A DNA stretch of 64,000 nt, from positions 132,751 to 196,750 of the forward strand of contig JACCXN010000009.1 in NCBI GenBank assembly GCA_013696965.1, read 5' to 3'. This stretch comes from Bacteroidota bacterium (GTDB lineage Bacteria > Bacteroidota > Bacteroidia > JACCXN01). A program made the translations under genes and the position numbers. Under the pieces are notes generated by a model. It was given only the letters and a program-made list of their open reading frames with translations. It searched no databases and was not told the DNA's origin. Numbering within the stretch: position 1 is the first letter of the stretch; each line of letters begins with the position of its first letter. Of the stretch, positions 1 to 64,000 are shown in pieces.

Positions 1-374
1 CAGGAAATTATCTTGTGCAATTGTTTGTTTCTACTGATTATGGTTGCACTGATACAGTTGAAAAATTAATTGAAATAATTCCTGAATTCACCTTTTATGC
101 TCCAAATACTTTCACCCCTGATAACGATGGAATAAATGATAATTTTTTTGGCACTGGAATAGGAATAGTGGATTACGAGATGTGGATATTTGATAGATGG
201 GGAATGCAGGTATTTTATACCAACGACAGGGAAATTACCTGGGATGGAAGGGTGCAAAATGGAAAGACAAACAATGAAATTGCCCAACAAGATGTGTATG
301 TATGGATGGTAAAGTTAAGGGATGTATTTGGAAAAATGCATGAATACAAGGGGCACGTAACTTTGTTAAAGTAG
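1..374 (+). CDS. C-terminal fragment of a T9SS type B-sorted (gliding motility-associated) surface protein
   Basis: The 5' end lies outside the window; the reading frame is open from base 3. The roughly 120 visible residues form a CHU_C-type (type B) sorting domain: APNTFTPDNDGINDNF, then IFDRWGMQVF, then TWDGR, then DVYVWMVKLRD, and the terminal GHVTLLK. In this family the domain directs export by the type IX secretion system and attachment to the cell surface, and it is always C-terminal, which agrees with the stop at 372-374. The residues just before it (STDYGCTDT) resemble the end of the PKD/Ig-like repeat that usually precedes the domain. The function of the passenger part cannot be told from here. 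Confidence 0.9.
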   Translation, partial: GNYLVQLFVSTDYGCTDTVEKLIEIIPEFTFYAPNTFTPDNDGINDNFFGTGIGIVDYEMWIFDRWGMQVFYTNDREITWDGRVQNGKTNNEIAQQDVYVWMVKLRDVFGKMHEYKGHVTLLK

Positions 375-481
375 GATAATTGAATTGTTTGGGCACAATT
401 AATTTACGCGCTTATTAGGGAAACTTCCAATACTTAAAAACATCAATTATAAGCGAATGATCAACTAAATGAAGGTTTTTT

Positions 482-1192
482 TTATTTGCAGTGGTGGTCA
501 TATTGCACTGAAGCCTTAGAATTACCCAGTTCAACAGATTTCTTATAATCCTCACAAGCCCCTGATTTATCCTCTAGCGCAATTTTAGAAAGGGCGCGAT
601 TAAAATATGCAGGTTCATATTCCTTGTTCATTCCAATTACCCTGGTGAAAATCTGAATTGCTTCAGGAAATTGTCTTTGTTGGTATTTCACTGAACCCAA
701 AGAAAAAACAGCGTCAATAAAATCTGGCTTACTTTCTAAAGATTTATTAAAAAAAACATTTGCAGCAGGATAATTTTTTTGGCTGTATCGCACAAGTCCC
801 ATATTATAATAGGCTTTCCAGCTACCTGGATCGTGTTGCAATGCTAGCCTAAAATCCTTAACGGCATGCTCTCCTTTACCAAGGGCTTTTTTAGCCAAAC
901 CCCTATTGATGTATGTGTTTGGATTCTTCTCATTGCATTTTGCCGCTAAATTGAAATCTTTTATAGCCCCCTTATAATCATGCAGGTTATACTTACACAA
1001 ACCCCTGTTATAATAGGCGAGTTCAAACTTTTTATCCTCCTTAATGGCATTGGAGAAGCTTATTATGGAATTATGGTAATTTTTCTGATAATAAAGTTCT
1101 AAACCTTTATCAAATTGTTCTCGGGAGGAATTCTGGGCAATAAGGGCAACTGCAATAAAACAAAACAGCGCAGTAACAATGGACTTTTTCAT
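482..1192 (-). CDS. Secreted tetratricopeptide-repeat protein
   Basis: A 236-residue protein with a classical signal peptide (MKKSIVTALFCFIAVALIAQ) followed almost entirely by TPR units of about 34 residues. Recurrent motifs are AYYNRGLCKY, TYINRGLAKK, AYYNMGLVRY and AYFNRALSKI, giving about six repeats from residue 25 to 225. TPR arrays are protein-binding scaffolds; no catalytic domain is present. It probably acts in the periplasm. It converges on the T9SS gene at the left edge and is separated from the upstream coiled-coil gene by about 180 bp, so it may be transcribed alone. The partner is unknown. Confidence 0.8.
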   Translation of the reverse strand: MKKSIVTALFCFIAVALIAQNSSREQFDKGLELYYQKNYHNSIISFSNAIKEDKKFELAYYNRGLCKYNLHDYKGAIKDFNLAAKCNEKNPNTYINRGLAKKALGKGEHAVKDFRLALQHDPGSWKAYYNMGLVRYSQKNYPAANVFFNKSLESKPDFIDAVFSLGSVKYQQRQFPEAIQIFTRVIGMNKEYEPAYFNRALSKIALEDKSGACEDYKKSVELGNSKASVQYDHHCK

Positions 1193-1370
1193 TTTAATTT
1201 ACGTGTTTTTCTATCAAAAAGTAAATATAAACTATTCAAAATAATGAATCAAGAATTCGATGAATAAAGTTAACATTATCACCTCAAATTATTGTTTGAA
1301 AGAGAAGTTTGAATTCAATTATTTAGCCAAAAAGAAGCTTAGCTGAAAAAACGAAAAAATATAAATTAAT

Positions 1371-2297
1371 TTATTTAAGCTCGAAATTAACCGATCCTAT
1401 CTTTGCTTTGTCAGCATAAATATCAGCTACATATAAGCCACTTGGAAGAATTTCCGTCTCCTTAACTGTGAAATAAGCACAACCAGTAATAACTTCATTT
1501 TGGTATTCCACATTTCTTTTTGCGCTATATAAGCCTCTAATGCCATCAAAGGAGAACATATAATTATCATCAGCACCTTCTGCCAGAACTTTTCCTTCAG
1601 GAGACAAAATTCTTACAAAAACCTCACGAGTACCTTTTTCTGCTATTTTATTTTCTCCAAGAGTAAAGCATACTTTAATTTTTTCGGCTTTTTTGGCGCG
1701 GTTAGTCTCCGATTCTTTTCCGCTTGATTTGTAGGTAACCGCAGTACCCACTGCACTAATAGCTGAAAGGATAGAGGCATTTTCCACCCGTTGCACCAAA
1801 TTTGTTTTCTCTTTATTTAATTCTTCGAATTTGGTTTGCTGTAGGCTTATTTTGGCATAAGCTTGAACATTTTCAGTCTTCAAATTCTGATTTAAAGTAT
1901 TCAATGAATCAATTGTAACAACGTAATTATGCATGATTTTGCGAAGAGTTTCTGTTTCCTTTTTATACTTATGCATCATGGCAGTATTGCCCTTGTTTTT
2001 TTCCACCTCTTTAAGCAATTCCTCGATTTTTTCGCGTTGCATATCCATTTCACCTTGCAAAGTCTGATTGTTTGATTGTAAATTATCGTATTCACTAAGC
2101 ATATTTTCCAATTCTACAGTTAGTGCATCTTTTTCTTCAGTTACTTCGAGCTTTTCTGTTACCTCAACCTTTACTGCTTTATTTAACTCAATATATTGCC
2201 AAACCAAAACCCCACAAAACACTGTAAGCAGGGCAATAATCAGAATTAAGACCTTATTGACATTGGATTTTTTTTGTTCTTGCTGTTTGGTTTCCAT
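1371..2297 (-). CDS. Membrane-anchored coiled-coil protein of unknown function
   Basis: I do not recognise a named family. The 308 residues comprise a short charged N-terminus, one membrane segment at about residues 16-36 (VLILIIALLTVFCGVLVW), a long Glu/Lys-rich coiled coil from about 40 to 175, a short hydrophobic linker, and a C-terminal region of about 100 residues rich in beta-strand pattern (KIKVCFTLGENKIAEKGTRE onwards). The topology suggests one N-terminal anchor with coiled coil and beta domain outside the cytoplasm. Such proteins often act as spacers or scaffolds in the envelope. It is divergent from comF, with 85 bp between the start codons. Confidence 0.65.
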   Translation of the reverse strand: METKQQEQKKSNVNKVLILIIALLTVFCGVLVWQYIELNKAVKVEVTEKLEVTEEKDALTVELENMLSEYDNLQSNNQTLQGEMDMQREKIEELLKEVEKNKGNTAMMHKYKKETETLRKIMHNYVVTIDSLNTLNQNLKTENVQAYAKISLQQTKFEELNKEKTNLVQRVENASILSAISAVGTAVTYKSSGKESETNRAKKAEKIKVCFTLGENKIAEKGTREVFVRILSPEGKVLAEGADDNYMFSFDGIRGLYSAKRNVEYQNEVITGCAYFTVKETEILPSGLYVADIYADKAKIGSVNFELK

Positions 2298-2319
2298 AAT
2301 AGAAAAATGTAATTTAATA

Positions 2320-2327
2320 TAAAGGTA
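2320..2327 (-). promoter_or_regulatory. Candidate -7 box for the coiled-coil gene
   Basis: On the minus strand the sequence reads TACCTTTA, one base off the Bacteroidota -7 consensus TAnnTTTG, 22 nt upstream of the ATG at 2297. No clear TTTG element lies at the usual distance upstream, so this is a weak call. Confidence 0.35.
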
Positions 2328-2382
2328 AATATTTTATTTTTTAAACGAAATGGATAAGAAATTCACTGTGTAGTCTTCTTTA

Positions 2383-3096
2383 ATGAACTTAAGTTCTAAC
2401 TTTTTATTATCTATGTTAAGAGATTTTATTTCCTTAATTTATCCTGATTGCTGCCTGAGTTGTGGCCAAACTTTATTAAAACAGGAGCACCATATATGTA
2501 CTGTTTGTAGATATAAGCTTCCAAAAACCGGTTTTCATTTTGAAAAAGAAAACATTTTAAGCCAGGTTTTTTGGGGGCGAATTGATTTACATAGTGTAGC
2601 TGCTTATTATTATTTTCAAAAAGGCGGAGGAGTACAACATTTGCTTCATGCCATTAAATATTTAGGGGCTACTCAGGCAGCAAAGGAAGTAGGTAAAATG
2701 TATGGAGCAGAGTTAAAAGCTTCTCCTTATTTTAAATCTGTTAATATAGTTATCCCAATACCACTTCATCCCACAAAAAAAAAGAAAAGGGGATTCAATC
2801 AAAGCGATTTTATTGCAGAGGGAATAGCTGAGGGTTTAAACAGCAACTGGAGCCCGGATATTTTAACACGGGATATAGCAGGAGAAAGTCAAACAAAAAA
2901 ATCCAGGTTTAACCGTTGGAAAAATGTAGAGGCAGCATTTAATTTAAAGGACATAAATGCAATAGCAGGCAAACATGTTTTAATTGTAGATGATGTAATA
3001 ACAACAGGAGCAACTATTGAATCAAGTGCCAAATGCATGGCTTGTTTTCCGGATACAAAAATAAGTGTTGCAGCAATAGCTTATGCTCAAAACTGA
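2383..3096 (+). CDS. comF: ComF-family phosphoribosyltransferase-like protein
   Basis: A 237-residue protein with the ComF architecture. An N-terminal zinc-binding region has paired cysteines (CCLSCGQ and ICTVCRYKLP, residues about 23-46), and a C-terminal PRTase-fold domain carries the phosphoribosyl pyrophosphate-binding motif HVLIVDDVITTGATI at about residues 200-214. Family members are linked to DNA uptake in naturally competent bacteria, but in Bacteroidota the gene is widespread and its exact role is not settled. An in-frame ATG at 2413 (MLRDF) is an alternative start and fits the usual family N-terminus. The 3' end overlaps the convergent ispD by 10 bp. Confidence 0.85.
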   Translation: MNLSSNFLLSMLRDFISLIYPDCCLSCGQTLLKQEHHICTVCRYKLPKTGFHFEKENILSQVFWGRIDLHSVAAYYYFQKGGGVQHLLHAIKYLGATQAAKEVGKMYGAELKASPYFKSVNIVIPIPLHPTKKKKRGFNQSDFIAEGIAEGLNSNWSPDILTRDIAGESQTKKSRFNRWKNVEAAFNLKDINAIAGKHVLIVDDVITTGATIESSAKCMACFPDTKISVAAIAYAQN

Positions 3097-3767
3097 GTTT
3101 TTGCTTTCAATAATGCCTCAGCAAGCAAAAGATCAAAGGATGTTGTTATTTTAATGTTTTCTATATTCCCCGGGCTAAGTGAAATGGGAGTTCCTGCTGC
3201 TTCTACAACCGATGCATCATCGGTAAAAGCTGCACGGTAAGGCAAACTATAAGCAGCCTTTAAAACAGAAGCTTTAAAGCATTGGGGTGTTTGAACAATC
3301 CTGTATTCATCCCTATTTACGGCCTCGCTTGAATCTTTTGAAACTTTTCTGAGTGAATCAATTAATTCCACAACTGGAACAGCAGCATCTTTTTTTGCTG
3401 CTGCTTCAAAACAATTTTGAATAGTAAGGTGACTTACCAAAGGCCTTACTCCATCGTGTATGGCAACAATTGAATCATTATCTTGAATTAGTTGTAATCC
3501 GTTAATAACTGAGTGAAAACGGGTATAGCCACCTGAACATACATTGTGAGGTATTTCAAAGCCATAATGCCTGGTCAAGTTTTCCCACTCACTAATTTGA
3601 TCAGTTGGAAGTACAACAATAATTTGAAGATTATTGTCCCAATCGAAAAATGTTTCAATTGTGTGGAAAAGCAAGGGCTTTTCTCCAAGTAATATAAATT
3701 GCTTTGGAATAGCCGATTGCATTCTGCTACCAATTCCAGCTGCAACTATTATTACTGAATTCTTCAT
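3087..3767 (-). CDS. ispD: 2-C-methyl-D-erythritol 4-phosphate cytidylyltransferase
   Basis: IspD transfers CMP from CTP to methylerythritol 4-phosphate, the third step of the non-mevalonate isoprenoid pathway, in the cytoplasm. The 226 residues match the normal family length. Visible motifs are the nucleotide-binding loop AAGIGSRMQSAIPKQF at the N-terminus, AIHDGVRPLV in the middle, and TPQCF with FTDDASVVEAAG toward the C-terminus. It is the last gene of the leftward run uppP-truB-queA-ispD, 22 bp after queA. A second enzyme of the same pathway, IspG, is encoded near 57-59 kb. Confidence 0.95.
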   Translation of the reverse strand: MKNSVIIVAAGIGSRMQSAIPKQFILLGEKPLLFHTIETFFDWDNNLQIIVVLPTDQISEWENLTRHYGFEIPHNVCSGGYTRFHSVINGLQLIQDNDSIVAIHDGVRPLVSHLTIQNCFEAAAKKDAAVPVVELIDSLRKVSKDSSEAVNRDEYRIVQTPQCFKASVLKAAYSLPYRAAFTDDASVVEAAGTPISLSPGNIENIKITTSFDLLLAEALLKAKTQF

Positions 3768-3789
3768 AATTAGCCCTTAATTTAGGCCC

Positions 3790-4839
3790 TTAAATAATTA
3801 ACATTGCATCTCCGTAAGAGAAAAACTGATATTTTTCTTTAATTGCCTCATCATATGCTCTTTTGATAAGATCATAACCTCCAAAAGCACAAACCATCAT
3901 ATAAAGAGTTGATTCTGAAGTGTGAAAATTAGTGATCATACAATTGGCAATACTGAAATCATAAGGAGGAAAAACGAATTTATTTGTCCAGCCATCAAAG
4001 GGCTTTAAATGGCCATCTGAAGAAACGGATGATTCGATAGCCCTCATGGAAGTTGTTCCCACTGCACATACCCTGCGCTTGCTATCAATTCCTTTATTCA
4101 CAATATTTGCAGCCAAAGCAGGCACAATTGCTTGCTCGGAATCCATTTTGTGTTTTGTAAGATCTTCAACTTCAACAGATCTGAAAGTACCAAGACCAAT
4201 ATGAAGGGTAAGTTCGGCAAAGTTAACTCCTTTTAACTCAAGCCTTTTCATTAATTCACGGCTGAAATGCAAGCCAGCAGTAGGAGCTGCAACAGCACCT
4301 TCCTCTTTGGCAAAAACAGTCTGATATCTTTCCTCGTCAGATGCTTCAGCTTCTCTTTTAATATATTTTGGCAAAGGAGTTTGCCCAAGAGAATAAATTG
4401 CTTCTTTAAATTCTTCGTATGGCCCGTCAAACAAAAATCGAAGAGTACGGCCTCTTGAAGTAGTATTGTCAATAACCTCTGCTACCAACAAATCATCATC
4501 ACCAAAATACAATTTGTTTCCAATTCTGATTTTTCTGGCAGGATCAACAAGTACATCCCACAACCTACTTTCGCGATTCAACTCACGCAGAAGGAAAACT
4601 TCGATTTTAGCACCTGTTTTTTCCTTATTTCCATATAACCTCGCAGGAAATACCCTGGTGTTATTTAATATCATAACATCCCCATCATCAAAATATCCTA
4701 GGACGTCCTTAAATTGTTTATGTTCTATAGTCTGTTTTTTTCTATCAATTACCATTAAACGTGATTCATCCCTGTTCTTAGCAGGATATTCAGCTATTAG
4801 CTCTTTTGGCAAATTAAATTTAAACTGTGATAATTTCAT
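3790..4839 (-). CDS. queA: S-adenosylmethionine:tRNA ribosyltransferase-isomerase
   Basis: QueA moves the ribosyl part of S-adenosylmethionine onto preQ1-modified tRNA to make epoxyqueuosine. The 349 residues are typical. Motifs seen include the N-terminal [53 protein letters not shown], and the C-terminal [23 protein letters not shown]. The gene lies between truB and ispD, so two tRNA-modification genes are adjacent. A 54-bp gap before it holds its own perfect -7 box, so it may be transcribed both with truB and independently. Confidence 0.96.
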
Positions 4840-4874
4840 TGAAAATGATTATAAGTTATTTTTTTACAAGGGGG

Positions 4875-4882
4875 CAAATTTA
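4875..4882 (-). promoter_or_regulatory. Candidate internal promoter (-7 box) for queA
   Basis: The minus strand reads TAAATTTG, a perfect match to TAnnTTTG, 36 nt upstream of the queA ATG in the gap between truB and queA. A TTTG element at the expected upstream distance is not evident. Confidence 0.45.
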
Positions 4883-4893
4883 AATATAATTTC

Positions 4894-5649
4894 TCAGGAA
4901 ATTATATTTTTGATTCCGCTATTCACAGCATTGCCTTTCTCAAGTTTTATTGCATCATCTATTAACGTTTTAAATTGGTCAATTGTTGTGCTCTGTTCAA
5001 TTCTGTATTCACCAATACCTGTACGGCATAGCTGAGAAAGGTAGGCTCCGCTTCCTAAGGCCAGGCCAAAATCAAAAGCAATAGATCGGATATAAGTTCC
5101 CTTGCTGCAAACAATGCGAAATTTAATTTCCGGAAGATTAATTTCTATGATTTCAAAGGCCGAAATTGTTATTTCCCTTGTTTTTACCTGGACATGCTCT
5201 CCCTTTCGGGCTTTAATATAGGCTCTTTTTCCATCTACTTTCTTTGCAGAAAATACAGGAGGCAATTGATTTGAGGTGCAAATAAAATCTGAAGCAGTTC
5301 TTTTTATCTGCTCAAAAGTAATATGTTCGATTGGATAAAAGGTGTCAGGTTCTGTTTCCAGATCATAGGATGGAGTTGTGGCTCCAAGTGTAAAGGTTCC
5401 TGTATATTCTTTTTCCTTTGCCTGGTGTTGGTCAATCTGTTTTGTCATTTTACCCGTGCAAATTATAAGCAAACCTGTAGCCAAGGGGTCCAAAGTTCCG
5501 GCATGGCCAACTTTTAAATTATGCAAACCCAATTGTTTTTGCAGCATGTAACGGATCTTATTAACAGCATCAAAGGAAGTCCAAGTTAAAGGTTTATTAA
5601 TCAAAAGAAGTTCTCCTTTTACAAAATCGAATTCTGTTCTCTTTTTCAT
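4894..5649 (-). CDS. truB: tRNA pseudouridine(55) synthase
   Basis: TruB makes pseudouridine at position 55 in the T-arm of tRNA. The 251-residue protein shows the family signature at the N-terminus: GELLLINKPLTWTSFDAVNK, then KVGHAGTLDPLATGLLIICTG, in which the Asp of the GTLDP motif is the catalytic residue. Later motifs are PPVFSAKKVDGKRAY and CSKGTYIRSIAFDFG. It follows uppP by 36 bp and precedes queA by 54 bp in the same direction. The C-terminal PUA-type extension of some proteobacterial enzymes is short or absent, as is usual in Bacteroidota. Confidence 0.96.
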   Translation of the reverse strand: MKKRTEFDFVKGELLLINKPLTWTSFDAVNKIRYMLQKQLGLHNLKVGHAGTLDPLATGLLIICTGKMTKQIDQHQAKEKEYTGTFTLGATTPSYDLETEPDTFYPIEHITFEQIKRTASDFICTSNQLPPVFSAKKVDGKRAYIKARKGEHVQVKTREITISAFEIIEINLPEIKFRIVCSKGTYIRSIAFDFGLALGSGAYLSQLCRTGIGEYRIEQSTTIDQFKTLIDDAIKLEKGNAVNSGIKNIIS

Positions 5650-5685
5650 TTATCTTTTTACTTAATAAATATTTTCAGTGGTTTT

Positions 5686-6471
5686 TTAAAGTTTTATTCC
5701 AGTATAAATTGCAAAAACCAGGAAAACAATACCAATTACAATCCTGTAATAGCCAAAATGCTTAAAGCCATATTTTGTAAGTAAGGCAACAAATGCTTTT
5801 ACGGCAATAATAGCACACACAAAAGCAACCGCAGCTCCTACAAACATTAAATTCCATTGATGTGAAGTCATTTGAAAACCCGTTTTAAACAAATCATATC
5901 CTGTTGCTGCAAACATGGTTGGTATTGCAAGTAGAAATGAAAATTCTGCAGCCTGTTTACGATTAAAACCAGCAGAAACGCCACCAAAAATTGTTGCAGC
6001 AGACCTGGAAACACCAGGAATCATAGCAAGGCATTGAAAAAAGCCAATTTGAACTGCACCCTTATAAGAAACTGCATCAGTATCGGTATATAAGGATTCT
6101 TCCTTATCAGACCATTTGTCCAGTAAAACAAGCAAAATCCCCCCCGCAATAAGAGCAATGCTAACAACGATGGAATTAAACAAGTATGCTTTTATGAATT
6201 TATAAGCCAATAAACCAATGATTGCAGTAGGAATAAAAGCAATAAACAATTTTAAATAAATATCAATGCTAACGAAAAATCGTTTGTAATAAATTACTAA
6301 TACAGACAGGATTGCGCCAATTTGTATGCCTATTTCAAATGTGTTTTCAAAGTCTTTATCCTTTATTTCCATTAATGATCCTGCCAGAATCATGTGACCT
6401 GTTGAGGATACGGGTAAGAATTCAGTTAATCCTTCTATGATGCCAAGAATAATGGCTTGAATTAAATCCAT
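5686..6471 (-). CDS. uppP: Undecaprenyl-diphosphatase (UppP/BacA)
   Basis: An integral membrane phosphatase that converts undecaprenyl diphosphate to the monophosphate so that the lipid carrier can be reused for peptidoglycan and O-antigen synthesis; overexpression gives bacitracin resistance in other bacteria. The 261 residues carry both family motifs: EGLTEFLPVSSTGH (Glu13, Glu17 and His26) and PGVSRSAATI near residue 150. Seven to eight hydrophobic segments are evident. It is the first gene of the leftward run and has a perfect -7 box just upstream. Confidence 0.96.
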   Translation of the reverse strand: MDLIQAIILGIIEGLTEFLPVSSTGHMILAGSLMEIKDKDFENTFEIGIQIGAILSVLVIYYKRFFVSIDIYLKLFIAFIPTAIIGLLAYKFIKAYLFNSIVVSIALIAGGILLVLLDKWSDKEESLYTDTDAVSYKGAVQIGFFQCLAMIPGVSRSAATIFGGVSAGFNRKQAAEFSFLLAIPTMFAATGYDLFKTGFQMTSHQWNLMFVGAAVAFVCAIIAVKAFVALLTKYGFKHFGYYRIVIGIVFLVFAIYTGIKL

Positions 6472-6488
6472 AATTTATTTATTTGAGG

Positions 6489-6496
6489 CAAAAATA
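6489..6496 (-). promoter_or_regulatory. Candidate -7 box for the uppP-truB-queA-ispD run
   Basis: The minus strand reads TATTTTTG, a perfect TAnnTTTG match, 18 nt upstream of the uppP ATG. No TTTG element is visible about 19 nt further upstream, so the call rests on the -7 box and its position. Confidence 0.5.
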
Positions 6497-6699
6497 GATT
6501 TTATTTTTTTATATCCTTTGTGAATTCAATTATCAAATGCTATCCTGCACCATTGAAATATTGGAATAAAAGGATTAAAACAAACAATTGCGGTAAAAAA
6601 CCTTATAAAAAAACTGCCAAAAACTTTATTTATTACCTCTAATCGGCAGAGAACCCTTAACTAATGGCTTTTCAACTGTTAATTTAACAAAAATAAAAA

Positions 6700-9600
6700 T
6701 TAACGCATTAGGTACATTTTTCCAAAACCCTTTTGAAAAAACTTGTCAGCCTCCGTGGAATTATGTTCAATGGCTGATCCGTCTATCCTTGTAATAACTC
6801 TGTAAAGGTAAACTCCGTTTGCAAGTAAATCTCCGAACTCATCTCTTCCATTCCAGGCAAATTCAGTAATGTTCCTGCCAATATGAATAGGACCTAATTC
6901 ATCCTTATGTATTTCCCTTACAATTTTTCCGGAAACCGTCATAATTTGAATTTTAAAATGAGATGGAATTGTGGAGCCAGTAAGTGTGAAAACGAAACGT
7001 GTAGAGGTAGAAAACGGATTTGGAAAATTCAAAACCTCGGTAATGGTGGATTTATTTATGACTTCAAAACTAATAACATAGTCAAAATCCCCGGATTTAT
7101 TATCTGACCTATCGCTTGCCTTTATCCTTAACTCGTATTTACCATCTTTAGTAAATTGAGGCTGAAGTTCTATTTTGCAACTATTTTTAGGGAGAATAGC
7201 TGGTACAAATCTCATTGGTTCTTGTCCTGGTGCTTCAAAATACAATCTTTTTTGTTCCGATTCAGGATCTGTAAGATAAATGGCAAAGCTTGAGGTATCA
7301 TTAAGTGCAAGGAATCTGTTTTCATCCTTTAACTGAACAACAATAAAGGGTTTGGCAGAAACAATATCACCATTAAGAATATGCACTCCATCGAAAGTAA
7401 CATCAAGCATAGGATTGATTTTATCCCTGCCAACAAAAAAGCCTAATTGAGCCTTGTTGTTGAAATGGTATTGCTCTAATTGCCAATTTTCATCTTTAGG
7501 ATTTATTTCTACCCAAAGGTTGTTGTAACCGGGAAATCCAATAGTTGAAAGCTCTATTGAGGTTATCAATATGCTGTCTGCAGGAAGATGAGCTAATTTT
7601 TTATATTCTAAAGGAAGAATATTGCGTGATATATCTTCCACCCAGTAATTCACATTAATGCTGTCCATATCAACATTACTTATATTTTGAATTGCTATTC
7701 TGAATTTAATCTTATCTCCCTCCTCAATTGTATCGGCATGAAAATAAAAATTTCTGGAAGCATTTAAGGCCGCTTCTGGAATTTCGTCAAAAAGCAATTG
7801 CCATCGCTTAAACTGGGCAGGTGTACTGGTTACCTCATCCCTTAAATTCGCTTTTAACCTTAAATAGGGATAAGAAGCCGCATCAATATTTAAATTGTAA
7901 ATGTCTGTGTTCGTATTGTCAACATTCATCAACAGAGTTTCATTCCCATAAATATCAATCCCGGAAATATCAACACTAACATCATCGTTGGATGGCATTT
8001 CAAGACTTTGCTGTCTCCAATGAAATGAATGCCATTCCTTTGCCGGTCCTGCCACTACGGAACTAAGCCCTCCGGAAGGCAAATTGCGTTCAATATCTGT
8101 AGTAAGATTAATCGAACTGAATTTATTGCTTCCAATAACCGTTTTGGCAGAAGCTATAAGGCCTTTTTGAACAAAAAAGATGAAAGGAAGACTATCTGAA
8201 TTGGTTAACAAGGAAGCATCGGCACCTAAATTTTGAAATGCGGAATGAACATTTGCATTCCATTGAGTACACATGGGATTAAAAACTGAATAGGCAAGTA
8301 TGTAATGCCCATTAGGAACCGAATTTTCAATCATATCCACCATTGCATCCATTTGACTGGTTACAGAAGGATAAAAGATAAAATATTTACTGTCTCTACA
8401 ACCCGGACCCGGATTCACATTATATTGAGGTTTTTCGATTGTTGACCAGGATTCAAGGGTAAGTGGATCAATAACCGCAATATGAATAGCAGGTGCCCAA
8501 CCGCAAGAGGCGTAATCTTGGGTTTCAGCATCAATTTTAAACATCACAGAATATGTTTCTTCTATAGTTGAAGCATTGCCCCTGTTTGAACAAATGAGCT
8601 GTTTGAAAAAACTTTGAAACTGGAACTCACGCTGAATTCTGTTATAACCAATAAAATTAAAATCATTGTTTTTAAACTGGAAAAAGTGGGCCTGCCCCCA
8701 GCCTGACTTATCTTTGATATACTGAAAGGAACTTTCTCTCCACCTTAGGTCCAAAGCAGGTTCTATTAATGGACTTGCCCTCCAGAAATAAACCATACTA
8801 TCTGGCATGTTTTTCAATAAATTTGGCGACCAGTGCAACACCCCTCCACTGTGTGTTATTTCAGCTTTCTCTTTAATTGGGCTGTTGAACAAATCTGTAG
8901 TATCAACTTCTAAAATATATTTTTTTGATTGAGCAAAAGCATTTGCTGTATTTGCCTTTAAGGTTATGCCTTGATTGGGAACAATTGAGTAATGATAAGG
9001 ATAAACAGGGAGAATATCAGAGGAGGAAATTTGCAGACTCAAGGTTGTTTTATTGTTTATTTCGCTGATTTCATCAATTAATAAGGTATTGTCTGCAAAA
9101 ACTGAAAAAATATTTTCCCCGGGTCCCTTTTCATTCTCAACAGGAAGTCGAAAAACCAAAGTGTCCTTATAATTTATTCCATATTTTAAGGCTAATTCTT
9201 TCTTTATAGAGCCATCCGGAAATTTTCTTGCTAATTCAATTGAAAAAAAATTATTAAAAGCACGACCTGTATTTGTTAAAATTACATTTACATCAAAAGA
9301 ATCTATTTCTGTTGTAACATTTGATGGTGTAAAAAAAACATTTTGCTTGCTCACCACTACATCCGGTTTTTTGTATGAATTAATTGAAAGGGCAGGGTCT
9401 CCATGCAATGTCATTTGAAGGCATAAAGTTTTATTCATATAATTGTTTGCAACCTGGATTTCTTTTACTGTTTCTTTCATAACAGTTCCAATACTTTCAC
9501 CGTATTTATAATTCCCAATGTTGTGATAAAACCTGGTGCTGTATGAATGAAGTAAATTAGGAAAACCCAAGCCTACATTTGCTACAAACGCAATTACCCC

Positions 9601-11667
9601 TTTGTCGGCAATAAGTACAAAAGATTCACTTGTGCTAATGGATGTTGTTAAATGAATATTTCCGGCAAAACAAGAATTGGCAAGCAAAATGGGGTACTTT
9701 TTATGGTTATTATAGGTAGCCGGATCATCTATGTTAATATCAAATCCATTTGCGGAAGCATGTCCAAAAAAAGTCATTAGGGAAACCCCAGATTCCAATT
9801 TGTTTTTAATTACATTGGCAAGTGTATTGTCAATTGGTGCTGAAGAGTTTTTATCAAAGGTTGTAACAATTCCACCAAAGAGGGTATCTTCAATAATATT
9901 CTCATAGGAGTTCATATATTGGGTAAAAGCTTGGTGTTCACTTGCATTTGCGCCTCCTCTAAAATGCAAAACTGATTTCATCCATTCCTCAGGAATAGAA
10001 TATCCTTCATATTCAAGCATTTTTTTATGGTAAATTTTTACTTCATTGGCATTCTTAGCTGCAAGTCTTCCTGTAGCAATTGCAGGTTCATACATTGCGC
10101 CATTTAAACCTGCTGTTAACAATGCATCTGATGATGCCATGCCGTATGTTGGAACAAGACATTTTTCATAATAGGATGGACTTTTGCGTGAGTCTCTTGG
10201 ATTAATTGATTTTCCAATTAAAAAGAGATGTTTTGGCTTTACGGTCCACTTGTCCAAAGCAAAATCTGCAAAGTTTTTTATTGAAAGTGGGTGTTTGTAT
10301 ATTCCATGGGCGAACTGATGGTATAGTTCATCAACATCAACAACCAATGGAATATGGCCCGTTCCTGACCGGTAATTTGCGTAATCAACTGTTTCCGATT
10401 TCAATTTTTTAGAGGTAACAAGGAGGTAATCGGCATTGGAATTGAGAAAATTTACAAATTGATTTGTGGCAGGATTAACAGATTCCAGATTTGAAATAGT
10501 AGAAATATAATTCTCAGGCAACAAATAACATTTTTTATCTGATTTTCCTGCAGCTCCATTTGGAATTATCACCTTATAAAGTCCGCCACTATAATAGGTT
10601 TTTATTTTTCTGGCATTTGTAATATCATATACATAAACATCTGATAAAGGATTGTAATTCTGAAATTCAAGCAGTGTTTTTCCCTGTGAAAGGTTATCCT
10701 GAACAATCATTTCAAAAACATTAACATTTAAAAAATTCATTGAATGCGGATAAATTAGGGAGGCCCATGCAATTGTGGTTCGGTTTCCCACAAAAGCGGT
10801 ATATACAAATTCAGTTGTTTCGCTATGAAGAGATCCAGGTAGGATCGTCTTGTTAATTATATTTTTCTCATACCCGTGGTATTGAACATCGGCAAGAGAA
10901 GCGTAAGTTCCAAGAGAATTTTTAAAATCAATTTTGGTATGATGATCGGGAAAGGTGTTTGCATCTCTTGAAGCTCCAATAACAATAGTTTTAAATTCAG
11001 CAGCAGGTCCAGATAAATACGCATTGGGGGTGGGAAAAAATTTAACTCCAGTTCCTCCTTCACCGATAACCGAATTAAACCAGCCCTCTGACTTGGTGTA
11101 ATCTGGATCACTGTCTCCAGCAGAGACCGTTTCTCCTAAAAAATATTCAGTCGTGTAGCTTTGAATGTTTTGCTTTAACACATAAGGAAATGGTGTAAAA
11201 TCACTAAAATTAGCAGCATCCTCATACTGAATTCTTTCATTGTTAATGGATTCACTCCAGGTAATGTAATAAATTGCTGTATCGTTAATCAGGCTATAAT
11301 AGGGATTGGGTTGGTCGCTTTGGGTACTGTACATAAATTTATCCATGTACCCATCGTTTTTTTGAGCATAAAATTCTATATAATCATTGCCGTCAAGAAC
11401 GTATTGGTCTCCTTCATCTTTAATAAATAATGGAACTTGTTCTCCTCTAGCAAAAAGCTGGATTTTTCGATGATCTATTCCTTGCAAAGCTACTCCTGCA
11501 TTCGAAAGGGAGTTAGAGAGCGTTGAAGCGCTAATCCGGTAAATGTTGTTTTGAGTTATTTTGAAAAAAAAATACTTCTGATTATAGTTAATCCATTCGT
11601 TGCCGTATGGTTGTGCGAGGGCAGACGTATATGCAAACAAACAAAATATCAATAGATTTTTTTTCAC
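6700..11667 (-). CDS. porU: Type IX secretion system sortase, PorU2-like (C25 peptidase family)
   Basis: A very long PorU-type protein of 1655 residues; the Porphyromonas enzyme is about 1150. PorU removes the C-terminal sorting domain of T9SS cargo at the cell surface and links the cargo to a lipid anchor. A signal peptide ends near LFAYTSALAQ. The C25 catalytic domain has the His motif FFGHASANG (His636) and the Cys motif LLANSCFAG (Cys666), both intact. Downstream lie several Ig-like/beta-sandwich segments, and the end (NFPNPFSTSTRF to ANGVYLYRV) is itself a type A sorting/FlgD-like domain. The start is GTG at 11667, overlapping the stop of the PorV-like gene as GTGA, which implies translational coupling. 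The length and gene pairing fit the PorU2 branch rather than classical PorU. Confidence 0.88.
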   Translation of the reverse strand: MKKNLLIFCLFAYTSALAQPYGNEWINYNQKYFFFKITQNNIYRISASTLSNSLSNAGVALQGIDHRKIQLFARGEQVPLFIKDEGDQYVLDGNDYIEFYAQKNDGYMDKFMYSTQSDQPNPYYSLINDTAIYYITWSESINNERIQYEDAANFSDFTPFPYVLKQNIQSYTTEYFLGETVSAGDSDPDYTKSEGWFNSVIGEGGTGVKFFPTPNAYLSGPAAEFKTIVIGASRDANTFPDHHTKIDFKNSLGTYASLADVQYHGYEKNIINKTILPGSLHSETTEFVYTAFVGNRTTIAWASLIYPHSMNFLNVNVFEMIVQDNLSQGKTLLEFQNYNPLSDVYVYDITNARKIKTYYSGGLYKVIIPNGAAGKSDKKCYLLPENYISTISNLESVNPATNQFVNFLNSNADYLLVTSKKLKSETVDYANYRSGTGHIPLVVDVDELYHQFAHGIYKHPLSIKNFADFALDKWTVKPKHLFLIGKSINPRDSRKSPSYYEKCLVPTYGMASSDALLTAGLNGAMYEPAIATGRLAAKNANEVKIYHKKMLEYEGYSIPEEWMKSVLHFRGGANASEHQAFTQYMNSYENIIEDTLFGGIVTTFDKNSSAPIDNTLANVIKNKLESGVSLMTFFGHASANGFDINIDDPATYNNHKKYPILLANSCFAGNIHLTTSISTSESFVLIADKGVIAFVANVGLGFPNLLHSYSTRFYHNIGNYKYGESIGTVMKETVKEIQVANNYMNKTLCLQMTLHGDPALSINSYKKPDVVVSKQNVFFTPSNVTTEIDSFDVNVILTNTGRAFNNFFSIELARKFPDGSIKKELALKYGINYKDTLVFRLPVENEKGPGENIFSVFADNTLLIDEISEINNKTTLSLQISSSDILPVYPYHYSIVPNQGITLKANTANAFAQSKKYILEVDTTDLFNSPIKEKAEITHSGGVLHWSPNLLKNMPDSMVYFWRASPLIEPALDLRWRESSFQYIKDKSGWGQAHFFQFKNNDFNFIGYNRIQREFQFQSFFKQLICSNRGNASTIEETYSVMFKIDAETQDYASCGWAPAIHIAVIDPLTLESWSTIEKPQYNVNPGPGCRDSKYFIFYPSVTSQMDAMVDMIENSVPNGHYILAYSVFNPMCTQWNANVHSAFQNLGADASLLTNSDSLPFIFFVQKGLIASAKTVIGSNKFSSINLTTDIERNLPSGGLSSVVAGPAKEWHSFHWRQQSLEMPSNDDVSVDISGIDIYGNETLLMNVDNTNTDIYNLNIDAASYPYLRLKANLRDEVTSTPAQFKRWQLLFDEIPEAALNASRNFYFHADTIEEGDKIKFRIAIQNISNVDMDSINVNYWVEDISRNILPLEYKKLAHLPADSILITSIELSTIGFPGYNNLWVEINPKDENWQLEQYHFNNKAQLGFFVGRDKINPMLDVTFDGVHILNGDIVSAKPFIVVQLKDENRFLALNDTSSFAIYLTDPESEQKRLYFEAPGQEPMRFVPAILPKNSCKIELQPQFTKDGKYELRIKASDRSDNKSGDFDYVISFEVINKSTITEVLNFPNPFSTSTRFVFTLTGSTIPSHFKIQIMTVSGKIVREIHKDELGPIHIGRNITEFAWNGRDEFGDLLANGVYLYRVITRIDGSAIEHNSTEADKFFQKGFGKMYLMR

Positions 11668-12743
11668 CTGTTCTCTCGGTTAATGTCAAATTTTAAAGAA
11701 AATATATTGGAATAAAGGGCAACAGACTGATCACCTATATCAGTTAGTGCATAATCAATGGTAATTCCTTTTATTTTTACACCTATGCCCATGTTTGGCT
11801 GCATACTAGTTTGTTTGTTTTTATCAAGATCGGTTTGTTGTTGAATATTTCCAATACCAGCCCTTAAAAACACGAATCCTCCATAGCCAATCTCTAATCC
11901 CAAATGGGGATCAATACTAACGGCATTGCTTTTAATAAGAACATTTCTTTTTCTGTCAAATGTAAAATCAAAATTTGCCTCTGTAAGCAAAGTAAATTTT
12001 TCTTTGATTTTATAGGTTCTTGCTGCTCCTACCAGTAGTTTTGGTAAAGTAACTTCTACTGAATTTTGAGGTATTTCATTTCCTGTTCTATTAAATACAT
12101 CAATTGTTTCCTGGTTCAATGTATAGCTCCAGGCATTGAATGTGGAGGTTACATCTCTTGCCATTGCTCCAAACTTCCAATTGCCTACTTGATACTGGGC
12201 ACCGAAGTCTAGTCCAAACCCCCATGCCTTGGCAAAGTCACCCACAATACGATGAATAACCTTTGCATTAGCCCCAAGATGAAGGCCAGGGATTGCTGTT
12301 TTTTTGGCATAAGAGGCAATAAATGCATAATCGGCAGCAGAAAAGGAAGTTATTCTGTCGTAATTAATGTTTCCATTTGCATCAATAAGTTCTGTAGTAT
12401 TTGGAATATTATCTACACCGAAACGAATAAAACTAAAACCTAATGCGCTATTCGTATCAAGGGGTGCAGCGAATGCGGCATAATCATATTTAGCAATGCC
12501 TGCAAAATATTCAGCATGCATAAGGGCAACTTGCCTGTTACTCTTAACTCCCAATAAACCTGCAGGATTCCAATATCCAGCGGTTACATCATCAACTGAG
12601 GATACATAAGAATTGGACATCCCTAGTGCTCTTGCTCCCACACCTATGGATAAAAATTCGTTACTGTATTTTCTTGCTGTTTGGGCATATACAACAGTAA
12701 TGCTTACAAAAAGGATGATTGATAATGCAAGTTTTTTCAACAT
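11664..12743 (-). CDS. PorV/PorQ-family outer-membrane barrel protein
   Basis: A 359-residue outer-membrane protein with a signal peptide (MLKKLALSIILFVSITVVYAQ) and the family N-terminal motif FLSIGVGARALGMSNSYV, followed by AGYWNPAGLLGV and alternating beta-strand patterns to the end. PorV is the FadL-like barrel that receives T9SS cargo from the translocon and hands it to the PorU sortase; PorQ is a paralogue. Immediate coupling to the sortase gene (4-bp overlap) supports a role as a shuttle for this particular PorU. I cannot tell PorV from PorQ by eye. No clear -7 box was seen upstream. Confidence 0.88.
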   Translation of the reverse strand: MLKKLALSIILFVSITVVYAQTARKYSNEFLSIGVGARALGMSNSYVSSVDDVTAGYWNPAGLLGVKSNRQVALMHAEYFAGIAKYDYAAFAAPLDTNSALGFSFIRFGVDNIPNTTELIDANGNINYDRITSFSAADYAFIASYAKKTAIPGLHLGANAKVIHRIVGDFAKAWGFGLDFGAQYQVGNWKFGAMARDVTSTFNAWSYTLNQETIDVFNRTGNEIPQNSVEVTLPKLLVGAARTYKIKEKFTLLTEANFDFTFDRKRNVLIKSNAVSIDPHLGLEIGYGGFVFLRAGIGNIQQQTDLDKNKQTSMQPNMGIGVKIKGITIDYALTDIGDQSVALYSNIFSLKFDINRENR

Positions 12744-12969
12744 ATAATTGAATTATGATTAATCCGGTTTTAGAAAAATTTGCTTGCTTCACCCTTACAC
12801 CGGTAGTTTTTTCACAGTAACGCAGATATTTAATAAAAATTTTGTTCTCAATCCCTGGAAATGCATTTGTAAATATAATTTATTTCCTTTATTTGGCAAA
12901 ATAAATGGCACAAGCCTTTTGGTGAAAAATAAAAACCTTAGTCTTCTGTTAATTTTATCCCGGCTTTAT

Positions 12970-12999
12970 TTTGAAATTCCAAAACTTAAATTTACTTTG
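12970..12999 (+). promoter_or_regulatory. Candidate promoter for the LysM/SGNH/MBOAT operon
   Basis: TTTG at 12970-12973 is followed after 18 nt by TTACTTTG at 12992-12999, one base off TAnnTTTG. The predicted transcript start falls near 13005, which leaves a leader of about 30 nt before the ATG at 13039 and argues against longer N-terminal extensions of that gene. Confidence 0.45.
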
Positions 13000-13038
13000 C
13001 TTGCAATTATGACTATTTCCTGTTTGCTAATACCCAAA

Positions 13039-14136
13039 ATGGCGCTAATAAAAAGAATAATCCTTTTTTGTGCGATATTATTTTCAAGTAGTTCTTCAAT
13101 TGCACAGCCTTTAAATAATTTTTTTCAGGTGCTCTTTAAATCAATTGATGGTTCCCCAGCAAAAGAGTGGGTTGAATTTGAAAAAACGGATAAGAAAACC
13201 TGTCAGGAAAAGGTATTTGCACCTACTCCACTTTTAATTGAATTGGAATTACAAGGGCTTGGTTTTACAAACATCCAGGAATGGGACAAGTGGCGGGACT
13301 TTTTTTGCAAAAACAAAAACAGTACTTCTTTACTTATCGCTTTATCTGAGGCTTACTTCCCACATACTGATAGCGTTTTAAAAGCTGCCGGACTTCCTTA
13401 TGTTTTTAGATATCTTCCCGTAGTTTTATCTGCTATGAATCCAAATACACAATGGAAATCGGGAGCTGGTTTATGGCATTTATATATTCCCTATATGGTT
13501 AATTCAGGTTTAATAATAGCTCCTGATTATGACCAAAGACTTGATCCAAAAAAATCTGCTTTAATAGCTTCTAAACGTTTGAAGTTTTTGCATGACAAAG
13601 AAAAAAACATTAAAAAAACTTTGCTTGCCTATACATTTGGTCCTTTTTCACAAACCAGTAAATCCAATTCATACACTGAGGAAGATTTGCTCGAAGCTTT
13701 TGCGGCAATAGTTTATTTATTTGAAAACAAAACGGAATTAAATTTTCCTGTTGCAAATTTAAAACTACCTAAAACCAAACAATTCTTATTGATAGATTCT
13801 ATTCAATTGAATATGGATAAATCTCCTTTTAACCTTAATTCAATTGCTTTATTAAACCCTGCAAATGTTACCGGATATTACAGAGCCGGGGGAATTATTA
13901 CTGTTTTACAACAAGACGAAGAGGCCTTTGAAAAATGGCTAAACAACCCTGTTGTTGAACAAGAGCAACAAAAAGCAATTGCTGTTGAAAAAAAATTTTA
14001 CAAAGTTAAATCAGGTGATACATTATCTGAAATTGCCACCAAATATAATGTGACAACACAGGATCTAATGCAATGGAACAGCCTTAACTCATCCAGAATT
14101 AATATTGGCCAGGAATTAATTATATATGTAAAGTAG
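13039..14136 (+). CDS. Secreted LysM protein with a degenerate lytic-transglycosylase (SLT/MltD-like) domain
   Basis: A 365-residue protein. I chose ATG 13039 because it gives a clean signal peptide (LIKRIILFCAILFSSSSSIAQ); the frame is open back to 12784, but a likely promoter lies in that stretch. Residues about 110-215 follow the MltD/Slt pattern: LPVVLSAMNP, GAGLWHLYIP, DYDQRLDPKKSA, LLAYTFGP. The family's catalytic Glu (LPxIESAxNP) is Leu130 here, and the usual AAYNSGPG is LAYTFGPF. A C-terminal LysM domain (FYKVKSGDTLSEIATKYNVT to INIGQELIIY, about 319-363) should bind peptidoglycan. It therefore looks like a non-catalytic glycan-binding protein. Seven bp separate it from the next gene, in an apparent operon with SGNH and MBOAT genes. 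Confidence 0.8.
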   Translation: MALIKRIILFCAILFSSSSSIAQPLNNFFQVLFKSIDGSPAKEWVEFEKTDKKTCQEKVFAPTPLLIELELQGLGFTNIQEWDKWRDFFCKNKNSTSLLIALSEAYFPHTDSVLKAAGLPYVFRYLPVVLSAMNPNTQWKSGAGLWHLYIPYMVNSGLIIAPDYDQRLDPKKSALIASKRLKFLHDKEKNIKKTLLAYTFGPFSQTSKSNSYTEEDLLEAFAAIVYLFENKTELNFPVANLKLPKTKQFLLIDSIQLNMDKSPFNLNSIALLNPANVTGYYRAGGIITVLQQDEEAFEKWLNNPVVEQEQQKAIAVEKKFYKVKSGDTLSEIATKYNVTTQDLMQWNSLNSSRINIGQELIIYVK

Positions 14137-14143
14137 GTAAATA

Positions 14144-15622
14144 ATGAAGCCGACAAAAATAGTCTATTTTATTTGTTTTGTTTTCCTCTTGCTTTTTCTT
14201 GTAATGGCTATTATGCCATCGGGGGGATATACTATTTACGGTGATTTTAAACTTAAATTTCCTACACTTGCTGGTTTTTTTATTCCAGAGCATACTGAGA
14301 AAAAAGATATTTCCTTTATTATTGAGGACATTCCTACTGAATCTCTTTATTTGAATGTAAGCCTTGATAGTCATTCCGATTCTCTCCAAATGGCAGTGAA
14401 TGATTCTCTTCGTCAAACTTTATCAAAAATTCAATATCCGGGAGGCGACAGAAGTATTTTATACAGTTTTTTTGAAAAATTAAATTTGGCGTCAACTTCA
14501 AAAAGCCGCGTAAGAATTATGCATTACGGAGATTCTCAATTAGAGGGTGACAGAATAACAGGAATAATCCGACAAAAACTACAAGGTGATTTTAGTGGAG
14601 ATGGACCAGGAATGTTTCCTATTATCCCTGTTTCAACTAAAGACTGGTCGAACAACAAATATTCTGACAACTGGAAACGATACACAGGATTTGGAAACAT
14701 TGATACCAGTGTAAACCATAAAAACTATGGTGCTTTGCTTACCTTTTCAAGGTTCACTGATTTTAATGCTGATTCACTACGTGCAGATACCGCCTTTCAT
14801 TATGCCTGGTTTGAAATAACTCCTTCATCAAGACCTGGTTCAAAGAGTTCGATATTTAGAGAAATAACTATGTTTTATGATAATTGCACAATGCCGGTAT
14901 TTATCCAGGTTTTTAAAGACAATGAACTTGTAAGGGAAGATTTATTGCCGGTTTCAAATGTGCTCTCCCAATACAAAATTGTTTTTGATTCACCTGCATC
15001 TACAATCAAATTTACATTTAAAACAAAAATAAGCCCAGACATCCTGGGATTTTCAATTTCATCTCCCACTGGAATAATTGCCGACAATATTCCTATAAGA
15101 GGTGGTTCAGGAACAGAATTTTCAAAAATAAACAGGGAACATTTATCCAGAATGCTAAACATGCTGCAACCAGATTTGTTCATCATGCAATTTGGAGGGA
15201 ATGTTTTGCCCTATATTGATTCAGAAAAAGAATGTAAGGATTATGGTGAGTGGTTGGAGGCGCATTTAAGATTGATAAAAAAAATGATTCCAAAAGCAGA
15301 TGTAATTTTAATCGGCCCGGCTGATATGTCAATAAAAGAAGGGGATGAATATATTACACATCCTTTTCTGGAACAAGTTCGGGATGCATTAAAAAATGCA
15401 GCATTTAATACTGGATCGGCCTATTGGGATATGTATGAGGCAATGGGTGGAAAAAACTCAATGCCTTTATGGGTGGATGCAGAACCTGCTCTTGCTGCAA
15501 AGGATTACATTCATTTTTCAACAAAGGGAGCCTCAAAAATTGCCGGAATGTTTTATGAAACCTTTTCAAATGATTATAAAAAATGGAAACAAAAACACAA
15601 GAATGAAAAAACAATCCCTTAG
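14144..15622 (+). CDS. SGNH/GDSL-family hydrolase (probable envelope O-acetyltransferase or esterase), first copy
   Basis: A 492-residue protein with one N-terminal membrane segment (IVYFICFVFLLLFLVMAIMP) and an extracytoplasmic SGNH domain. Block I is MHYGDSQLEGD with the nucleophile Ser131, block III is QFGGN with Asn353, and block V is DYIHFS with Asp454 and His457, so the catalytic set is complete. A central beta-rich insertion separates blocks I and III. SGNH proteins next to MBOAT proteins usually complete O-acetylation systems (AlgJ/AlgX with AlgI, PatB with PatA, DltD with DltB), receiving the acyl group and passing it to a polysaccharide. It overlaps the next gene by 20 bp. Confidence 0.82.
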   Translation: MKPTKIVYFICFVFLLLFLVMAIMPSGGYTIYGDFKLKFPTLAGFFIPEHTEKKDISFIIEDIPTESLYLNVSLDSHSDSLQMAVNDSLRQTLSKIQYPGGDRSILYSFFEKLNLASTSKSRVRIMHYGDSQLEGDRITGIIRQKLQGDFSGDGPGMFPIIPVSTKDWSNNKYSDNWKRYTGFGNIDTSVNHKNYGALLTFSRFTDFNADSLRADTAFHYAWFEITPSSRPGSKSSIFREITMFYDNCTMPVFIQVFKDNELVREDLLPVSNVLSQYKIVFDSPASTIKFTFKTKISPDILGFSISSPTGIIADNIPIRGGSGTEFSKINREHLSRMLNMLQPDLFIMQFGGNVLPYIDSEKECKDYGEWLEAHLRLIKKMIPKADVILIGPADMSIKEGDEYITHPFLEQVRDALKNAAFNTGSAYWDMYEAMGGKNSMPLWVDAEPALAAKDYIHFSTKGASKIAGMFYETFSNDYKKWKQKHKNEKTIP

Positions 15623-16844
15623 TATATTTATATTCTTTTTATCTGTTCTTTTTAAAAACCTGCTCTTTGCCCAGGCATCTCCTTTTACAATGGAGAACTA
15701 TCCATTTGTAAACAAGCAATACAACAAAATAAATATTTATGGCTCAGACAAAAAGTACAAAAACTTATATTCGAAAATGGAAAAAATGCTGCTTACAGGG
15801 CAGGGAAATATAAAAATTGTTCATTTTGGTGGCTCGCATATACAAGCAGACATGTGGTCAGGTCAGACAAGAAACCTTCTTCAGGAACTAATGCCGGGAT
15901 CATCGGGTGAAAGAGGCTTTTTGTTTCCTTTTACAATGGCCAAAACAAACAGTCCATATCACTATCAAATTGATTATACAGGAAGTTGGACAGCATGCAG
16001 AAATGCAGAAAAAAGCAAAGATTGTTTGTTGGGTTTATCAGGTATATCAGTAACAACTTATGATTCAATTTCTACAGTAAAAATATATTTTAGGGAAGGC
16101 CAGCCGGCCTCTTATTATCATCAAAGAATAAAAATATTTCATCATTTAACCGATTCCTCTTTTGCAATTTTTCCTTTAAATTCAGGCAAATTCAAGGAAA
16201 TTAATGATCCTAAAAATGGATTTACGGAGTTTGTTTTTGATCAAAAAAAAGACACTTTAGAATTTGAAATAAGAAAAACAGCTCAACAACAAAACTATTT
16301 TACTCTTTTCGGAATTAGTTTAGAAAATGATGAGCCAGGGTTTACTTATACCTCCATTGGGGTAAACGGTGCAAGTGTACCCTCTTATAACCGTTGCAGC
16401 TTATTAGCAACTCATTTAAAAGTACTCAAACCTGATTTGATTTTGTTTTCAATAGGAATAAATGATGTGCATGAGGGAGACTTTACAGAAGAAAAATACA
16501 TGCAAAATTACGACACCCTTATTTTAAATATCCGGGCATTAATGCCTGATGTAGCAATTTTATTCACTACCAATACAGATAGTTATTACAAGAAGAAGTT
16601 TCCAAATAAAAAATCAGTAGAAGCAAGCCAGGCAATGGTGAAATTAGCTGAAAAACACGGAGCAGGAGTCTGGGATTTACTGAATGTAATGGGTGGTGTT
16701 GGTTCAATAAAAGAATGGGAAAAACAAGGAATGGCAAAAAGGGATCTTATCCATCTTACTCCAAACGGTTACAAAATAATTGGAAATTTAATGTATAATG
16801 CACTATTAAAATCATATATACAATACAGTATTGGAAACCCTTGA
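15603..16844 (+). CDS. SGNH-family hydrolase, second copy
   Basis: A 413-residue secreted paralogue of the preceding protein, with a signal peptide (MKKQSLSIFIFFLSVLFKNLLFAQ). The start is ATG 15603, chosen for this signal peptide; the frame is open back to 15396 but that stretch lies wholly inside the previous gene. Block I reads HFGGSHIQAD, with Gly where GDS(L) families have Asp, and Ser78 as the likely nucleophile. Block III is IGINDVHEG (Asn287) and block V is DLIHLTPNGY (Asp381, His384). The 20-bp overlap upstream and 14-bp overlap downstream indicate one transcript with coupled translation. Two SGNH proteins with one MBOAT resemble alginate-type systems in which one binds and one transfers. 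Confidence 0.82.
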   Translation: MKKQSLSIFIFFLSVLFKNLLFAQASPFTMENYPFVNKQYNKINIYGSDKKYKNLYSKMEKMLLTGQGNIKIVHFGGSHIQADMWSGQTRNLLQELMPGSSGERGFLFPFTMAKTNSPYHYQIDYTGSWTACRNAEKSKDCLLGLSGISVTTYDSISTVKIYFREGQPASYYHQRIKIFHHLTDSSFAIFPLNSGKFKEINDPKNGFTEFVFDQKKDTLEFEIRKTAQQQNYFTLFGISLENDEPGFTYTSIGVNGASVPSYNRCSLLATHLKVLKPDLILFSIGINDVHEGDFTEEKYMQNYDTLILNIRALMPDVAILFTTNTDSYYKKKFPNKKSVEASQAMVKLAEKHGAGVWDLLNVMGGVGSIKEWEKQGMAKRDLIHLTPNGYKIIGNLMYNALLKSYIQYSIGNP

Positions 16845-18525
16845 ACAGTTTTTAATTCTTTTTTTCAGTAAGGAAAACTTTGCTCGGATTTTTCTTTTTT
16901 CGGAAGAAACGCCCTTGCTTTTCACGCGCTTTTTTTTCTGGGCGTTTTTCGCTCTTGTAATGGTTTTTTTATCCCTATTTCACAAGAGAATATGGCTGAG
17001 AAATGCTTTCCTGTTTTTTGTGAGTCTCTTTTTTTATTATAAAACCAGCGGTCTTTTCATTTCCATCCTTCTTTTTTCCACACTATGCGATTACACACTC
17101 GGATTAAGCATCTATAAAATGCAAAAAAAATCCTGGAAAATGTTGCTCACAGCTTTAAGTATTGTCATTAATTTATTTGTGCTTGCTTATTTTAAATATG
17201 CATACTTTTTTACAGATTCTTACAACGCATTATTTTCCACCAAAATTGAAATTTTCAACCATTTTGCTCATTGGTCCAATATTGCCTCAGGAAGTCAATA
17301 TCAGGTAAATTCTATTTTATTACCCGTTGGTATTTCTTTTTTTACATTTCAAACCATTAGTTATTCCATTGATGTTTACAGAGAAAGAATTAATCCTGTG
17401 CGGAACATAATGGATTTTGGTTTTTATGTGAGCTTCTTTCCCCAATTGGTGGCAGGGCCCATTGTTCGTGCAAATGAATTCATACCTCAATTATATAAAC
17501 CTTATGATCTGGATAAAAAAGCATTCGGATTGGCCGTTTTTATGATTTTAAATGGAATGGTCAAGAAATTAGTTCTTGGAGATTATATAGCAGTAAATTT
17601 TATTGATCGTGTGTTTGATAATCCTTTGTTTTTTACTGGTTTTGAAAATTTACTCGCATTATTTGGGTATAGTTTACAAGTATATGCAGATTTTTCAGGA
17701 TATACGGATATGGCAATAGGTATTGCTCTACTTATGGGCTTTCGATTGCCCAAGAACTTCAATTCTCCTTATAAGGCAAAAAACCTGGGTGAATTTTGGC
17801 AACGCTGGCATATATCCTTGTCAACCTGGCTAAAAGATTATTTATATATTCCTTTAGGAGGAAATCGCAAAGCCTCTGCATTTACCTGGATTTGTTGCAT
17901 TTCTATTTTATCTATAGTTTTATTATTATCTGATGATATCTGGTTGAGAATATCCATTGCCAGCTTTGCTGGTGTTTTCGGATTAATGATGTTGTTGGTT
18001 TTGTCTTTCAGAAAATGGATGGTAACCAACATAAATTTAATGCTGACTATGCTCTTGGGTGGATTATGGCATGGAGCCAGTTTTCAATTCATTATTTGGG
18101 GGGCCTTAAATGGAATTGGCCTTGTTGTTTATAAAAACTGGAAAAAAATAAGCCCTTGGGAAAACAGTACAAGGTGGTTTGCAAACGCTTGGAAAATAGG
18201 TCTTACTTTTATTTTCATCACTTTTACAAGGATTTGGTTTAGGAGTGAAACAATGAATACTTCATTTGACATATTAAACCAGATTTGGAATAATTTCAGA
18301 CCAGACCTTATTCTTGAAATATTAGGCTCTTACAAAACTGTTTTTGTAATTATGCTCTCTGGATTTGTTATTCATTGGTTACCTGGTAATTTTAAAGAGG
18401 GTTATAAAAACTTTTTTTCCAGTATTCCATGGTATGCGCAGGCGGGCATTTCAACTTTAATAATTTTCCTTGTTTATCAATCCCTTTCAGCAAAGCTGCA
18501 GCCCTTTATTTATTTCCAGTTTTAA
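16831..18525 (+). CDS. MBOAT-family membrane-bound O-acyltransferase (AlgI/PatA-like)
   Basis: A 564-residue polytopic protein with more than ten hydrophobic segments. MBOAT motifs are clear: SFFPQLVAGPIVRANEFIPQ, YSLQVYADFSGYTDMAIGIA, FWQRWHISLSTWLKDYLYIP (His327) and GGLWHGASFQFIIWG, in which His414 is the invariant catalytic histidine. Such proteins move an acyl group, usually acetyl, across the inner membrane for polysaccharide or peptidoglycan O-acetylation by a periplasmic SGNH partner. The only start that preserves the N-terminus is TTG 16831, overlapping the previous stop by 14 bp; the next ATG is more than 40 codons in. The polymer acetylated is not shown by the sequence. Confidence 0.88.
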   Translation: METLEQFLILFFSKENFARIFLFSEETPLLFTRFFFWAFFALVMVFLSLFHKRIWLRNAFLFFVSLFFYYKTSGLFISILLFSTLCDYTLGLSIYKMQKKSWKMLLTALSIVINLFVLAYFKYAYFFTDSYNALFSTKIEIFNHFAHWSNIASGSQYQVNSILLPVGISFFTFQTISYSIDVYRERINPVRNIMDFGFYVSFFPQLVAGPIVRANEFIPQLYKPYDLDKKAFGLAVFMILNGMVKKLVLGDYIAVNFIDRVFDNPLFFTGFENLLALFGYSLQVYADFSGYTDMAIGIALLMGFRLPKNFNSPYKAKNLGEFWQRWHISLSTWLKDYLYIPLGGNRKASAFTWICCISILSIVLLLSDDIWLRISIASFAGVFGLMMLLVLSFRKWMVTNINLMLTMLLGGLWHGASFQFIIWGALNGIGLVVYKNWKKISPWENSTRWFANAWKIGLTFIFITFTRIWFRSETMNTSFDILNQIWNNFRPDLILEILGSYKTVFVIMLSGFVIHWLPGNFKEGYKNFFSSIPWYAQAGISTLIIFLVYQSLSAKLQPFIYFQF

Positions 18526-18639
18526 AAATGAGACCTATTTCTTAACTTAAATTCCAAAAAAAATCTTTAAAGGAAGCTATAAAAACAAAGAATAAAGTTG
18601 GAATTAAACAATTAACATCAAAAAACGAAATTAAAAATA

Positions 18640-18647
18640 TATTTTTG
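18640..18647 (+). promoter_or_regulatory. Candidate -7 box for pssA-purS
   Basis: TATTTTTG is a perfect TAnnTTTG match 24 nt upstream of the pssA ATG in the 146-bp gap after the MBOAT gene. No clear TTTG element was found at the expected upstream distance. Confidence 0.45.
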
Positions 18648-18671
18648 TAAAAGGAAAAACAGCCAATCATA

Positions 18672-19517
18672 ATGATCAAAAAAAACATACCAAATTTCAT
18701 AACCTGTCTTAATCTATTAAGTGGTTGTTTAGCTGTTGTGGCTGCTTTTCATGAGCAAATAATCTGGAGCTGTTATTTAATAGGCTTGGCAGCAGTTTTT
18801 GATTTTTTTGATGGCTTAGTTGCTCGTTTATTCAAAGCTTATTCTCCAATTGGAAAAGATTTGGATTCACTTGCAGACATTGTAAGTTTTGGCGTAGCCC
18901 CTGGGGTAATACTTTTTCAAATGATTACCATTAGTTTTGAGGCCTATTCAATTCCCTTGTTCGAACGATCATTGCAGGTGCTTGCATTTGCATCAACAGG
19001 ATTCCTGGTTACAATTTTCGGGGCAATTAGGTTGGCAAAATTCAATATAGATGAAAGACAGGCAACTTCTTTTCTTGGATTACCAATACCAGCGGGAGCT
19101 ATATTTATTGCTTCATTAATCCCTGTATTGGTATGGGAGCATAGTTTGAACCTTTATCATCCTCCATCTAATGAAACACTAAATCAATTAAGAGAGCATT
19201 TTTATTTCAATGATTTTGATATTGCCTCTACTGAACTACTTTTCAACCCCTGGTTTTATATCATAGTAAGTATTGTAATTTCATTGTTAATGATTTCTGA
19301 AATACCTTTGTTTGCAATGAAGTTTAAAAACATTAAATCAAAGGAAAATATTATTCGTTTTTTGTTTATTCTTCTATCTTTGTGGCTCGTTTATGAGTAC
19401 AGATTAATAGGAATTCCATTTATTGTTATTCTTTATGTTTTGTTATCTCTAATTGATATTGTAATAAAGAAAATTTTAAACCATTTTAACCCTCCCACAA
19501 ATGAAATTCAGAGCTGA
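18672..19517 (+). CDS. pssA: CDP-diacylglycerol--serine O-phosphatidyltransferase
   Basis: PssA joins serine to CDP-diacylglycerol to make phosphatidylserine, the precursor of phosphatidylethanolamine, at the inner membrane. The CDP-alcohol phosphotransferase signature DGx2ARx8Gx3Dx3D is present as DGLVARLFKAYSPIGKDLDS followed by LAD. The N-terminal IPNFITCLNLLSGCLAVVAA is typical of the family. The 281 residues include about eight membrane segments; this is longer than the roughly 230-240 residues common in Bacteroidota, with extra residues in the loop near 160-185 and at the C-terminus. The last 17 bp overlap purS. Confidence 0.9.
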   Translation: MIKKNIPNFITCLNLLSGCLAVVAAFHEQIIWSCYLIGLAAVFDFFDGLVARLFKAYSPIGKDLDSLADIVSFGVAPGVILFQMITISFEAYSIPLFERSLQVLAFASTGFLVTIFGAIRLAKFNIDERQATSFLGLPIPAGAIFIASLIPVLVWEHSLNLYHPPSNETLNQLREHFYFNDFDIASTELLFNPWFYIIVSIVISLLMISEIPLFAMKFKNIKSKENIIRFLFILLSLWLVYEYRLIGIPFIVILYVLLSLIDIVIKKILNHFNPPTNEIQS

Positions 19518-19755
19518 AATTGACATTATGCCTTTAAAAGCATTACTTGATCCTCAAGGCAAGGCTGTAACATCAGGAATGAAAAACCTTGGCATGTCAG
19601 AAATCAGTAATGTAAGGGTTGGCAAACATATTACGCTTGAAATTGATGCTGAGAGCAAAGAAATTGCACAAGCTAAAACAGAAGAAGCATGTAAGAAGTT
19701 ACTTGCCAATCAGATTATGGAAAGCTATGATTTTAAAATTGAAGTTGCTGAATAA
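19501..19755 (+). CDS. purS: Phosphoribosylformylglycinamidine synthase subunit PurS
   Basis: PurS is the small subunit that bridges PurQ and PurL in the fourth step of purine synthesis, passing ammonia to formylglycinamide ribonucleotide. The 84-residue length is typical, and the motifs LLDPQGKAV, MKNLGM and VRVGKHITLEID match the family. It overlaps the end of pssA by 17 bp, so the two are probably transcribed and translated together although the pathways are unrelated. purQ and purL are not in this window. Confidence 0.9.
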   Translation: MKFRAEIDIMPLKALLDPQGKAVTSGMKNLGMSEISNVRVGKHITLEIDAESKEIAQAKTEEACKKLLANQIMESYDFKIEVAE

Positions 19756-19841
19756 TTCATTTAGCAATCATTCAATGAAATAAATTTTTGAGGAAAAAAC
19801 GGGCGCATTTGCTTTAATTTGCCTGTAGGTTTTTTAAATAA

Positions 19842-20567
19842 TTACTTCCTTAATTCAAAATTCTTACCCAAATAAACTTTTCTAACCTGTTCGTCAGCGG
19901 CAAGTTCTTCGGCTGTTCCTGCTTTTAGTATTTTACCTTCAAATAAAAGATAAGCCCTATCCGTAATGGTAAGGGTTTCATGAACATTGTGATCTGTAAT
20001 TAAGATTCCTATGTTTTTGGCTTTTAATTTATGAATAATTCCCTGGATGTCTTCAACAGCAATTGGGTCTACTCCTGCAAAAGGCTCATCAAGAAGGATG
20101 AAATTTGGAGAAACTGCAAGTGCACGTGCAATTTCAGTTCTTCTTCTTTCACCTCCAGACAATAAATCACCTCTGTTTTTACGAATATGTTGAAGCCCGA
20201 ATTCATTAAGCAAGGATTCTAACTTTTCCCTTTGCTCCTCCTTGCTAATGTTTACCATTTCTAGCACAGATTTTATGTTATCCTCAACACTTAATTTTCT
20301 AAAAACAGAGGCTTCCTGTGCTAAATAACCTATTCCTTTTTGCGCCCGCTTATACATGGGTTCATTTGTGATATCATCATTATCCAGGTGTATTTTTCCT
20401 GAATATGGTTTTATCATTCCCACTATCATGTAAAAAGTTGTTGTTTTTCCAGCCCCATTAGGTCCAAGCAGACCAACAATTTCACCCTGTTTTACTTCAA
20501 CAGAAACTCCTTTTACAACCGTTCTGCTCTTGTACTTTTTAATCAGGTTAGTGGCGGTTAAAATCAT
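19842..20567 (-). CDS. lptB: LPS export ABC transporter ATP-binding protein
   Basis: LptB powers the LptBFG complex that extracts lipopolysaccharide from the inner membrane for transport to the outer leaflet. The 241-residue ATPase has Walker A ([16 protein letters not shown]), the Q-loop region [13 protein letters not shown] typical of LptB, the signature [17 protein letters not shown], and Walker [20 protein letters not shown], with the switch histidine in [10 protein letters not shown]. It is the last gene of a leftward run tatC, AhpD-like, DUF5686, lptB, 13 bp after the DUF5686 gene. Confidence 0.95.
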
Positions 20568-20580
20568 AATTATGAAAATC

Positions 20581-23022
20581 TTAAAAAGTAAATTGTATTG
20601 TTCCTCTTATACCCCATTTCTGAATGTCAGGATTGTCAAGGTATGAGAGCCTCCAAAGCGCATCAATCCTTAATACTTTAAAAATATTCTCAACCCCAAA
20701 ACCTGTTTCAACATAGGGTTTGCTGAGCGATTGCATATTACTAGGCAAAGACATTTGTTGCCTGTTTTCGTCTCTCAATGAACCAATAACACCTTTTGCC
20801 AAAGCTACTTCTCGCCATTTTAATTTACGCATAAAAGGTATTTTATCCAGGAAAAAACCCCCAAAATGCTGTTCCAATGAAAGGCTTAAATATTCATCAC
20901 TTACAAACTCAAAATAATTCATCATGTTAAATGAATACTTGTCATAAGAATATGTTTCATTACCCGGATGAAGCTCTAACAGAGCATAAGGGAGATTTCC
21001 CCAAACTTTACCTGCTTCAAACATATAATCCAAATAGCCAAAGGGCGCTGTTCGTATAAAATTATGCACATTAAAGGTTGCTCTCTGGTATTCATACTGC
21101 CCTCCGAAAAGGCCTTTAATTCCAAGGGCATAATTTAATTGAAATATTGGATAATTTGTTCCCAGGCTTATTCTTTCAAATTCACCAGAAACAAACTTTT
21201 CACGGTAAGCAAACCGAGTATAAACATTAATTTCGGAAGTAGTGATTTTAGGCACTATAACAGTAGCATCAGGGCTATTTTGTTCGAAAGAAATTGAATC
21301 AGTTGGATGTAAAGTACGGTTATTAAAGGTAAGCCGGTTAGAAAAACCGCTAAACCATTCTCTTTCATAAAACGCCTGGTATTGATCAACCAGAATAAGC
21401 TTGTAAAAAGGGTTGCGTCTGAAAGCTGAGGCTAAAATATTATCCTGTCGTAAGGCATTTGGACTTTGGCCTAATTGTTCCATGTCATATTTAATTGAAC
21501 CACCAACAGCCTGTCGGGGTGTTTTACTCAGGAAATACTTGAAACCTGCTCCATATTTAAATGCTTCATCTAAAAAACCATAGGCACCATAACCCTCCAA
21601 TTGAAGCCTTGTACTAAATGAGTTACTGGTTCTTCCCCCTAACCGTATGCGGTTTCCTTCAATTTGATTAAAACTGTAAGTAGTAAAATAAGGGCCTAAT
21701 TCAAATTTACCTATTACATGATAACCCGAAATAATCAGAGCCAATACATCAACATAGGTTTTAAAAGCAGGTACTGATTTTATTGAATCTACAAGCTGAT
21801 AAATTGCTTTTTCCTTTTCTTGTAAGGAATCATGCCTGCAATCCATCCAGTACTCATTTGCCTTATCTGATGCATCTGCATCAACAATTACATCATCAGT
21901 TCCTGAATAGTATGAATCGGGACGGGGTTTATTGATTACAAAGTTTTTATAGGACGATATTTTCCTTCCATAAATACCCATTGAATTGTCAGCCATATTA
22001 AAATCGACTGTCAGTTTATCCTTGGTCATCATCCATACTCCATCAAATAGGTTGAACTCCTGGTATGCGGAAAAACCGTTAACAAAATTGATGTTTGCAT
22101 CAGAAGCTATTGAAACTTCAATCCTACTTATTGCGAAAGTAGTGTCATGAACCCAAAAATCGCCGGCAAAGGTTGGTTCCTGCCTTCTTCGTGGCATAAA
22201 TGAAACATGGTAACTCCAACGGTCATCAATATGTGTGCTGTCAATTAGATAATATTTGTAGTATAAAAGGCCGAAATCAGCAATGGGACTTATAAAACTT
22301 TTCCCGAAAACAAGAATATAATTATCATAGATATTTACATTTTGGTAAATATCTCCCATAAACTGATTGATGCTTTCATTTTTAACTCCGGATATCTTTA
22401 CTGCTTTTATTTGCTCCTTAAGGGCACGTGGTTTTTTTCGATAAACCATTTCAGACAAAGTTTCGGTAATAAACATAGGTAAGGCAGGTTTCTCTCCTGT
22501 GGAATCTATATTGTCGAAAATAAATTTAAAGTTTTTGAAAATCTTCTTGTCTTTATAGGAGTCAGGAATGTTGTTTAAATCAAACTGGACTTTATTATAC
22601 ACCTCATACTCAAAGGATTCTAAATTCTCCCTGTTGTTTTGCTGTTTGTTTTCAATTACTTTTTTCAATAATACATGAGCAGGGTTTTCACCAGGCTTAA
22701 TTATCACTTCTTTTAATTGAACACTTCCGGGTTTAAGTTCAAAATTAATGGTTTGGGTTCTGTTTCGAATAAGGGGTTTGGTTAATGGATCGTATCCAAC
22801 GGAAGAAACCATAATAGAATCAGTCCACTGATTGGTCTCCATTAAGAATTTACCATCAAAATCTGTAGTAGTTCCAATCCTGGTTCCTTTAAAAACCAAG
22901 TTTACAAAAGGCAGTGCCTCTTTTGTTTCAGCATCTATTACTTTTCCCATAACTTTTGTGTTTTGAGAAACAACAACAAGAGAGGAGAAACCAAAAATAA
23001 GGGAAAATATAATTTTTCTCAT
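20581..23022 (-). CDS. DUF5686 / carboxypeptidase-like regulatory domain outer-membrane protein
   Basis: An 813-residue protein with a signal peptide ([20 protein letters not shown]), then a carboxypeptidase D-like regulatory domain at about residues 24-110 ([35 protein letters not shown]), and the DUF5686 region covering the rest, which has many aromatic-rich beta strands and a TonB-receptor-like C-terminal end ([11 protein letters not shown]). The pattern predicts an outer-membrane barrel with a periplasmic N-terminal domain. The function of DUF5686 is unknown. Its position between the AhpD-like gene and lptB suggests an envelope role, but this is only context. Confidence 0.82.
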
Positions 23023-23055
23023 TTGCTTTTTAAACAGCAGTTTTTACTAAATATT

Positions 23056-23412
23056 TTAATTGTCCGCCTTAATATTACAAAGTTCTTCCCAAAACTCCAA
23101 CGCTTTTCTTGTATGTGGAATTACAATGGTGCCTCCAACCAAATTGGCTATAGAAAAAACTTCGAAAAGTTCATCCTTACTCAATCCTGCCTCAAAGCAT
23201 TTCTCAAGATGGTATTTGACACAATCGTCACAACGCAAAACCATGGATGAAATAAGGCCAAGCATTTCTTTTGTTTTCAGAGACAATGCCCCATCTTTAT
23301 AAGCATTGGCATCAATATTAAAAATTCTTTTTAAGGTTAGATTATCGGCAGCAAGCAATTTATCATTCATTTTACTGCGATACGCATTAAATTCATTTAC
23401 CTTCTTACTCAT
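23056..23412 (-). CDS. Carboxymuconolactone decarboxylase / AhpD-family protein
   Basis: A 118-residue alpha-helical protein with the AhpD-type redox motif RCDDCVKYH: Cys61, Cys64 and His68. The following helices (LSKDELFEVFSIANLVGGTI) also match the family. Members with CxxC plus His are thiol-based peroxidase partners; the family name comes from decarboxylase relatives that lack the cysteines. The substrate is unknown. It lies 3 bp downstream of tatC and 33 bp upstream of the DUF5686 gene, so it is part of that operon. Confidence 0.88.
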   Translation of the reverse strand: MSKKVNEFNAYRSKMNDKLLAADNLTLKRIFNIDANAYKDGALSLKTKEMLGLISSMVLRCDDCVKYHLEKCFEAGLSKDELFEVFSIANLVGGTIVIPHTRKALEFWEELCNIKADN

Positions 23413-23415
23413 AAA

Positions 23416-24234
23416 TTAATTTTTTATTTGTTTTCTAAGGGTAATAGCTGAAATAAAAATGCTTATTTCATATAAAACAAGAATTGGTATGGATACCAAA
23501 ATCTGACTTGAAATGTCCGGAGGAGTTATAATGGCAGACAGAATTAATATTACTACAATGGAATGTTTTCGATAGATACGCATAAAAGCAGGAGTAACCA
23601 GACCTATTTTAGTTAGGAAATAAACTAGAACAGGCAATTCAAAAACAAGCCCTGATGCAAGAGTTATAGTGCTGATAGTTGAAATATAGGATAAAAGGCT
23701 GATTTGATTTGCAACGGCAGCACTAACCTGGTATGAGCCCAGAAAATTAACAGACAATGGGGCTACAAAATAATACCCAAAAAGAATACCCATTAAAAAA
23801 AGAATAGATACAGAAAAAATAAATACTCCACTGTACTTTTTCTCATGAGCATGTAAAGCCGGCATTACAAATCGCCAAAGCTCCCAAACTATGTATGGGA
23901 AAGATAAAACTATTCCTGCAATCACGGAAACCAGAATATGAGTAGAAAACTGGCCGGACATATCGATGTTAATGAGCGTGAAAGGAATTTCGGTAATACA
24001 CAAGGCTCCTTCAAGATAAGCGGCTTTTGATACCTGACATAAAAATCCATAAGTCCAGAAATCAACATTTTTTGGAGCAAGGATTACAAAATCAAATATA
24101 AAAGACTTATTTAAAAAAGCAGCTAAAGTAACTACACCAACTGCAATTGCAATTCGCATCAAATGCCAGCGCAAAGCCTCAAGGTGTTCTAAAAAGGACA
24201 TTTCTGCCTTGTAATGTTCCGGACTATTTGACAT
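23416..24234 (-). CDS. tatC: Sec-independent protein translocase TatC
   Basis: TatC is the polytopic receptor that recognises twin-arginine signal peptides and initiates export of folded proteins. The 272 residues begin with MSFLEHLEALRWHLMRIAIA, include FPYIVWELWRFVMPALHAHE, FLMGILFGYYFV and a later LASGLVFELPVLVYFL, and show about six membrane helices. It is slightly longer than E. coli TatC (258) because of a periplasmic insertion near residues 50-75 (LAPKNVDFWTYGFLCQV), which is common in Bacteroidota. It is the first gene of the run toward lptB. tatA is not in the window. Confidence 0.95.
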   Translation of the reverse strand: MSNSPEHYKAEMSFLEHLEALRWHLMRIAIAVGVVTLAAFLNKSFIFDFVILAPKNVDFWTYGFLCQVSKAAYLEGALCITEIPFTLINIDMSGQFSTHILVSVIAGIVLSFPYIVWELWRFVMPALHAHEKKYSGVFIFSVSILFLMGILFGYYFVAPLSVNFLGSYQVSAAVANQISLLSYISTISTITLASGLVFELPVLVYFLTKIGLVTPAFMRIYRKHSIVVILILSAIITPPDISSQILVSIPILVLYEISIFISAITLRKQIKN

Positions 24235-24437
24235 AAATTTTGTAATAGGAGGTAAATATAGGAATTTTAACGCCTTTTTTACAGCTTGATTTTAATTAAA
24301 AAACATCGCAACAATATCCGTAATATACTTCATGACGCTTCGTTTAAAGTTATATTTTGTTTTCATGAAAAAATATTATTTGGTTCCAAACTGCTTTGAA
24401 TGATAATTTTAATAATTTTAAACCGCATTTTAAAGCC

Positions 24438-26507
24438 ATGAATAACACACCTAAAGGTATTTTTAAAGATTTGAAATTTTATCTGATCTTCTCTTTAATT
24501 GCAATTTCTGCTTTAATTACTTACAGCAATCATTTTGAAAATGATTTTCATTTTGATGATGCACATACTATATCAGGAAATGCTTTTATAAGGGATATAA
24601 AAAACATTCCTCTTTTTTTTAAAGATGGCACAACATTCAGTACCCTTCCAAGCAATCAATCCTACCGGCCTGTTGTTTCAACCACACTGGCAATTGATTA
24701 CTGGGTTGGCAATAACCTATCTCCTTTTTACTTTCACCTGGACAATTTCATTTTTTTCCTTTTACAGGGATTGCTCATGTTCTTCTTTTTTCTGAAAATA
24801 TTTGATTTAACGTTAACAGGAAAAGCGAATTTTTTTCTTGCAATGTTTGGTGTTGCTTGGTATTTACTTCATCCTGCCAATGCTGAAACAATCAATTATA
24901 TTATTTCACGGTCTGATTCCTTATCAACTTTTTTCCTTTTGCTTGGATTCATCTTGTTTTTATTCTCTCCTTTATCACGAAAATGGCATTTATACCTAAT
25001 TCCTGTTGCAATAGGAGCATTGGCAAAGCCTACTGCTGTTATGTTTGCTCCTCTTTTAATGGTTTATGTTTTTCTTTTTGAAACAGAAATAAAACCAATG
25101 GAAATTTTCAAGGCAAAAAATTTCCAAGCACTAAAAAAAGTAATAATCATCAGCCTACCCTCCTTTATCGTCTCTGGACTGGTATATATTTTCATTCAAA
25201 AAATGGAACCTGAAACGTGGGTGGCAGGTGGAAATTCCGTATTTAATTATCTAATTACACAACCTTATATCATTCTGCATTATTTTTTAACCTTTTTTGC
25301 TCCTGTTAATTTGAGTGCGGATACTGATTGGAGGACGCTTAGCTCAGTGGCTGATCCACGATTTATTATTGGCATTTCCTTTTTAATGTATCTTTTATAT
25401 GTCGCTTTTATTTGTTCTTCAAAAAAAGAGCTTAAACCAATTGCTTTTGGAATCCTTTGGTTTTTAATATCTCTTGTGCCATCCTCAAGTGTTATTCCAT
25501 TGGCAGAGGTTATGAACGATCATCGAATTTATTTTCCATTTGTAGGTTTAATGATTAGTGTTTGCTGGACAATTTATTTAGTAATGAACAAATATATTTT
25601 GGTGAAAATTGAAACATCAAAATTTAGTGTTTCAATGCTGGCTGTTTTGCTCCTTTCGGTATATGCTTTTGGGACACATCAAAGAAATGAGGTTTGGAAA
25701 ACAGGAGAATCCTTATGGTTGGATGTAACCCTTAAAAGCCCTGAAAATGGACGAGGACTAATGAACTATGGACTTACTCAAATGTCAAAAGGGAATTATA
25801 CTGTTGCTGAACACTATTTTTTAAAAGCGCTTAACTACACTCCAAACTATTCTTATTTGCATATTAATTTAGGTATTTTAAAAAACGCTTTAGGGCAGAA
25901 AAAGGAAGCTGAAAATTATTTTCTCAATGGTGTTAAATATGGACCAGATAATCCAAATACGCATTTTCATTTTGCTGATTTTCTTAAAAAAAATAAGCGA
26001 TTAAAAGAGGCGGAGGAATCCTTGCTTTCATGCATTGAAATTAGTTCTGGCCATTTAAATGGAAGGCATTTATTAATGCAGTTGTATTTCGATAACCGTG
26101 AATGGGAAAAATTAACAAGCCTGGCAAATCAAACCCTTCACTATTTCCCTCAGGATAAAACAACACTTCTTCATCTTGAAAATTCTAAAACAAGAAAAGG
26201 GAAAATAGAGTTACTAGTTGAACAAATGCAAACAAAACCAACTCCAGAAGGTTACCTAGAATTAAGCCTTTATTATTATGAAAAAGCAGACTATGAGAAA
26301 TGCATAGAATCAGCTAAAAAAGCATTGGAACTAAAACCGGAATTTGCTGAAGCATATAATAATATTGCAGCTGCATATGGAGCAATGGCAATGTGGGAAC
26401 AGGAAATAGTTGCATGTGAGCAAGCTCTAAAAATAAATCCAAATTTACTTATTGCAAAAAACAACCTTAATTTAGCAAAAAGCAAATTGACCAATAAGAA
26501 TCAATAA
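24438..26507 (+). CDS. TMTC-like membrane glycosyltransferase with C-terminal TPR repeats
   Basis: A 689-residue protein in two halves. Residues 1 to about 420 hold around ten membrane segments with the GT-C pattern known from TMTC/DUF1736 proteins: FHFDDAHTISGN (acidic pair in the first loop), QSYRPVVSTTLAIDYW, and HPANAETINYIISRSDSLST. Residues from about 440 to the end hold TPR repeats (YGLTQMSKGNYTVAEHYFLK, LGILKNALGQKKEAENYF, AYNNIAAAYGAMAMWEQE). Eukaryotic TMTCs are protein O-mannosyltransferases; bacterial ones are mostly uncharacterised. I chose ATG 24438; a TTG 14 codons earlier is possible. It opens a group of glycan genes between tatC and kdsD. Confidence 0.75.
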   Translation: MNNTPKGIFKDLKFYLIFSLIAISALITYSNHFENDFHFDDAHTISGNAFIRDIKNIPLFFKDGTTFSTLPSNQSYRPVVSTTLAIDYWVGNNLSPFYFHLDNFIFFLLQGLLMFFFFLKIFDLTLTGKANFFLAMFGVAWYLLHPANAETINYIISRSDSLSTFFLLLGFILFLFSPLSRKWHLYLIPVAIGALAKPTAVMFAPLLMVYVFLFETEIKPMEIFKAKNFQALKKVIIISLPSFIVSGLVYIFIQKMEPETWVAGGNSVFNYLITQPYIILHYFLTFFAPVNLSADTDWRTLSSVADPRFIIGISFLMYLLYVAFICSSKKELKPIAFGILWFLISLVPSSSVIPLAEVMNDHRIYFPFVGLMISVCWTIYLVMNKYILVKIETSKFSVSMLAVLLLSVYAFGTHQRNEVWKTGESLWLDVTLKSPENGRGLMNYGLTQMSKGNYTVAEHYFLKALNYTPNYSYLHINLGILKNALGQKKEAENYFLNGVKYGPDNPNTHFHFADFLKKNKRLKEAEESLLSCIEISSGHLNGRHLLMQLYFDNREWEKLTSLANQTLHYFPQDKTTLLHLENSKTRKGKIELLVEQMQTKPTPEGYLELSLYYYEKADYEKCIESAKKALELKPEFAEAYNNIAAAYGAMAMWEQEIVACEQALKINPNLLIAKNNLNLAKSKLTNKNQ

Positions 26508-26742
26508 AAGTTTGAATTAAATAAAAAAAGCAAATATGAATTAATTCTTAATAAAAAAGTTCTTTATTTATCAGAACATTTATTTTGAAGCAATACCCGA
26601 TTATTCCAAAATAAATTCGTGTATTGTAGGTGAATTTTGCATTGCTAAAAAAGTGCTCAAAAGCCAGAATAAGTTAAAGGTTGGAACTTGTAAGTGAATA
26701 AAAAAACCTTACTTAAAGAATAAATAAAAAGTTTTAAAAAGT

Positions 26743-28128
26743 ATGCTTCAACCCATTTACAAATATATTCCCTGGATAATTTCTGCATGGATAATCGTTA
26801 TGCTGGCCTCATTAAAATTTGGTTGGCTTGATCCCTTTTTTTGGGCTGCACAAAATGCAAAGGTGCAAGGAATCGATTATTTTGCCTTACCCAAGTCATA
26901 CCTCAATCTGTTAGAAGGCAGAAGCGCATTTAATACCTGGGCAGGGAAAAGTTATGGACCTTATGCAACCTGGTATATAGGCCACCCTGCTTTTAGCGTT
27001 TTTATAATGTCTTGGTTTTCTTTTCTTTCACCCTGGAACAGTTATGCAGCATTCGTTGTTTTTTCCCTTATGGTAATGCTTTATTGCGGATACCTCTTTT
27101 CTAAACATGCTATAAAAATTGAGCAGAAAAGCATTTACTACATGCTTTTATTGGTTTCGTTTCCTGTTTATTGGATGCTTTATGTTGGAAATATGCACGC
27201 CCCATTGGTGCTTGCTACAACACTTTTATTATTGGCTGTATATGAAATAACCTATGCTAAAAACATGATTGAGGAAAAAGCCGCGGGAATAAAATTATTG
27301 GCGGGCTTACTTATCTCTTTTTTTTCAAAACCCATTGTCATTTTGTTGATGCCAGCACTATTGGTGGTTAAAGAAACACGAAAGAATGCTTTTATCGCAT
27401 TAATCCTATACATTATTGTTTCATTAGTTTTTATTCTAGTACCAATGTTAAATCCTGAAGGTGTTGGATTAAACCGTCTTTTAAATGTGGTTTTTGATTT
27501 TAATTACATTAAAGAAACCATGAATATTTACAAAAACAAATTTGTTTTAACAGAGTATATGAAAGACAATGGAATTCATTGGATGAATCTTATTGCCCAA
27601 TCAGAACATAGATTAAATCATATTGAAGTTTTTTCACTTCCTGTTTTTATCGATACTTTATTAGACAAACAATTATCCTCCTCCTTTTATAAAATTCCTT
27701 TGTATACATCTTTGTTATTTTCACTGGCATTGGCTTTTATACAAGAAAGAAAAACGCGTTTAAATGTTCTATTATTGATTGTAATGGGAGTTTCCTTGAG
27801 TTTTTTTTTGAGTTACAATACAGTTTGGGAATATCAGTTTGCAACGGTGTTGCCTGTTATTGCAATGTTATATTTGCTTAAGGAGAAGCAATTGTTTTCT
27901 AAAGAATTAATAAAAATAATGCTGGCAACAGGAGTGTTTTTTTACCTGCCAAGTTTTTATTTTTTGATCGATAAATCAACTATTGATTCTTCTTCATTAT
28001 CTCTAATCCGTGTAAGCCGGGTTTTACCCGCTTTAATTCTTTTTATGCTTATTTTTTATAAAACTGCCCAGCTTATTTTCACATCTGTGTATTCAAAAGT
28101 GTTAAATCAGAAAAGCCAAGCAGATTAG
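26743..28128 (+). CDS. Polytopic membrane protein, probable GT-C (GT87/DUF2029-like) glycosyltransferase
   Basis: A 461-residue protein with about ten membrane segments. Features consistent with polyprenyl-phosphate-sugar-dependent GT87 mannosyltransferases are the periplasmic loop after the first helix (FWAAQNAKVQGIDYFALPKS, YATWYIGHPAFSVFIMSW) and a later YVGNMHAPLVLATTLLLLAV, resembling the family's GN/GQ helix motif. The identification rests on topology and weak motif similarity. The gene lies 235 bp after the TMTC-like gene in the same direction and converges on a small TPR gene, from which it is separated by 3 bp. Confidence 0.55.
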   Translation: MLQPIYKYIPWIISAWIIVMLASLKFGWLDPFFWAAQNAKVQGIDYFALPKSYLNLLEGRSAFNTWAGKSYGPYATWYIGHPAFSVFIMSWFSFLSPWNSYAAFVVFSLMVMLYCGYLFSKHAIKIEQKSIYYMLLLVSFPVYWMLYVGNMHAPLVLATTLLLLAVYEITYAKNMIEEKAAGIKLLAGLLISFFSKPIVILLMPALLVVKETRKNAFIALILYIIVSLVFILVPMLNPEGVGLNRLLNVVFDFNYIKETMNIYKNKFVLTEYMKDNGIHWMNLIAQSEHRLNHIEVFSLPVFIDTLLDKQLSSSFYKIPLYTSLLFSLALAFIQERKTRLNVLLLIVMGVSLSFFLSYNTVWEYQFATVLPVIAMLYLLKEKQLFSKELIKIMLATGVFFYLPSFYFLIDKSTIDSSSLSLIRVSRVLPALILFMLIFYKTAQLIFTSVYSKVLNQKSQAD

Positions 28129-28131
28129 CCA

Positions 28132-28590
28132 TTATTTTCCTATGGTTGATTCCAACTTCTTTTTTTCGTCTTTTGCCCAAGCCAGGTTGTTCTTGCCAAG
28201 TTGAAAATCAGGAGAGAGTTCAATAGCCTTAGTTCCCGCTTCAATACCTTTATCATATTGCTTAAGTAGTGTATAAGCTACGCAAAGATTGTTATATGCA
28301 ATATGGCTCTTTGGATCCATTTCAATAACCTTCTGAAGATGCATGATACTTTTTTCAGGCATGTTATTGTTAATATAGGCCACCGACAAGTCAATAAGGT
28401 TGCCCGATGTTGGATTGGAACTGGCAATTGTTTCCATTTCTTCAAGAGTAGGAGCCTTTTTTTGTATTGTTTGCTTTTCAACAACCTCCACTGGTTTTGG
28501 AGCCTTGCCTGATTCATAAACAATATACAATAATGGAAATATTATTAGGCCTCCTATTACTAAATACATGGAAATGTTGGTTGTTTTCAT
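28132..28590 (-). CDS. Small membrane-anchored TPR protein
   Basis: A 152-residue protein with one N-terminal membrane segment (MYLVIGGLIIFPLLYIVY) and then a short proline/lysine-rich linker followed by about two to three TPR units (NLIDLSVAYINNNMPEKSIM, AYNNLCVAYTLLKQYDKGIE, GKNNLAWAKDEKK). It is probably a periplasmic scaffold. The TPR units resemble those at the C-terminus of the nearby TMTC-like protein, suggesting shared origin or partners, but this is inference. It converges on the GT87-like gene. Confidence 0.75.
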   Translation of the reverse strand: MKTTNISMYLVIGGLIIFPLLYIVYESGKAPKPVEVVEKQTIQKKAPTLEEMETIASSNPTSGNLIDLSVAYINNNMPEKSIMHLQKVIEMDPKSHIAYNNLCVAYTLLKQYDKGIEAGTKAIELSPDFQLGKNNLAWAKDEKKKLESTIGK

Positions 28591-28747
28591 CTTAATTTAA
28601 TTTTAAACTTTTTTTATGCAATATTAAATATTTCCTGCACTCAATCAAAAACCATGTCTCTCATTTGATTTTACATTTCAGGTAGAATAAAACAAATTTT
28701 AATTTCAACAAATTGTAAAAAAAGAGCATTTAGAAAAAAAAATATGC

Positions 28748-29110
28748 TTAATCTATCTGATGGTTTTCTTTGTAATTACTTTTTAATTCTTCCTTGATCA
28801 AGGCTATTTCCTGGGCCAAAGTTTTGTTTTGTTGTTGCAACTTAGAACCAACTACAGACAAATGAAGCAGGTAAATAAGTATGGCAAAAATGGCTCCTGT
28901 AAATACCAGGTTTGGAGGAGCATATATGCCGAACATTTCCGCTACCACATCAAGGCCTGATCTCCAAAAAGAAAATACAACAAGAATGATTGTACTAATT
29001 ATCCATACAATGGCATATTCCTCTCTTAGTTTACCTTTTACAATAAGTCTTCCTATATATAAAAGAAAAGCAATGCTTACAACAATAGCAATAATCTGAA
29101 TTTTTTCCAT
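28748..29110 (-). CDS. DUF2304 domain-containing small membrane protein
   Basis: A 120-residue protein with three membrane segments (QIIAIVVSIAFLLYIGRLIV; YAIVWIISTIILVVFSFW; LVFTGAIFAILIYLLHLSVV) and a charged coiled-coil tail. The central EEYAIVWI is the DUF2304 hallmark. The family occurs next to Dpm1-like glycosyltransferases, as here (8 bp downstream of the GT2 gene), and is thought to assist lipid-linked sugar synthesis or transfer; its exact role is not established. Confidence 0.85.
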   Translation of the reverse strand: MEKIQIIAIVVSIAFLLYIGRLIVKGKLREEYAIVWIISTIILVVFSFWRSGLDVVAEMFGIYAPPNLVFTGAIFAILIYLLHLSVVGSKLQQQNKTLAQEIALIKEELKSNYKENHQID

Positions 29111-29118
29111 AACTATAA

Positions 29119-29853
29119 TTACCTTTTAAAACGGATATAAGTAAAAAGAATAGCCAAACTGACTTTAAACATGTAATAAATAGAAGACACTGCATTTATT
29201 GAAGAAACTCCACCCTGCCGCGCTTTCATTACTACTGCAACCTCATGAATTTTTAATTTATGAATGGAATACAAAATTATAGCTTCAGGTTCTGGATATT
29301 CATCTGGATAATATTCAACTGCAACTTGCATTGCTTTTTTATTTATCAACCTGAATCCTGAAGTGCTGTCACTTATTGATTTTCCTACAATAATTTTATT
29401 TATGTACTTAAAATAATTAATTCCTATCCTTCTGGCAAAACTCGATTGAAATCCTTTTTTATCAATAAATCTGGAACCAATTACAACATCAGCACTATCA
29501 TTTTGTAAAGCAGAGATAAGTTTAGGAATTTCCTGAGCTGGGTGTTGCCCATCTCCGTCCACTTGCATTACATAATCAAAACCATTTTGCCAGGCCCATT
29601 TTATTCCTGTTTGTACAGCTCCGCCAATTCCCAGGTTAACCGGCAAATTCAACGCTATGCAATTGCAATTGTTAATTATTTCTTTTGTTTTGTCTATTGA
29701 ACAATCATTCACCACCACTATTACTGCATGCAATGCAACTTGGCCTAGAGCTAAATGAATATCATTAATAACTGCTGCTATTGATTTTTCCTCATTAAAA
29801 GCAGGTATAACAATTGCTAGTTTTTCCAAAGGTGATGTTTCCACATTAATCAA
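29119..29853 (-). CDS. GT2-family glycosyltransferase (dolichol-phosphate mannosyltransferase-like)
   Basis: A 244-residue cytoplasmic GT-A enzyme with AIVIPAFNEEKSIAAVINDI at the N-terminus, VVVNDCSIDKTKEI, the metal-binding DxD in MQVDGDGQHPAQEIPKL, GSRFIDKKG, and the Dpm1-like SDSTSGFRLINKKA. It likely makes a polyprenyl-phosphate-linked sugar used by membrane GT-C enzymes such as the two encoded nearby. The start is TTG 29853, overlapping the kdsD stop as TTGA; a GTG three codons later is the alternative. The DUF2304 gene follows by 8 bp. Confidence 0.9.
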   Translation of the reverse strand: MINVETSPLEKLAIVIPAFNEEKSIAAVINDIHLALGQVALHAVIVVVNDCSIDKTKEIINNCNCIALNLPVNLGIGGAVQTGIKWAWQNGFDYVMQVDGDGQHPAQEIPKLISALQNDSADVVIGSRFIDKKGFQSSFARRIGINYFKYINKIIVGKSISDSTSGFRLINKKAMQVAVEYYPDEYPEPEAIILYSIHKLKIHEVAVVMKARQGGVSSINAVSSIYYMFKVSLAILFTYIRFKR

Positions 29854-30815
29854 ATTATGCCTTCCCTTAGTAAATCATGAAAATGAATAAAACCACAATA
29901 TTTACCCTTATCGGTAACTATTAATTGTGTAATATTTTGGCTTTGGAATAAAGCAAGTGCATGTACAGCCAATTCTTCTGCCTCAATTGATTTAGGCCCT
30001 ACCGACATAATATCCCTGGCTTTAAGCACAGAAATATCAGTATCTTTCTGTAGCATCCTTCTTAAGTCTCCATCTGTAATTATTCCTTTCAACAATTCAT
30101 TTTCAACTACCGCTGTGGCACCTAATCTTTTTGAAGATATCTCTAGTATAACATCTTTCAATGAGGAGTCCATTTTAACCAGAGGCTTCTCATTTCCTTT
30201 GCATAAATCATATACTGTCATATATAGACGCTTTCCCAAAGACCCGCCTGGATGGTATTTTGCAAAATCAGCAGAACTGAACCCTTTCAAATCCAATAAA
30301 CAAACAGCAAGGGCATCGCCAAGGGCAAGTTGTGCAGTTGTACTGGATGTAGGAGCGAGGTTATTGGGGCATGCTTCTTTATCAACTGTTGCATTTAACA
30401 CAAAGTCGGCCTCATTTGCCAGATAGGAAGAAATATTACCTACCAATGCTACCAATTTATTTCCGTTTTTTTTAACCAAAGGCACAAGCACCTTAATTTC
30501 TGGTGTACTCCCACTTTTAGAAAGACAAAGAACGATGTCATCAGTTTGCACAATACCAAGATCACCGTGAATTGCATCAGCAGCATGCATAAAGATAGAA
30601 GGAGTGCCGGTGGAATTTAAGGTGGCCACTATTTTACTGGCAATAATAGCGCTTTTTCCAACTCCTGTTACAATTAATCTTCCTTTTGAATTATGTATAA
30701 ATTTAACGCATTCAGCGAAATCAACATTTACGAAATCTGCAATTTTTCTTACTGCCTCGGCTTCTGTTTTTAAGGTTGTTGCAGCGATTTTAATTATTTC
30801 ATCGTTTGTTTTCAA
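29850..30815 (-). CDS. kdsD: Arabinose-5-phosphate isomerase, KpsF/GutQ family
   Basis: KdsD interconverts ribulose 5-phosphate and arabinose 5-phosphate, the first step toward Kdo for lipopolysaccharide. The 321 residues hold a SIS domain (GRLIVTGVGKSAIIASKIVA, FMHAADAIHGDLG, LCLSKSGSTPEIK) and two C-terminal CBS domains (RLGATAVVENELLKGIITDG; SIEAEELAVHALALFQSQNI). The N-terminus MKTNDEIIKIAATTL fits the family only if translation starts at TTG 30815, since no in-frame ATG exists upstream before a stop. A perfect -7 box lies 76 nt upstream in the gap shared with divergent recQ. Confidence 0.93.
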   Translation of the reverse strand: MKTNDEIIKIAATTLKTEAEAVRKIADFVNVDFAECVKFIHNSKGRLIVTGVGKSAIIASKIVATLNSTGTPSIFMHAADAIHGDLGIVQTDDIVLCLSKSGSTPEIKVLVPLVKKNGNKLVALVGNISSYLANEADFVLNATVDKEACPNNLAPTSSTTAQLALGDALAVCLLDLKGFSSADFAKYHPGGSLGKRLYMTVYDLCKGNEKPLVKMDSSLKDVILEISSKRLGATAVVENELLKGIITDGDLRRMLQKDTDISVLKARDIMSVGPKSIEAEELAVHALALFQSQNITQLIVTDKGKYCGFIHFHDLLREGII

Positions 30816-30890
30816 ATCTTCATATAATTTTTTATAAAAACTATTTAAAATAAATGATATTATATCACTAAATATTTTATATTTACGTTA

Positions 30891-30898
30891 CAAACTTA
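30891..30898 (-). promoter_or_regulatory. Candidate -7 box for kdsD and the glycosyltransferase genes
   Basis: The minus strand reads TAAGTTTG, a perfect TAnnTTTG match, in the 124-bp divergent gap between kdsD and recQ. It would give a leader of about 70 nt before the kdsD TTG. No TTTG element was seen at the usual distance. Confidence 0.35.
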
Positions 30899-30939
30899 AA
30901 CTAAAAAGATTAATCAGTTAATTAATAATAAATATTAAA

Positions 30940-33138
30940 ATGTTGTCAGTTGAAATTTCATTGCCAGGAGCTTTAAAAAAGTTTTTTGGATTTACTAAAT
31001 TTAAAGGCCATCAGGAAGCAATCATTCAAAATGTGCTGAATGGAAAACATACCTTTGTAATAATGCCAACTGGAGGCGGTAAATCCTTGTGCTATCAATT
31101 ACCTGCTCTTATAAGTGATGGAACGGCAATTATTATTTCTCCACTAATTGCGCTGATGAAAAACCAGGTGGATTCCATTCGGAGTTTTGGCACTGATGAT
31201 GGAATTGCACATTTCATGAATTCATCTTTAAATAAAACAGAAATTACACAGGTAAAACAAGATGTGATTTCTGGTAAAACAAAATTACTTTATGTTGCCC
31301 CTGAATCTCTGACTAAACAAGAAAACATTGATTTTTTAACTGACATTAAAATTTCATTTTTTGCCATTGATGAGGCCCACTGTATTTCTGAATGGGGTCA
31401 TGACTTTCGTCCTGAGTACAGAAGATTGAAGACAATTATTGAAGCCATAGGCAAGGTTCCCATTATAGCCCTTACTGCAACCGCCACACCCAAGGTTCAG
31501 CAAGACATACAAAAAAATCTGGGAATGAGCGATGCTACTGCTTTTCACTCCTCTTTTAACAGGCCAAATTTAAATTATGAAATAAGATCCAAGAATGATG
31601 TAAATCGTGATATTATAAAGTATATACGCCAGCATCAAGGAAAATCGGGTATTATTTATTGCCTTAGCAGGAAGAAAGTTGAAGAACTGGCCCAAACACT
31701 TATAGTGAATGGAATTAAGGCTTTGCCTTATCATGCAGGTCTTGAAGCGGGCGTAAGAGCAAAAACACAGGATAAGTTCCTTATGGAAGATATTGATGTG
31801 ATTGTAGCTACAATTGCATTCGGAATGGGTATTGATAAACCCGATGTTAGATTTGTAATACATCATGACATGCCAAAGAGCCTTGAAGGATATTACCAGG
31901 AAACAGGCAGGGCAGGAAGAGATGGTGGCGAGGGAAACTGTATAGCTTTTTACAGTTATAAGGATATTGAGAAGCTTGAAAAGTTTTTACAGGGAAAACC
32001 CGTTGCCGAGCAAGAAATAGGAAGGCAACTTATTCAGGAAACTATTTCTTATGCCGAAACATCAATGTGCAGGAGAAAATCATTGCTTCATTACTTCGGG
32101 GAGGAGTATGATGAGAATAATTGTGATAATAAATGTGATAATTGTGCAAATCCAAAACCAAAATTTGATGCACAACAAGAAATTTCATTATTATTGCAAA
32201 CAATTTTAGCAGTAAAAGAGAAGTTTAAAGGTAATCATATAATTTCTGTGTTATTAGGAATTGACAATGCAACGGTTAAATCATACAAACATGACAAGTT
32301 GGATGTTTTTGGTGAGGGTGATGAGAATGATGAAAAAATTTGGAATGCAGTAATAAGACAAGCCCTTGTTATTGATTTAATTTCAAAGGATATTGAAAAT
32401 TATGGCTTATTAAAAGTTAGTAAAAAAGGACACGAATTTATAAAAAATCCATATCAGGTAATGGTAACCAAAGATCACAATTACGAAAATTCAAACGAAG
32501 AAGAAGGTCCAAGCCCTTCTAGTCAAGGAGGCGGTTCTGGAACGGCAGACGAAACATTGTTCTCGCTGTTAAAAGATTTAAGAAAAAAAATAGCCAAACA
32601 ACAAAATCTTCCACCATTTGTTATTTTTCAGGACACATCTCTTGAAGATATGGCCACCCATTATCCAATAACAATGGATGAGCTTAAACAAATAACCGGG
32701 GTAGGTGCAGGAAAAGCCCTTAAATTCGGAAAGCCTATTATTGATCTCATTTCTAAACATGTTGAAGAAAATGACATTGAAAGGCCTCAGGATATGGTTG
32801 TTAAATCTGTTGTAAACAAATCAGGTTTAAAAGTATACATTATTCAAAGTATTGACAGGAAAGTTCCTCTTGATTCAATTGCTGAAGCAAAAGGACTTGA
32901 GTTTACAGATCTTTTAAATGAAATTGAAAGTATTGTTGCATCAGGCACAAAAGTTAACATCCATTATTTTATAAATGATGTGATTGATGAAGAAAAACAA
33001 GATGAAATTTTTGAATATTTCCGGTCTGCAACCTCAGATTCTATAGAGAAGGCCCTTGTTGAATTAGGAGAAAACGATTTCTCAGAAGAGGAAATACGTT
33101 TGATGAGAGTAAAGTTCATGTCTGAAATGGGGAATTAA
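30940..33138 (+). CDS. recQ: ATP-dependent DNA helicase RecQ
   Basis: RecQ is a 3'-5' DNA helicase in recombination and repair. The 732-residue protein has helicase motif I (MPTGGGKSLCYQLPAL), II (FAIDEAHCISEWGHDFRPEY), III (ALTATATPKVQ), V (VIVATIAFGMGIDKPDVRFV) and VI (YYQETGRAGRDG), then the zinc-binding Cys cluster (MCRRKSLLHYFGEEY with NNCDNKCDNC), the winged-helix region, and an HRDC domain near residues 540-610 (LFSLLKDLRKKIAKQQNLPP). A further helical region of about 110 residues follows HRDC, as in other Bacteroidota RecQ proteins. A strong terminator follows. Confidence 0.96.
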   Translation: MLSVEISLPGALKKFFGFTKFKGHQEAIIQNVLNGKHTFVIMPTGGGKSLCYQLPALISDGTAIIISPLIALMKNQVDSIRSFGTDDGIAHFMNSSLNKTEITQVKQDVISGKTKLLYVAPESLTKQENIDFLTDIKISFFAIDEAHCISEWGHDFRPEYRRLKTIIEAIGKVPIIALTATATPKVQQDIQKNLGMSDATAFHSSFNRPNLNYEIRSKNDVNRDIIKYIRQHQGKSGIIYCLSRKKVEELAQTLIVNGIKALPYHAGLEAGVRAKTQDKFLMEDIDVIVATIAFGMGIDKPDVRFVIHHDMPKSLEGYYQETGRAGRDGGEGNCIAFYSYKDIEKLEKFLQGKPVAEQEIGRQLIQETISYAETSMCRRKSLLHYFGEEYDENNCDNKCDNCANPKPKFDAQQEISLLLQTILAVKEKFKGNHIISVLLGIDNATVKSYKHDKLDVFGEGDENDEKIWNAVIRQALVIDLISKDIENYGLLKVSKKGHEFIKNPYQVMVTKDHNYENSNEEEGPSPSSQGGGSGTADETLFSLLKDLRKKIAKQQNLPPFVIFQDTSLEDMATHYPITMDELKQITGVGAGKALKFGKPIIDLISKHVEENDIERPQDMVVKSVVNKSGLKVYIIQSIDRKVPLDSIAEAKGLEFTDLLNEIESIVASGTKVNIHYFINDVIDEEKQDEIFEYFRSATSDSIEKALVELGENDFSEEEIRLMRVKFMSEMGN

Positions 33139-33162
33139 AAAATTTGTTACTAAATAATAATA

Positions 33163-33194
33163 AAAGGCCGGACCAGAATTGCCGGTCTTTTTTT
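33163..33194 (+). terminator. Rho-independent terminator after recQ
   Basis: AAAGGCCGG at 33163-33171 pairs with CCGGTCTTT at 33182-33190 (nine base pairs including one G-T), and a run of seven T follows from 33188. It lies 25 bp after the recQ stop. Confidence 0.85.
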
Positions 33195-33259
33195 ATTTGA
33201 TTTAATTGAAAATTTTCACCCAAGGAGCAAAAAAAAATACGAAGGCTAAAGCTTAGGGT

Positions 33260-33341
33260 TTTGATTTTTCAAATCAAAGTGCGCAAAGAACCAAACAGCA
33301 AAGTCTATAGAAATAAGGAGGTTTTTGATTTATTAATCAAA
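33260..33341. repeat. Two similar short dyads in the recQ/abgT convergent gap
   Basis: TTTGATTT-3 nt-AAATCAAA at 33260-33278 and TTTGATT-4 nt-AATCAAA at 33324/33325-33341 are near-identical dyads 46 bp apart, each preceded by GGTTT or GTTTT. They lie downstream of both convergent genes, so they are more likely RNA 3'-end structures or scattered repeats than operators. Confidence 0.4.
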
Positions 33342-33435
33342 CAGGAAAATCACTATTTAAAAGCACTATTTTTAAAATGATAAGGAATAGTATGATTTTT
33401 AAATTCTATTAAAAAAGAAAGCGCTTAAAGGGCAA

Positions 33436-34977
33436 TCAAGGATAGCTGTATGTAGACTGTAATCCTAATGGAATACCAAGTTTCCAAAAGATAAGTAAAA
33501 AAGCGGTCCAGGAAAGCAGAAAAACAATTGAATAAGGAATCATCATTGCCACCAGGGTTCCAATGCCTGTTTTTTTAACATAGCGCTGGCAAAAGATAAC
33601 AACAAGGGGGAAGTAAGGCATAAGAGGTGTAACAATGTTGGAGGCCGAATCACCAACTCTGTAGGCCGCTTGAGTAAGGTCTGGGGAAATATTAAGCTGC
33701 ATGAGCATAGGAACCATTACAGGGCTTATAAGAGCCCATTTTGCAGAAGCAGAACCAACCAGAAGATTAACTGCCGCTGTTAAAAACACTATTCCTACAA
33801 TAGTTACTTCAGCAGGAAAAGCCATAGATTGTAGAAATGAGGCTCCCTTGAGTGCAAGTAAAGCTCCAATATTAGATTTACTAAAGGCGTCAATAAATAA
33901 GGCACAGAAAAAAGCCATAACTATGTAATAACTCATTCCACTCATTGCTTTACTCATACTCTGAATAACATCTCCTGATTTTTTATAGATACCAGCCAGA
34001 AAACCATAAATAACACCTGGAAGCAAAAAAACAATAAAAATAATTGGCACAATGGATCTCATCAAAGGAGCAGCAAAGGATGCAACCTGCCCATCAGGAG
34101 AGCGCATAGCAGAATCATTTGGCCACACCCAAAAGAAAAGAATCAGTAATCCTATAAGCATTGTCCAAGTAGCAACCCAAAAGGCTTTTTTTTCTTTTGA
34201 AGATAATTCATTCATTTGTGGTTCATCATCAATGGAATCGTCAACGGGAGAATTTTTTAATAATCTTGGTTCTACAACCTTATCGGTTAAATACCATCCT
34301 AATCCAACTATGAGAATACAGGATAAGCCAGTGAAAAACCAGTTGTTAAGTGGGTTTAATTCTATAACAGGATCAATAATTCTTGCGGCTGATTGAGTAA
34401 AACCTTGAAGTAAAGGATCAATACCAGAGGGGATAAAATTTGCACTAAAACCACCGGAAACACCAGCAAAAGCAGCTGCTATTCCAGCAAGAGGATGACG
34501 ACCTGCAGCATAAAAAATAACACCTCCAAGGGGTATAACCAATACATAGCCTGCATCAGTTGCAGTGTGGCTGATTATAGCAACCAAAATAAGCATAGGG
34601 GTTAATAATTTTTTTGGTGTAACTCCTAACATTGATTTTAAACCAGCGTTAATAAAACCCGAATGTTCAGCAACTCCCACTCCAAGCATTGCAACAAGAA
34701 CAATACCCAGAGGTGCAAAACCTGTAAAAGTACCAACCATATTAGCAAGGAAATTTGCAAGTGAGGGACCAGTAAGAAGATTGATTATGCGTACTGACAC
34801 TCCCGTTCTTGGATCTATCTCACTAAAGGCAATTGGAGCCATAATAGCCGAAAGAAACCAAACCAAAAGCATTAGGATTAAAAACAGAATTGCCGGGTCT
34901 GGAAGCTTGTTTCCCGCTTTTTCAATAATATCTAGAAAACGGGCTATTGCCCCTTTTGATTTGGTAGCTGTATTCAT
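33436..34977 (-). CDS. abgT: AbgT-family transporter (p-aminobenzoyl-glutamate transporter type)
   Basis: A 513-residue inner-membrane transporter with about ten to eleven membrane helices. Family hallmarks are the N-terminal RFLDIIEKAGNKLPDPAILF, VGVAEHSGF, the re-entrant-loop region AGVSGGFSANFIPSGIDPLL, and the C-terminal GSASAKWALISPVMVPML with DSASNIVTPLMPYFPL. E. coli AbgT imports p-aminobenzoyl-glutamate; other members export sulfonamides. An M20 amidohydrolase gene 267 bp upstream in the same direction favours import of an amide-linked substrate that is then hydrolysed, by analogy with abgABT, but the substrate is not proven. Confidence 0.92.
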   Translation of the reverse strand: MNTATKSKGAIARFLDIIEKAGNKLPDPAILFLILMLLVWFLSAIMAPIAFSEIDPRTGVSVRIINLLTGPSLANFLANMVGTFTGFAPLGIVLVAMLGVGVAEHSGFINAGLKSMLGVTPKKLLTPMLILVAIISHTATDAGYVLVIPLGGVIFYAAGRHPLAGIAAAFAGVSGGFSANFIPSGIDPLLQGFTQSAARIIDPVIELNPLNNWFFTGLSCILIVGLGWYLTDKVVEPRLLKNSPVDDSIDDEPQMNELSSKEKKAFWVATWTMLIGLLILFFWVWPNDSAMRSPDGQVASFAAPLMRSIVPIIFIVFLLPGVIYGFLAGIYKKSGDVIQSMSKAMSGMSYYIVMAFFCALFIDAFSKSNIGALLALKGASFLQSMAFPAEVTIVGIVFLTAAVNLLVGSASAKWALISPVMVPMLMQLNISPDLTQAAYRVGDSASNIVTPLMPYFPLVVIFCQRYVKKTGIGTLVAMMIPYSIVFLLSWTAFLLIFWKLGIPLGLQSTYSYP

Positions 34978-35244
34978 CTTTTATTGAAATTATAAAAACG
35001 AATTTATAAAAAGATTATGAATTTGATTTAAAAAAACCCGGAAAATGCAGCAACTAAAACTTATTGCATTTTGAAACGCAAATTTTAAACCGCCAAAACT
35101 AAAATTGAAACATTCAATGGTTTTCGTGCTCTATTAAAAACAACCTTAAAACCAGTATTGTTTTATTTTCACCAGAAGGATCTGTATATTTTATCTCTTC
35201 AAAATAAACAACTAAACCATTTTAAAGCATTCAAATGCTTTTTA

Positions 35245-36462
35245 TTATTTCTGCTTTTGTAAACTCTTAAGTTCATTAACCGCTAAAAAAGCAAGTAAGC
35301 CCATTCCTGTTTCCAAGGCTTTTTCATCTATATCAAAGGTTGATGTATGTACTCCTGAGGTAATCCCTTTTTTGCTGTTTGCAGTGCCCAAACGGTAGAA
35401 ACAGCCGGGTATATGCTGAGTATAAAATGAAAAATCTTCAGCTGTCATTCTTAAGGAGAGTTCTACAATATTTTCTTTTCCAAGATATTCTTCAGCTGCA
35501 TTTCGGGCTTTCTCAGTGGTTTGAGGACTATTTTCTAAATAAGGATATCCAATTCGTATTTCAAATTCACATGTCCCACCCTTTTCAATAGCAATTTTTT
35601 CGGCCAGTTCTTTCATCTTTTTATGTGCTTGCGTTCTCCACTGCTCATCCATTGTACGGAAAGTACCTTCAACTTTAACCTCATCAGGAATCACATTTGT
35701 GGCACCATTTGCCATGAATTTTCCAAAAGCCAATACAGTGGGTATATCCGGAATATTTTTATTATCAGGATGCATAAATTCCTGTTGAAGAGCAAGTAAA
35801 ATTTCAGCTGCAATATAGATTGGATTATTGTAATGCTCGGGCATGGCAGCATGACCTCCTTTTCCTTTTATTGTCAAATAAATTTCATCTGTGGAAGCCA
35901 TATACATCCCGCTTTTAAAACCAACTTTTCCAGTTTCAAGTGAAGGAAAAACATGCTGTGCAAAAATAGATTGCGGCTTTGGATTCTCCAATACTCCCTG
36001 CTTTATCATTAAGGATGCCCCGCCTGGCAACTTCTCTTCTCCTGGCTGGAAAATCAATTTAATTGTCCCTTCAAAATCATCTTTCAACGCAGTCAATATT
36101 TTTGCTGCTCCAATTAAAGATGCTGAATGAACATCATGACCACAGGCATGCATTATACCACTATTTTTAGACTTATAATCCACATCATTTGATTCATTAA
36201 TGGGCAATGCATCCATATCGGCTCTTAATGCTATTATAGCTGAGGCAGGGTTTCTTCCCTCAATGATTGCTACTATTCCAGTTTCAACAATTCCTTTTTG
36301 ATGAGGGATATTTAATGCTTTTAGTTGGTCTGAAATATAATCGGCAGTTTTAAATTCTTTAAATGATAATTCCGGGTACATATGTAAATGCCTGCGTACT
36401 GCTGTAATTTCCCCAAGAAAGGAAGAGGCAAGTTGTTTGATTTTTTGAATTGATTTTTCCAA
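35245..36462 (-). CDS. M20-family amidohydrolase (aminoacylase/hippurate hydrolase type)
   Basis: A 405-residue metallopeptidase-fold amidohydrolase. It has RRHLHMYPELSFKE, ALRADMDALPI, MHACGHDVHSASLIGAA with the metal-ligand Cys and His, IFQPGEEKLPGGASLMI with the catalytic Glu pair, and the C-terminal MTAEDFSFYTQHIPGCFYRL. Such enzymes remove acyl groups from amino acids or split p-aminobenzoyl-glutamate. Translation must start at TTG 36462, because an in-frame stop lies five codons upstream with no ATG between. It follows the half-size TSUP gene by 8 bp and precedes abgT. Confidence 0.93.
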   Translation of the reverse strand: MEKSIQKIKQLASSFLGEITAVRRHLHMYPELSFKEFKTADYISDQLKALNIPHQKGIVETGIVAIIEGRNPASAIIALRADMDALPINESNDVDYKSKNSGIMHACGHDVHSASLIGAAKILTALKDDFEGTIKLIFQPGEEKLPGGASLMIKQGVLENPKPQSIFAQHVFPSLETGKVGFKSGMYMASTDEIYLTIKGKGGHAAMPEHYNNPIYIAAEILLALQQEFMHPDNKNIPDIPTVLAFGKFMANGATNVIPDEVKVEGTFRTMDEQWRTQAHKKMKELAEKIAIEKGGTCEFEIRIGYPYLENSPQTTEKARNAAEEYLGKENIVELSLRMTAEDFSFYTQHIPGCFYRLGTANSKKGITSGVHTSTFDIDEKALETGMGLLAFLAVNELKSLQKQK

Positions 36463-36470
36463 AGAGAAAT

Positions 36471-36857
36471 TTACTTACTAAAAAAAAACATTTTAATGGC
36501 AATTACAAAAAGGATAATACCAAAAACTTTTTGTAAAGTAACTTTATCAATGTTTATGGAAATTCGGGAACCTATATAACCACCAATAAGAAAAGCTGCT
36601 GAAAGTATAAGTGCAAAGACAATGTATTTAAAATCTTGCTGCATGTGTGAGCTTTTGTAATAGTTAATTGCAGCAAGCACACCAATAGGAGGCAACATCA
36701 TTAATAAACTGGTACCTTGGCTTTGATGTTGGGTAAGTCCTAAAAAATAAACAAGAGCAGGTACAATTACAATGCCTCCTCCAATACCAATCATACCACT
36801 CAACACCCCTGCAACTAAGCCAATAAAAAGTAAGCCAATAATTAAAGAAAAATTCAT
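36471..36857 (-). CDS. Half-size TSUP (TauE/SafE) family membrane protein
   Basis: A 128-residue protein with four membrane segments and the TSUP motif GVLSGMIGIGGGIVIVPALV followed by HQSQGTSLLMMLPP. Full TauE/SafE permeases are about 250 residues with two such repeats, so this is a single-repeat version that would have to dimerise. Family members export sulfite, sulfoacetate or other organic anions. Complete start and stop and intact motif argue against a truncated pseudogene. It is tightly packed between the large TolB-like gene (1 bp) and the M20 gene (8 bp). Confidence 0.85.
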   Translation of the reverse strand: MNFSLIIGLLFIGLVAGVLSGMIGIGGGIVIVPALVYFLGLTQHQSQGTSLLMMLPPIGVLAAINYYKSSHMQQDFKYIVFALILSAAFLIGGYIGSRISINIDKVTLQKVFGIILFVIAIKMFFFSK

Positions 36858-36858
36858 T

Positions 36859-39800
36859 TTAAAAATCTAAACTTAAGGAAAGGTAAAATATTCTTGGCTT
36901 CACCACTCCGTCTTCAACTCCCCAAGCCCAATCAGCTCTTATAAAATAACCCCATAAACGGCTTCTTAAACCAAAACCATATCCTGCAATTATTGGTTCT
37001 TTTTGGTTTTTCAAAGTAATAACAAAAGGATTAGCATATATAATTTCTGTATTTAAAGTATTATCTTCAGAATAAGGAGACAATCCATTCCATGCTGTTC
37101 CAATATCTGTAAATCCAATTATTTGGAAATTATTAATGAAATCAGATTTAATGGGTTGATTAACCAAATATCTGAAAATGGGCATCCTTAATTCACTATT
37201 AATAACTGCAAATGAATTTCCATTTCTTGCATTCTGGTGGAAACCCCTCATGTTTGTTGCCAAGGTCTGAAACACATAATTTTGTGAATAATCAATTCGG
37301 GTTTCCTGGTCGAATCTTGGTAATAACCAATTGTCTACTCCACCCATGAAATAAATAAGTTTATGGGAACCCAGAGAAGTACTTGCAGCAAACCTGTTGG
37401 CCCAAATAAAATCACGGTGGATCTTAATATAGTGCCTGAAGTCCAATCCTAAAACATAAATATTTACACCTTCAATCTGAAGATGTCTGTAATACTCTGC
37501 AAATATTTTAGATCTTGTTCCCCTGTTCAAATTCACCCCAAGTGGGAGAACATTATCGAAAACATATTCCAATTTAGCTCCTGCCCAATAATCAAATAAT
37601 GTTGGATAATTCCTTAATCGGTCATAATCTGTGGCAAGGGTAACCTTTCTATCCTGTCTTAAACTTGCAGTACCTCTAACACTTGCGACCTCACTAAAGG
37701 GCCAACTTAAAACATGCCTTATCTCATGGGTATGTATCTTTTTTAAGGTTATGCCATCTGAAAGCATCATTCCTCTGCGATTGAAAATGTATTGCCTGTT
37801 AAGCCTTCTGGTATAATCTTCATAACTCAACAAATATTCGTTGGTTTGAAGATTTGGAGAAAGCCTTACACCACCCATAATCCTGCGATTATCAAATAAA
37901 TCGCTAATCCCGATTTTAAATAACCCATTCATTCCCGGGTTAAAAAATCCTCCCCCACCCATAAAAGGCTGATAGGATAAGTTTGTTAAATTGTTATCTA
38001 TTTGAGATACAACATAATTAGTATAATAAGTAATGTTATAATTTCGAAGATTGGGTAAAATGAATTCCTCAGGTTCATCAGTATTATCCTCCTTTTTTAT
38101 AATCGATTGAAAAGCTGTATCTTTTTGAGTGGACACCGGATTTTGTCTTTTCTCAGCTTCTGCTTTTTTATCAAATTTATAATTATTTATATCCACCATT
38201 GTAGAATCTGTGGATGTTTCATCAAATACTTTTACACTTTGAAATCTTGATTTACTTACCGTAGTATCTTTTGCTTGTTGTTGTGGTTCTGCTTGTTTTG
38301 ATGCAGAATTGTTTTTGTTTTTGGTAGTAGCGCTTGAGGTTTTACTTTTTTCAGGAATTTTACTTTTGTTTAAAGGGAACGGAGTCTGCTCGAAATTTTG
38401 AAAATTTTGTTCAGGATTTTCACCCAGTTCCTGCAAAAAAAGTTTGTACTTTCCATTATGAAATACTATTTCAGATAATTTTCCTGCTTTAGTTTCAGTT
38501 TCATGTTCAAGAATATGACGAGGATAATTAGTAATGGGTGCGGCAGTTATGGTTTGCCGGTAATGTGCCGCAGTATCAATATGACTTATTACACTATCAA
38601 ATTCAGCAACAAAACGATTGTAAACTCTGTTTTGATTGCTTAAATAAGTTACATCATTGTCATTCCATTGCTGAGGCTGCAATTCATCAACATGATGAGT
38701 ATTGGTTACTCTTTTTAAAACATTTGATTTACTGGCAAGATCATAAATAAATACATCCCTGTTACTGTTGTAGGATTTAATATCTACCCCTTTTGTTCTA
38801 ATGGTATCATCAGTGCGATTAGAACTAAAGATTACCTGCTTTCCTTTATTTATAAAACGAGGATTTAAATCATCAAAAATATCTTTCGTTATTTGATTTT
38901 GTGTGTTTGCACCAATATTATAAATATAAATATCAGATTGCCCATTTAATACCGCAGAAAAAACCATTTCCCTGCCATCAGGAGAATATGAAAAGTCAAG
39001 TATTTTATCTAAAATAAAAATAGGCCTGCTTTCTGTTTTTTTATCCTCTAAAGAATATAGTAAAAGATGTGGCTTTGCTTGATCCTCCACCATAATAGCC
39101 AACATTTGGCCAGCAGGATGCCAGGAAAGAATAGGATAAGAAAAATCATTAATGCGCAAGAGCCGATGTCCTTCTTTTAATATGCGCTTCATTCTTTTTT
39201 TCTCCTTGTCGTAAATGAAAACTTTATACTGGCCAAGTTCATTAGAAACAAAAGCAACATACCTTCCATCCGGACTGGATTTTAATTGACTGTATACCCG
39301 GTTTTTCCTGTTCTTTACTGGTATAAGATTAGTTTCTGCAAGAATTCTGGTATCATCTAAAGTTTCATACTTTGTTTTATAGTAATTCATCCATTCCATG
39401 GTAAGTGTTTTCAGAGATGCTCCCAAAACAAAAAGGAATCCGCTTTCAATGTTACGACTCACATGAGTCATGTAAAGAATATTCGAAACTGTATTTGGCC
39501 CATACGTTTCAGCTATAAAATGCCACATTGAATGACCGGCATTTACTGCATTATCACCAGCTAATCGATTAAACTTATCATACTTTCCGGAAAGAACACC
39601 ATCCTTTACTTTGTTTTCAACATAAACATTCCAGGGATCAGCAGCATATGAAATTAACCCTTGCAAATACCAATCAGGGAGAACCAACAGAGCTGAATTT
39701 TTCATTATTTCCCTCCAATCTCCCCCGTAAAGCATTTCGTTAACCAGTACCTCTGCCACTCCTGCTCTTATTTGTGCATCTAGTTTTGCATGATCACCCT

Positions 39801-40224
39801 CGAAATAAATGAAAACTTTAGAACCAACAATATTTGTTACTCCACCAATATTGTATGTATTGTCAGTACTTGCCCCTAAATTACTTTGCCTGAAATGACT
39901 TTGCTTGTTATAAATTATGAATTGAATATTGTTTTCAATTTCATAATCAAAAATGGCCTCAAGATCGGAAATATGATCAGTTGCGGTTTTGGCAGTATAA
40001 ATAGCCAATTCTTTCCCACCCGGATAAAAGTAGGTCTCGATTTTTTCAAAGCGATAATAACTCCACAGAAATTCATCGTATTGAACCCTGTTCTTGCCAA
40101 ATTCCATTTGGGAACCATTGTAAAACTGGGCACGAATTAAGGAAGAATGAAGAATTCCGGCAAAAGCAATAACAACAGCCAAAATAGCTGTGTTTACTTT
40201 ACATATTTTTATTAGCTTGCTCAA
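36859..40224 (-). CDS. Large envelope protein: peptidase MA-like N-terminus, TolB-like PD40 propeller, C-terminal beta-barrel
   Basis: An 1121-residue exported protein (signal segment NTAILAVVIAFAGILHSSLI). Residues about 35-290 resemble the non-catalytic end of peptidase MA-like gluzincins: the helix where HExxH is expected reads RAGVAEVLVNEMLYGGDW. Residues about 300-570 have WD40-like PD40 repeats (SSPDGRYVAFVSNELGQYKV, SYPILSWHPAGQMLAI, FSYSPDGREMVFSA) as in TolB. A disordered Ser/Lys/Gln-rich linker follows at about 620-700, then a region of aromatic-rich strands to the terminal PRIFYLSLSLDF, as in outer-membrane barrels. Start is TTG 40224; no in-frame ATG fits. Function unknown; it probably bridges periplasm and outer membrane. 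Confidence 0.75.
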   Translation of the reverse strand: MSKLIKICKVNTAILAVVIAFAGILHSSLIRAQFYNGSQMEFGKNRVQYDEFLWSYYRFEKIETYFYPGGKELAIYTAKTATDHISDLEAIFDYEIENNIQFIIYNKQSHFRQSNLGASTDNTYNIGGVTNIVGSKVFIYFEGDHAKLDAQIRAGVAEVLVNEMLYGGDWREIMKNSALLVLPDWYLQGLISYAADPWNVYVENKVKDGVLSGKYDKFNRLAGDNAVNAGHSMWHFIAETYGPNTVSNILYMTHVSRNIESGFLFVLGASLKTLTMEWMNYYKTKYETLDDTRILAETNLIPVKNRKNRVYSQLKSSPDGRYVAFVSNELGQYKVFIYDKEKKRMKRILKEGHRLLRINDFSYPILSWHPAGQMLAIMVEDQAKPHLLLYSLEDKKTESRPIFILDKILDFSYSPDGREMVFSAVLNGQSDIYIYNIGANTQNQITKDIFDDLNPRFINKGKQVIFSSNRTDDTIRTKGVDIKSYNSNRDVFIYDLASKSNVLKRVTNTHHVDELQPQQWNDNDVTYLSNQNRVYNRFVAEFDSVISHIDTAAHYRQTITAAPITNYPRHILEHETETKAGKLSEIVFHNGKYKLFLQELGENPEQNFQNFEQTPFPLNKSKIPEKSKTSSATTKNKNNSASKQAEPQQQAKDTTVSKSRFQSVKVFDETSTDSTMVDINNYKFDKKAEAEKRQNPVSTQKDTAFQSIIKKEDNTDEPEEFILPNLRNYNITYYTNYVVSQIDNNLTNLSYQPFMGGGGFFNPGMNGLFKIGISDLFDNRRIMGGVRLSPNLQTNEYLLSYEDYTRRLNRQYIFNRRGMMLSDGITLKKIHTHEIRHVLSWPFSEVASVRGTASLRQDRKVTLATDYDRLRNYPTLFDYWAGAKLEYVFDNVLPLGVNLNRGTRSKIFAEYYRHLQIEGVNIYVLGLDFRHYIKIHRDFIWANRFAASTSLGSHKLIYFMGGVDNWLLPRFDQETRIDYSQNYVFQTLATNMRGFHQNARNGNSFAVINSELRMPIFRYLVNQPIKSDFINNFQIIGFTDIGTAWNGLSPYSEDNTLNTEIIYANPFVITLKNQKEPIIAGYGFGLRSRLWGYFIRADWAWGVEDGVVKPRIFYLSLSLDF

Positions 40225-40282
40225 TTGAATATAACAAAAAGATACATTTATGTAAAGTTAAAACTTTAATTTTAATTATCGC

Positions 40283-40290
40283 TAAATTTG
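40283..40290 (+). promoter_or_regulatory. Candidate -7 box for the MBL-fold hydrolase gene
   Basis: TAAATTTG followed by C is a perfect TAnnTTTG match 27 nt upstream of the ATG at 40318, in the 93-bp divergent gap. No TTTG element at the usual distance. Confidence 0.5.
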
Positions 40291-40317
40291 CAAACGCACA
40301 ATTTATCTTTTTATTAA

Positions 40318-40956
40318 ATGATTCAAATAGATTTTTTCACTTTCAATCCTTTTCAGGAGAACACTTACATACTTTATGATGAAACAAAAGAGTGTATTAT
40401 AGTAGATCCTGGCTGTTATAGTCCTTCGGAAAAAAGGGAATTAGCGGATTTTATTAAATTAAAAGAACTAAAACCAGTAATGCTAGTACTTACCCACGCA
40501 CATATTGACCATGTTCTTGGGAACGATTTTATCCATAAAACATATGGTTTAACCCCAATAATGAATGCAATTGAAATTCCAGGTCTTCGCGGGGTTTCTC
40601 AATATGGGCATCTTTATGGAATTCACGCAGATCCATCGCCAGAACCAGAATCTTTTATTGATGAGGGAGACAACATTAAATTTGGTAACAGTAGTTTAAA
40701 AGTATTATTTACCCCAGGACATTCTGCTGGAAGTGTTTCTCTTTATAATGACGAACAAAAATTCATAATTGCAGGTGATGTGCTTTTTCAAGGAAGTATC
40801 GGAAGAACCGATCTTCCAGGAGGTGATTTTGATACTTTAATTGCAAGCATAAAAAATAAATTATTCCCACTTGGAGATGACTTTAAAGTATATTCCGGTC
40901 ATGGCCCAGCAACAAACATTGGAATTGAAAAGAAAAACAATCCCTTTCTAAAATAA
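40318..40956 (+). CDS. Metallo-beta-lactamase-fold hydrolase (glyoxalase II-like)
   Basis: A 212-residue cytoplasmic hydrolase with the metal-binding motif THAHIDH (His60, His62, Asp64, His65), TPGHSAGS, the metal-bridging Asp in IIAGDVLFQGSIGRTDLPGG, and the C-terminal YSGHGPATNIGIEKKNNPFL. This pattern is the YcbL/glyoxalase II-like group, which hydrolyses thioesters such as lactoylglutathione or related conjugates. The substrate here cannot be told. It stands alone between two leftward transcription units. Confidence 0.92.
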   Translation: MIQIDFFTFNPFQENTYILYDETKECIIVDPGCYSPSEKRELADFIKLKELKPVMLVLTHAHIDHVLGNDFIHKTYGLTPIMNAIEIPGLRGVSQYGHLYGIHADPSPEPESFIDEGDNIKFGNSSLKVLFTPGHSAGSVSLYNDEQKFIIAGDVLFQGSIGRTDLPGGDFDTLIASIKNKLFPLGDDFKVYSGHGPATNIGIEKKNNPFLK

Positions 40957-41026
40957 TAATTTAATCCCTTTGCATTTTAGCCAGAAAATACTACTCCCTT
41001 TCACGAGTCTGAATTACCGGAACAAA

Positions 41027-42364
41027 TTAAAAATATTTTAAAATTTCCATCTCTACTTCTTCACTATCCCAAATTTGTTCAATGTTTTTTATTGACAATA
41101 TTTTTTTCATAATGTTATCCTGGAAACTTCCTTCCTTTAATGCAGCGGAATAAGGCATGTCACTAAAAGTAACCATTGAATACAATGGTACCCATTTATC
41201 AGGGTATTTTTGATGGAAACGAGACTCGATTTTTTTTCTCAAAACAAACATTGGATCGGCAACCAAATCCCTCATTTCAATGTAGTTATTTAGAGCCAAT
41301 TGGCAAATAGCATCAGTGTCAGGTTTTCGAATTGCAGAAAACGAATTGAAAACCTTCTCCCAATCTTCTCCATGCTTTTCGAAAAGCTCTGCCAAAACTG
41401 TACAGTCTTCGAATCCACTGTTCATACCTTGACCGAAAAAAGGAACTATCCCATGAGAAGCGTCTCCAATTAAAAGAAGTTTGTCTTTGTAATTCCAGGG
41501 ATTACATTTTATCATTACAAGAGACGATGTTGGGTTGTTTTCAAAATCCTCAACATAGGTTGGCATTAAGGATACCGCATCTGGAAACACCTTTTCAAAA
41601 AAAGCAGATACATCCTTTGCCGTTTTTAAAGTTCCGAAGGAATTTTCTCCTTCAAAAGGAAAAAACAAGGTACAAGTAAAACTACCATCCAAATTGGGTA
41701 ATGCAATAAGCATATATTCCCCTCTTGGCCAAATATGAAGTGCATTTTTTTCAATTTTCCACGTTCCATCAGTGTTGGCAGGAATTGTCAACTCTTTATA
41801 TCCATGTTCAAGATATTCCTGAGAATAATTAAATCTATCAGTCATTTGAAGCGCCAATCTTGCTGTAGAAAAAGCTCCGTCTGCACCGATAATCTTGTTC
41901 CCATAAACAGAAACCTTGTTTTTACTTGCCTGGTTTTCAAAAATTATTTCTGAACTATCTAAATTAACATCTATGCATTTTTCATTAAAATAGAGACTTA
42001 AATTAGGGTGACTTTCTGCTAAATTCATTAACGTGGAATTCAGTCCGCCCCGGGAGACTGAGTAAATCGATTGACTATCTTTTCCATAAGGATAAAAGCT
42101 GAGCTCGCCTTTAACATCATGTACCATTCTTCCATGCATAGGGATGGCTACTTTTTTTACTTCCTCAGCAACTCCAATTAACTCCAGGGCTTTCCATCCT
42201 CTATCAGAAAGCGCAAGATTAATGGATTTGCCAGCTGAAATTTTTTCTTTGCGCATATCAGTCCTTCTTTCAAAAAGATCTACATGATAACCTTTACGGG
42301 CAAGGTAAATTGAAAATAAAGATCCTACTAACCCTGCTCCTATTATTGTTACTTTTTCAGCCAT
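41027..42364 (-). CDS. kmo: Kynurenine 3-monooxygenase
   Basis: An FAD-dependent hydroxylase that converts kynurenine to 3-hydroxykynurenine with NADPH and oxygen. The 445 residues have the dinucleotide-binding motif VTIIGAGLVGSLFSIYLARK, followed by VDLFERRTDMRKEKISAGKS, the middle GADGAFSTAR, and LLIGDASHGIVPFFGQGMNS, which contains the second FAD motif and the KMO-type active-site loop. Length and motifs match Bacteroidota KMO. It follows kynU by about 100 bp in the same direction, so the pair takes kynurenine toward 3-hydroxyanthranilate. Confidence 0.95.
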   Translation of the reverse strand: MAEKVTIIGAGLVGSLFSIYLARKGYHVDLFERRTDMRKEKISAGKSINLALSDRGWKALELIGVAEEVKKVAIPMHGRMVHDVKGELSFYPYGKDSQSIYSVSRGGLNSTLMNLAESHPNLSLYFNEKCIDVNLDSSEIIFENQASKNKVSVYGNKIIGADGAFSTARLALQMTDRFNYSQEYLEHGYKELTIPANTDGTWKIEKNALHIWPRGEYMLIALPNLDGSFTCTLFFPFEGENSFGTLKTAKDVSAFFEKVFPDAVSLMPTYVEDFENNPTSSLVMIKCNPWNYKDKLLLIGDASHGIVPFFGQGMNSGFEDCTVLAELFEKHGEDWEKVFNSFSAIRKPDTDAICQLALNNYIEMRDLVADPMFVLRKKIESRFHQKYPDKWVPLYSMVTFSDMPYSAALKEGSFQDNIMKKILSIKNIEQIWDSEEVEMEILKYF

Positions 42365-42467
42365 TTTTTTACTTTTTAAAACACGTGCAATTTAAAAACA
42401 GAGAATTATTATTAATTGTATCAAAAATGCTTGTTCAACAATTTTATTTTAAAAGAACTTTTTTGGG

Positions 42468-43742
42468 TTAAAGGCATGATGAAATTATCTGACCAAACTT
42501 CCATAAATCCTCAAATGAATTATATAAAGGAACAGGAGCAATTCGGATTACGTTAGGTTCCCTCCAATCAGCAATTATTCCATTTTCAGAAATAACATTA
42601 AATAATTCCTTCCCCCTATTATGTGCTACAATTGAAATTTGACATCCCCTTGCCTTTTCATCTTTGGGTGTTATTATTTCCAATTTACCTCCATTAGTGA
42701 TCTTTCGGTTAATATCCTCAATGATAAATTCAAGATATGCCGTCATTTTTTTGCTCTTTTGTATCAAATTATCCATCCCCGCTTCTTCAAAAATAGAAAT
42801 TGAAGCTTTATGAGCAGCCATGGAAAGCACTGGAGCATTGCTTAGTTGCCATCCTTCAGCAGATTCAATGGGTACAAAATTTTTCCCCATTAAAAATCTT
42901 GTTTTTTTGTCATGACCCCACCATCCGGCAAACCTTGTTAAATTTTTGTTTCTGGCATGCTTCTCATAAATATATACTCCGGAAACACCTCCTGGACCTG
43001 AATTTAAATATTTATAACTGCACCAACAGGCAAAATCGACTTTCCAGGCATGCAGGTTTAATTTGATGTTGCCTGTAGCATGAGCCAGGTCGAACCCAGC
43101 ATAAGCTCCAACTTTATGAGCAGATTCAGTAATTTGTTCCATGTCAAAAACCTGGCCGGTATAATAATTTACACCACCAATCATAACCAAAGCAAGGGAA
43201 TCGCCTGCTTTTTCAATACTTGAAATAATATCTTCGTTTCTTATCAGGTACTCGCCATCTCTTGGTTTTACCTCTATTATGGCATCTTCGGGATTAAAAC
43301 CATGAAACCTTACCTGTGATTCCAATGCATATTGATCGGAGGGAAAGGCTTTGGCTTCACAAATAATTTTATATCTTTCTTTTGATGGCCGATAAAAAGA
43401 TGCCATCAATAAATGAAGATTTACAGTAAGTTGATTCATTACTACTATTTCATTTGGCAAGGCTCCTACAATTCTTGCAACAGGTTCAGAAAACTGTTCA
43501 TGGTATGAAAGCCAGGGGCTTCTTGCTTTCATATGGCCCTCAACTCCTAATTTAGCCCAGTCATCCAGTTCCTGCAATACTGCATCTTTCACGGTTACAG
43601 GTTGCAATCCTAATGAATTACCACATAAATAAACTGCTTTTTTACCGCCAATTTCTGGAAAAAGAAACTTACTCTGAAATTTTCTTAGTTTATCCTGATC
43701 ATCTTCCTGTAGAGCAAACTCAATTGAATTAACAAAATTCAT
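42468..43742 (-). CDS. kynU: Kynureninase
   Basis: A PLP enzyme that cleaves kynurenine or 3-hydroxykynurenine to (hydroxy)anthranilate and alanine. From ATG 43742 it has 424 residues; the frame is open to a TTG at 43784, but that would place the start beyond the likely promoter box. Motifs include YLCGNSLGLQP, VVMNQLTVNLHLLMASFYRP, AGFDLAHATGN and WCSYKYLNSGPGGVSG with the PLP-binding Lys244. It is first in the kynU-kmo pair, divergent from hemL. Other genes of the tryptophan-to-quinolinate route are not in the window. Confidence 0.96.
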   Translation of the reverse strand: MNFVNSIEFALQEDDQDKLRKFQSKFLFPEIGGKKAVYLCGNSLGLQPVTVKDAVLQELDDWAKLGVEGHMKARSPWLSYHEQFSEPVARIVGALPNEIVVMNQLTVNLHLLMASFYRPSKERYKIICEAKAFPSDQYALESQVRFHGFNPEDAIIEVKPRDGEYLIRNEDIISSIEKAGDSLALVMIGGVNYYTGQVFDMEQITESAHKVGAYAGFDLAHATGNIKLNLHAWKVDFACWCSYKYLNSGPGGVSGVYIYEKHARNKNLTRFAGWWGHDKKTRFLMGKNFVPIESAEGWQLSNAPVLSMAAHKASISIFEEAGMDNLIQKSKKMTAYLEFIIEDINRKITNGGKLEIITPKDEKARGCQISIVAHNRGKELFNVISENGIIADWREPNVIRIAPVPLYNSFEDLWKFGQIISSCL

Positions 43743-43767
43743 ATTTTCTTCATTTTTTTTAAAGGCC

Positions 43768-43775
43768 CAAAGATA
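43768..43775 (-). promoter_or_regulatory. Candidate -7 box for kynU-kmo
   Basis: The minus strand reads TATCTTTG, a perfect TAnnTTTG match, 25 nt upstream of the kynU ATG. It is only 10 bp from the oppositely oriented hemL box. Confidence 0.5.
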
Positions 43776-43785
43776 CAAATTCAAC

Positions 43786-43793
43786 TATATTTG
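43786..43793 (+). promoter_or_regulatory. Candidate -7 box for hemL
   Basis: TATATTTG followed by C is a perfect TAnnTTTG match 18 nt upstream of the hemL ATG. Its position inside the 5' extension of the open frame shows that the TTG at 43791 is not the start of hemL. Confidence 0.5.
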
Positions 43794-43811
43794 CGCAGAA
43801 AATTAAAACTT

Positions 43812-45107
43812 ATGGAATTTGTAGAATCAACACGATTATTTGAAAAGGCAAAAACTCTGTTTCCAGGAGGTGTAAATTCACCAGTAAGAGCCTTTCGTTC
43901 AGTGGGTGGAAATCCTGTTTTTATTGAAAGGGGTGATGGGTGCAATGTCTGGGATGCAGACGGCAATAAATACATTGACTTTTGTTGTTCCTGGGGCCCA
44001 TTAATCCTTGGACATAACAATGAAAAAGTAAGAACAAAAGTAGTTCAAACCATTGCAAATGGTACATCTTTTGGCGCACCCACCCGTCTTGAAAATGAAC
44101 TGGCTGAGTTGATTCTTTCAAACCATAGATTTATAGAAAAATTACGTTTTGTAAGTTCCGGAACTGAAGCTGTTATGTCTGCAATTCGTTTGGCAAGGGG
44201 CTTTACAGGAAGGAAAAAAATATTGAAATTTGAAGGTTGTTACCATGGACATGCGGATTCGTTGCTGGTAAAAGCAGGTTCAGGGCTTGTAACATTTGGA
44301 ACATCATCCTCAGCAGGAGTTCCGGAGGCATTTACAAACGAGACTCTTGTTGTGCCCTTAAATAACAGACAGGCTGTTGAAAAAGCTTTTGCTGAGTTTA
44401 AAGATCAAATTGCTTGTATTATCATTGAACCTGTACCTGCTAATAATGGTTTACTTATCCAGGAAAAAGAATTCCTTACATTTTTAAGGGAAATATGCTC
44501 GGCCAATGGTACATTATTGTTTTTTGATGAAGTGATATCAGGTTTCCGTTTGGGATTTGAAGGTGCAGCAGGATTTTATAATATCAAACCCGATATTATT
44601 ACATTTGGGAAAATAATCGGAGGTGGATTGCCTGTTGGTGCATATGGCGCAAGCGCATTGATAATGTCTCACATCTCTCCTGAAGGAAATGTATACCAGG
44701 CTGGTACTCTTTCAGGAAATCCTGTTGCCATGTCTGCAGGAATAGCCCAACTCACAGAATGCCTTAAAAAAGAATTTTATTCAACGCTTGAAGCAAAAAC
44801 AAATTTATTTATCGGTATTATTAATAATCATAGTGTTAATAAAGGTTATGAATTCAAAATTTTCAGCATTGGATCCGTTTTCTGGTTTGCATTTACATTA
44901 AAAAAAGCAATTCGTTCTGCCGAAGAAATCGACTCTCGTAGTATGGATAAATTCAAAATATTTTATTGGGAACTTTTAAACAGGGGTGTATATATAGGTC
45001 CATCCGGTTATGAAGTTGGTTTTATTTCAGAGGCTCATAATGAAAAGGACCTTAATGAAGCAGCTTTCAGGGTTTGTGAAGCGCTTGACTTAACTTTTTC
45101 CACATAA
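43812..45107 (+). CDS. hemL: Glutamate-1-semialdehyde 2,1-aminomutase
   Basis: HemL is the PLP enzyme that converts glutamate 1-semialdehyde to 5-aminolevulinate for heme synthesis by the C5 pathway. From ATG 43812 it has 431 residues, the usual length. Motifs are FPGGVNSPVRAFRSVGGNPV, LRFVSSGTEAVMSAIRLARG, EGCYHGHADSLLVKAGSG, LLFFDEVISGFRLG and FGKIIGGGLPVGAYG with the PLP-binding Lys267. It is divergent from kynU, another PLP enzyme, and is probably transcribed alone. Confidence 0.97.
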   Translation: MEFVESTRLFEKAKTLFPGGVNSPVRAFRSVGGNPVFIERGDGCNVWDADGNKYIDFCCSWGPLILGHNNEKVRTKVVQTIANGTSFGAPTRLENELAELILSNHRFIEKLRFVSSGTEAVMSAIRLARGFTGRKKILKFEGCYHGHADSLLVKAGSGLVTFGTSSSAGVPEAFTNETLVVPLNNRQAVEKAFAEFKDQIACIIIEPVPANNGLLIQEKEFLTFLREICSANGTLLFFDEVISGFRLGFEGAAGFYNIKPDIITFGKIIGGGLPVGAYGASALIMSHISPEGNVYQAGTLSGNPVAMSAGIAQLTECLKKEFYSTLEAKTNLFIGIINNHSVNKGYEFKIFSIGSVFWFAFTLKKAIRSAEEIDSRSMDKFKIFYWELLNRGVYIGPSGYEVGFISEAHNEKDLNEAAFRVCEALDLTFST

Positions 45108-45290
45108 AAATCAATAGAAATAATTCTTTTTTATTCTGAAAATAAAATACTAAAGCTTTAAAACAAAGTGAAAAATAAGTTTTAATGCACTTTAGAGGTT
45201 TTATGGCAACTATCATTTATTCTGATTTTATTTCTTAAATTTATACGAAAGCGATCTTTCTATTTAAAGATTTGAATTATCAGATAAATT

Positions 45291-45782
45291 ATGGAGACAC
45301 GATATATTATCCCCTCCCAAACCAGAATAGGTCATATTCATTTAAAAGTTTCTGACTTGGAACGGGCATTGAATTTTTATTGTGAACTTCTTGGCTTTTC
45401 TCTTATAACTAAAATGGGAAATGATGCTGCATTTATTTCAGCAGGTGGATACCATCACCACATTGGATTAAATACCTGGTATAGCAAAAACAGTTCTCCT
45501 TCTGCATTAAGAAGTACCGGATTATTTCATTTTGCAATTTTATATCCTACTAGAAAAGACCTTGCCACTGCTTATAAAAGACTTTTAGATTTTCATTATC
45601 CTATTACTGGTTCAGCTGATCATGGTGTGTCAGAAGCAATTTATTTTAATGATCCTGACAGGAATGGTGTGGAATTATATTGGGATAGGCCCATGGAACA
45701 ATGGCCAAAAAAAGCAGACGGAACAATTAATATTTATACCGCTGAACTTGATTTAAGTAGTTTGTTAAATGAACTTGTCTAG
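45291..45782 (+). CDS. VOC-family protein (glyoxalase/extradiol dioxygenase superfamily, CatE-like)
   Basis: A 163-residue single VOC module pair with candidate metal ligands in IGHIHLKVSDLERALNFY (His), LFHFAILYP (His) and DRNGVELYWDRP (Glu), the arrangement of type I extradiol dioxygenases and CatE-like proteins. CatE proteins proper are about 280 residues, so this corresponds to one half. The substrate is unknown. It lies 65 bp upstream of the frameshifted doxX in the same direction, and its relation to the nearby kynurenine genes is only positional. Confidence 0.82.
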   Translation: METRYIIPSQTRIGHIHLKVSDLERALNFYCELLGFSLITKMGNDAAFISAGGYHHHIGLNTWYSKNSSPSALRSTGLFHFAILYPTRKDLATAYKRLLDFHYPITGSADHGVSEAIYFNDPDRNGVELYWDRPMEQWPKKADGTINIYTAELDLSSLLNELV

Positions 45783-45846
45783 CTACAATTTTGATTGAAA
45801 AAACAAAAATTGTATTTCAATATTATTTAAGTAATTATTCTAAATA

Positions 45847-46298
45847 ATGATAAAACAAATAGTGTCATTAATTTTCACCACTGCTTTTAGTATTAAAGCA
45901 ATCCATTTGTGGATATTGTTCTTCAGGATAAGTATTTCTACATTTATGTTAACCCATGGTTTGCCTAAATTATCGAAATTAATGTCTGGAGACTACGAAT
46001 TTGCAGATCCTCTTGGTATTGGCATGATAACTTCACTAGTATTAGCAAGCTTTTCTGAAGCAATATGTTCTATCTTTATTTTATTTGGTGCTTTTACTAA
46101 AATTGCAACTATACCCCCAATTATTACTATGGCGGTTGCAGCATTTATCGTTCATCAGTTTGATCCTTTTAGTAAAAAGGATTATCCTTACTTTATCTTT
46201 TGACTTTCCTAACTATTTTCATAGTAGGTAGTGGAAAATACAGCTTTGACGAATTGATTCAAAAAAAAATAACAAAAAAACAGAAGGAATTTAATTAA
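45847..46298 (+). pseudogene. DoxX-family membrane protein, interrupted by a one-base frameshift
   Basis: Frame 1 runs from ATG 45847 to a TGA at 46201 and gives 118 residues with four membrane segments (HGLPKLSKLMSGDYEFADPL is typical DoxX) but ends abruptly after FSKKDYPYFIF. The -1 frame continues through to a stop at 46296-46298. Switching frames at the A5 run at 46174-46178 gives FSKKGLSLLYLLTFLTIF followed by IVGSGKYSFDELI, the expected family C-terminus. The simplest reading is loss of one A from a six-A run. It may be a true pseudogene, a slippage site, or a sequencing error; the sequence alone cannot decide. Confidence 0.8.
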
Positions 46299-46300
46299 TT

Positions 46301-46372
46301 GGGGCTTGTTTTCTTACCTGAATTAAACCACTTGCCAAAATTTAATCCTTAAAAAATTTGAGCCCCTTTTTT
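46301..46372 (+). terminator. Possible long-loop terminator after doxX
   Basis: GGGGCT at 46301-46306 pairs with AGCCCC at 46361-46366, directly followed by six T. The 54-nt loop is long, though partly self-complementary A/T, so the call is tentative. Apart from this and the promoter at 46564, the 292-bp gap holds nothing I recognise. Confidence 0.4.
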
Positions 46373-46563
46373 CAACCTCTATAATTTAATGTAAGAGAAT
46401 TAATCATTCCAAACACCCTTATTTACCTGAAAATAAACACAAAGATCATTATAAGCAGAAAAATTCATTGAAAACAGGGGGAAATAGTTTTTTTTTATAC
46501 ATCGCATTGAAAATCAGGCAAAAAAAAATATTGAATCAGTTGAAAACATGATAATTCTTATGC

Positions 46564-46571
46564 TACATTTG
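46564..46571 (+). promoter_or_regulatory. Candidate -7 box for the small lipoprotein gene
   Basis: TACATTTG followed by C is a perfect TAnnTTTG match 19 nt upstream of the ATG at 46591. A TTG at 46540-46542 lies 21 nt further upstream and may be part of the -33 element. Confidence 0.55.
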
Positions 46572-46590
46572 CGGCAAACAATCTCACAAA

Positions 46591-46812
46591 ATGAAAACAA
46601 TTATTAACACCGCTTTAGGTGCAGTTTTATTAGGCTTAGTTGCCTGTGGCCCAAGTGCCGAACAAGTTGAACAACAAACTCAGGATTCTATTAGAATTGC
46701 TGATTCAATTCAAGCTTCAATTATTGCTGCTGAAGTTGAAGCAATGAGAATCCAGGATTCTATTGCTATTGCTGAAGCTGCACCAGTTGATACAACAGTT
46801 GTTGTTCAATAA
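46591..46812 (+). CDS. Small repeat-containing lipoprotein of unknown function
   Basis: A 73-residue protein with a lipoprotein signal (ALGAVLLGLVACG, lipidated Cys19). The mature part of about 54 residues is a hydrophilic helix with a recurring unit (QDSIRIADSIQASI, then QDSIAIAEA) and a short Pro/Val-rich tail. It has its own promoter box and a strong terminator, as expected for an independently and perhaps highly expressed small envelope protein. I do not recognise a named family. The helix may form a coiled coil in the manner of small structural lipoproteins, which is inference. Confidence 0.8.
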   Translation: MKTIINTALGAVLLGLVACGPSAEQVEQQTQDSIRIADSIQASIIAAEVEAMRIQDSIAIAEAAPVDTTVVVQ

Positions 46813-46855
46813 CTTTTAATTCTGAAACTAAGAAAGTAAAACTTCTTACAGAAAC

Positions 46856-46887
46856 AAAAAAGGCTGTCCATATGGATAGCCTTTTTT
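46856..46887. terminator. Bidirectional rho-independent terminator
   Basis: A near-perfect palindrome, GGCTGTCCATATGGATAGCC at 46862-46881, is flanked by six A on the left and six T on the right, so it can stop transcription in both directions. It sits between the convergent small lipoprotein gene and the UbiA-like gene. Confidence 0.9.
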
Positions 46888-46907
46888 GTTTAATTTAAAT
46901 TCTTATT

Positions 46908-47798
46908 TTAAAAATTGGAATCAAAAACAAGCAAAAGCAAAAATTGAATTAACATAGTTGATTCAATCCAAAAAGAATAATAATATTCATTGTTTTCTTT
47001 TTTTACAAAAGAAATTACAAAACCTGTAATAATAGCAGATAAAATAAGTGCAGTAATTATTCCTGGATCAGTAGCAAACCAAGTTTTTTCTAAAAGTGTA
47101 TTGAATGAGAAAACAATTAATAAAAAAAAGGATAAATATTTGGTTTTTTCTACACCCAAAATCATAGGAATTGTTTTAACATTTAGAATTTCATCCTGTT
47201 TCATATCCCTTATGTCGAAGGGAAGGGTAATGGCAAAAAGAAAGAGCATTCGTTCTAAAGAAATAACAAAAATGTAAGTATTAGAAAAATCACTTCCATA
47301 TTCAATTATTGGAAGCCATACTGTAACTGCAGTCCAAGTTAGAGCTATAAGCACTATTTTAAAATAAGGAACACCCCTTAATTTTTTAAATCTTCCTTTT
47401 AAAAAAGGTAAAATCTGGTGCATATCCATAGCATACCATACCGACAGAAAGCCAAAAGGCAGGAGCAGTACTATGCTTTCTATTTTATTTTTAAACCAGA
47501 AAACAAAAACAAGGGATGCTGCAATGAAAGCTATTATGGTTATATAAGCAAGCATTTTTCTATGGTTGGCAATCCATTTGTGACGGACAGACAAAAGAGC
47601 ATGCTCACTTATTTGAGAAGGAATAATTCGCTGGAAGTTATAGACAGCAAGGGATGAAAAAAAAACAAAAACTTCCAGGTAAAATCCTTCATTTACTTGA
47701 AAGATTATTTTTGTGCAAAAAGCAAGGCAAGCGGCACAAAGGGAAACAAAAACATTGCTGAAAATCAATAAATCTACTGCTCTTTTTAAGGTATGCAA
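46908..47798 (-). CDS. UbiA-like polytopic membrane protein lacking the first Asp-rich motif
   Basis: A 296-residue protein with about eight to nine membrane helices. The second UbiA motif is present (LPFDIRDMKQDEILNVKTIP), but the first (NDxxDxxxD) is replaced by LAVYNFQRIIPSQISEH. UbiA enzymes transfer prenyl groups to aromatic acceptors and need both Asp clusters for magnesium-diphosphate binding, so activity is doubtful. The start is TTG 47798 with AGGAG ten nt upstream (47809-47813), a rare clear Shine-Dalgarno here. It follows the 47804-48439 gene by 5 bp and is presumably cotranscribed with it. Confidence 0.7.
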   Translation of the reverse strand: MHTLKRAVDLLIFSNVFVSLCAACLAFCTKIIFQVNEGFYLEVFVFFSSLAVYNFQRIIPSQISEHALLSVRHKWIANHRKMLAYITIIAFIAASLVFVFWFKNKIESIVLLLPFGFLSVWYAMDMHQILPFLKGRFKKLRGVPYFKIVLIALTWTAVTVWLPIIEYGSDFSNTYIFVISLERMLFLFAITLPFDIRDMKQDEILNVKTIPMILGVEKTKYLSFFLLIVFSFNTLLEKTWFATDPGIITALILSAIITGFVISFVKKENNEYYYSFWIESTMLIQFLLLLVFDSNF

Positions 47799-47803
47799 TT
47801 CTA

Positions 47804-48439
47804 TTAATCTCCTATCAGATTATTATTATTAAGGATATGGAAAGTTGCAACTCCCGCTAAAACACCAATTAAACTTCCTTTTATTGCATTTTGTATTCGT
47901 TTATTCTTTGCCACTCGTTTATACCCTTGTATGTATGTTATTTCTTTTAGGTATTCAACATTTGAAACTCTCTTTTTTCTAATTTTAATCCCCGGAATTG
48001 TATGAACACCTGAAGATACAAATGGCACAAGAAGTAAAAGAAAATCTCCGGCTAGAAAAAATCCTCCGGTGGCAGCTAATGTAAAACCTATTAAAGTAGC
48101 ACCTGGAGCTCGATGGTAATTATACGCATCCTGTTCTCCCATTACAAAATAATGCATTTCAGATGCTGAAAAATAATCACCTCTTATGGTATCCTGGGTA
48201 TAAAGAATCTGAGTATGTCCATCACCATAGGAAATGGAAAAAATTCTGTATGTCTCTAATTCCTTTATAATTGTTTTATTTTTTTTCTTGCTTTCATAAA
48301 TTACTTGAGATTCGTTAATAGTTACAACCTTACCATCCATTGTCCGTCCATTCATTAGCCATATTACATCCTGACCTTTTGAAAAAGGCATTAATAGGAG
48401 TACAAATGAAATAAACAACAGAATTTTTCTTTTTAACAT
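47804..48439 (-). CDS. Secreted or membrane protein of unknown function
   Basis: A 211-residue protein with a signal peptide ([17 protein letters not shown]). The first mature part ([20 protein letters not shown]) is a small beta-rich segment of the kind found in Bacteroidota proteins annotated only as hypothetical, and it resembles an SH3-like fold. Two hydrophobic segments follow ([20 protein letters not shown] and [16 protein letters not shown]). I do not recognise a function. It has a canonical promoter upstream and leads a two-gene unit with the UbiA-like gene. Confidence 0.65.
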
Positions 48440-48465
48440 TAAAAGGGCAAATTAAAAACAACTAT

Positions 48466-48496
48466 CAAAGGTATGGAATAAAAATGCCGTTGCAAA
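48466..48496 (-). promoter_or_regulatory. Canonical Bacteroidota promoter for the 48439/47798 gene pair
   Basis: On the minus strand TTTG (48493-48496) is followed after exactly 19 nt by TACCTTTG (48466-48473), both perfect matches to the -33/-7 consensus. The -7 box is 27 nt upstream of the ATG at 48439. This is the best promoter match in the window. Confidence 0.7.
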
Positions 48497-48544
48497 TGTT
48501 AAAAAATAAACCCCCTGCAACCTTCATTCAAGCAAACTTTATAT

Positions 48545-48552
48545 TAATTTTG
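48545..48552 (+). promoter_or_regulatory. Candidate -7 box for gcvP
   Basis: TAATTTTG followed by C is a perfect TAnnTTTG match 37 nt upstream of ATG 48589. It lies inside the 35-codon open extension from 48484, which supports 48589 as the real gcvP start. Confidence 0.5.
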
Positions 48553-48588
48553 CCCCTTTCCATATTAACTGAATCAATCCTAAAATTT

Positions 48589-51498
48589 ATGACCACTGAT
48601 AATTTTGTTTCCAGACATAATGGTCCACGTGAAAAAGAAATTTCTTTCATGCTTGATCGTATTGGCGTTTCAAGTCTTGATGAATTAATTGAACAGACCA
48701 TTCCTGGTTCTATTAGGCTAAAAAAGCCATTAAACCTTCCTAATGCATTATCTGAATTTCAATACAGCAAACATATTAAACAAATTGCTGCAAAAAATAA
48801 ACTCTACAAAACTTTTATAGGTTTAGGTTATAATGGTTGCATTACTCCACCGGTAATTCAAAGAAACATTTTGGAAAATCCAGGCTGGTATACTGCATAC
48901 ACGCCCTATCAGGCTGAAATCTCTCAAGGAAGATTAGAAGCTCTTCTTAATTTCCAAACCATGGTTACAGACCTTACTGGTATGGAAATGGCTAACGCTT
49001 CTTTATTGGATGAAGCTACAGCTGCGGCAGAGGCAATGACAATGTTCTACAATACCCGTTCCCGAGAGGCTTTAAAAAACGATGCACACGTTTTTTTTGT
49101 TTCCGATTCCTGTTTTCCACAAACCATTGATGTTCTAAAAACAAGAGCCCTGCCACTTGGTATAGAGTTAATCATTGGCAACCATACTGATTTAGATTTT
49201 GAGAACCTGCCACTGGAAAGAAAGAACAAAATATTTGGAGCACTTCTTCAGTATCCTGATGCTGAGGGAAAGATAAACGATTATAAAAAATTTACAGATT
49301 CTGCTCATCAAAATGGTGCATTGGTTGCTGTTGCCACAGATTTATTAAGCCTTGCTTTATTGACCCCTCCTGGTGAATGGGGAGCTGATGCAGTGACTGG
49401 TAATTCACAGCGTTTTGGAGTTCCACTTGGTTATGGTGGTCCACATGCTGCTTTCTTTGCTACAAGAGAGGATTTTAAAAGACATCTTCCCGGAAGAATT
49501 ATAGGTGTTTCTGTTGATATGCAGGGGAATACCGCCCTTAGAATGGCCTTACAGACAAGGGAACAACATATAAAAAGAGATAAGGCTACCTCAAATATTT
49601 GTACGGCACAAGCCCTTTTAGCCATTATGGCCTCTATGTTTGCTGTTTATCATGGACCTGAAGGAATAAAAAAAATTGCGGAAAAAGCACACGCAGCTGC
49701 AGTCTTGCTTTCCACCAAATTAGAAGAGCTTGGATTTATTGTTGAAAACAAACAGTTCTTTGACACCATTAAAGTTGGTCTTCCTGATACTGTAAATGCT
49801 AACACGATTGAAGAAATAGCATTGAAAAACGAAATCAATTTTAACTATATTGATACCTCAAACATTGGAATAAGCCTTGATCAAACAACAGATATTGAGG
49901 AAATTAATCTAATTTTAGAAGTATTTTCATCCGCATTAAATACAGAATTCATTCCAGTAACAACTGAGGATTTGGTTTTGGTAAAAACAACACTGGATAA
50001 ATCTTTTTGCAGAACTTCAAAATACCTTTCACATCCAGTATTCAGCAGTTTTCATTCTGAAACAGAAATGATGCGGTATATTAAAAGGCTTGAAAACAAA
50101 GATCTTTCTCTTACCCATTCAATGATTCCCTTAGGTTCATGTACAATGAAACTAAATGCAGCGGCTGAACTTTACCCCATTACAATCCCTGAATTTGCAG
50201 GTTTGCACCCTTTTGTACCTGTTGATCAGGCACGCGGCTATGCACAGGTGTTAGAAGATCTTGAAATAGCACTTTGTGAGATTACAGGTTTTGCTGCTAT
50301 GTCCTTTCAACCTAATTCCGGAGCACAGGGTGAATATGCAGGGCTTATGGTTATAAGGGAATATCACAAAAGCCGTGGTGATACTCATCGCGATGTCTCA
50401 CTTATTCCATCTTCTGCCCATGGCACTAATCCTGCAAGTGCTATAATGGCCGGAATGAAGGTAGTGGTTGTAAAATGTGATGAATATGGAAATATTGACA
50501 TTAACGATCTTCGACAAAAAGCAGAACAATATAAAGATACTTTATCTTGCCTGATGGTTACCTATCCTTCAACACATGGTGTATACGAGGAGGGGATTAT
50601 TGCAATTACAAACATTATACATGAAAACGGTGGACAGGTTTATATGGATGGTGCAAATATGAATGCTCAAGTGGGTCTTACAAGCCCGGGGAACATTGGT
50701 GCAGATGTTTGCCATTTGAACTTGCATAAAACCTTTGCAATACCCCATGGAGGCGGAGGCCCAGGAATGGGACCTATAGGTGTTGCCACTCACCTTGTAC
50801 CCTTTTTACCTGCACACAAAATTATTAAGACTGGAGGAAAAAGTGGCATTACGGCTGTTTCCGCTGCCCCTTTTGGCAGCAGCCTTATTCTTTTGATTTC
50901 ATATGGATATATTAAAATGCTGGGCGGACAAGGTGCAACAGAGGCAACCAAAGTGGCCATTTTAAACGCAAATTATATAAAAGAGCGATTAAAGGATGAT
51001 TACAGTATTTTGTATGTTGGAAAATCAGGAAGAGTTGCGCATGAAATGATACTTGATTGCAAGGAGTATAAAAAAAATGCCGGGGTTGAGGTTTCAGATA
51101 TTGCCAAAAGATTAATGGACTATGGCTTTCATGCCCCAACTGTTGCTTTTCCAGTAGTGGATACACTTATGGTAGAGCCAACAGAAAGCGAATCTCTTTC
51201 AGAACTTGATCGTTTTTGCGACACAATGATTTCTATAAAAGGAGAAATTCAAGAAATAGCAAGTGGAAAAGCTGATATGAAAGACAATGTGCTTAAAAAT
51301 GCACCCCATACATCTACAGTTGTAATAAATGACAACTGGAATCATTCCTATTCAAGAGAAAAGGCTGTTTATCCACTTCACTGGTTAAGAAACAGTAAGT
51401 TTTGGCCCTCCGTAAGCAGGATTGACAATGCATTTGGCGATAGAAATCTTATTTGCAGTTGTCCTGCAATTGAAACTTATGCCGAACCTGTGATTTAA
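48589..51498 (+). CDS. gcvP: Glycine dehydrogenase (decarboxylating), P protein
   Basis: The P protein of the glycine cleavage system decarboxylates glycine and loads the aminomethyl group on the H protein. From ATG 48589 it has 969 residues, the single-chain form of about 960. N-terminal half: [17 protein letters not shown], then [21 protein letters not shown]-terminal half: [29 protein letters not shown]-type [24 protein letters not shown], and [20 protein letters not shown] with the PLP-binding Lys. gcvH and gcvT are not in the window. Confidence 0.97.
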
Positions 51499-51562
51499 AC
51501 ATTTATTGATTTTTGTGGTTTTGAAGTTTAGGGAATAATTCTATTTCTTCTTCATTTCCTTT

Positions 51563-52858
51563 ATGAAAAAAATTATGAGCAAGAATTTTATTGAAGAGTT
51601 GCAATGGAGAGGAATGATTCATGATGTAACCCCCGGAACTAGTGAATTATTAAAAAAGGAGTTAAGTTCTGCCTATGTAGGAATTGATCCCACAGCAGAT
51701 TCCTTACACATTGGCCATCTTGTTTCTATCATGATGCTCAAACATTTTCAGATAGCAGGACACAAGCCAATTGTTTTGCTTGGAGGTGCAACTGGAATGA
51801 TCGGTGACCCTTCGGGAAAGTCTGAAGAAAGAAACCTGCTTTCGGAGGATATTCTCAGATTTAATGAAAAATGCCTTACTCAACAATTAGGGAAATTTTT
51901 AAATTATAACTCCGGGAAAAATTCAGCGGAAATAGTCAATAATTATGACTGGTTTAAAGAAATGAATTTTCTTGCTTTTTTACGTGAAGTAGGTAAACAT
52001 ATTTCTGTAAACTATATGATGGCAAAGGATTCTGTACAGAAAAGACTTGAAACAGGTATTTCTTATACCGAATTCACCTACCAGCTTGTTCAAGGATATG
52101 ATTTTTATTATTTATTTAAGGAAAAAGGCTGTAAATTACAGATGGGTGGCTCAGATCAATGGGGTAATATTTTAACAGGAACAGAACTTATTCGAAGAAA
52201 GTGCGCTGGAGAAGCCTTTGCAATTACTTGTCCATTAATAACTAAAGCAGACGGTGGAAAATTTGGAAAAACAGAAAGCGGAAACATATGGCTTGATCCT
52301 AAAAAAACTTCCCCTTACAGGTTTTACCAATTTTGGCTTAATACTTCAGATTTAGATGCTAGTAAATATATACGAATTTTCACCCTGCTAAACAAGGAAG
52401 AAATTGAAGCTTTAGAATTAGAACATGCCACTGCCCCACATCTTAGGGTTTTACAAAAAGCTTTGGCAAATGAAATAACCATTCTTGTTCATTCCCAAAA
52501 GGATTTACAAAGAGCCATTGAAGCATCAGAAATACTGTTTGGTAAAGGAACGGCAGAATCACTTAAAGAATTACCAGAAACTGATTTGTTAGATGTTTTT
52601 ATAGGAGTTCCTCAAATGGAAACCAATAGAAATGAATTACAAAAAGGTATTAACATTGTTGAATTTTTATCTGACAAAACCTCCATTTTTTCTTCAAAGG
52701 GAGAAGCCAGGAAAATGATACTAGGGGGCGGAATTGCTATAAATAAAATCAAAATTGAAAATCCTGATGATTTAGTTACTTCAGCAAACCTTTTAAATGA
52801 TAAATATATTCTGGTGCAAAAAGGAAAGAAAAATTATTTCTTGGTTCGTGCCGTTTAA
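51563..52858 (+). CDS. tyrS: Tyrosine--tRNA ligase
   Basis: A class I aminoacyl-tRNA synthetase of 431 residues. The HIGH motif is in [20 protein letters not shown], the tyrosine-binding [12 protein letters not shown] and [11 protein letters not shown] are intact, the KMSKS-equivalent is [15 protein letters not shown], and a C-terminal S4 RNA-binding domain follows ([19 protein letters not shown]). A second ATG four codons in (51575, MSKNFIEEL) matches the usual family N-terminus better and may be the true start. It is 64 bp after gcvP. Confidence 0.97.
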
Positions 52859-52933
52859 TATTTAATACTGATCACTACTCACCGCAATTTATACTTCTGA
52901 ATAAGCTTTAATAAAGCATAGATTCTTTAGTTT

Positions 52934-54712
52934 CTAATCTATCCAATAATATGTTATTGCGAATGAAGAAAGAATCCACAAAAAGAGGTTAAACAAAGCT
53001 CCTGAGCGAAAAAAATCAGTGTACTTATATTTACCGGGTCCATAAATCATTGTATTTGTCTGGTAGCCTATAGGGGTTAGAAAACTCGTTGATGCAGCAA
53101 ACAAAATGGTAAAAAGCATAGCTTTGGGATTAATATCCATGAATTTAGCCATGCTCAACGCAATGGGGCCAAGAAGCACAGCAGCGGCATTGTTGGATAA
53201 AATTTCCGTTACTAAAGTAGTAGTTAAATAAAGCAGAGCCACCATAAAGAAAGGTCCTGAACTACCAGTAATACCTAATATTCCTTGGGCCAAATAAGTT
53301 GCAGCGCCTGATTTTTCAAGGGCAAGACCAAGAGGGATAATTCCTGCCAGAAGGAAAAATATCTGCCAATCCATTTCTTTATAGGCTTTTCTAATACTAA
53401 TGCATTTTGTTAAAAACATAACTACAACTCCGGCAAGAGCCCCTATCATTATATTTAAAACATCAAAGGTTGCAAGAGCAACTACAGCTACAATAATGCC
53501 AACGCTAATAATCATTTTATTCTTTGGAAATTTTTTCTCCTCAAGCTCACTGATAATAATAAAATCTCTTGTGGATTGCAAAGCATCTAACCTGTCTTTT
53601 GAACATTCAATAAGGAGAGAATCACCAAAACGCAGGGTAATATCCCGCAACTTTTTTTGTAGGGTTTCGCCATCACGTCTTACAGCTAAAGTATTTGCAT
53701 TATACCTGCTTCTGAAACGCGCGTTCCTAATTGTTTTGCCATTTAAAAATGAATCAGGTGAAATAATGGCTTCGATTAATACCAAATCTTCATTTTTGAG
53801 CCAATCGTCATATATATTCTGGCTGGCTTTTATTGAAATGCCAACAGCACCACTAACCTCAAGGAGTTTATATACATCTCCCTTTACCAGCAAAATATCA
53901 CCTTCATTTAGGGTTTTTCTTTTTAATGGCAAATACCAAGGTACGCCTTCCCTTAAAACTTCCAGTACCTCAATATTGTATTTTTCGTCTAGCTGTATTT
54001 GTGATAAAGTTTGACCAATAAAAGGAGAATCTGGTAAAATAATCATCTCGGTTAAGTATTCCTTTAATTCATAATCCTTACTAACAGGTTCTGGTTTTCT
54101 TCTTGCTGGAATTAAAAATCTTCCTATAAATGCCATGTATAAAATCCCTGAAAATAAAAAAACAATACCCAATTGAGAAAATTCGAACATAGAGAATGAT
54201 CCATAACCAGAATTTTTGGAAATTTCACTTATCAAAAGATTGGTTGAAGTTCCAATTAATGTGCAGGTTCCCCCGAGCATTGCTGCAAATGATAGGGGTA
54301 TAAGTAATTTAGAAACACTTATATTCCTTGCATGAGCAACTTTTAAGGCTATTGGGATAAACACAGCAATTGCAGCTGTATTGTTGATAAATGCAGAAAT
54401 TATTCCCGTGCTTATCATCATTACAACAATGATTTGAACTTCACTCTTGCCAACAATTTTTAAAAGGTTATTACCCAGTAGGCTTACAACACCAGTATTC
54501 TGTAATCCTGCACTTAAAATTAACAGTGCTAAAACAGTTATAGTGGCGGAATTGCTGAACCCTGAAACGCCTTCCTCAGGCGTTAGTACACCTGATACCA
54601 TGAGCAGAACCATAATAATCATAGAGGTTACATCTACACGAACAAGCTCGGTAACAAATAAAACCAAACCTATAACTATTATAGCCAGAACAGCTATAAT
54701 TTCATAACTCAT
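52934..54712 (-). CDS. SLC13/DASS-type permease with two RCK_C (TrkA-C) domains
   Basis: A 592-residue membrane transporter. About five N-terminal helices include TITVLALLILSAGLQNTG, GTCTLIGTSTNLLI and the substrate-loop FINNTAAIAVFIPIALKVA. Two TrkA-C domains occupy about residues 210-380 (EMIILPDSPFIGQTLSQIQL and EAIISPDSFLNGKTIRNARF). The C-terminal half has the second inverted repeat with TEILSNNAAAVLLGPIAL and FLTPIGYQTNTMIYGPG. The family carries sulfate, dicarboxylates or other anions, probably with sodium; the TrkA-C domains suggest ligand regulation. The substrate is unknown. Confidence 0.9.
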   Translation of the reverse strand: MSYEIIAVLAIIVIGLVLFVTELVRVDVTSMIIMVLLMVSGVLTPEEGVSGFSNSATITVLALLILSAGLQNTGVVSLLGNNLLKIVGKSEVQIIVVMMISTGIISAFINNTAAIAVFIPIALKVAHARNISVSKLLIPLSFAAMLGGTCTLIGTSTNLLISEISKNSGYGSFSMFEFSQLGIVFLFSGILYMAFIGRFLIPARRKPEPVSKDYELKEYLTEMIILPDSPFIGQTLSQIQLDEKYNIEVLEVLREGVPWYLPLKRKTLNEGDILLVKGDVYKLLEVSGAVGISIKASQNIYDDWLKNEDLVLIEAIISPDSFLNGKTIRNARFRSRYNANTLAVRRDGETLQKKLRDITLRFGDSLLIECSKDRLDALQSTRDFIIISELEEKKFPKNKMIISVGIIVAVVALATFDVLNIMIGALAGVVVMFLTKCISIRKAYKEMDWQIFFLLAGIIPLGLALEKSGAATYLAQGILGITGSSGPFFMVALLYLTTTLVTEILSNNAAAVLLGPIALSMAKFMDINPKAMLFTILFAASTSFLTPIGYQTNTMIYGPGKYKYTDFFRSGALFNLFLWILSSFAITYYWID

Positions 54713-54796
54713 AGAAGGAAGTTTTGCAATAAAAATTAATCAATATTCTAAAATTAACTATTTTTTCCATACAAGAATACTGTTTAAAACAAACTA

Positions 54797-55786
54797 CTAT
54801 ATCAAAAGATTGCATCCTCTAATATCGCTATGATCAAACCTTCCTAATACTTCAAATGTTCCGTCATCAAATGTTTTTCCTAAATCCTGGGTTGAGATAA
54901 ACGAACAGGAATTAATATTTGCAAAGTCAATTACATTTATGCCCCCGGTTTTATAATTACTCAAAAATTCGAAAGGATCTTGAGTGTTTCGAATTAATAT
55001 TTTCATCCAGGGAGGGCATCTAAAAACGCCATTACTCAAAGAATAAGCTTGTGAAAGAAGCTCTGTCATTCCATATTCAGAATGAATACCATGCACATTA
55101 AAAGCTTCGGATAAAATGCTATGAACCTCCTCACGAATCATTTCCTTTTTTCTTCCTTTCATTCCTCCAGTTTCTATAATAATGGTGGTTTTTAAACCAT
55201 ATTTAAACTCCTGGGCAAAATCAATCAACGCGAATGTAACTCCAAAAAGCAGCGTTTTTTGTCCCTTTGATTCTTGAATTTTTAGTTTTTCAATTAAATC
55301 ACCTGTGTTATTGAGATAAAAACCACTATCAGGATTATTTGATCTTTCAATTAAATCCTTCACCATATATATTAGTGAAGAACCATCTCGTTCCAAATAG
55401 GAGGGAAGAAGAGCAAGAATGCAATAATCCGAAGGATCTCCATAGAATAATTTAAAGCAGTGAATGTAACTTTGTTTGTAAACAGAGAGATCTGAGATGT
55501 AATGAGAACTTTGAATTGTGCTTGTTGTAGCGCTGCTTTTAAAAATAATTTCTTCATTCCTGGTTCCACTTACAATCTTTAATCTTTTAAAAAAATCTAT
55601 TGGTAAAAAAGGAATTGCTAAAACATCTTTTACATTTTGGGGCGATTTACCCAATAAGGCACAAAATTTGTTGTATTCCAAATTGTTTAGATATTGATAC
55701 TGAAATATTTTCAGGGCTGTTTCGTTAAAAGAATCAATATCATGTGGAAAAAAAATTTCCCTCGTATTTATTGTATTATCAGGCAA
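54797..55786 (-). CDS. LuxE/PaaK-like acyl-protein synthetase family protein
   Basis: A 329-residue member of the LuxE acyl-protein synthetase family of the adenylate-forming superfamily. Signs are IPFLPIDFFKRLKIVSG near residue 60, the P-loop-like FKSSATTSTIQSSHY (family: SSGTTS), ETGGMKGRKKEM, and IHSEYGMTELLSQAYS. LuxE activates fatty acids as acyl-AMP; here no luxCD or luciferase genes are near, so the acyl acceptor is unknown. No in-frame ATG fits: the only usual start is TTG 55786, with a stop upstream. Bacteroidota members are common and uncharacterised. Confidence 0.82.
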   Translation of the reverse strand: MPDNTINTREIFFPHDIDSFNETALKIFQYQYLNNLEYNKFCALLGKSPQNVKDVLAIPFLPIDFFKRLKIVSGTRNEEIIFKSSATTSTIQSSHYISDLSVYKQSYIHCFKLFYGDPSDYCILALLPSYLERDGSSLIYMVKDLIERSNNPDSGFYLNNTGDLIEKLKIQESKGQKTLLFGVTFALIDFAQEFKYGLKTTIIIETGGMKGRKKEMIREEVHSILSEAFNVHGIHSEYGMTELLSQAYSLSNGVFRCPPWMKILIRNTQDPFEFLSNYKTGGINVIDFANINSCSFISTQDLGKTFDDGTFEVLGRFDHSDIRGCNLLI

Positions 55787-55848
55787 AGTATTTAAGTTTT
55801 GATAAATCCTTTAAAAATTTTAATTTTACTTCAATAAAAAACAATTGA

Positions 55849-56349
55849 ATGAATTTTTTCTCAAAAATACACTTTCTTCCCTTATTACTGCTAGTTATAT
55901 CCTTAACTGGCTGTATGAAAAAAGTTGATTATCCCAATGAACCAATTGTCAAATTCAAGGAATTTGTTAGGTTTAATAACGATTCTGCATGGTTTGTATT
56001 TTCTTTCACTGATGGAGATGGAGACATTGGATTGAAAAGTAGTGACATTGATAAACCTTTTCATATAGAAGGTGAGCATTATTATAACTTTTATATGGAT
56101 TATTATGAAAAACAAAACGGGGAATTTGTAAAAATCACTTTAGCCATTCCATTTTCATACCGCATTCCCTATATCACTCCTGAAGGGAAAAACAAATCAT
56201 TGCAAGGAGAGATTTTAGTACGAATTCCTTTTGAATATATGGACTCCTCATCCCCTTATGATACAATTAAATACGCTGCATTTATTTATGATAGAACCTT
56301 AAATAAAAGCAACACAATTGAAACTCCCGAGATTGTTGTTCAAAAATAA
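55849..56349 (+). CDS. Lipoprotein of unknown function
   Basis: A 166-residue lipoprotein with signal and lipobox HFLPLLLLVISLTGC (Cys22). The mature region contains FVFSFTDGDGDIGLKSSDID, an Asp/Gly-rich calcium-site-like loop, and a beta-strand pattern typical of Bacteroidota surface or periplasmic lipoproteins. I do not recognise a characterised family. It is divergent from the LuxE-like gene by 62 bp and is followed by a 147-bp gap before dps, so it is probably monocistronic. Confidence 0.75.
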   Translation: MNFFSKIHFLPLLLLVISLTGCMKKVDYPNEPIVKFKEFVRFNNDSAWFVFSFTDGDGDIGLKSSDIDKPFHIEGEHYYNFYMDYYEKQNGEFVKITLAIPFSYRIPYITPEGKNKSLQGEILVRIPFEYMDSSSPYDTIKYAAFIYDRTLNKSNTIETPEIVVQK

Positions 56350-56425
56350 TTACCAGCCCTTTATTAAACAGAAAAATTACCGGATTTTTTTGAAAACTTA
56401 GCCATTTCCCTGCAATTATTGGCAT

Positions 56426-56456
56426 TTTGAAATCAGTCTCATTTTAGTTATATTTA
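56426..56456 (+). promoter_or_regulatory. Candidate promoter for dps
   Basis: TTTG at 56426-56429 is followed after 19 nt by TATATTTA at 56449-56456, one base off TAnnTTTG. The -7 box is 40 nt upstream of the dps ATG. Confidence 0.5.
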
Positions 56457-56496
56457 AGTATAATTTAATCAAATTATTAATCTTAAATATATTAAA

Positions 56497-56976
56497 ATGG
56501 AAAACACGGCATACATTGGTTTAGAAGTAGAATCCCTTAAGGGTCTGTCCTACAAATTGAACGACTTACTTTGCAATTATCAATTGTTCTACATGAACCT
56601 TAGAGGTTTTCATTGGAATATAAAAGGGGACAAATTCTTTGAACTTCATGCTAAATTTGAAGAACTGTACAACGATTCATTAGAGAAAATCGATGTGATT
56701 GCTGAAAGAATCAAAACCCTTGGTTTTACCCCAACCCATGCATTTTCTGATTATATAGAAATTTCTAAAGTAAAAGAAGTGAAAAACCTTGGTGATGGAA
56801 AAGCTGCTGTTGAATCGATTTTAGATTCTCTTAAAATTATAATTTCTATTGAAAGAGAAGTGCTTGAATTTTCAGTTGAGGCAAATGACGAAGGCACTAA
56901 TGCCTTAATGAGTGATTATTTAAGGGGTCTGGAAAAACATGTATGGATGTTTAATGCTTATTTGGGAGAAAAATAA
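56497..56976 (+). CDS. dps: Dps-family DNA-binding/ferritin-like protein
   Basis: A 159-residue dodecameric-type ferritin. The inter-subunit ferroxidase site is conserved: His39 in RGFHWNIKGDKFFELHAKFE, His51, and Asp66 with Glu70 in IDVIAERIKTLGFTPTHAF. Dps proteins oxidise iron with hydrogen peroxide and protect DNA in starvation or oxidative stress. The Lys-rich N-terminal DNA-binding tail of E. coli Dps is absent, so DNA binding is uncertain. It has its own promoter and a large inverted repeat after its stop. Confidence 0.95.
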   Translation: MENTAYIGLEVESLKGLSYKLNDLLCNYQLFYMNLRGFHWNIKGDKFFELHAKFEELYNDSLEKIDVIAERIKTLGFTPTHAFSDYIEISKVKEVKNLGDGKAAVESILDSLKIIISIEREVLEFSVEANDEGTNALMSDYLRGLEKHVWMFNAYLGEK

Positions 56977-57031
56977 TTTTTAACGAATTTGTATTTCATT
57001 TGATTACCCCCTGAATTAGCATTGGTATACT

Positions 57032-57158
57032 GTTAAGTATTGATGTAAATTATCACGAAAAGACTTTTTTTGAGTATCCCATTTTATTGTTTCATATTAA
57101 TTTGACAAAAAAAATGGAACACTCCCACTTTTCTGGATGTTTAACCTCAATACTTAAC
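57032..57158. repeat. 127-bp imperfect inverted repeat between dps and ispG
   Basis: The outer arms are perfect 12-mers: GTTAAGTATTGA at 57032-57043 and TCAATACTTAAC at 57147-57158. Inside are further pairings in register: GAAAAG with CTTTTC, GAGT with ACTC, and CCATTTT (57078-57084) with AAAATGG (57111-57117). The whole could fold as one long interrupted hairpin on either strand. It fills most of the 185-bp gap between convergent genes. It may be a small non-autonomous element, a scattered palindromic repeat, or a bidirectional terminator. Confidence 0.65.
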
Positions 57159-57161
57159 TGA

Positions 57162-59120
57162 TTATACAGGCTTTTCAACCCAATCTCCATGAATCTTTAT
57201 TAAATCAACCAGGGCATCCACAGCCTCTACCGAAGCAATATTCTTTTTAACAACTTCCCTTCCTTTGTAAAGGGTTATTTTACCAACACCCGTTCCTACA
57301 TAACCATAATCTGCATCAGCCATTTCTCCTGGCCCATTTACTATGCATCCCATGATTCCTATTTTTATCCCTTTAAGATGGTCTGTTACCTGCCGAATAC
57401 GTGCAGTGGTTTCTTGTAAATCAAACAAAGTTCTTCCACAAGAAGGACAGGAAATATACTCGGTTTTAGAAATCCTTGTTCTCGTTGCTTGAAGAATATT
57501 AAATGCTGTATTATTTACATTTTTAAGGCTGCCGCAATCAATTGTCTGAATCCATATTCCATCTCCGAATCCATCAATAAACAAAGAGCCTATATCAGTT
57601 CCTGAATAAAGTTGTAGATTTTCCTCGGTTAGCTGCTTATAATTTCTCCTTATTATTACGGGTTGTGAATTTTCCAATTCATTCAAAAGGAAAAAGAATG
57701 CTCTTTGCTCAGCCATACCATGTTTGGAAAAAGTATCGGCAATCAGAACTGCGGTGTTATCATTCTTAATTTGATTTAAAAACTCACTGCTAATGGTATG
57801 AACATCTATAAGAATAAAATTTAATACAGTTGAATGACGCTCAGAAGAAAAATAGTCATTCCAGGAAAAAACAGGATACGCTCCTGGTTTATTAGCAAAA
57901 GATTTTTTCCAGGTTCCGGCATTATATATTATTCCAAGAGTTCCTGGAGTTTCAAAATCTATTTTATTCTCACCGGCATAAATAAAATCGCAGGCAGAAT
58001 CTGCAATATTCCATTTATCAAGAGCAACAGAATAATTATAACCTACAGCAAATAAAGATGCCGCAGTAATTTTCTCTTTATGGCTAAAATCCGCAATTAC
58101 TCTTGGAACATTTGATCCGCCAATATTTAATATTTCCCTTGTTTTTCTTTTGCGATATTCAAAAGGATTGTGAATTTCTAATGCCTTTTTATGTACTACT
58201 AATTCCTTAATTGAGCCACTTCTAGGTTTAATATATCTTTCTATGAGAGCCTTGGCAATAGGAATTTCAAATTCTGGTTCTTCAGTTAAAGAAACCCTAA
58301 CTGTGTCCCCTATTCCATCCTCAAGAAGGGCTCCAATTCCAACTGCAGATTTAATCCTTCCGTCTTCTCCCTCCCCTGCTTCAGTTACTCCTAAATGCAA
58401 AGGATAGTTCATCCCAAACTCCATCATTTTATTAACCAAAAGCCGGTAAGCTTGAACCATAACCTGGGTATTGCTGGCTTTCATGGACAATACAATGTCA
58501 TAATAATTATGATCTTCACAAATCCTCAAAAATTCCAATGCTGATTCCACCATTCCAAGGGGAGTATCTCCATAACGGTTTAAAATCCTATCCGAAAGTG
58601 AACCATGATTGGTTCCTATTCGCATGGCAGTACCATATTCCTTACAGATTTTAACAAGGGGAACAAACCGTTGGCGAATCCTCTCTAATTCTGCATTGTA
58701 AGCACTATTGGTGTATTCTATTACCTGAAATTTTTTCTTGTCAACATAATTACCTGGATTTACTCTTACTTTTTCTACAATACGTGCTGCAAGTTCAGCA
58801 GCATTAGGGGTAAAATGAATATCAGCAACAAGGGGGGTATTATATCCTCTTTTGATTAATTCCTTTTTTATGTTTTCCAGATTCCTGGCCTCGTTCATGC
58901 TCGGTGCTGTAATCCTTACCAGTTCACAGCCGGCCTCTATCATTCGAATTGATTGTTCAACAGTTGCAAAAGTATCCATGGTATCAGTGGTAGTCATGGA
59001 TTGAATACGAATTGGATTATCTCCACCTATAGCCAAATTTCCTACCTTGACTACACGTGTCTTAAAACGTGAATATGCATTTAAATCATTACAGTACTGG
59101 TTGGAGGGAATGGTTTTCAT
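57162..59120 (-). CDS. ispG: (E)-4-hydroxy-3-methylbut-2-enyl-diphosphate synthase, long form
   Basis: IspG (GcpE) is the [4Fe-4S] enzyme that reduces methylerythritol cyclodiphosphate in the penultimate step of the MEP pathway. The 652 residues are the long form with an inserted domain, found in Bacteroidota, Chlamydia and plants; E. coli IspG has 372. N-terminal barrel: VKVGNLAIGGDNPIRIQSMT, RITAPSMNEARNL, MRIGTNHGSLSDRI. C-terminal cluster domain: SCPSCGRTLFDLQ and GIMGCIVNGPGEMADADYGY, holding the cluster cysteines and Glu. The insert at about residues 340-520 has no clear motifs. A perfect -7 box precedes it. Confidence 0.96.
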   Translation of the reverse strand: MKTIPSNQYCNDLNAYSRFKTRVVKVGNLAIGGDNPIRIQSMTTTDTMDTFATVEQSIRMIEAGCELVRITAPSMNEARNLENIKKELIKRGYNTPLVADIHFTPNAAELAARIVEKVRVNPGNYVDKKKFQVIEYTNSAYNAELERIRQRFVPLVKICKEYGTAMRIGTNHGSLSDRILNRYGDTPLGMVESALEFLRICEDHNYYDIVLSMKASNTQVMVQAYRLLVNKMMEFGMNYPLHLGVTEAGEGEDGRIKSAVGIGALLEDGIGDTVRVSLTEEPEFEIPIAKALIERYIKPRSGSIKELVVHKKALEIHNPFEYRKRKTREILNIGGSNVPRVIADFSHKEKITAASLFAVGYNYSVALDKWNIADSACDFIYAGENKIDFETPGTLGIIYNAGTWKKSFANKPGAYPVFSWNDYFSSERHSTVLNFILIDVHTISSEFLNQIKNDNTAVLIADTFSKHGMAEQRAFFFLLNELENSQPVIIRRNYKQLTEENLQLYSGTDIGSLFIDGFGDGIWIQTIDCGSLKNVNNTAFNILQATRTRISKTEYISCPSCGRTLFDLQETTARIRQVTDHLKGIKIGIMGCIVNGPGEMADADYGYVGTGVGKITLYKGREVVKKNIASVEAVDALVDLIKIHGDWVEKPV

Positions 59121-59137
59121 TTTCTTGCTTTAACATA

Positions 59138-59145
59138 CAAAGGTA
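59138..59145 (-). promoter_or_regulatory. Candidate promoter for ispG
   Basis: The minus strand reads TACCTTTG, a perfect TAnnTTTG match 17 nt upstream of the ispG ATG. At the expected 19-nt distance upstream the sequence is TTTT, three of four bases of the -33 TTTG element. Confidence 0.55.
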
Positions 59146-59291
59146 TTAAAAGAAGCTTTTATAGAAAACGATATTTTGAGCAATTGTTGTCAATTAAAAT
59201 TTGACAACTAAATAAATGGATTAAAATGGGTTAACAAATTTCAGGCTTTTTGATTTTAATTTCAATCCAATTTTTATGATTGTAAATTGGT

Positions 59292-59648
59292 TTAACTTCT
59301 TCTTATTTCTTCCATTCTTTCCTGTCTTATTAGTTTTCCCGATGAATCATAATACAAAGCAAAACGATCAAGCCTTCTTTTTACCACTAAAATATAAGCA
59401 GAATCCCCCTTATCACCCACTTCGCAATTAACTCTGTAAACTTCTTCAATTTCCCATTTTCTAAACTCTCCATTTGACACTACTCTTTGAACGCCTTCAG
59501 GCAATTCATCCGCATTTATCCTTATAACGGCCTTTCTATCATCAAAAGTTTTTTCTTTTTGCTCAAAATCAATACTTTCATTGCTGTTTTGTGCCTTTAA
59601 AAAAGGAAATGAAAAGACAAACACAAGTAAAAACAACATCTGTTTCAT
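59292..59648 (-). CDS. Small secreted protein, PepSY-like, second of a tandem pair
   Basis: A 118-residue protein with a signal peptide (MKQMLFLLVFVFSFPFLKAQ). The core INADELPEGVQRVVSNGEFR, KWEIEEVYRV and YYDSSGKLIRQE aligns with the neighbouring 108-residue protein (DREDLPNEVQTTLQTEEFR, EWEIEQAYEI, HFSEDGKLVRQE), so the two are paralogues from a tandem duplication. The pattern (LP..V...L......W.I......, then a beta hairpin and DG/SGKL) resembles the PepSY-like/BLIP fold of small Bacteroidota periplasmic proteins. The role is unknown. A terminator lies between the two genes. Confidence 0.72.
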   Translation of the reverse strand: MKQMLFLLVFVFSFPFLKAQNSNESIDFEQKEKTFDDRKAVIRINADELPEGVQRVVSNGEFRKWEIEEVYRVNCEVGDKGDSAYILVVKRRLDRFALYYDSSGKLIRQERMEEIRRS

Positions 59649-59687
59649 GCTCTATTTTTTTAGTTAATTGCTATTTGAAAATAAAAA

Positions 59688-59717
59688 CAACAGGTACGGA
59701 ATAATCCGCACCTGTTG
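59688..59717 (-). terminator. Rho-independent terminator between the tandem secreted-protein genes
   Basis: CAACAGGT (59688-59695) pairs with ACCTGTTG (59710-59717) and, after one mismatch, CGGA with TCCG around a 4-nt loop. On the minus strand the stem is followed by TTTTTATTTT, so it ends transcription of the upstream 59727-60053 gene. Confidence 0.85.
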
Positions 59718-59726
59718 AATATTGAA

Positions 59727-60053
59727 TTACTTATTACCAGGTTTCATTCCACCCTCAACATCTTCTTGTCTTACAAGTTTTCCGTCTTCTGAAAAATGTA
59801 AAATTTTAGTCTCTTCCCCTCTTTTTACTCTTACGGCATAATCACCTACCCCTTCTTCTATTTCATAAGCCTGTTCAATTTCCCATTCCCTGAATTCCTC
59901 TGTTTGCAAAGTAGTTTGCACCTCATTAGGAAGATCTTCCCTATCAATGGTTGTCATTTCCTGCTGCTGTTGCTGCATGTTCTGATCTTGTTGGGCATAA
60001 CTAAAGCCTATTGTGGCTACTGCCATACTTATTATCATTACTATCTTTTTCAT
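59727..60053 (-). CDS. Small secreted protein, PepSY-like, first of a tandem pair
   Basis: A 108-residue protein with a signal peptide (IVMIISMAVATIGFSYAQ), a Gln-rich linker (QDQNMQQQQQEMTT), and the same core as its downstream paralogue: DLPNEVQTTLQTEEFREWEI, VGDYAVRVKRGEETKILHFS and EDGKLVRQEDVEGG. The 78-bp gap between the genes contains a strong terminator, so the downstream copy needs read-through or its own promoter. Function unknown; a periplasmic binding or inhibitory role is possible from the fold type but not shown. Confidence 0.75.
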   Translation of the reverse strand: MKKIVMIISMAVATIGFSYAQQDQNMQQQQQEMTTIDREDLPNEVQTTLQTEEFREWEIEQAYEIEEGVGDYAVRVKRGEETKILHFSEDGKLVRQEDVEGGMKPGNK

Positions 60054-60423
60054 TTTTCTTTTTTTTAAATGGATAAATAATTATTATGCTAAATACCATT
60101 TGAAAAATTATGCCATTTAAACAAACTTGGCCACAGTGGACTTTAGGCCTTAAACAACATTCCATTTGAGTCCAAAAAGAGAACATAATTCCAAAAAAGG
60201 GAAAGCACGGTTTGTATTCAATATGATTTGAAAAAAAACAAGATCCACTATATTAAGCCTTCATTAGGATTTGTAAATCCAAACTGATTAAAAACTTTTG
60301 TTTGGTGTGAAAAACAGCATGGCAAGCGTTTAAGAAGCTGACAAAGAAAAACTCAGAATAAATTCAAAATCCAAACAGGTTTTTACTTTCTTTACGTTTA
60401 CATTAAACATTAAATTCAATTTT
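60054..60423. other. 370-bp divergent intergenic region
   Basis: No gene is supported here. It must hold the promoters of the divergent small secreted-protein gene and the DUF4837 gene. The best candidate for the latter is TACGTTTA at 60393-60400, one base off TAnnTTTG, 24 nt before the ATG. Two small dyads occur near 60268-60305: GGATTTGTAAATCC, and CCAAAC pairing with GTTTGG. Confidence 0.5.
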
Positions 60424-61419
60424 ATGCTACGTATTTTATTCTTTTTATTGATTCTGATTTCATTTATTTCCTGCGGTGACAAAACCTATTTACCACAATC
60501 AACAGGCAAAACAGGTGAATTGTTGGTAGTAATAAATGACAAGAATCTTGAAACAGAGGCTGGAAAGAGTATAAAAAACATTTTTGGTCAATACCAAAAT
60601 GGACTTCCTCAGGAAGAAACTGTATTTACTGTAATCCCATTTCCGGAAAATGCTTTTAGTAAAATTTTACAAAGGCATCAGAATATTTTTATTGCCGATA
60701 TTTCCAGCAAAAACACCCTATCCAGCTTTTCTGTAAAAAAAAATGTATGGGCCGAAAATCAATTGTATTTAAAAGTTTCCGCTCCTGATGATTCAGCTTT
60801 TGCTGACATCCTTTTTAAAAACAGGGAGCTTCTTTTGGGTTATTTTCTGGAAATTGAATTAGAGCGTCTTGGGAACACAATTAAAAAAGCACAAAACAAG
60901 CCTGTTCAGAAACAGCTTATGGACAATCATCAAATAGACTTGCTAATACCAAAAGGATACAATATTGTAATGGATACCTTAAATTTTGTTTGGCTAAAAT
61001 ATGATACCGAAAAATCATCCGGTGGGAATATGCATCAGGTTAATAGAAACTTACTTTTATACTACCAGGACTATACCAGCGAAAGCATGTTTAACCTTGA
61101 TTTCCTTTTGAATTTCCAGGATTCAATTACAAAAAAATATGTACAGGGCCCCACAATAGGTTCTTATATGAAAACAGTTGAGCAATATCCTGTCCACAAA
61201 AAACCTTTTAATCTAAATGGAAATTATGCTGTTGAACTAAGAGGGCTTTGGCACCTACAAGGCGATTTTATGGGAGGGCCATTTTTGAACTACTCAACTG
61301 TGGATACAACAAATAATAAACTTATATCCATGGTTTCATTTATTTATGCCCCAAATTTCGATAAAAGGGAATATTTAAGGGAGTTGGAAGCTATAATGCG
61401 AACAGTTCATATTAAATAA
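60424..61419 (+). CDS. DUF4837-family lipoprotein
   Basis: A 331-residue lipoprotein with signal and lipobox FFLLILISFISCG (Cys17). The mature start, YLPQSTGKTGELLVVINDKN, followed by VFTVIPFPENAFSKILQRHQ and the C-terminal NYAVELRGLWHLQGDFMGGP, is characteristic of the DUF4837 family, which is found almost only in Bacteroidota and has no known function. The family is usually a single-copy conserved periplasmic or outer-membrane-facing protein. It stands alone, 246 bp before the insertion sequence. Confidence 0.85.
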   Translation: MLRILFFLLILISFISCGDKTYLPQSTGKTGELLVVINDKNLETEAGKSIKNIFGQYQNGLPQEETVFTVIPFPENAFSKILQRHQNIFIADISSKNTLSSFSVKKNVWAENQLYLKVSAPDDSAFADILFKNRELLLGYFLEIELERLGNTIKKAQNKPVQKQLMDNHQIDLLIPKGYNIVMDTLNFVWLKYDTEKSSGGNMHQVNRNLLLYYQDYTSESMFNLDFLLNFQDSITKKYVQGPTIGSYMKTVEQYPVHKKPFNLNGNYAVELRGLWHLQGDFMGGPFLNYSTVDTTNNKLISMVSFIYAPNFDKREYLRELEAIMRTVHIK

Positions 61420-61705
61420 AACAGATTGAATTACTGCGATTTTAACTTTTAATTATTGATAAAACAGGAAATTGCTAAAATGTCACTGCCAATTAAATGC
61501 AAACATGGAAAGTAAACTCTATTTCAGTATTAGAAGAATATGGGTGTTGAATAAGTAGTAAAAACATTTATTTATCTCTATTGATTAGTTACAGAAATTA
61601 ATAGGCTTTTCTTTTAATTGTTCTTGATCCAATTAAAATCCAAAAAAAAAGCGCCTCGAAATTTTGAGGCCACTGAAAAAGTCTTTTTAAGAATTAAATG
61701 TTAAT

Positions 61706-61745
61706 AAAAGGGAGTAGAAACGCAAGTTTATCTACTCCCTTTTTT
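61706..61745 (+). terminator. Terminator-like hairpin inside the left end of the IS
   Basis: AAAAGGGAGTAGA (61706-61718) pairs perfectly with TCTACTCCCTTTT (61731-61743) and a run of six T ends at 61745. It lies between the left inverted repeat and the transposase ATG, so it would stop transcription entering from outside. Confidence 0.8.
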
Positions 61746-61778
61746 GTATTTTGTATCAGATTCAAAAGCCTAATATAC

Positions 61779-63230
61779 ATGCTGGTACAACAAAAAGAAT
61801 TTCAATTTAGTGAGTATAGTTCTCTTTATGATTTGATTGTACCAAAGCAGAATTTTCTCAGAAAGATTAATGACCTGATTGATTTTTCCTTTGTTTACGA
61901 TGAATTGGTAAATAAATATTGTCACAATAATGGCCGTACAGCTGAAAGTCCAATTCGTATGTTTAAGTATTTATTGCTTAAGACAATTTATAATATATCT
62001 GATGTTGATGTTGTTGAGCGTTCACGATTTGATATGTCGTTCAAGTATTTTTTAGATATGTCACCTGAAGATGATGTAATCAATCCAAGTTCGCTCACAA
62101 AATTTAGAAAACTACGGTTGAAAGATACCGACTTGTTGAACCTCCTGATAAGTAAAACAGTCACCATTGCTATTGAAAAAGGAGTAATCCGTTCTAAATC
62201 AATCATTGTTGATGCTACCCATACGTTATCCAGATCAAATCCATTCTCAGCAATCGAAGTGTTAAGAGAACGCTCAAAACAACTTCGGAAAACTATTTAT
62301 ATGTATGATGAAGACTGGAAGGAACGTATGCCAAGAAAGAATGTTGACAATGATTTAGAAAAAGAGTTAGCTTATTGTAAAGAGCTAGAACGAATTGTTG
62401 AAAAAGAGCAATCCATCAGTTCAATTCCTGCGGTACAAGAAAAATTAAATATCTTAAAAGAAACTGTTGAAGACATTCAAGAAAACATCACATTATCAAA
62501 AGATGAGGATGCCAAAATAGGTCATAAATCCGCAGAGAGTTCATTCTTTGGGTATAAGACGCACTTAGCAATGACCGAAGAGCGCATAATAACGGCAGCC
62601 GTGGTAACATCAGGTGAAAAAGGAGATGGGCCAGAACTACCAAATCTTTTAGAAATTAGTCAGGAAAATGGCATTGAAGTTGACACAATTATAGGCGATG
62701 CAGCCTACTCAGGAAAAGAAAACATTAAATTAACTAGTGAGCAAAATATTAAAATAGTAGCTAAACTCAATCCATCAATTACGCAAGGTTTTAGAAAAAA
62801 CGAAGACAAATTTGATTACAATAAGGATGCAGACATGTTTGTATGTCCTGCAGGCCACATCGCTATACGAAAGGCCAGACAAGGGAAAAAGAACAGAGGA
62901 AAAAACCAAGCAGATACATACTATTTTGATGTTGAAAAGTGTAAAACATGCCCGTTAAGAAAGGGTTGTTATAAAGAAGGAGCAAAGACAAAAACTTACG
63001 CTGTAACCATAAAATCAGATATTCACAAAGAACAAATTGCTTTTCAAGAAACAGAATACTTCAAAGAAAAAGCGAAACATCGCTACAAAATAGAAGCAAA
63101 AAATGGGGAGTTGAAAAATGTACATGGTTATGGAAGGGCAATATCATATGGAATAAATAACATGCAAATGCAAAGTGCCATGGCAATTTTTACGGTAAAT
63201 CTCAAAAGAATTATAAAGCTAACTTCGTAA
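61779..63230 (+). CDS. IS1182-family transposase
   Basis: A 483-residue DDE transposase. The N-terminal DUF772 region includes RMFKYLLLKTIYNISDVDVV and FRKLRLKDTDLLN. Catalytic residues are the first Asp in SIIVDATHT (Asp145), the second in IIGDAAYSGKENI (Asp307), and the Glu in RYKIEAKNGELKNVHGYGRA (Glu439 or Glu444). A Cys cluster precedes the last motif (CPAGH, CKTCPLRKGCYKEG), as in IS1182 relatives. I chose ATG 61779 because an open extension to 61698 reads through the left-end hairpin. The frame and motifs are intact, so the element could be active. Confidence 0.93.
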   Translation: MLVQQKEFQFSEYSSLYDLIVPKQNFLRKINDLIDFSFVYDELVNKYCHNNGRTAESPIRMFKYLLLKTIYNISDVDVVERSRFDMSFKYFLDMSPEDDVINPSSLTKFRKLRLKDTDLLNLLISKTVTIAIEKGVIRSKSIIVDATHTLSRSNPFSAIEVLRERSKQLRKTIYMYDEDWKERMPRKNVDNDLEKELAYCKELERIVEKEQSISSIPAVQEKLNILKETVEDIQENITLSKDEDAKIGHKSAESSFFGYKTHLAMTEERIITAAVVTSGEKGDGPELPNLLEISQENGIEVDTIIGDAAYSGKENIKLTSEQNIKIVAKLNPSITQGFRKNEDKFDYNKDADMFVCPAGHIAIRKARQGKKNRGKNQADTYYFDVEKCKTCPLRKGCYKEGAKTKTYAVTIKSDIHKEQIAFQETEYFKEKAKHRYKIEAKNGELKNVHGYGRAISYGINNMQMQSAMAIFTVNLKRIIKLTS

Positions 63231-63324
63231 AACATAAAACGAGGTTAAATCACCTAAAAAAGTGCGTTTGAAACCATTTAAACGACTTCCATAAAAAAAA
63301 CAAGCAACTAAAAGTCAGTCATAA

Positions 63325-63369
63325 AAAAAGCGATTAAGCTAAAGATTTCTTTAAACTTAATCGCTTTTT
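63325..63369 (+). terminator. Terminator inside the right end of the IS
   Basis: AAAAAGCGATTAAG (63325-63338) pairs perfectly with CTTAATCGCTTTTT (63356-63369) around a 17-nt loop. It follows the transposase stop by about 95 bp and lies just inside the right inverted repeat. The T and A runs would allow it to work in both directions. Confidence 0.8.
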
Positions 63370-63519
63370 AAAAAATTACTGAAAAAACGAGATGCTTTTT
63401 CAGTGGCCTCTAAAAACTAACCTGACGTTTTGATGGCTCTTGCGGACAGTCAGGAAGATTTTTCTAAAGTGAACGACTGTTTTTATTGGCCCAATGACAT
63501 AACTAAAACTTAATTAATC

Positions 63520-63527
63520 TATCTTTG
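63520..63527 (+). promoter_or_regulatory. Candidate -7 box for the orphan gene at 63532
   Basis: TATCTTTG followed by C is a perfect TAnnTTTG match. It ends only 4 nt before the GTG at 63532, so a transcript from it would be leaderless or nearly so. Confidence 0.45.
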
Positions 63528-63531
63528 CACT

Positions 63532-63903
63532 GTGAAAAGCAGCATCAGAATTTTAAGCGTATTTTTTTTAACAGCAATTTATTTCTTCGCAATTAGCGTT
63601 GTTACTAAGTCGCTTGGTCATTCTGATTTCCATAACGAGCAACAATCATCGCAAGAAAAATATTTTTCAGATTTCTCAACGAAACTTTTCTGCCATAATT
63701 CACAGTCTGAAAGTTTAGTTAACAGTTTCAATAATCTACCTCTCCCAAGTTTTAAAAATCCATTTAACGGACTTTGGGCAATAACCAAAGCAACTGAACA
63801 ATTATTTGGAACAGCATTTTCTCAATACACCAATATTTCGAGAAATTTTCTGATACAACATCGGAAAGCAGAAATCATTTTTCCCTTCCATTACTTTTGG
63901 TAA
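63532..63903 (+). CDS. Small protein of unknown function with N-terminal membrane segment
   Basis: A 123-residue protein with a signal peptide or anchor (ILSVFFLTAIYFFAISVVTK), a Ser/Gln/Phe-rich middle, and an unusual aromatic C-terminus (IIFPFHYFW). It contains no other Met, so GTG 63532 is the only usual start. I do not recognise a characterised family; short proteins with such aromatic ends occur in Bacteroidota upstream of transporter genes, but this is from memory and the downstream gene is outside the window. It lies 121 bp right of the insertion sequence. Confidence 0.6.
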   Translation: MKSSIRILSVFFLTAIYFFAISVVTKSLGHSDFHNEQQSSQEKYFSDFSTKLFCHNSQSESLVNSFNNLPLPSFKNPFNGLWAITKATEQLFGTAFSQYTNISRNFLIQHRKAEIIFPFHYFW

Positions 63904-64000
63904 TCCGTTTTTTTTAGTTGTCAGCAATGCAAAAAATTGGCATCTGACTTAATTTTTGAAGGTTTTGCAATAATGCAAGGCTCAATTTACAATTTATGAA

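Follow-up and report, generated by a model that had tools for sequence, protein, structure and literature searches.

The gene at positions 13039 to 14136 (+) of the window, the 64,000-nucleotide stretch of DNA that we analyzed as a whole, encodes a homologue of MltD-type lytic transglycosylases (LTs) that has lost the catalytic glutamate, and we regard it with high confidence as a pseudoenzyme. Hereafter called pLT, it heads an operon whose products very probably acetylate the cell wall, and it is very likely part of a peptidoglycan O-acetylation (OAP) system. On balance, we favor the view that pLT, a secreted and catalytically dead LT, serves this system of the Bacteroidota as a peptidoglycan-binding accessory subunit. 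Taken as a whole, the operon appears to be a peptidoglycan O-acetylation cluster of known type that has, in addition, a new LT subunit, dead in most cases.

A lytic transglycosylase homologue with leucine at the catalytic position

Translation of the pLT gene yields an intact frame of 365 amino acids. Its N terminus reads as a probable Sec signal peptide (MALIKRIILFCAILFSSSSSIA; 13039 to 13104, +), and since there is no lipobox cysteine, the protein is probably soluble and periplasmic. It holds an SLT domain at residues 120 to 211 (13396 to 13671, +; PF01464, 29.4 bits against a Pfam cutoff of 21.3) and, as the original prediction had proposed, an intact LysM domain, the only one, at the C terminus (residues 321 to 362; 13999 to 14124, +; PF01476, 61.5 bits). 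The proposed transglycosylase fold was recovered from the AlphaFold2 model (mean pLDDT, 84; pTM, 0.74), whose six Foldseek matches with an E value below 0.001 are all MltD of Pseudomonas aeruginosa. The global TM-scores are moderate (0.43 to 0.47 by query), which flexible linkage of the domains probably explains in part.

In a phmmer alignment, the pLT segment LPVVLSAMNP lies opposite LPVIESAYNP of chain 8rhe, which the PDB describes as P. aeruginosa MltD. Thus, Leu130 (TTA codon, 13426 to 13428, +) replaces the catalytic glutamate, in agreement with the loss inferred earlier; alignments with operon homologues and with MltDs place it at the same position. The AAYNSGPG motif is also altered as described, reading LAYTFGPF in pLT (residues 196 to 203; 13624 to 13647, +). 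When 39 relatives with the Glu were compared, residues equivalent to E130, Q147, N199, and G203 were present in 39, 39, 37, and 39 sequences, respectively; the window's pLT carries L, H, T, and F at these positions, with WHL standing in place of the WQ glutamine. Of the features that mark MltD and family GH23, pLT therefore has the SLT fold and the C-terminal LysM domain, and it has neither the catalytic Glu of (I/V)ESAxNP nor the AAYNxGxG motif. By both Foldseek and phmmer, its nearest counterpart is MltD (Escherichia coli; P. aeruginosa, 8rhe and 8rhf), which is likewise secreted and combines an LT fold with a following LysM. In contrast to MltD, pLT is devoid of the catalytic Glu and of the active-site Gln, Asn, and Gly and is linked to O-acetylation genes.

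Operon partners and their likeness to O-acetylation proteins

Gene layout supports the earlier placement of pLT at the front of an operon that also contains two SGNH genes and one MBOAT gene. SGNH1 (14144 to 15622, +) starts 7 nt after pLT and is followed, with overlapping ends, by SGNH2 (15603 to 16844, +), whose start at 15603 gives a 20-nt overlap with SGNH1, and by the MBOAT gene (16831 to 18525, +). A CDP-alcohol phosphatidyltransferase gene lies 3′ of the MBOAT gene after a gap of 146 nt, and the gene list of the window holds no polymer-synthesis genes adjoining the operon. A sigma-70 promoter scan gave the same result for real and shuffled sequences, and a scan for the Bacteroidota-type promoter pattern returned fewer matches than expected by chance. 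The divergent neighbors (6700 to 12743, −) encode a PorV2 family protein (NCBIfam, 523.9 bits) and a secreted protein of 1,655 amino acids, likely related to type IX secretion.

Both SGNH proteins are Ape1-like. SGNH1, which takes the Ape1b position and has a probable N-terminal membrane anchor, finds its best PDB match in Ape1 (4k3u; profile E value, 7.8e-29); the same entry is the best match of SGNH2 (profile E value, 6.1e-36), which takes the Ape1c position and has a probable signal peptide. In both proteins, the two blocks of the split SGNH domain align with 4k3u, whose sequence is identical to that of 4K7J, NmApe. With the AlphaFold2 model of SGNH1 (pLDDT, 84), Foldseek retrieved Ape1 of Campylobacter jejuni and the O-acetylesterase 4k3u at an E value of 1e-22, the next structure following at 3e-8. 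Conserved residues are S131, N353, D454, and H457 in SGNH1 (Ser and Asn in 71 of 71 sequences each at the operon loci) and S79, N288, D382, and H385 in SGNH2 (numbered from position 15600; each in 63 of 63).

The third partner is an MBOAT acyltransferase of the PatA/DltB type (PF03062, DltB model). It is encoded by the single MBOAT gene that a search found in the window's genome, and taken on its own it has DltB as its nearest PDB entry. At the operon loci, H327 is conserved in 61/61, H414 in 60/61, and Y561 in 58/61 sequences. Tyr561 is part of the C-terminal hexapeptide FIYFQF (18505 to 18522, +), with which most of the named homologues also end. This motif is the equivalent of the acyl-shuttle hexapeptide of PatA: the C terminus of NgPatA reads FIYANF, and its Tyr carries the acetyl group (PMC12148441).

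The order of two Ape1-like SGNH genes followed by an MBOAT gene was described in 2005. According to Weadge et al., ape1b-ape1c-pat is the order of a cluster whose ape1b and ape1c genes occur in Bacteroides and Porphyromonas, genera of the same phylum, and peptidoglycan O-acetylation amounts to 69% in B. fragilis and 27% in B. thetaiotaomicron (PMC1199599). The original prediction, which knew of no described system of this exact composition, is therefore not supported for three of the four genes. The window's operon has the MBOAT His, the C-terminal acyl-tyrosine motif, adjacent Ape1-like SGNH genes, and the ape1b-ape1c-pat order. Given the Ape1 likeness of SGNH1 and SGNH2, the FIYFQF motif, and the gene order, it reads as an OAP cluster, which strengthens the earlier suggestion of a link to O-acetylation. 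Orthology with the Bacteroides cluster is presumed from gene order and Ape1 likeness, and by analogy with Ape1 and PatA the acyl group would go to peptidoglycan. The operon thus looks like a cluster of the ape1b-ape1c-pat type with an LT-like gene in front. In the passages of the 2005 paper used here, no LT gene is mentioned (PMC1199599), whereas the window's cluster is headed by a Glu-less MltD-like LysM protein. In the open-access literature, we found neither an LT-like pseudoenzyme in an O-acetylation operon nor such a four-gene system.

The PatA/PatB/Ape1 systems of Neisseria and Campylobacter share with the window an MBOAT protein with a C-terminal F-x-Y-x-x-F motif, SGNH partners, and the Ape1 fold that we find in SGNH1. 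They differ in that the window has two Ape1-like SGNH proteins and an LT-like subunit, and in that some of its relatives fuse SGNH2 to the MBOAT. For the acetyltransferase partner (the PatB role) in Bacteroidota, our literature search found no assignment.

Loss of the glutamate across Bacteroidia

In Bacteroidia, an LT-like gene often lies directly 5′ of two SGNH genes and an MBOAT gene. As a single-protein query with pLT found no relatives among the genome contigs, SGNH1, which is independent of the LT gene, was taken as the anchor for collecting loci; the order- and family-level searches cover just three genomes. A search with pLT in 396 genomes of the class returned mostly ordinary MltDs (MltD-like matches occur in 391 of the 396, most of them without the operon). 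Because these fill the match list, Glu-less LTs were counted from loci instead. The best 30 loci of this search, which did not depend on SGNH1, include 10 Glu-less relatives, and SGNH1 is present in all 10 of their genomes, with the Glu-less gene immediately before it in 8, compared with a base rate of 143 in 396 genomes.

Of 70 long loci, 36 have an LT-like gene immediately 5′ of SGNH1, as do 45 of the 80 best named loci. The idea that it always precedes the SGNH-MBOAT genes is thus borne out at these loci but not generally: about half of the related SGNH1-SGNH2-MBOAT operons have no adjoining LT gene, and one such operon (L150) belongs to a genome of the window's own GTDB family (G001). This argues that the LT is an accessory component that modulates the core chemistry and is not needed for it.

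Among 75 nonredundant, aligned operon LTs, the catalytic Glu is kept in 21. The remaining sequences have Leu (31), Cys (8), Ile (6), Val (3), Ala (2), or, once each, Met, Thr, Gln, or an alignment gap at this position. Leucine, whose conservation the original prediction had asked about, is hence the commonest non-Glu state but one of several; similarly, most homologues share both the loss and the neighborhood, while other lineages have an LT with intact Glu in the same operon. Among the genomes with the dead form are those of the cultured Maribellus luteus, Maribellus sp. CM-23, and Draconibacterium aestuarii, together with many metagenome-assembled genomes (MAGs) of Flavobacteriales and Cyclobacteriaceae; the Glu form occurs, for example, in several MAGs of Bacteroidales. 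The recurrence of gene order and Glu loss in dozens of Bacteroidia genomes speaks against chance. At these loci, where the LT is mostly Glu-less, the catalytic residues of the SGNH and MBOAT proteins are invariant or nearly so. To varying extents, the dead clade has lost Q147, N199, and G203, whereas the framework residues G144, W146, D165, and R167 are found in 54 of 54 sequences and S131 is invariant (52 rows). A single mutant or a sequencing error at Leu130 was considered and rejected, since most operon homologues are changed at the same position.

Two LT-like LysM proteins that have Ser or Ala instead of the Glu do not adjoin SGNH1 (L045, 6488 to 7708, −; L046, 7525 to 8769, +); their genomes have the SGNH1-SGNH2-MBOAT operon without an LT gene (L158, L159). 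In a Marinilabiliales MAG, the operon LT is split into two open frames (L224, 5502 to 7001), which may reflect decay of this copy or a misassembly.

In the phylogeny, the LTs form a clear evolutionary progression that starts with Glu-containing and ends with dead proteins. In a tree computed without the catalytic column, one branch divides Glu from non-Glu rows. When the tree was rooted on ordinary MltDs and fast rows were removed, the operon LTs formed one clade (98/95), within which the Glu-less rows again formed one clade (100/98; 200 of 200 bootstrap trees). In the first tree, the two LTs of family f12 (L165, L170), both with the Glu, grouped with ordinary MltDs, and the second tree omitted them; a second recruitment of an LT in this family is therefore possible. 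The window's row joins the Glu-less clade with the longest end branch of all rows (2.7 to 3.5), and its place there is not formally secured, as a separate origin of the lineage is not rejected (AU test, P = 0.08). Several independent losses of the Glu are disfavored, one change being sufficient on the tree even without the long rows. The simplest history is probably that an MltD was recruited into the operon once and lost its Glu once, after which the site drifted, with the caveat of long-branch effects, the Glu-less branches being far longer than those with Glu. In nine pairs of dead LTs from relatives, dN/dS was 0.06 to 0.34, indicating that the dead LT is kept by selection in those lineages (the window gene itself has no close relative); LT values usually exceed those of the MBOAT.

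Possible roles of the dead transglycosylase

Little is known of how MBOAT-SGNH systems select and retain their polymer. Our analysis suggests that the dead LT, rather than cutting the wall, holds or recognizes it on behalf of the acetylating enzymes; positioning of the machinery on the wall, as in the original prediction, is likewise a putative role. In the mechanism that we propose, the MBOAT would load acetyl from the cytoplasmic side onto Tyr561 of FIYFQF, from where an SGNH serine would accept it, most probably the serine of SGNH2, given a natural SGNH2-MBOAT fusion described below. The SGNH enzymes would then add acetyl to, or remove it from, O6 of MurNAc. Beside membrane-anchored SGNH1, and perhaps in physical contact with it, the dead LT would grip the glycan strand through its LT cleft and LysM domain and present MurNAc to the SGNH enzymes. 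We consider such presentation of the strand without cutting about an even bet; binding in the pLT cleft is not assured, because Q147, N199, and G203 are degraded there. In evolutionary terms, an active LT would have been recruited into the operon, would probably have lost its Glu once, and would have become a pure binder in most lineages. That a wall cutter was turned in this way, by a single loss, into a dedicated glycan-presenting acetyltransferase subunit in Bacteroidia is a more tentative proposal. If it is true, the kind of enzyme that O-acetylation blocks became part of the machine making the mark, and pLT would be an LT-family pseudoenzyme with a testable partner.

In the leading alternative, pLT might regulate true autolysins, binding or recruiting active LTs or amidases and coupling them to O-acetylation. 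Its model would be DipM, which also has LysM domains and, like other dead LytM regulators, resembles pLT in being secreted and in having a dead wall-hydrolase domain, although the fold is different and DipM regulates autolysins whereas pLT is tied to O-acetylation genes. In Caulobacter, the inactive LytM domain of DipM stimulates the LT SdpA and the amidase AmiC (PMC10336132). O-acetylation blocks LTs, according to the 2005 paper (PMC1199599), and the window's genome encodes three further SLT proteins with Glu that could be regulated: an MltD, an MltF-like protein, and a 335-amino-acid protein. The last of these (L257, 1015 to 2019) has no visible LysM. However, the linkage of pLT is to SGNH1 and the MBOAT, the surrounding loci yielded almost no further LT genes, and the near-universal MltD-like proteins mostly occur without the operon, making this explanation unlikely. 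We consider it improbable, too, that the Glu-less protein is a relaxed, nearly dispensable remnant and the window's copy slowly decaying. The long Glu-less branches, the window's extreme end branch, the many operons without an LT gene, and the dN/dS ratios above those of the MBOAT would fit such decay, but the same ratios are low, frames are intact in dozens of lineages, the framework residues and LysM are kept, and one clade has been retained across genomes of Flavobacteriales, Bacteroidales, and Cyclobacteriaceae.

The remaining explanations concern the substrate and the activity. Alginate is O-acetylated by AlgI, AlgJ, and AlgX, an MBOAT and two SGNH proteins. This composition resembles that of the window, but the target is alginate and there is no LT-like subunit. 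If the operon similarly acylated an exopolysaccharide or capsule, the LT-like protein would bind that glycan, a highly improbable reading even though MBOAT-SGNH pairs act on many polymers (PMC12148441) and the MBOAT alone is nearest DltB: SGNH1 is far closer to the Ape1 structures than to any other (1e-22 versus 3e-8), the top sequence match of SGNH2 is Ape1 as well, LysM and the LT fold point to peptidoglycan, and the adjoining genes include none for polymer synthesis. Finally, we give very little credence to pLT still being lytic without Glu130, whether through an acid at a new place or through a different mechanism. Acids elsewhere near the fold (D165 and position 166) are well conserved, but equally so in the Glu-containing enzymes, and thus look like framework. 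A relocated catalytic acid, which the original prediction had named as evidence against itself, was not found, the alignment holding no acidic position specific to the dead clade, and Q147, N199, and G203 are degraded too; according to their PDB entries, E64Q MltE and E503Q Slt are inactive.

For the preferred reading of pLT as a glycan-holding accessory of O-acetylation, operon variants are informative. In two genomes of family f12, SGNH2 and the MBOAT are naturally fused into a protein of about 940 amino acids ending in FIYFQF (L165, 3413 to 6220, −; L170, 4900 to 7731, +), encoded 3′ of SGNH1 and a short LT gene with the Glu; the fusion points to SGNH2 as the protein with which the MBOAT works directly. 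The LT-SGNH1 pair of genus g110 is intact, with the MBOAT gene lying elsewhere. Together, the fusion and the LT-SGNH1 pairs that survive break-up of the operon suggest two modules, MBOAT-SGNH2 for acyl transfer and LT-SGNH1 as a wall module. Nature thus offers a graded series of one operon, in which the LT has its Glu, is dead, or is missing, besides the SGNH2-MBOAT fusion. As the series includes the cultured species M. luteus and D. aestuarii, its comparison could reveal what the LT fold contributes to O-acetylation and which SGNH protein takes the acetyl from the MBOAT.

Two other arrangements were observed. Several genomes have a HAD-type phosphatase gene, beta-phosphoglucomutase-like by eye, between SGNH2 and the MBOAT gene (L178, 9783 to 10448; L182, 9711 to 10355; L244, 2926 to 3582). 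In f80, another family of the phylum (L065, L069, L074), an SGNH1-like gene directly adjoins the MBOAT gene without SGNH2 or an LT, a simpler form of the system.
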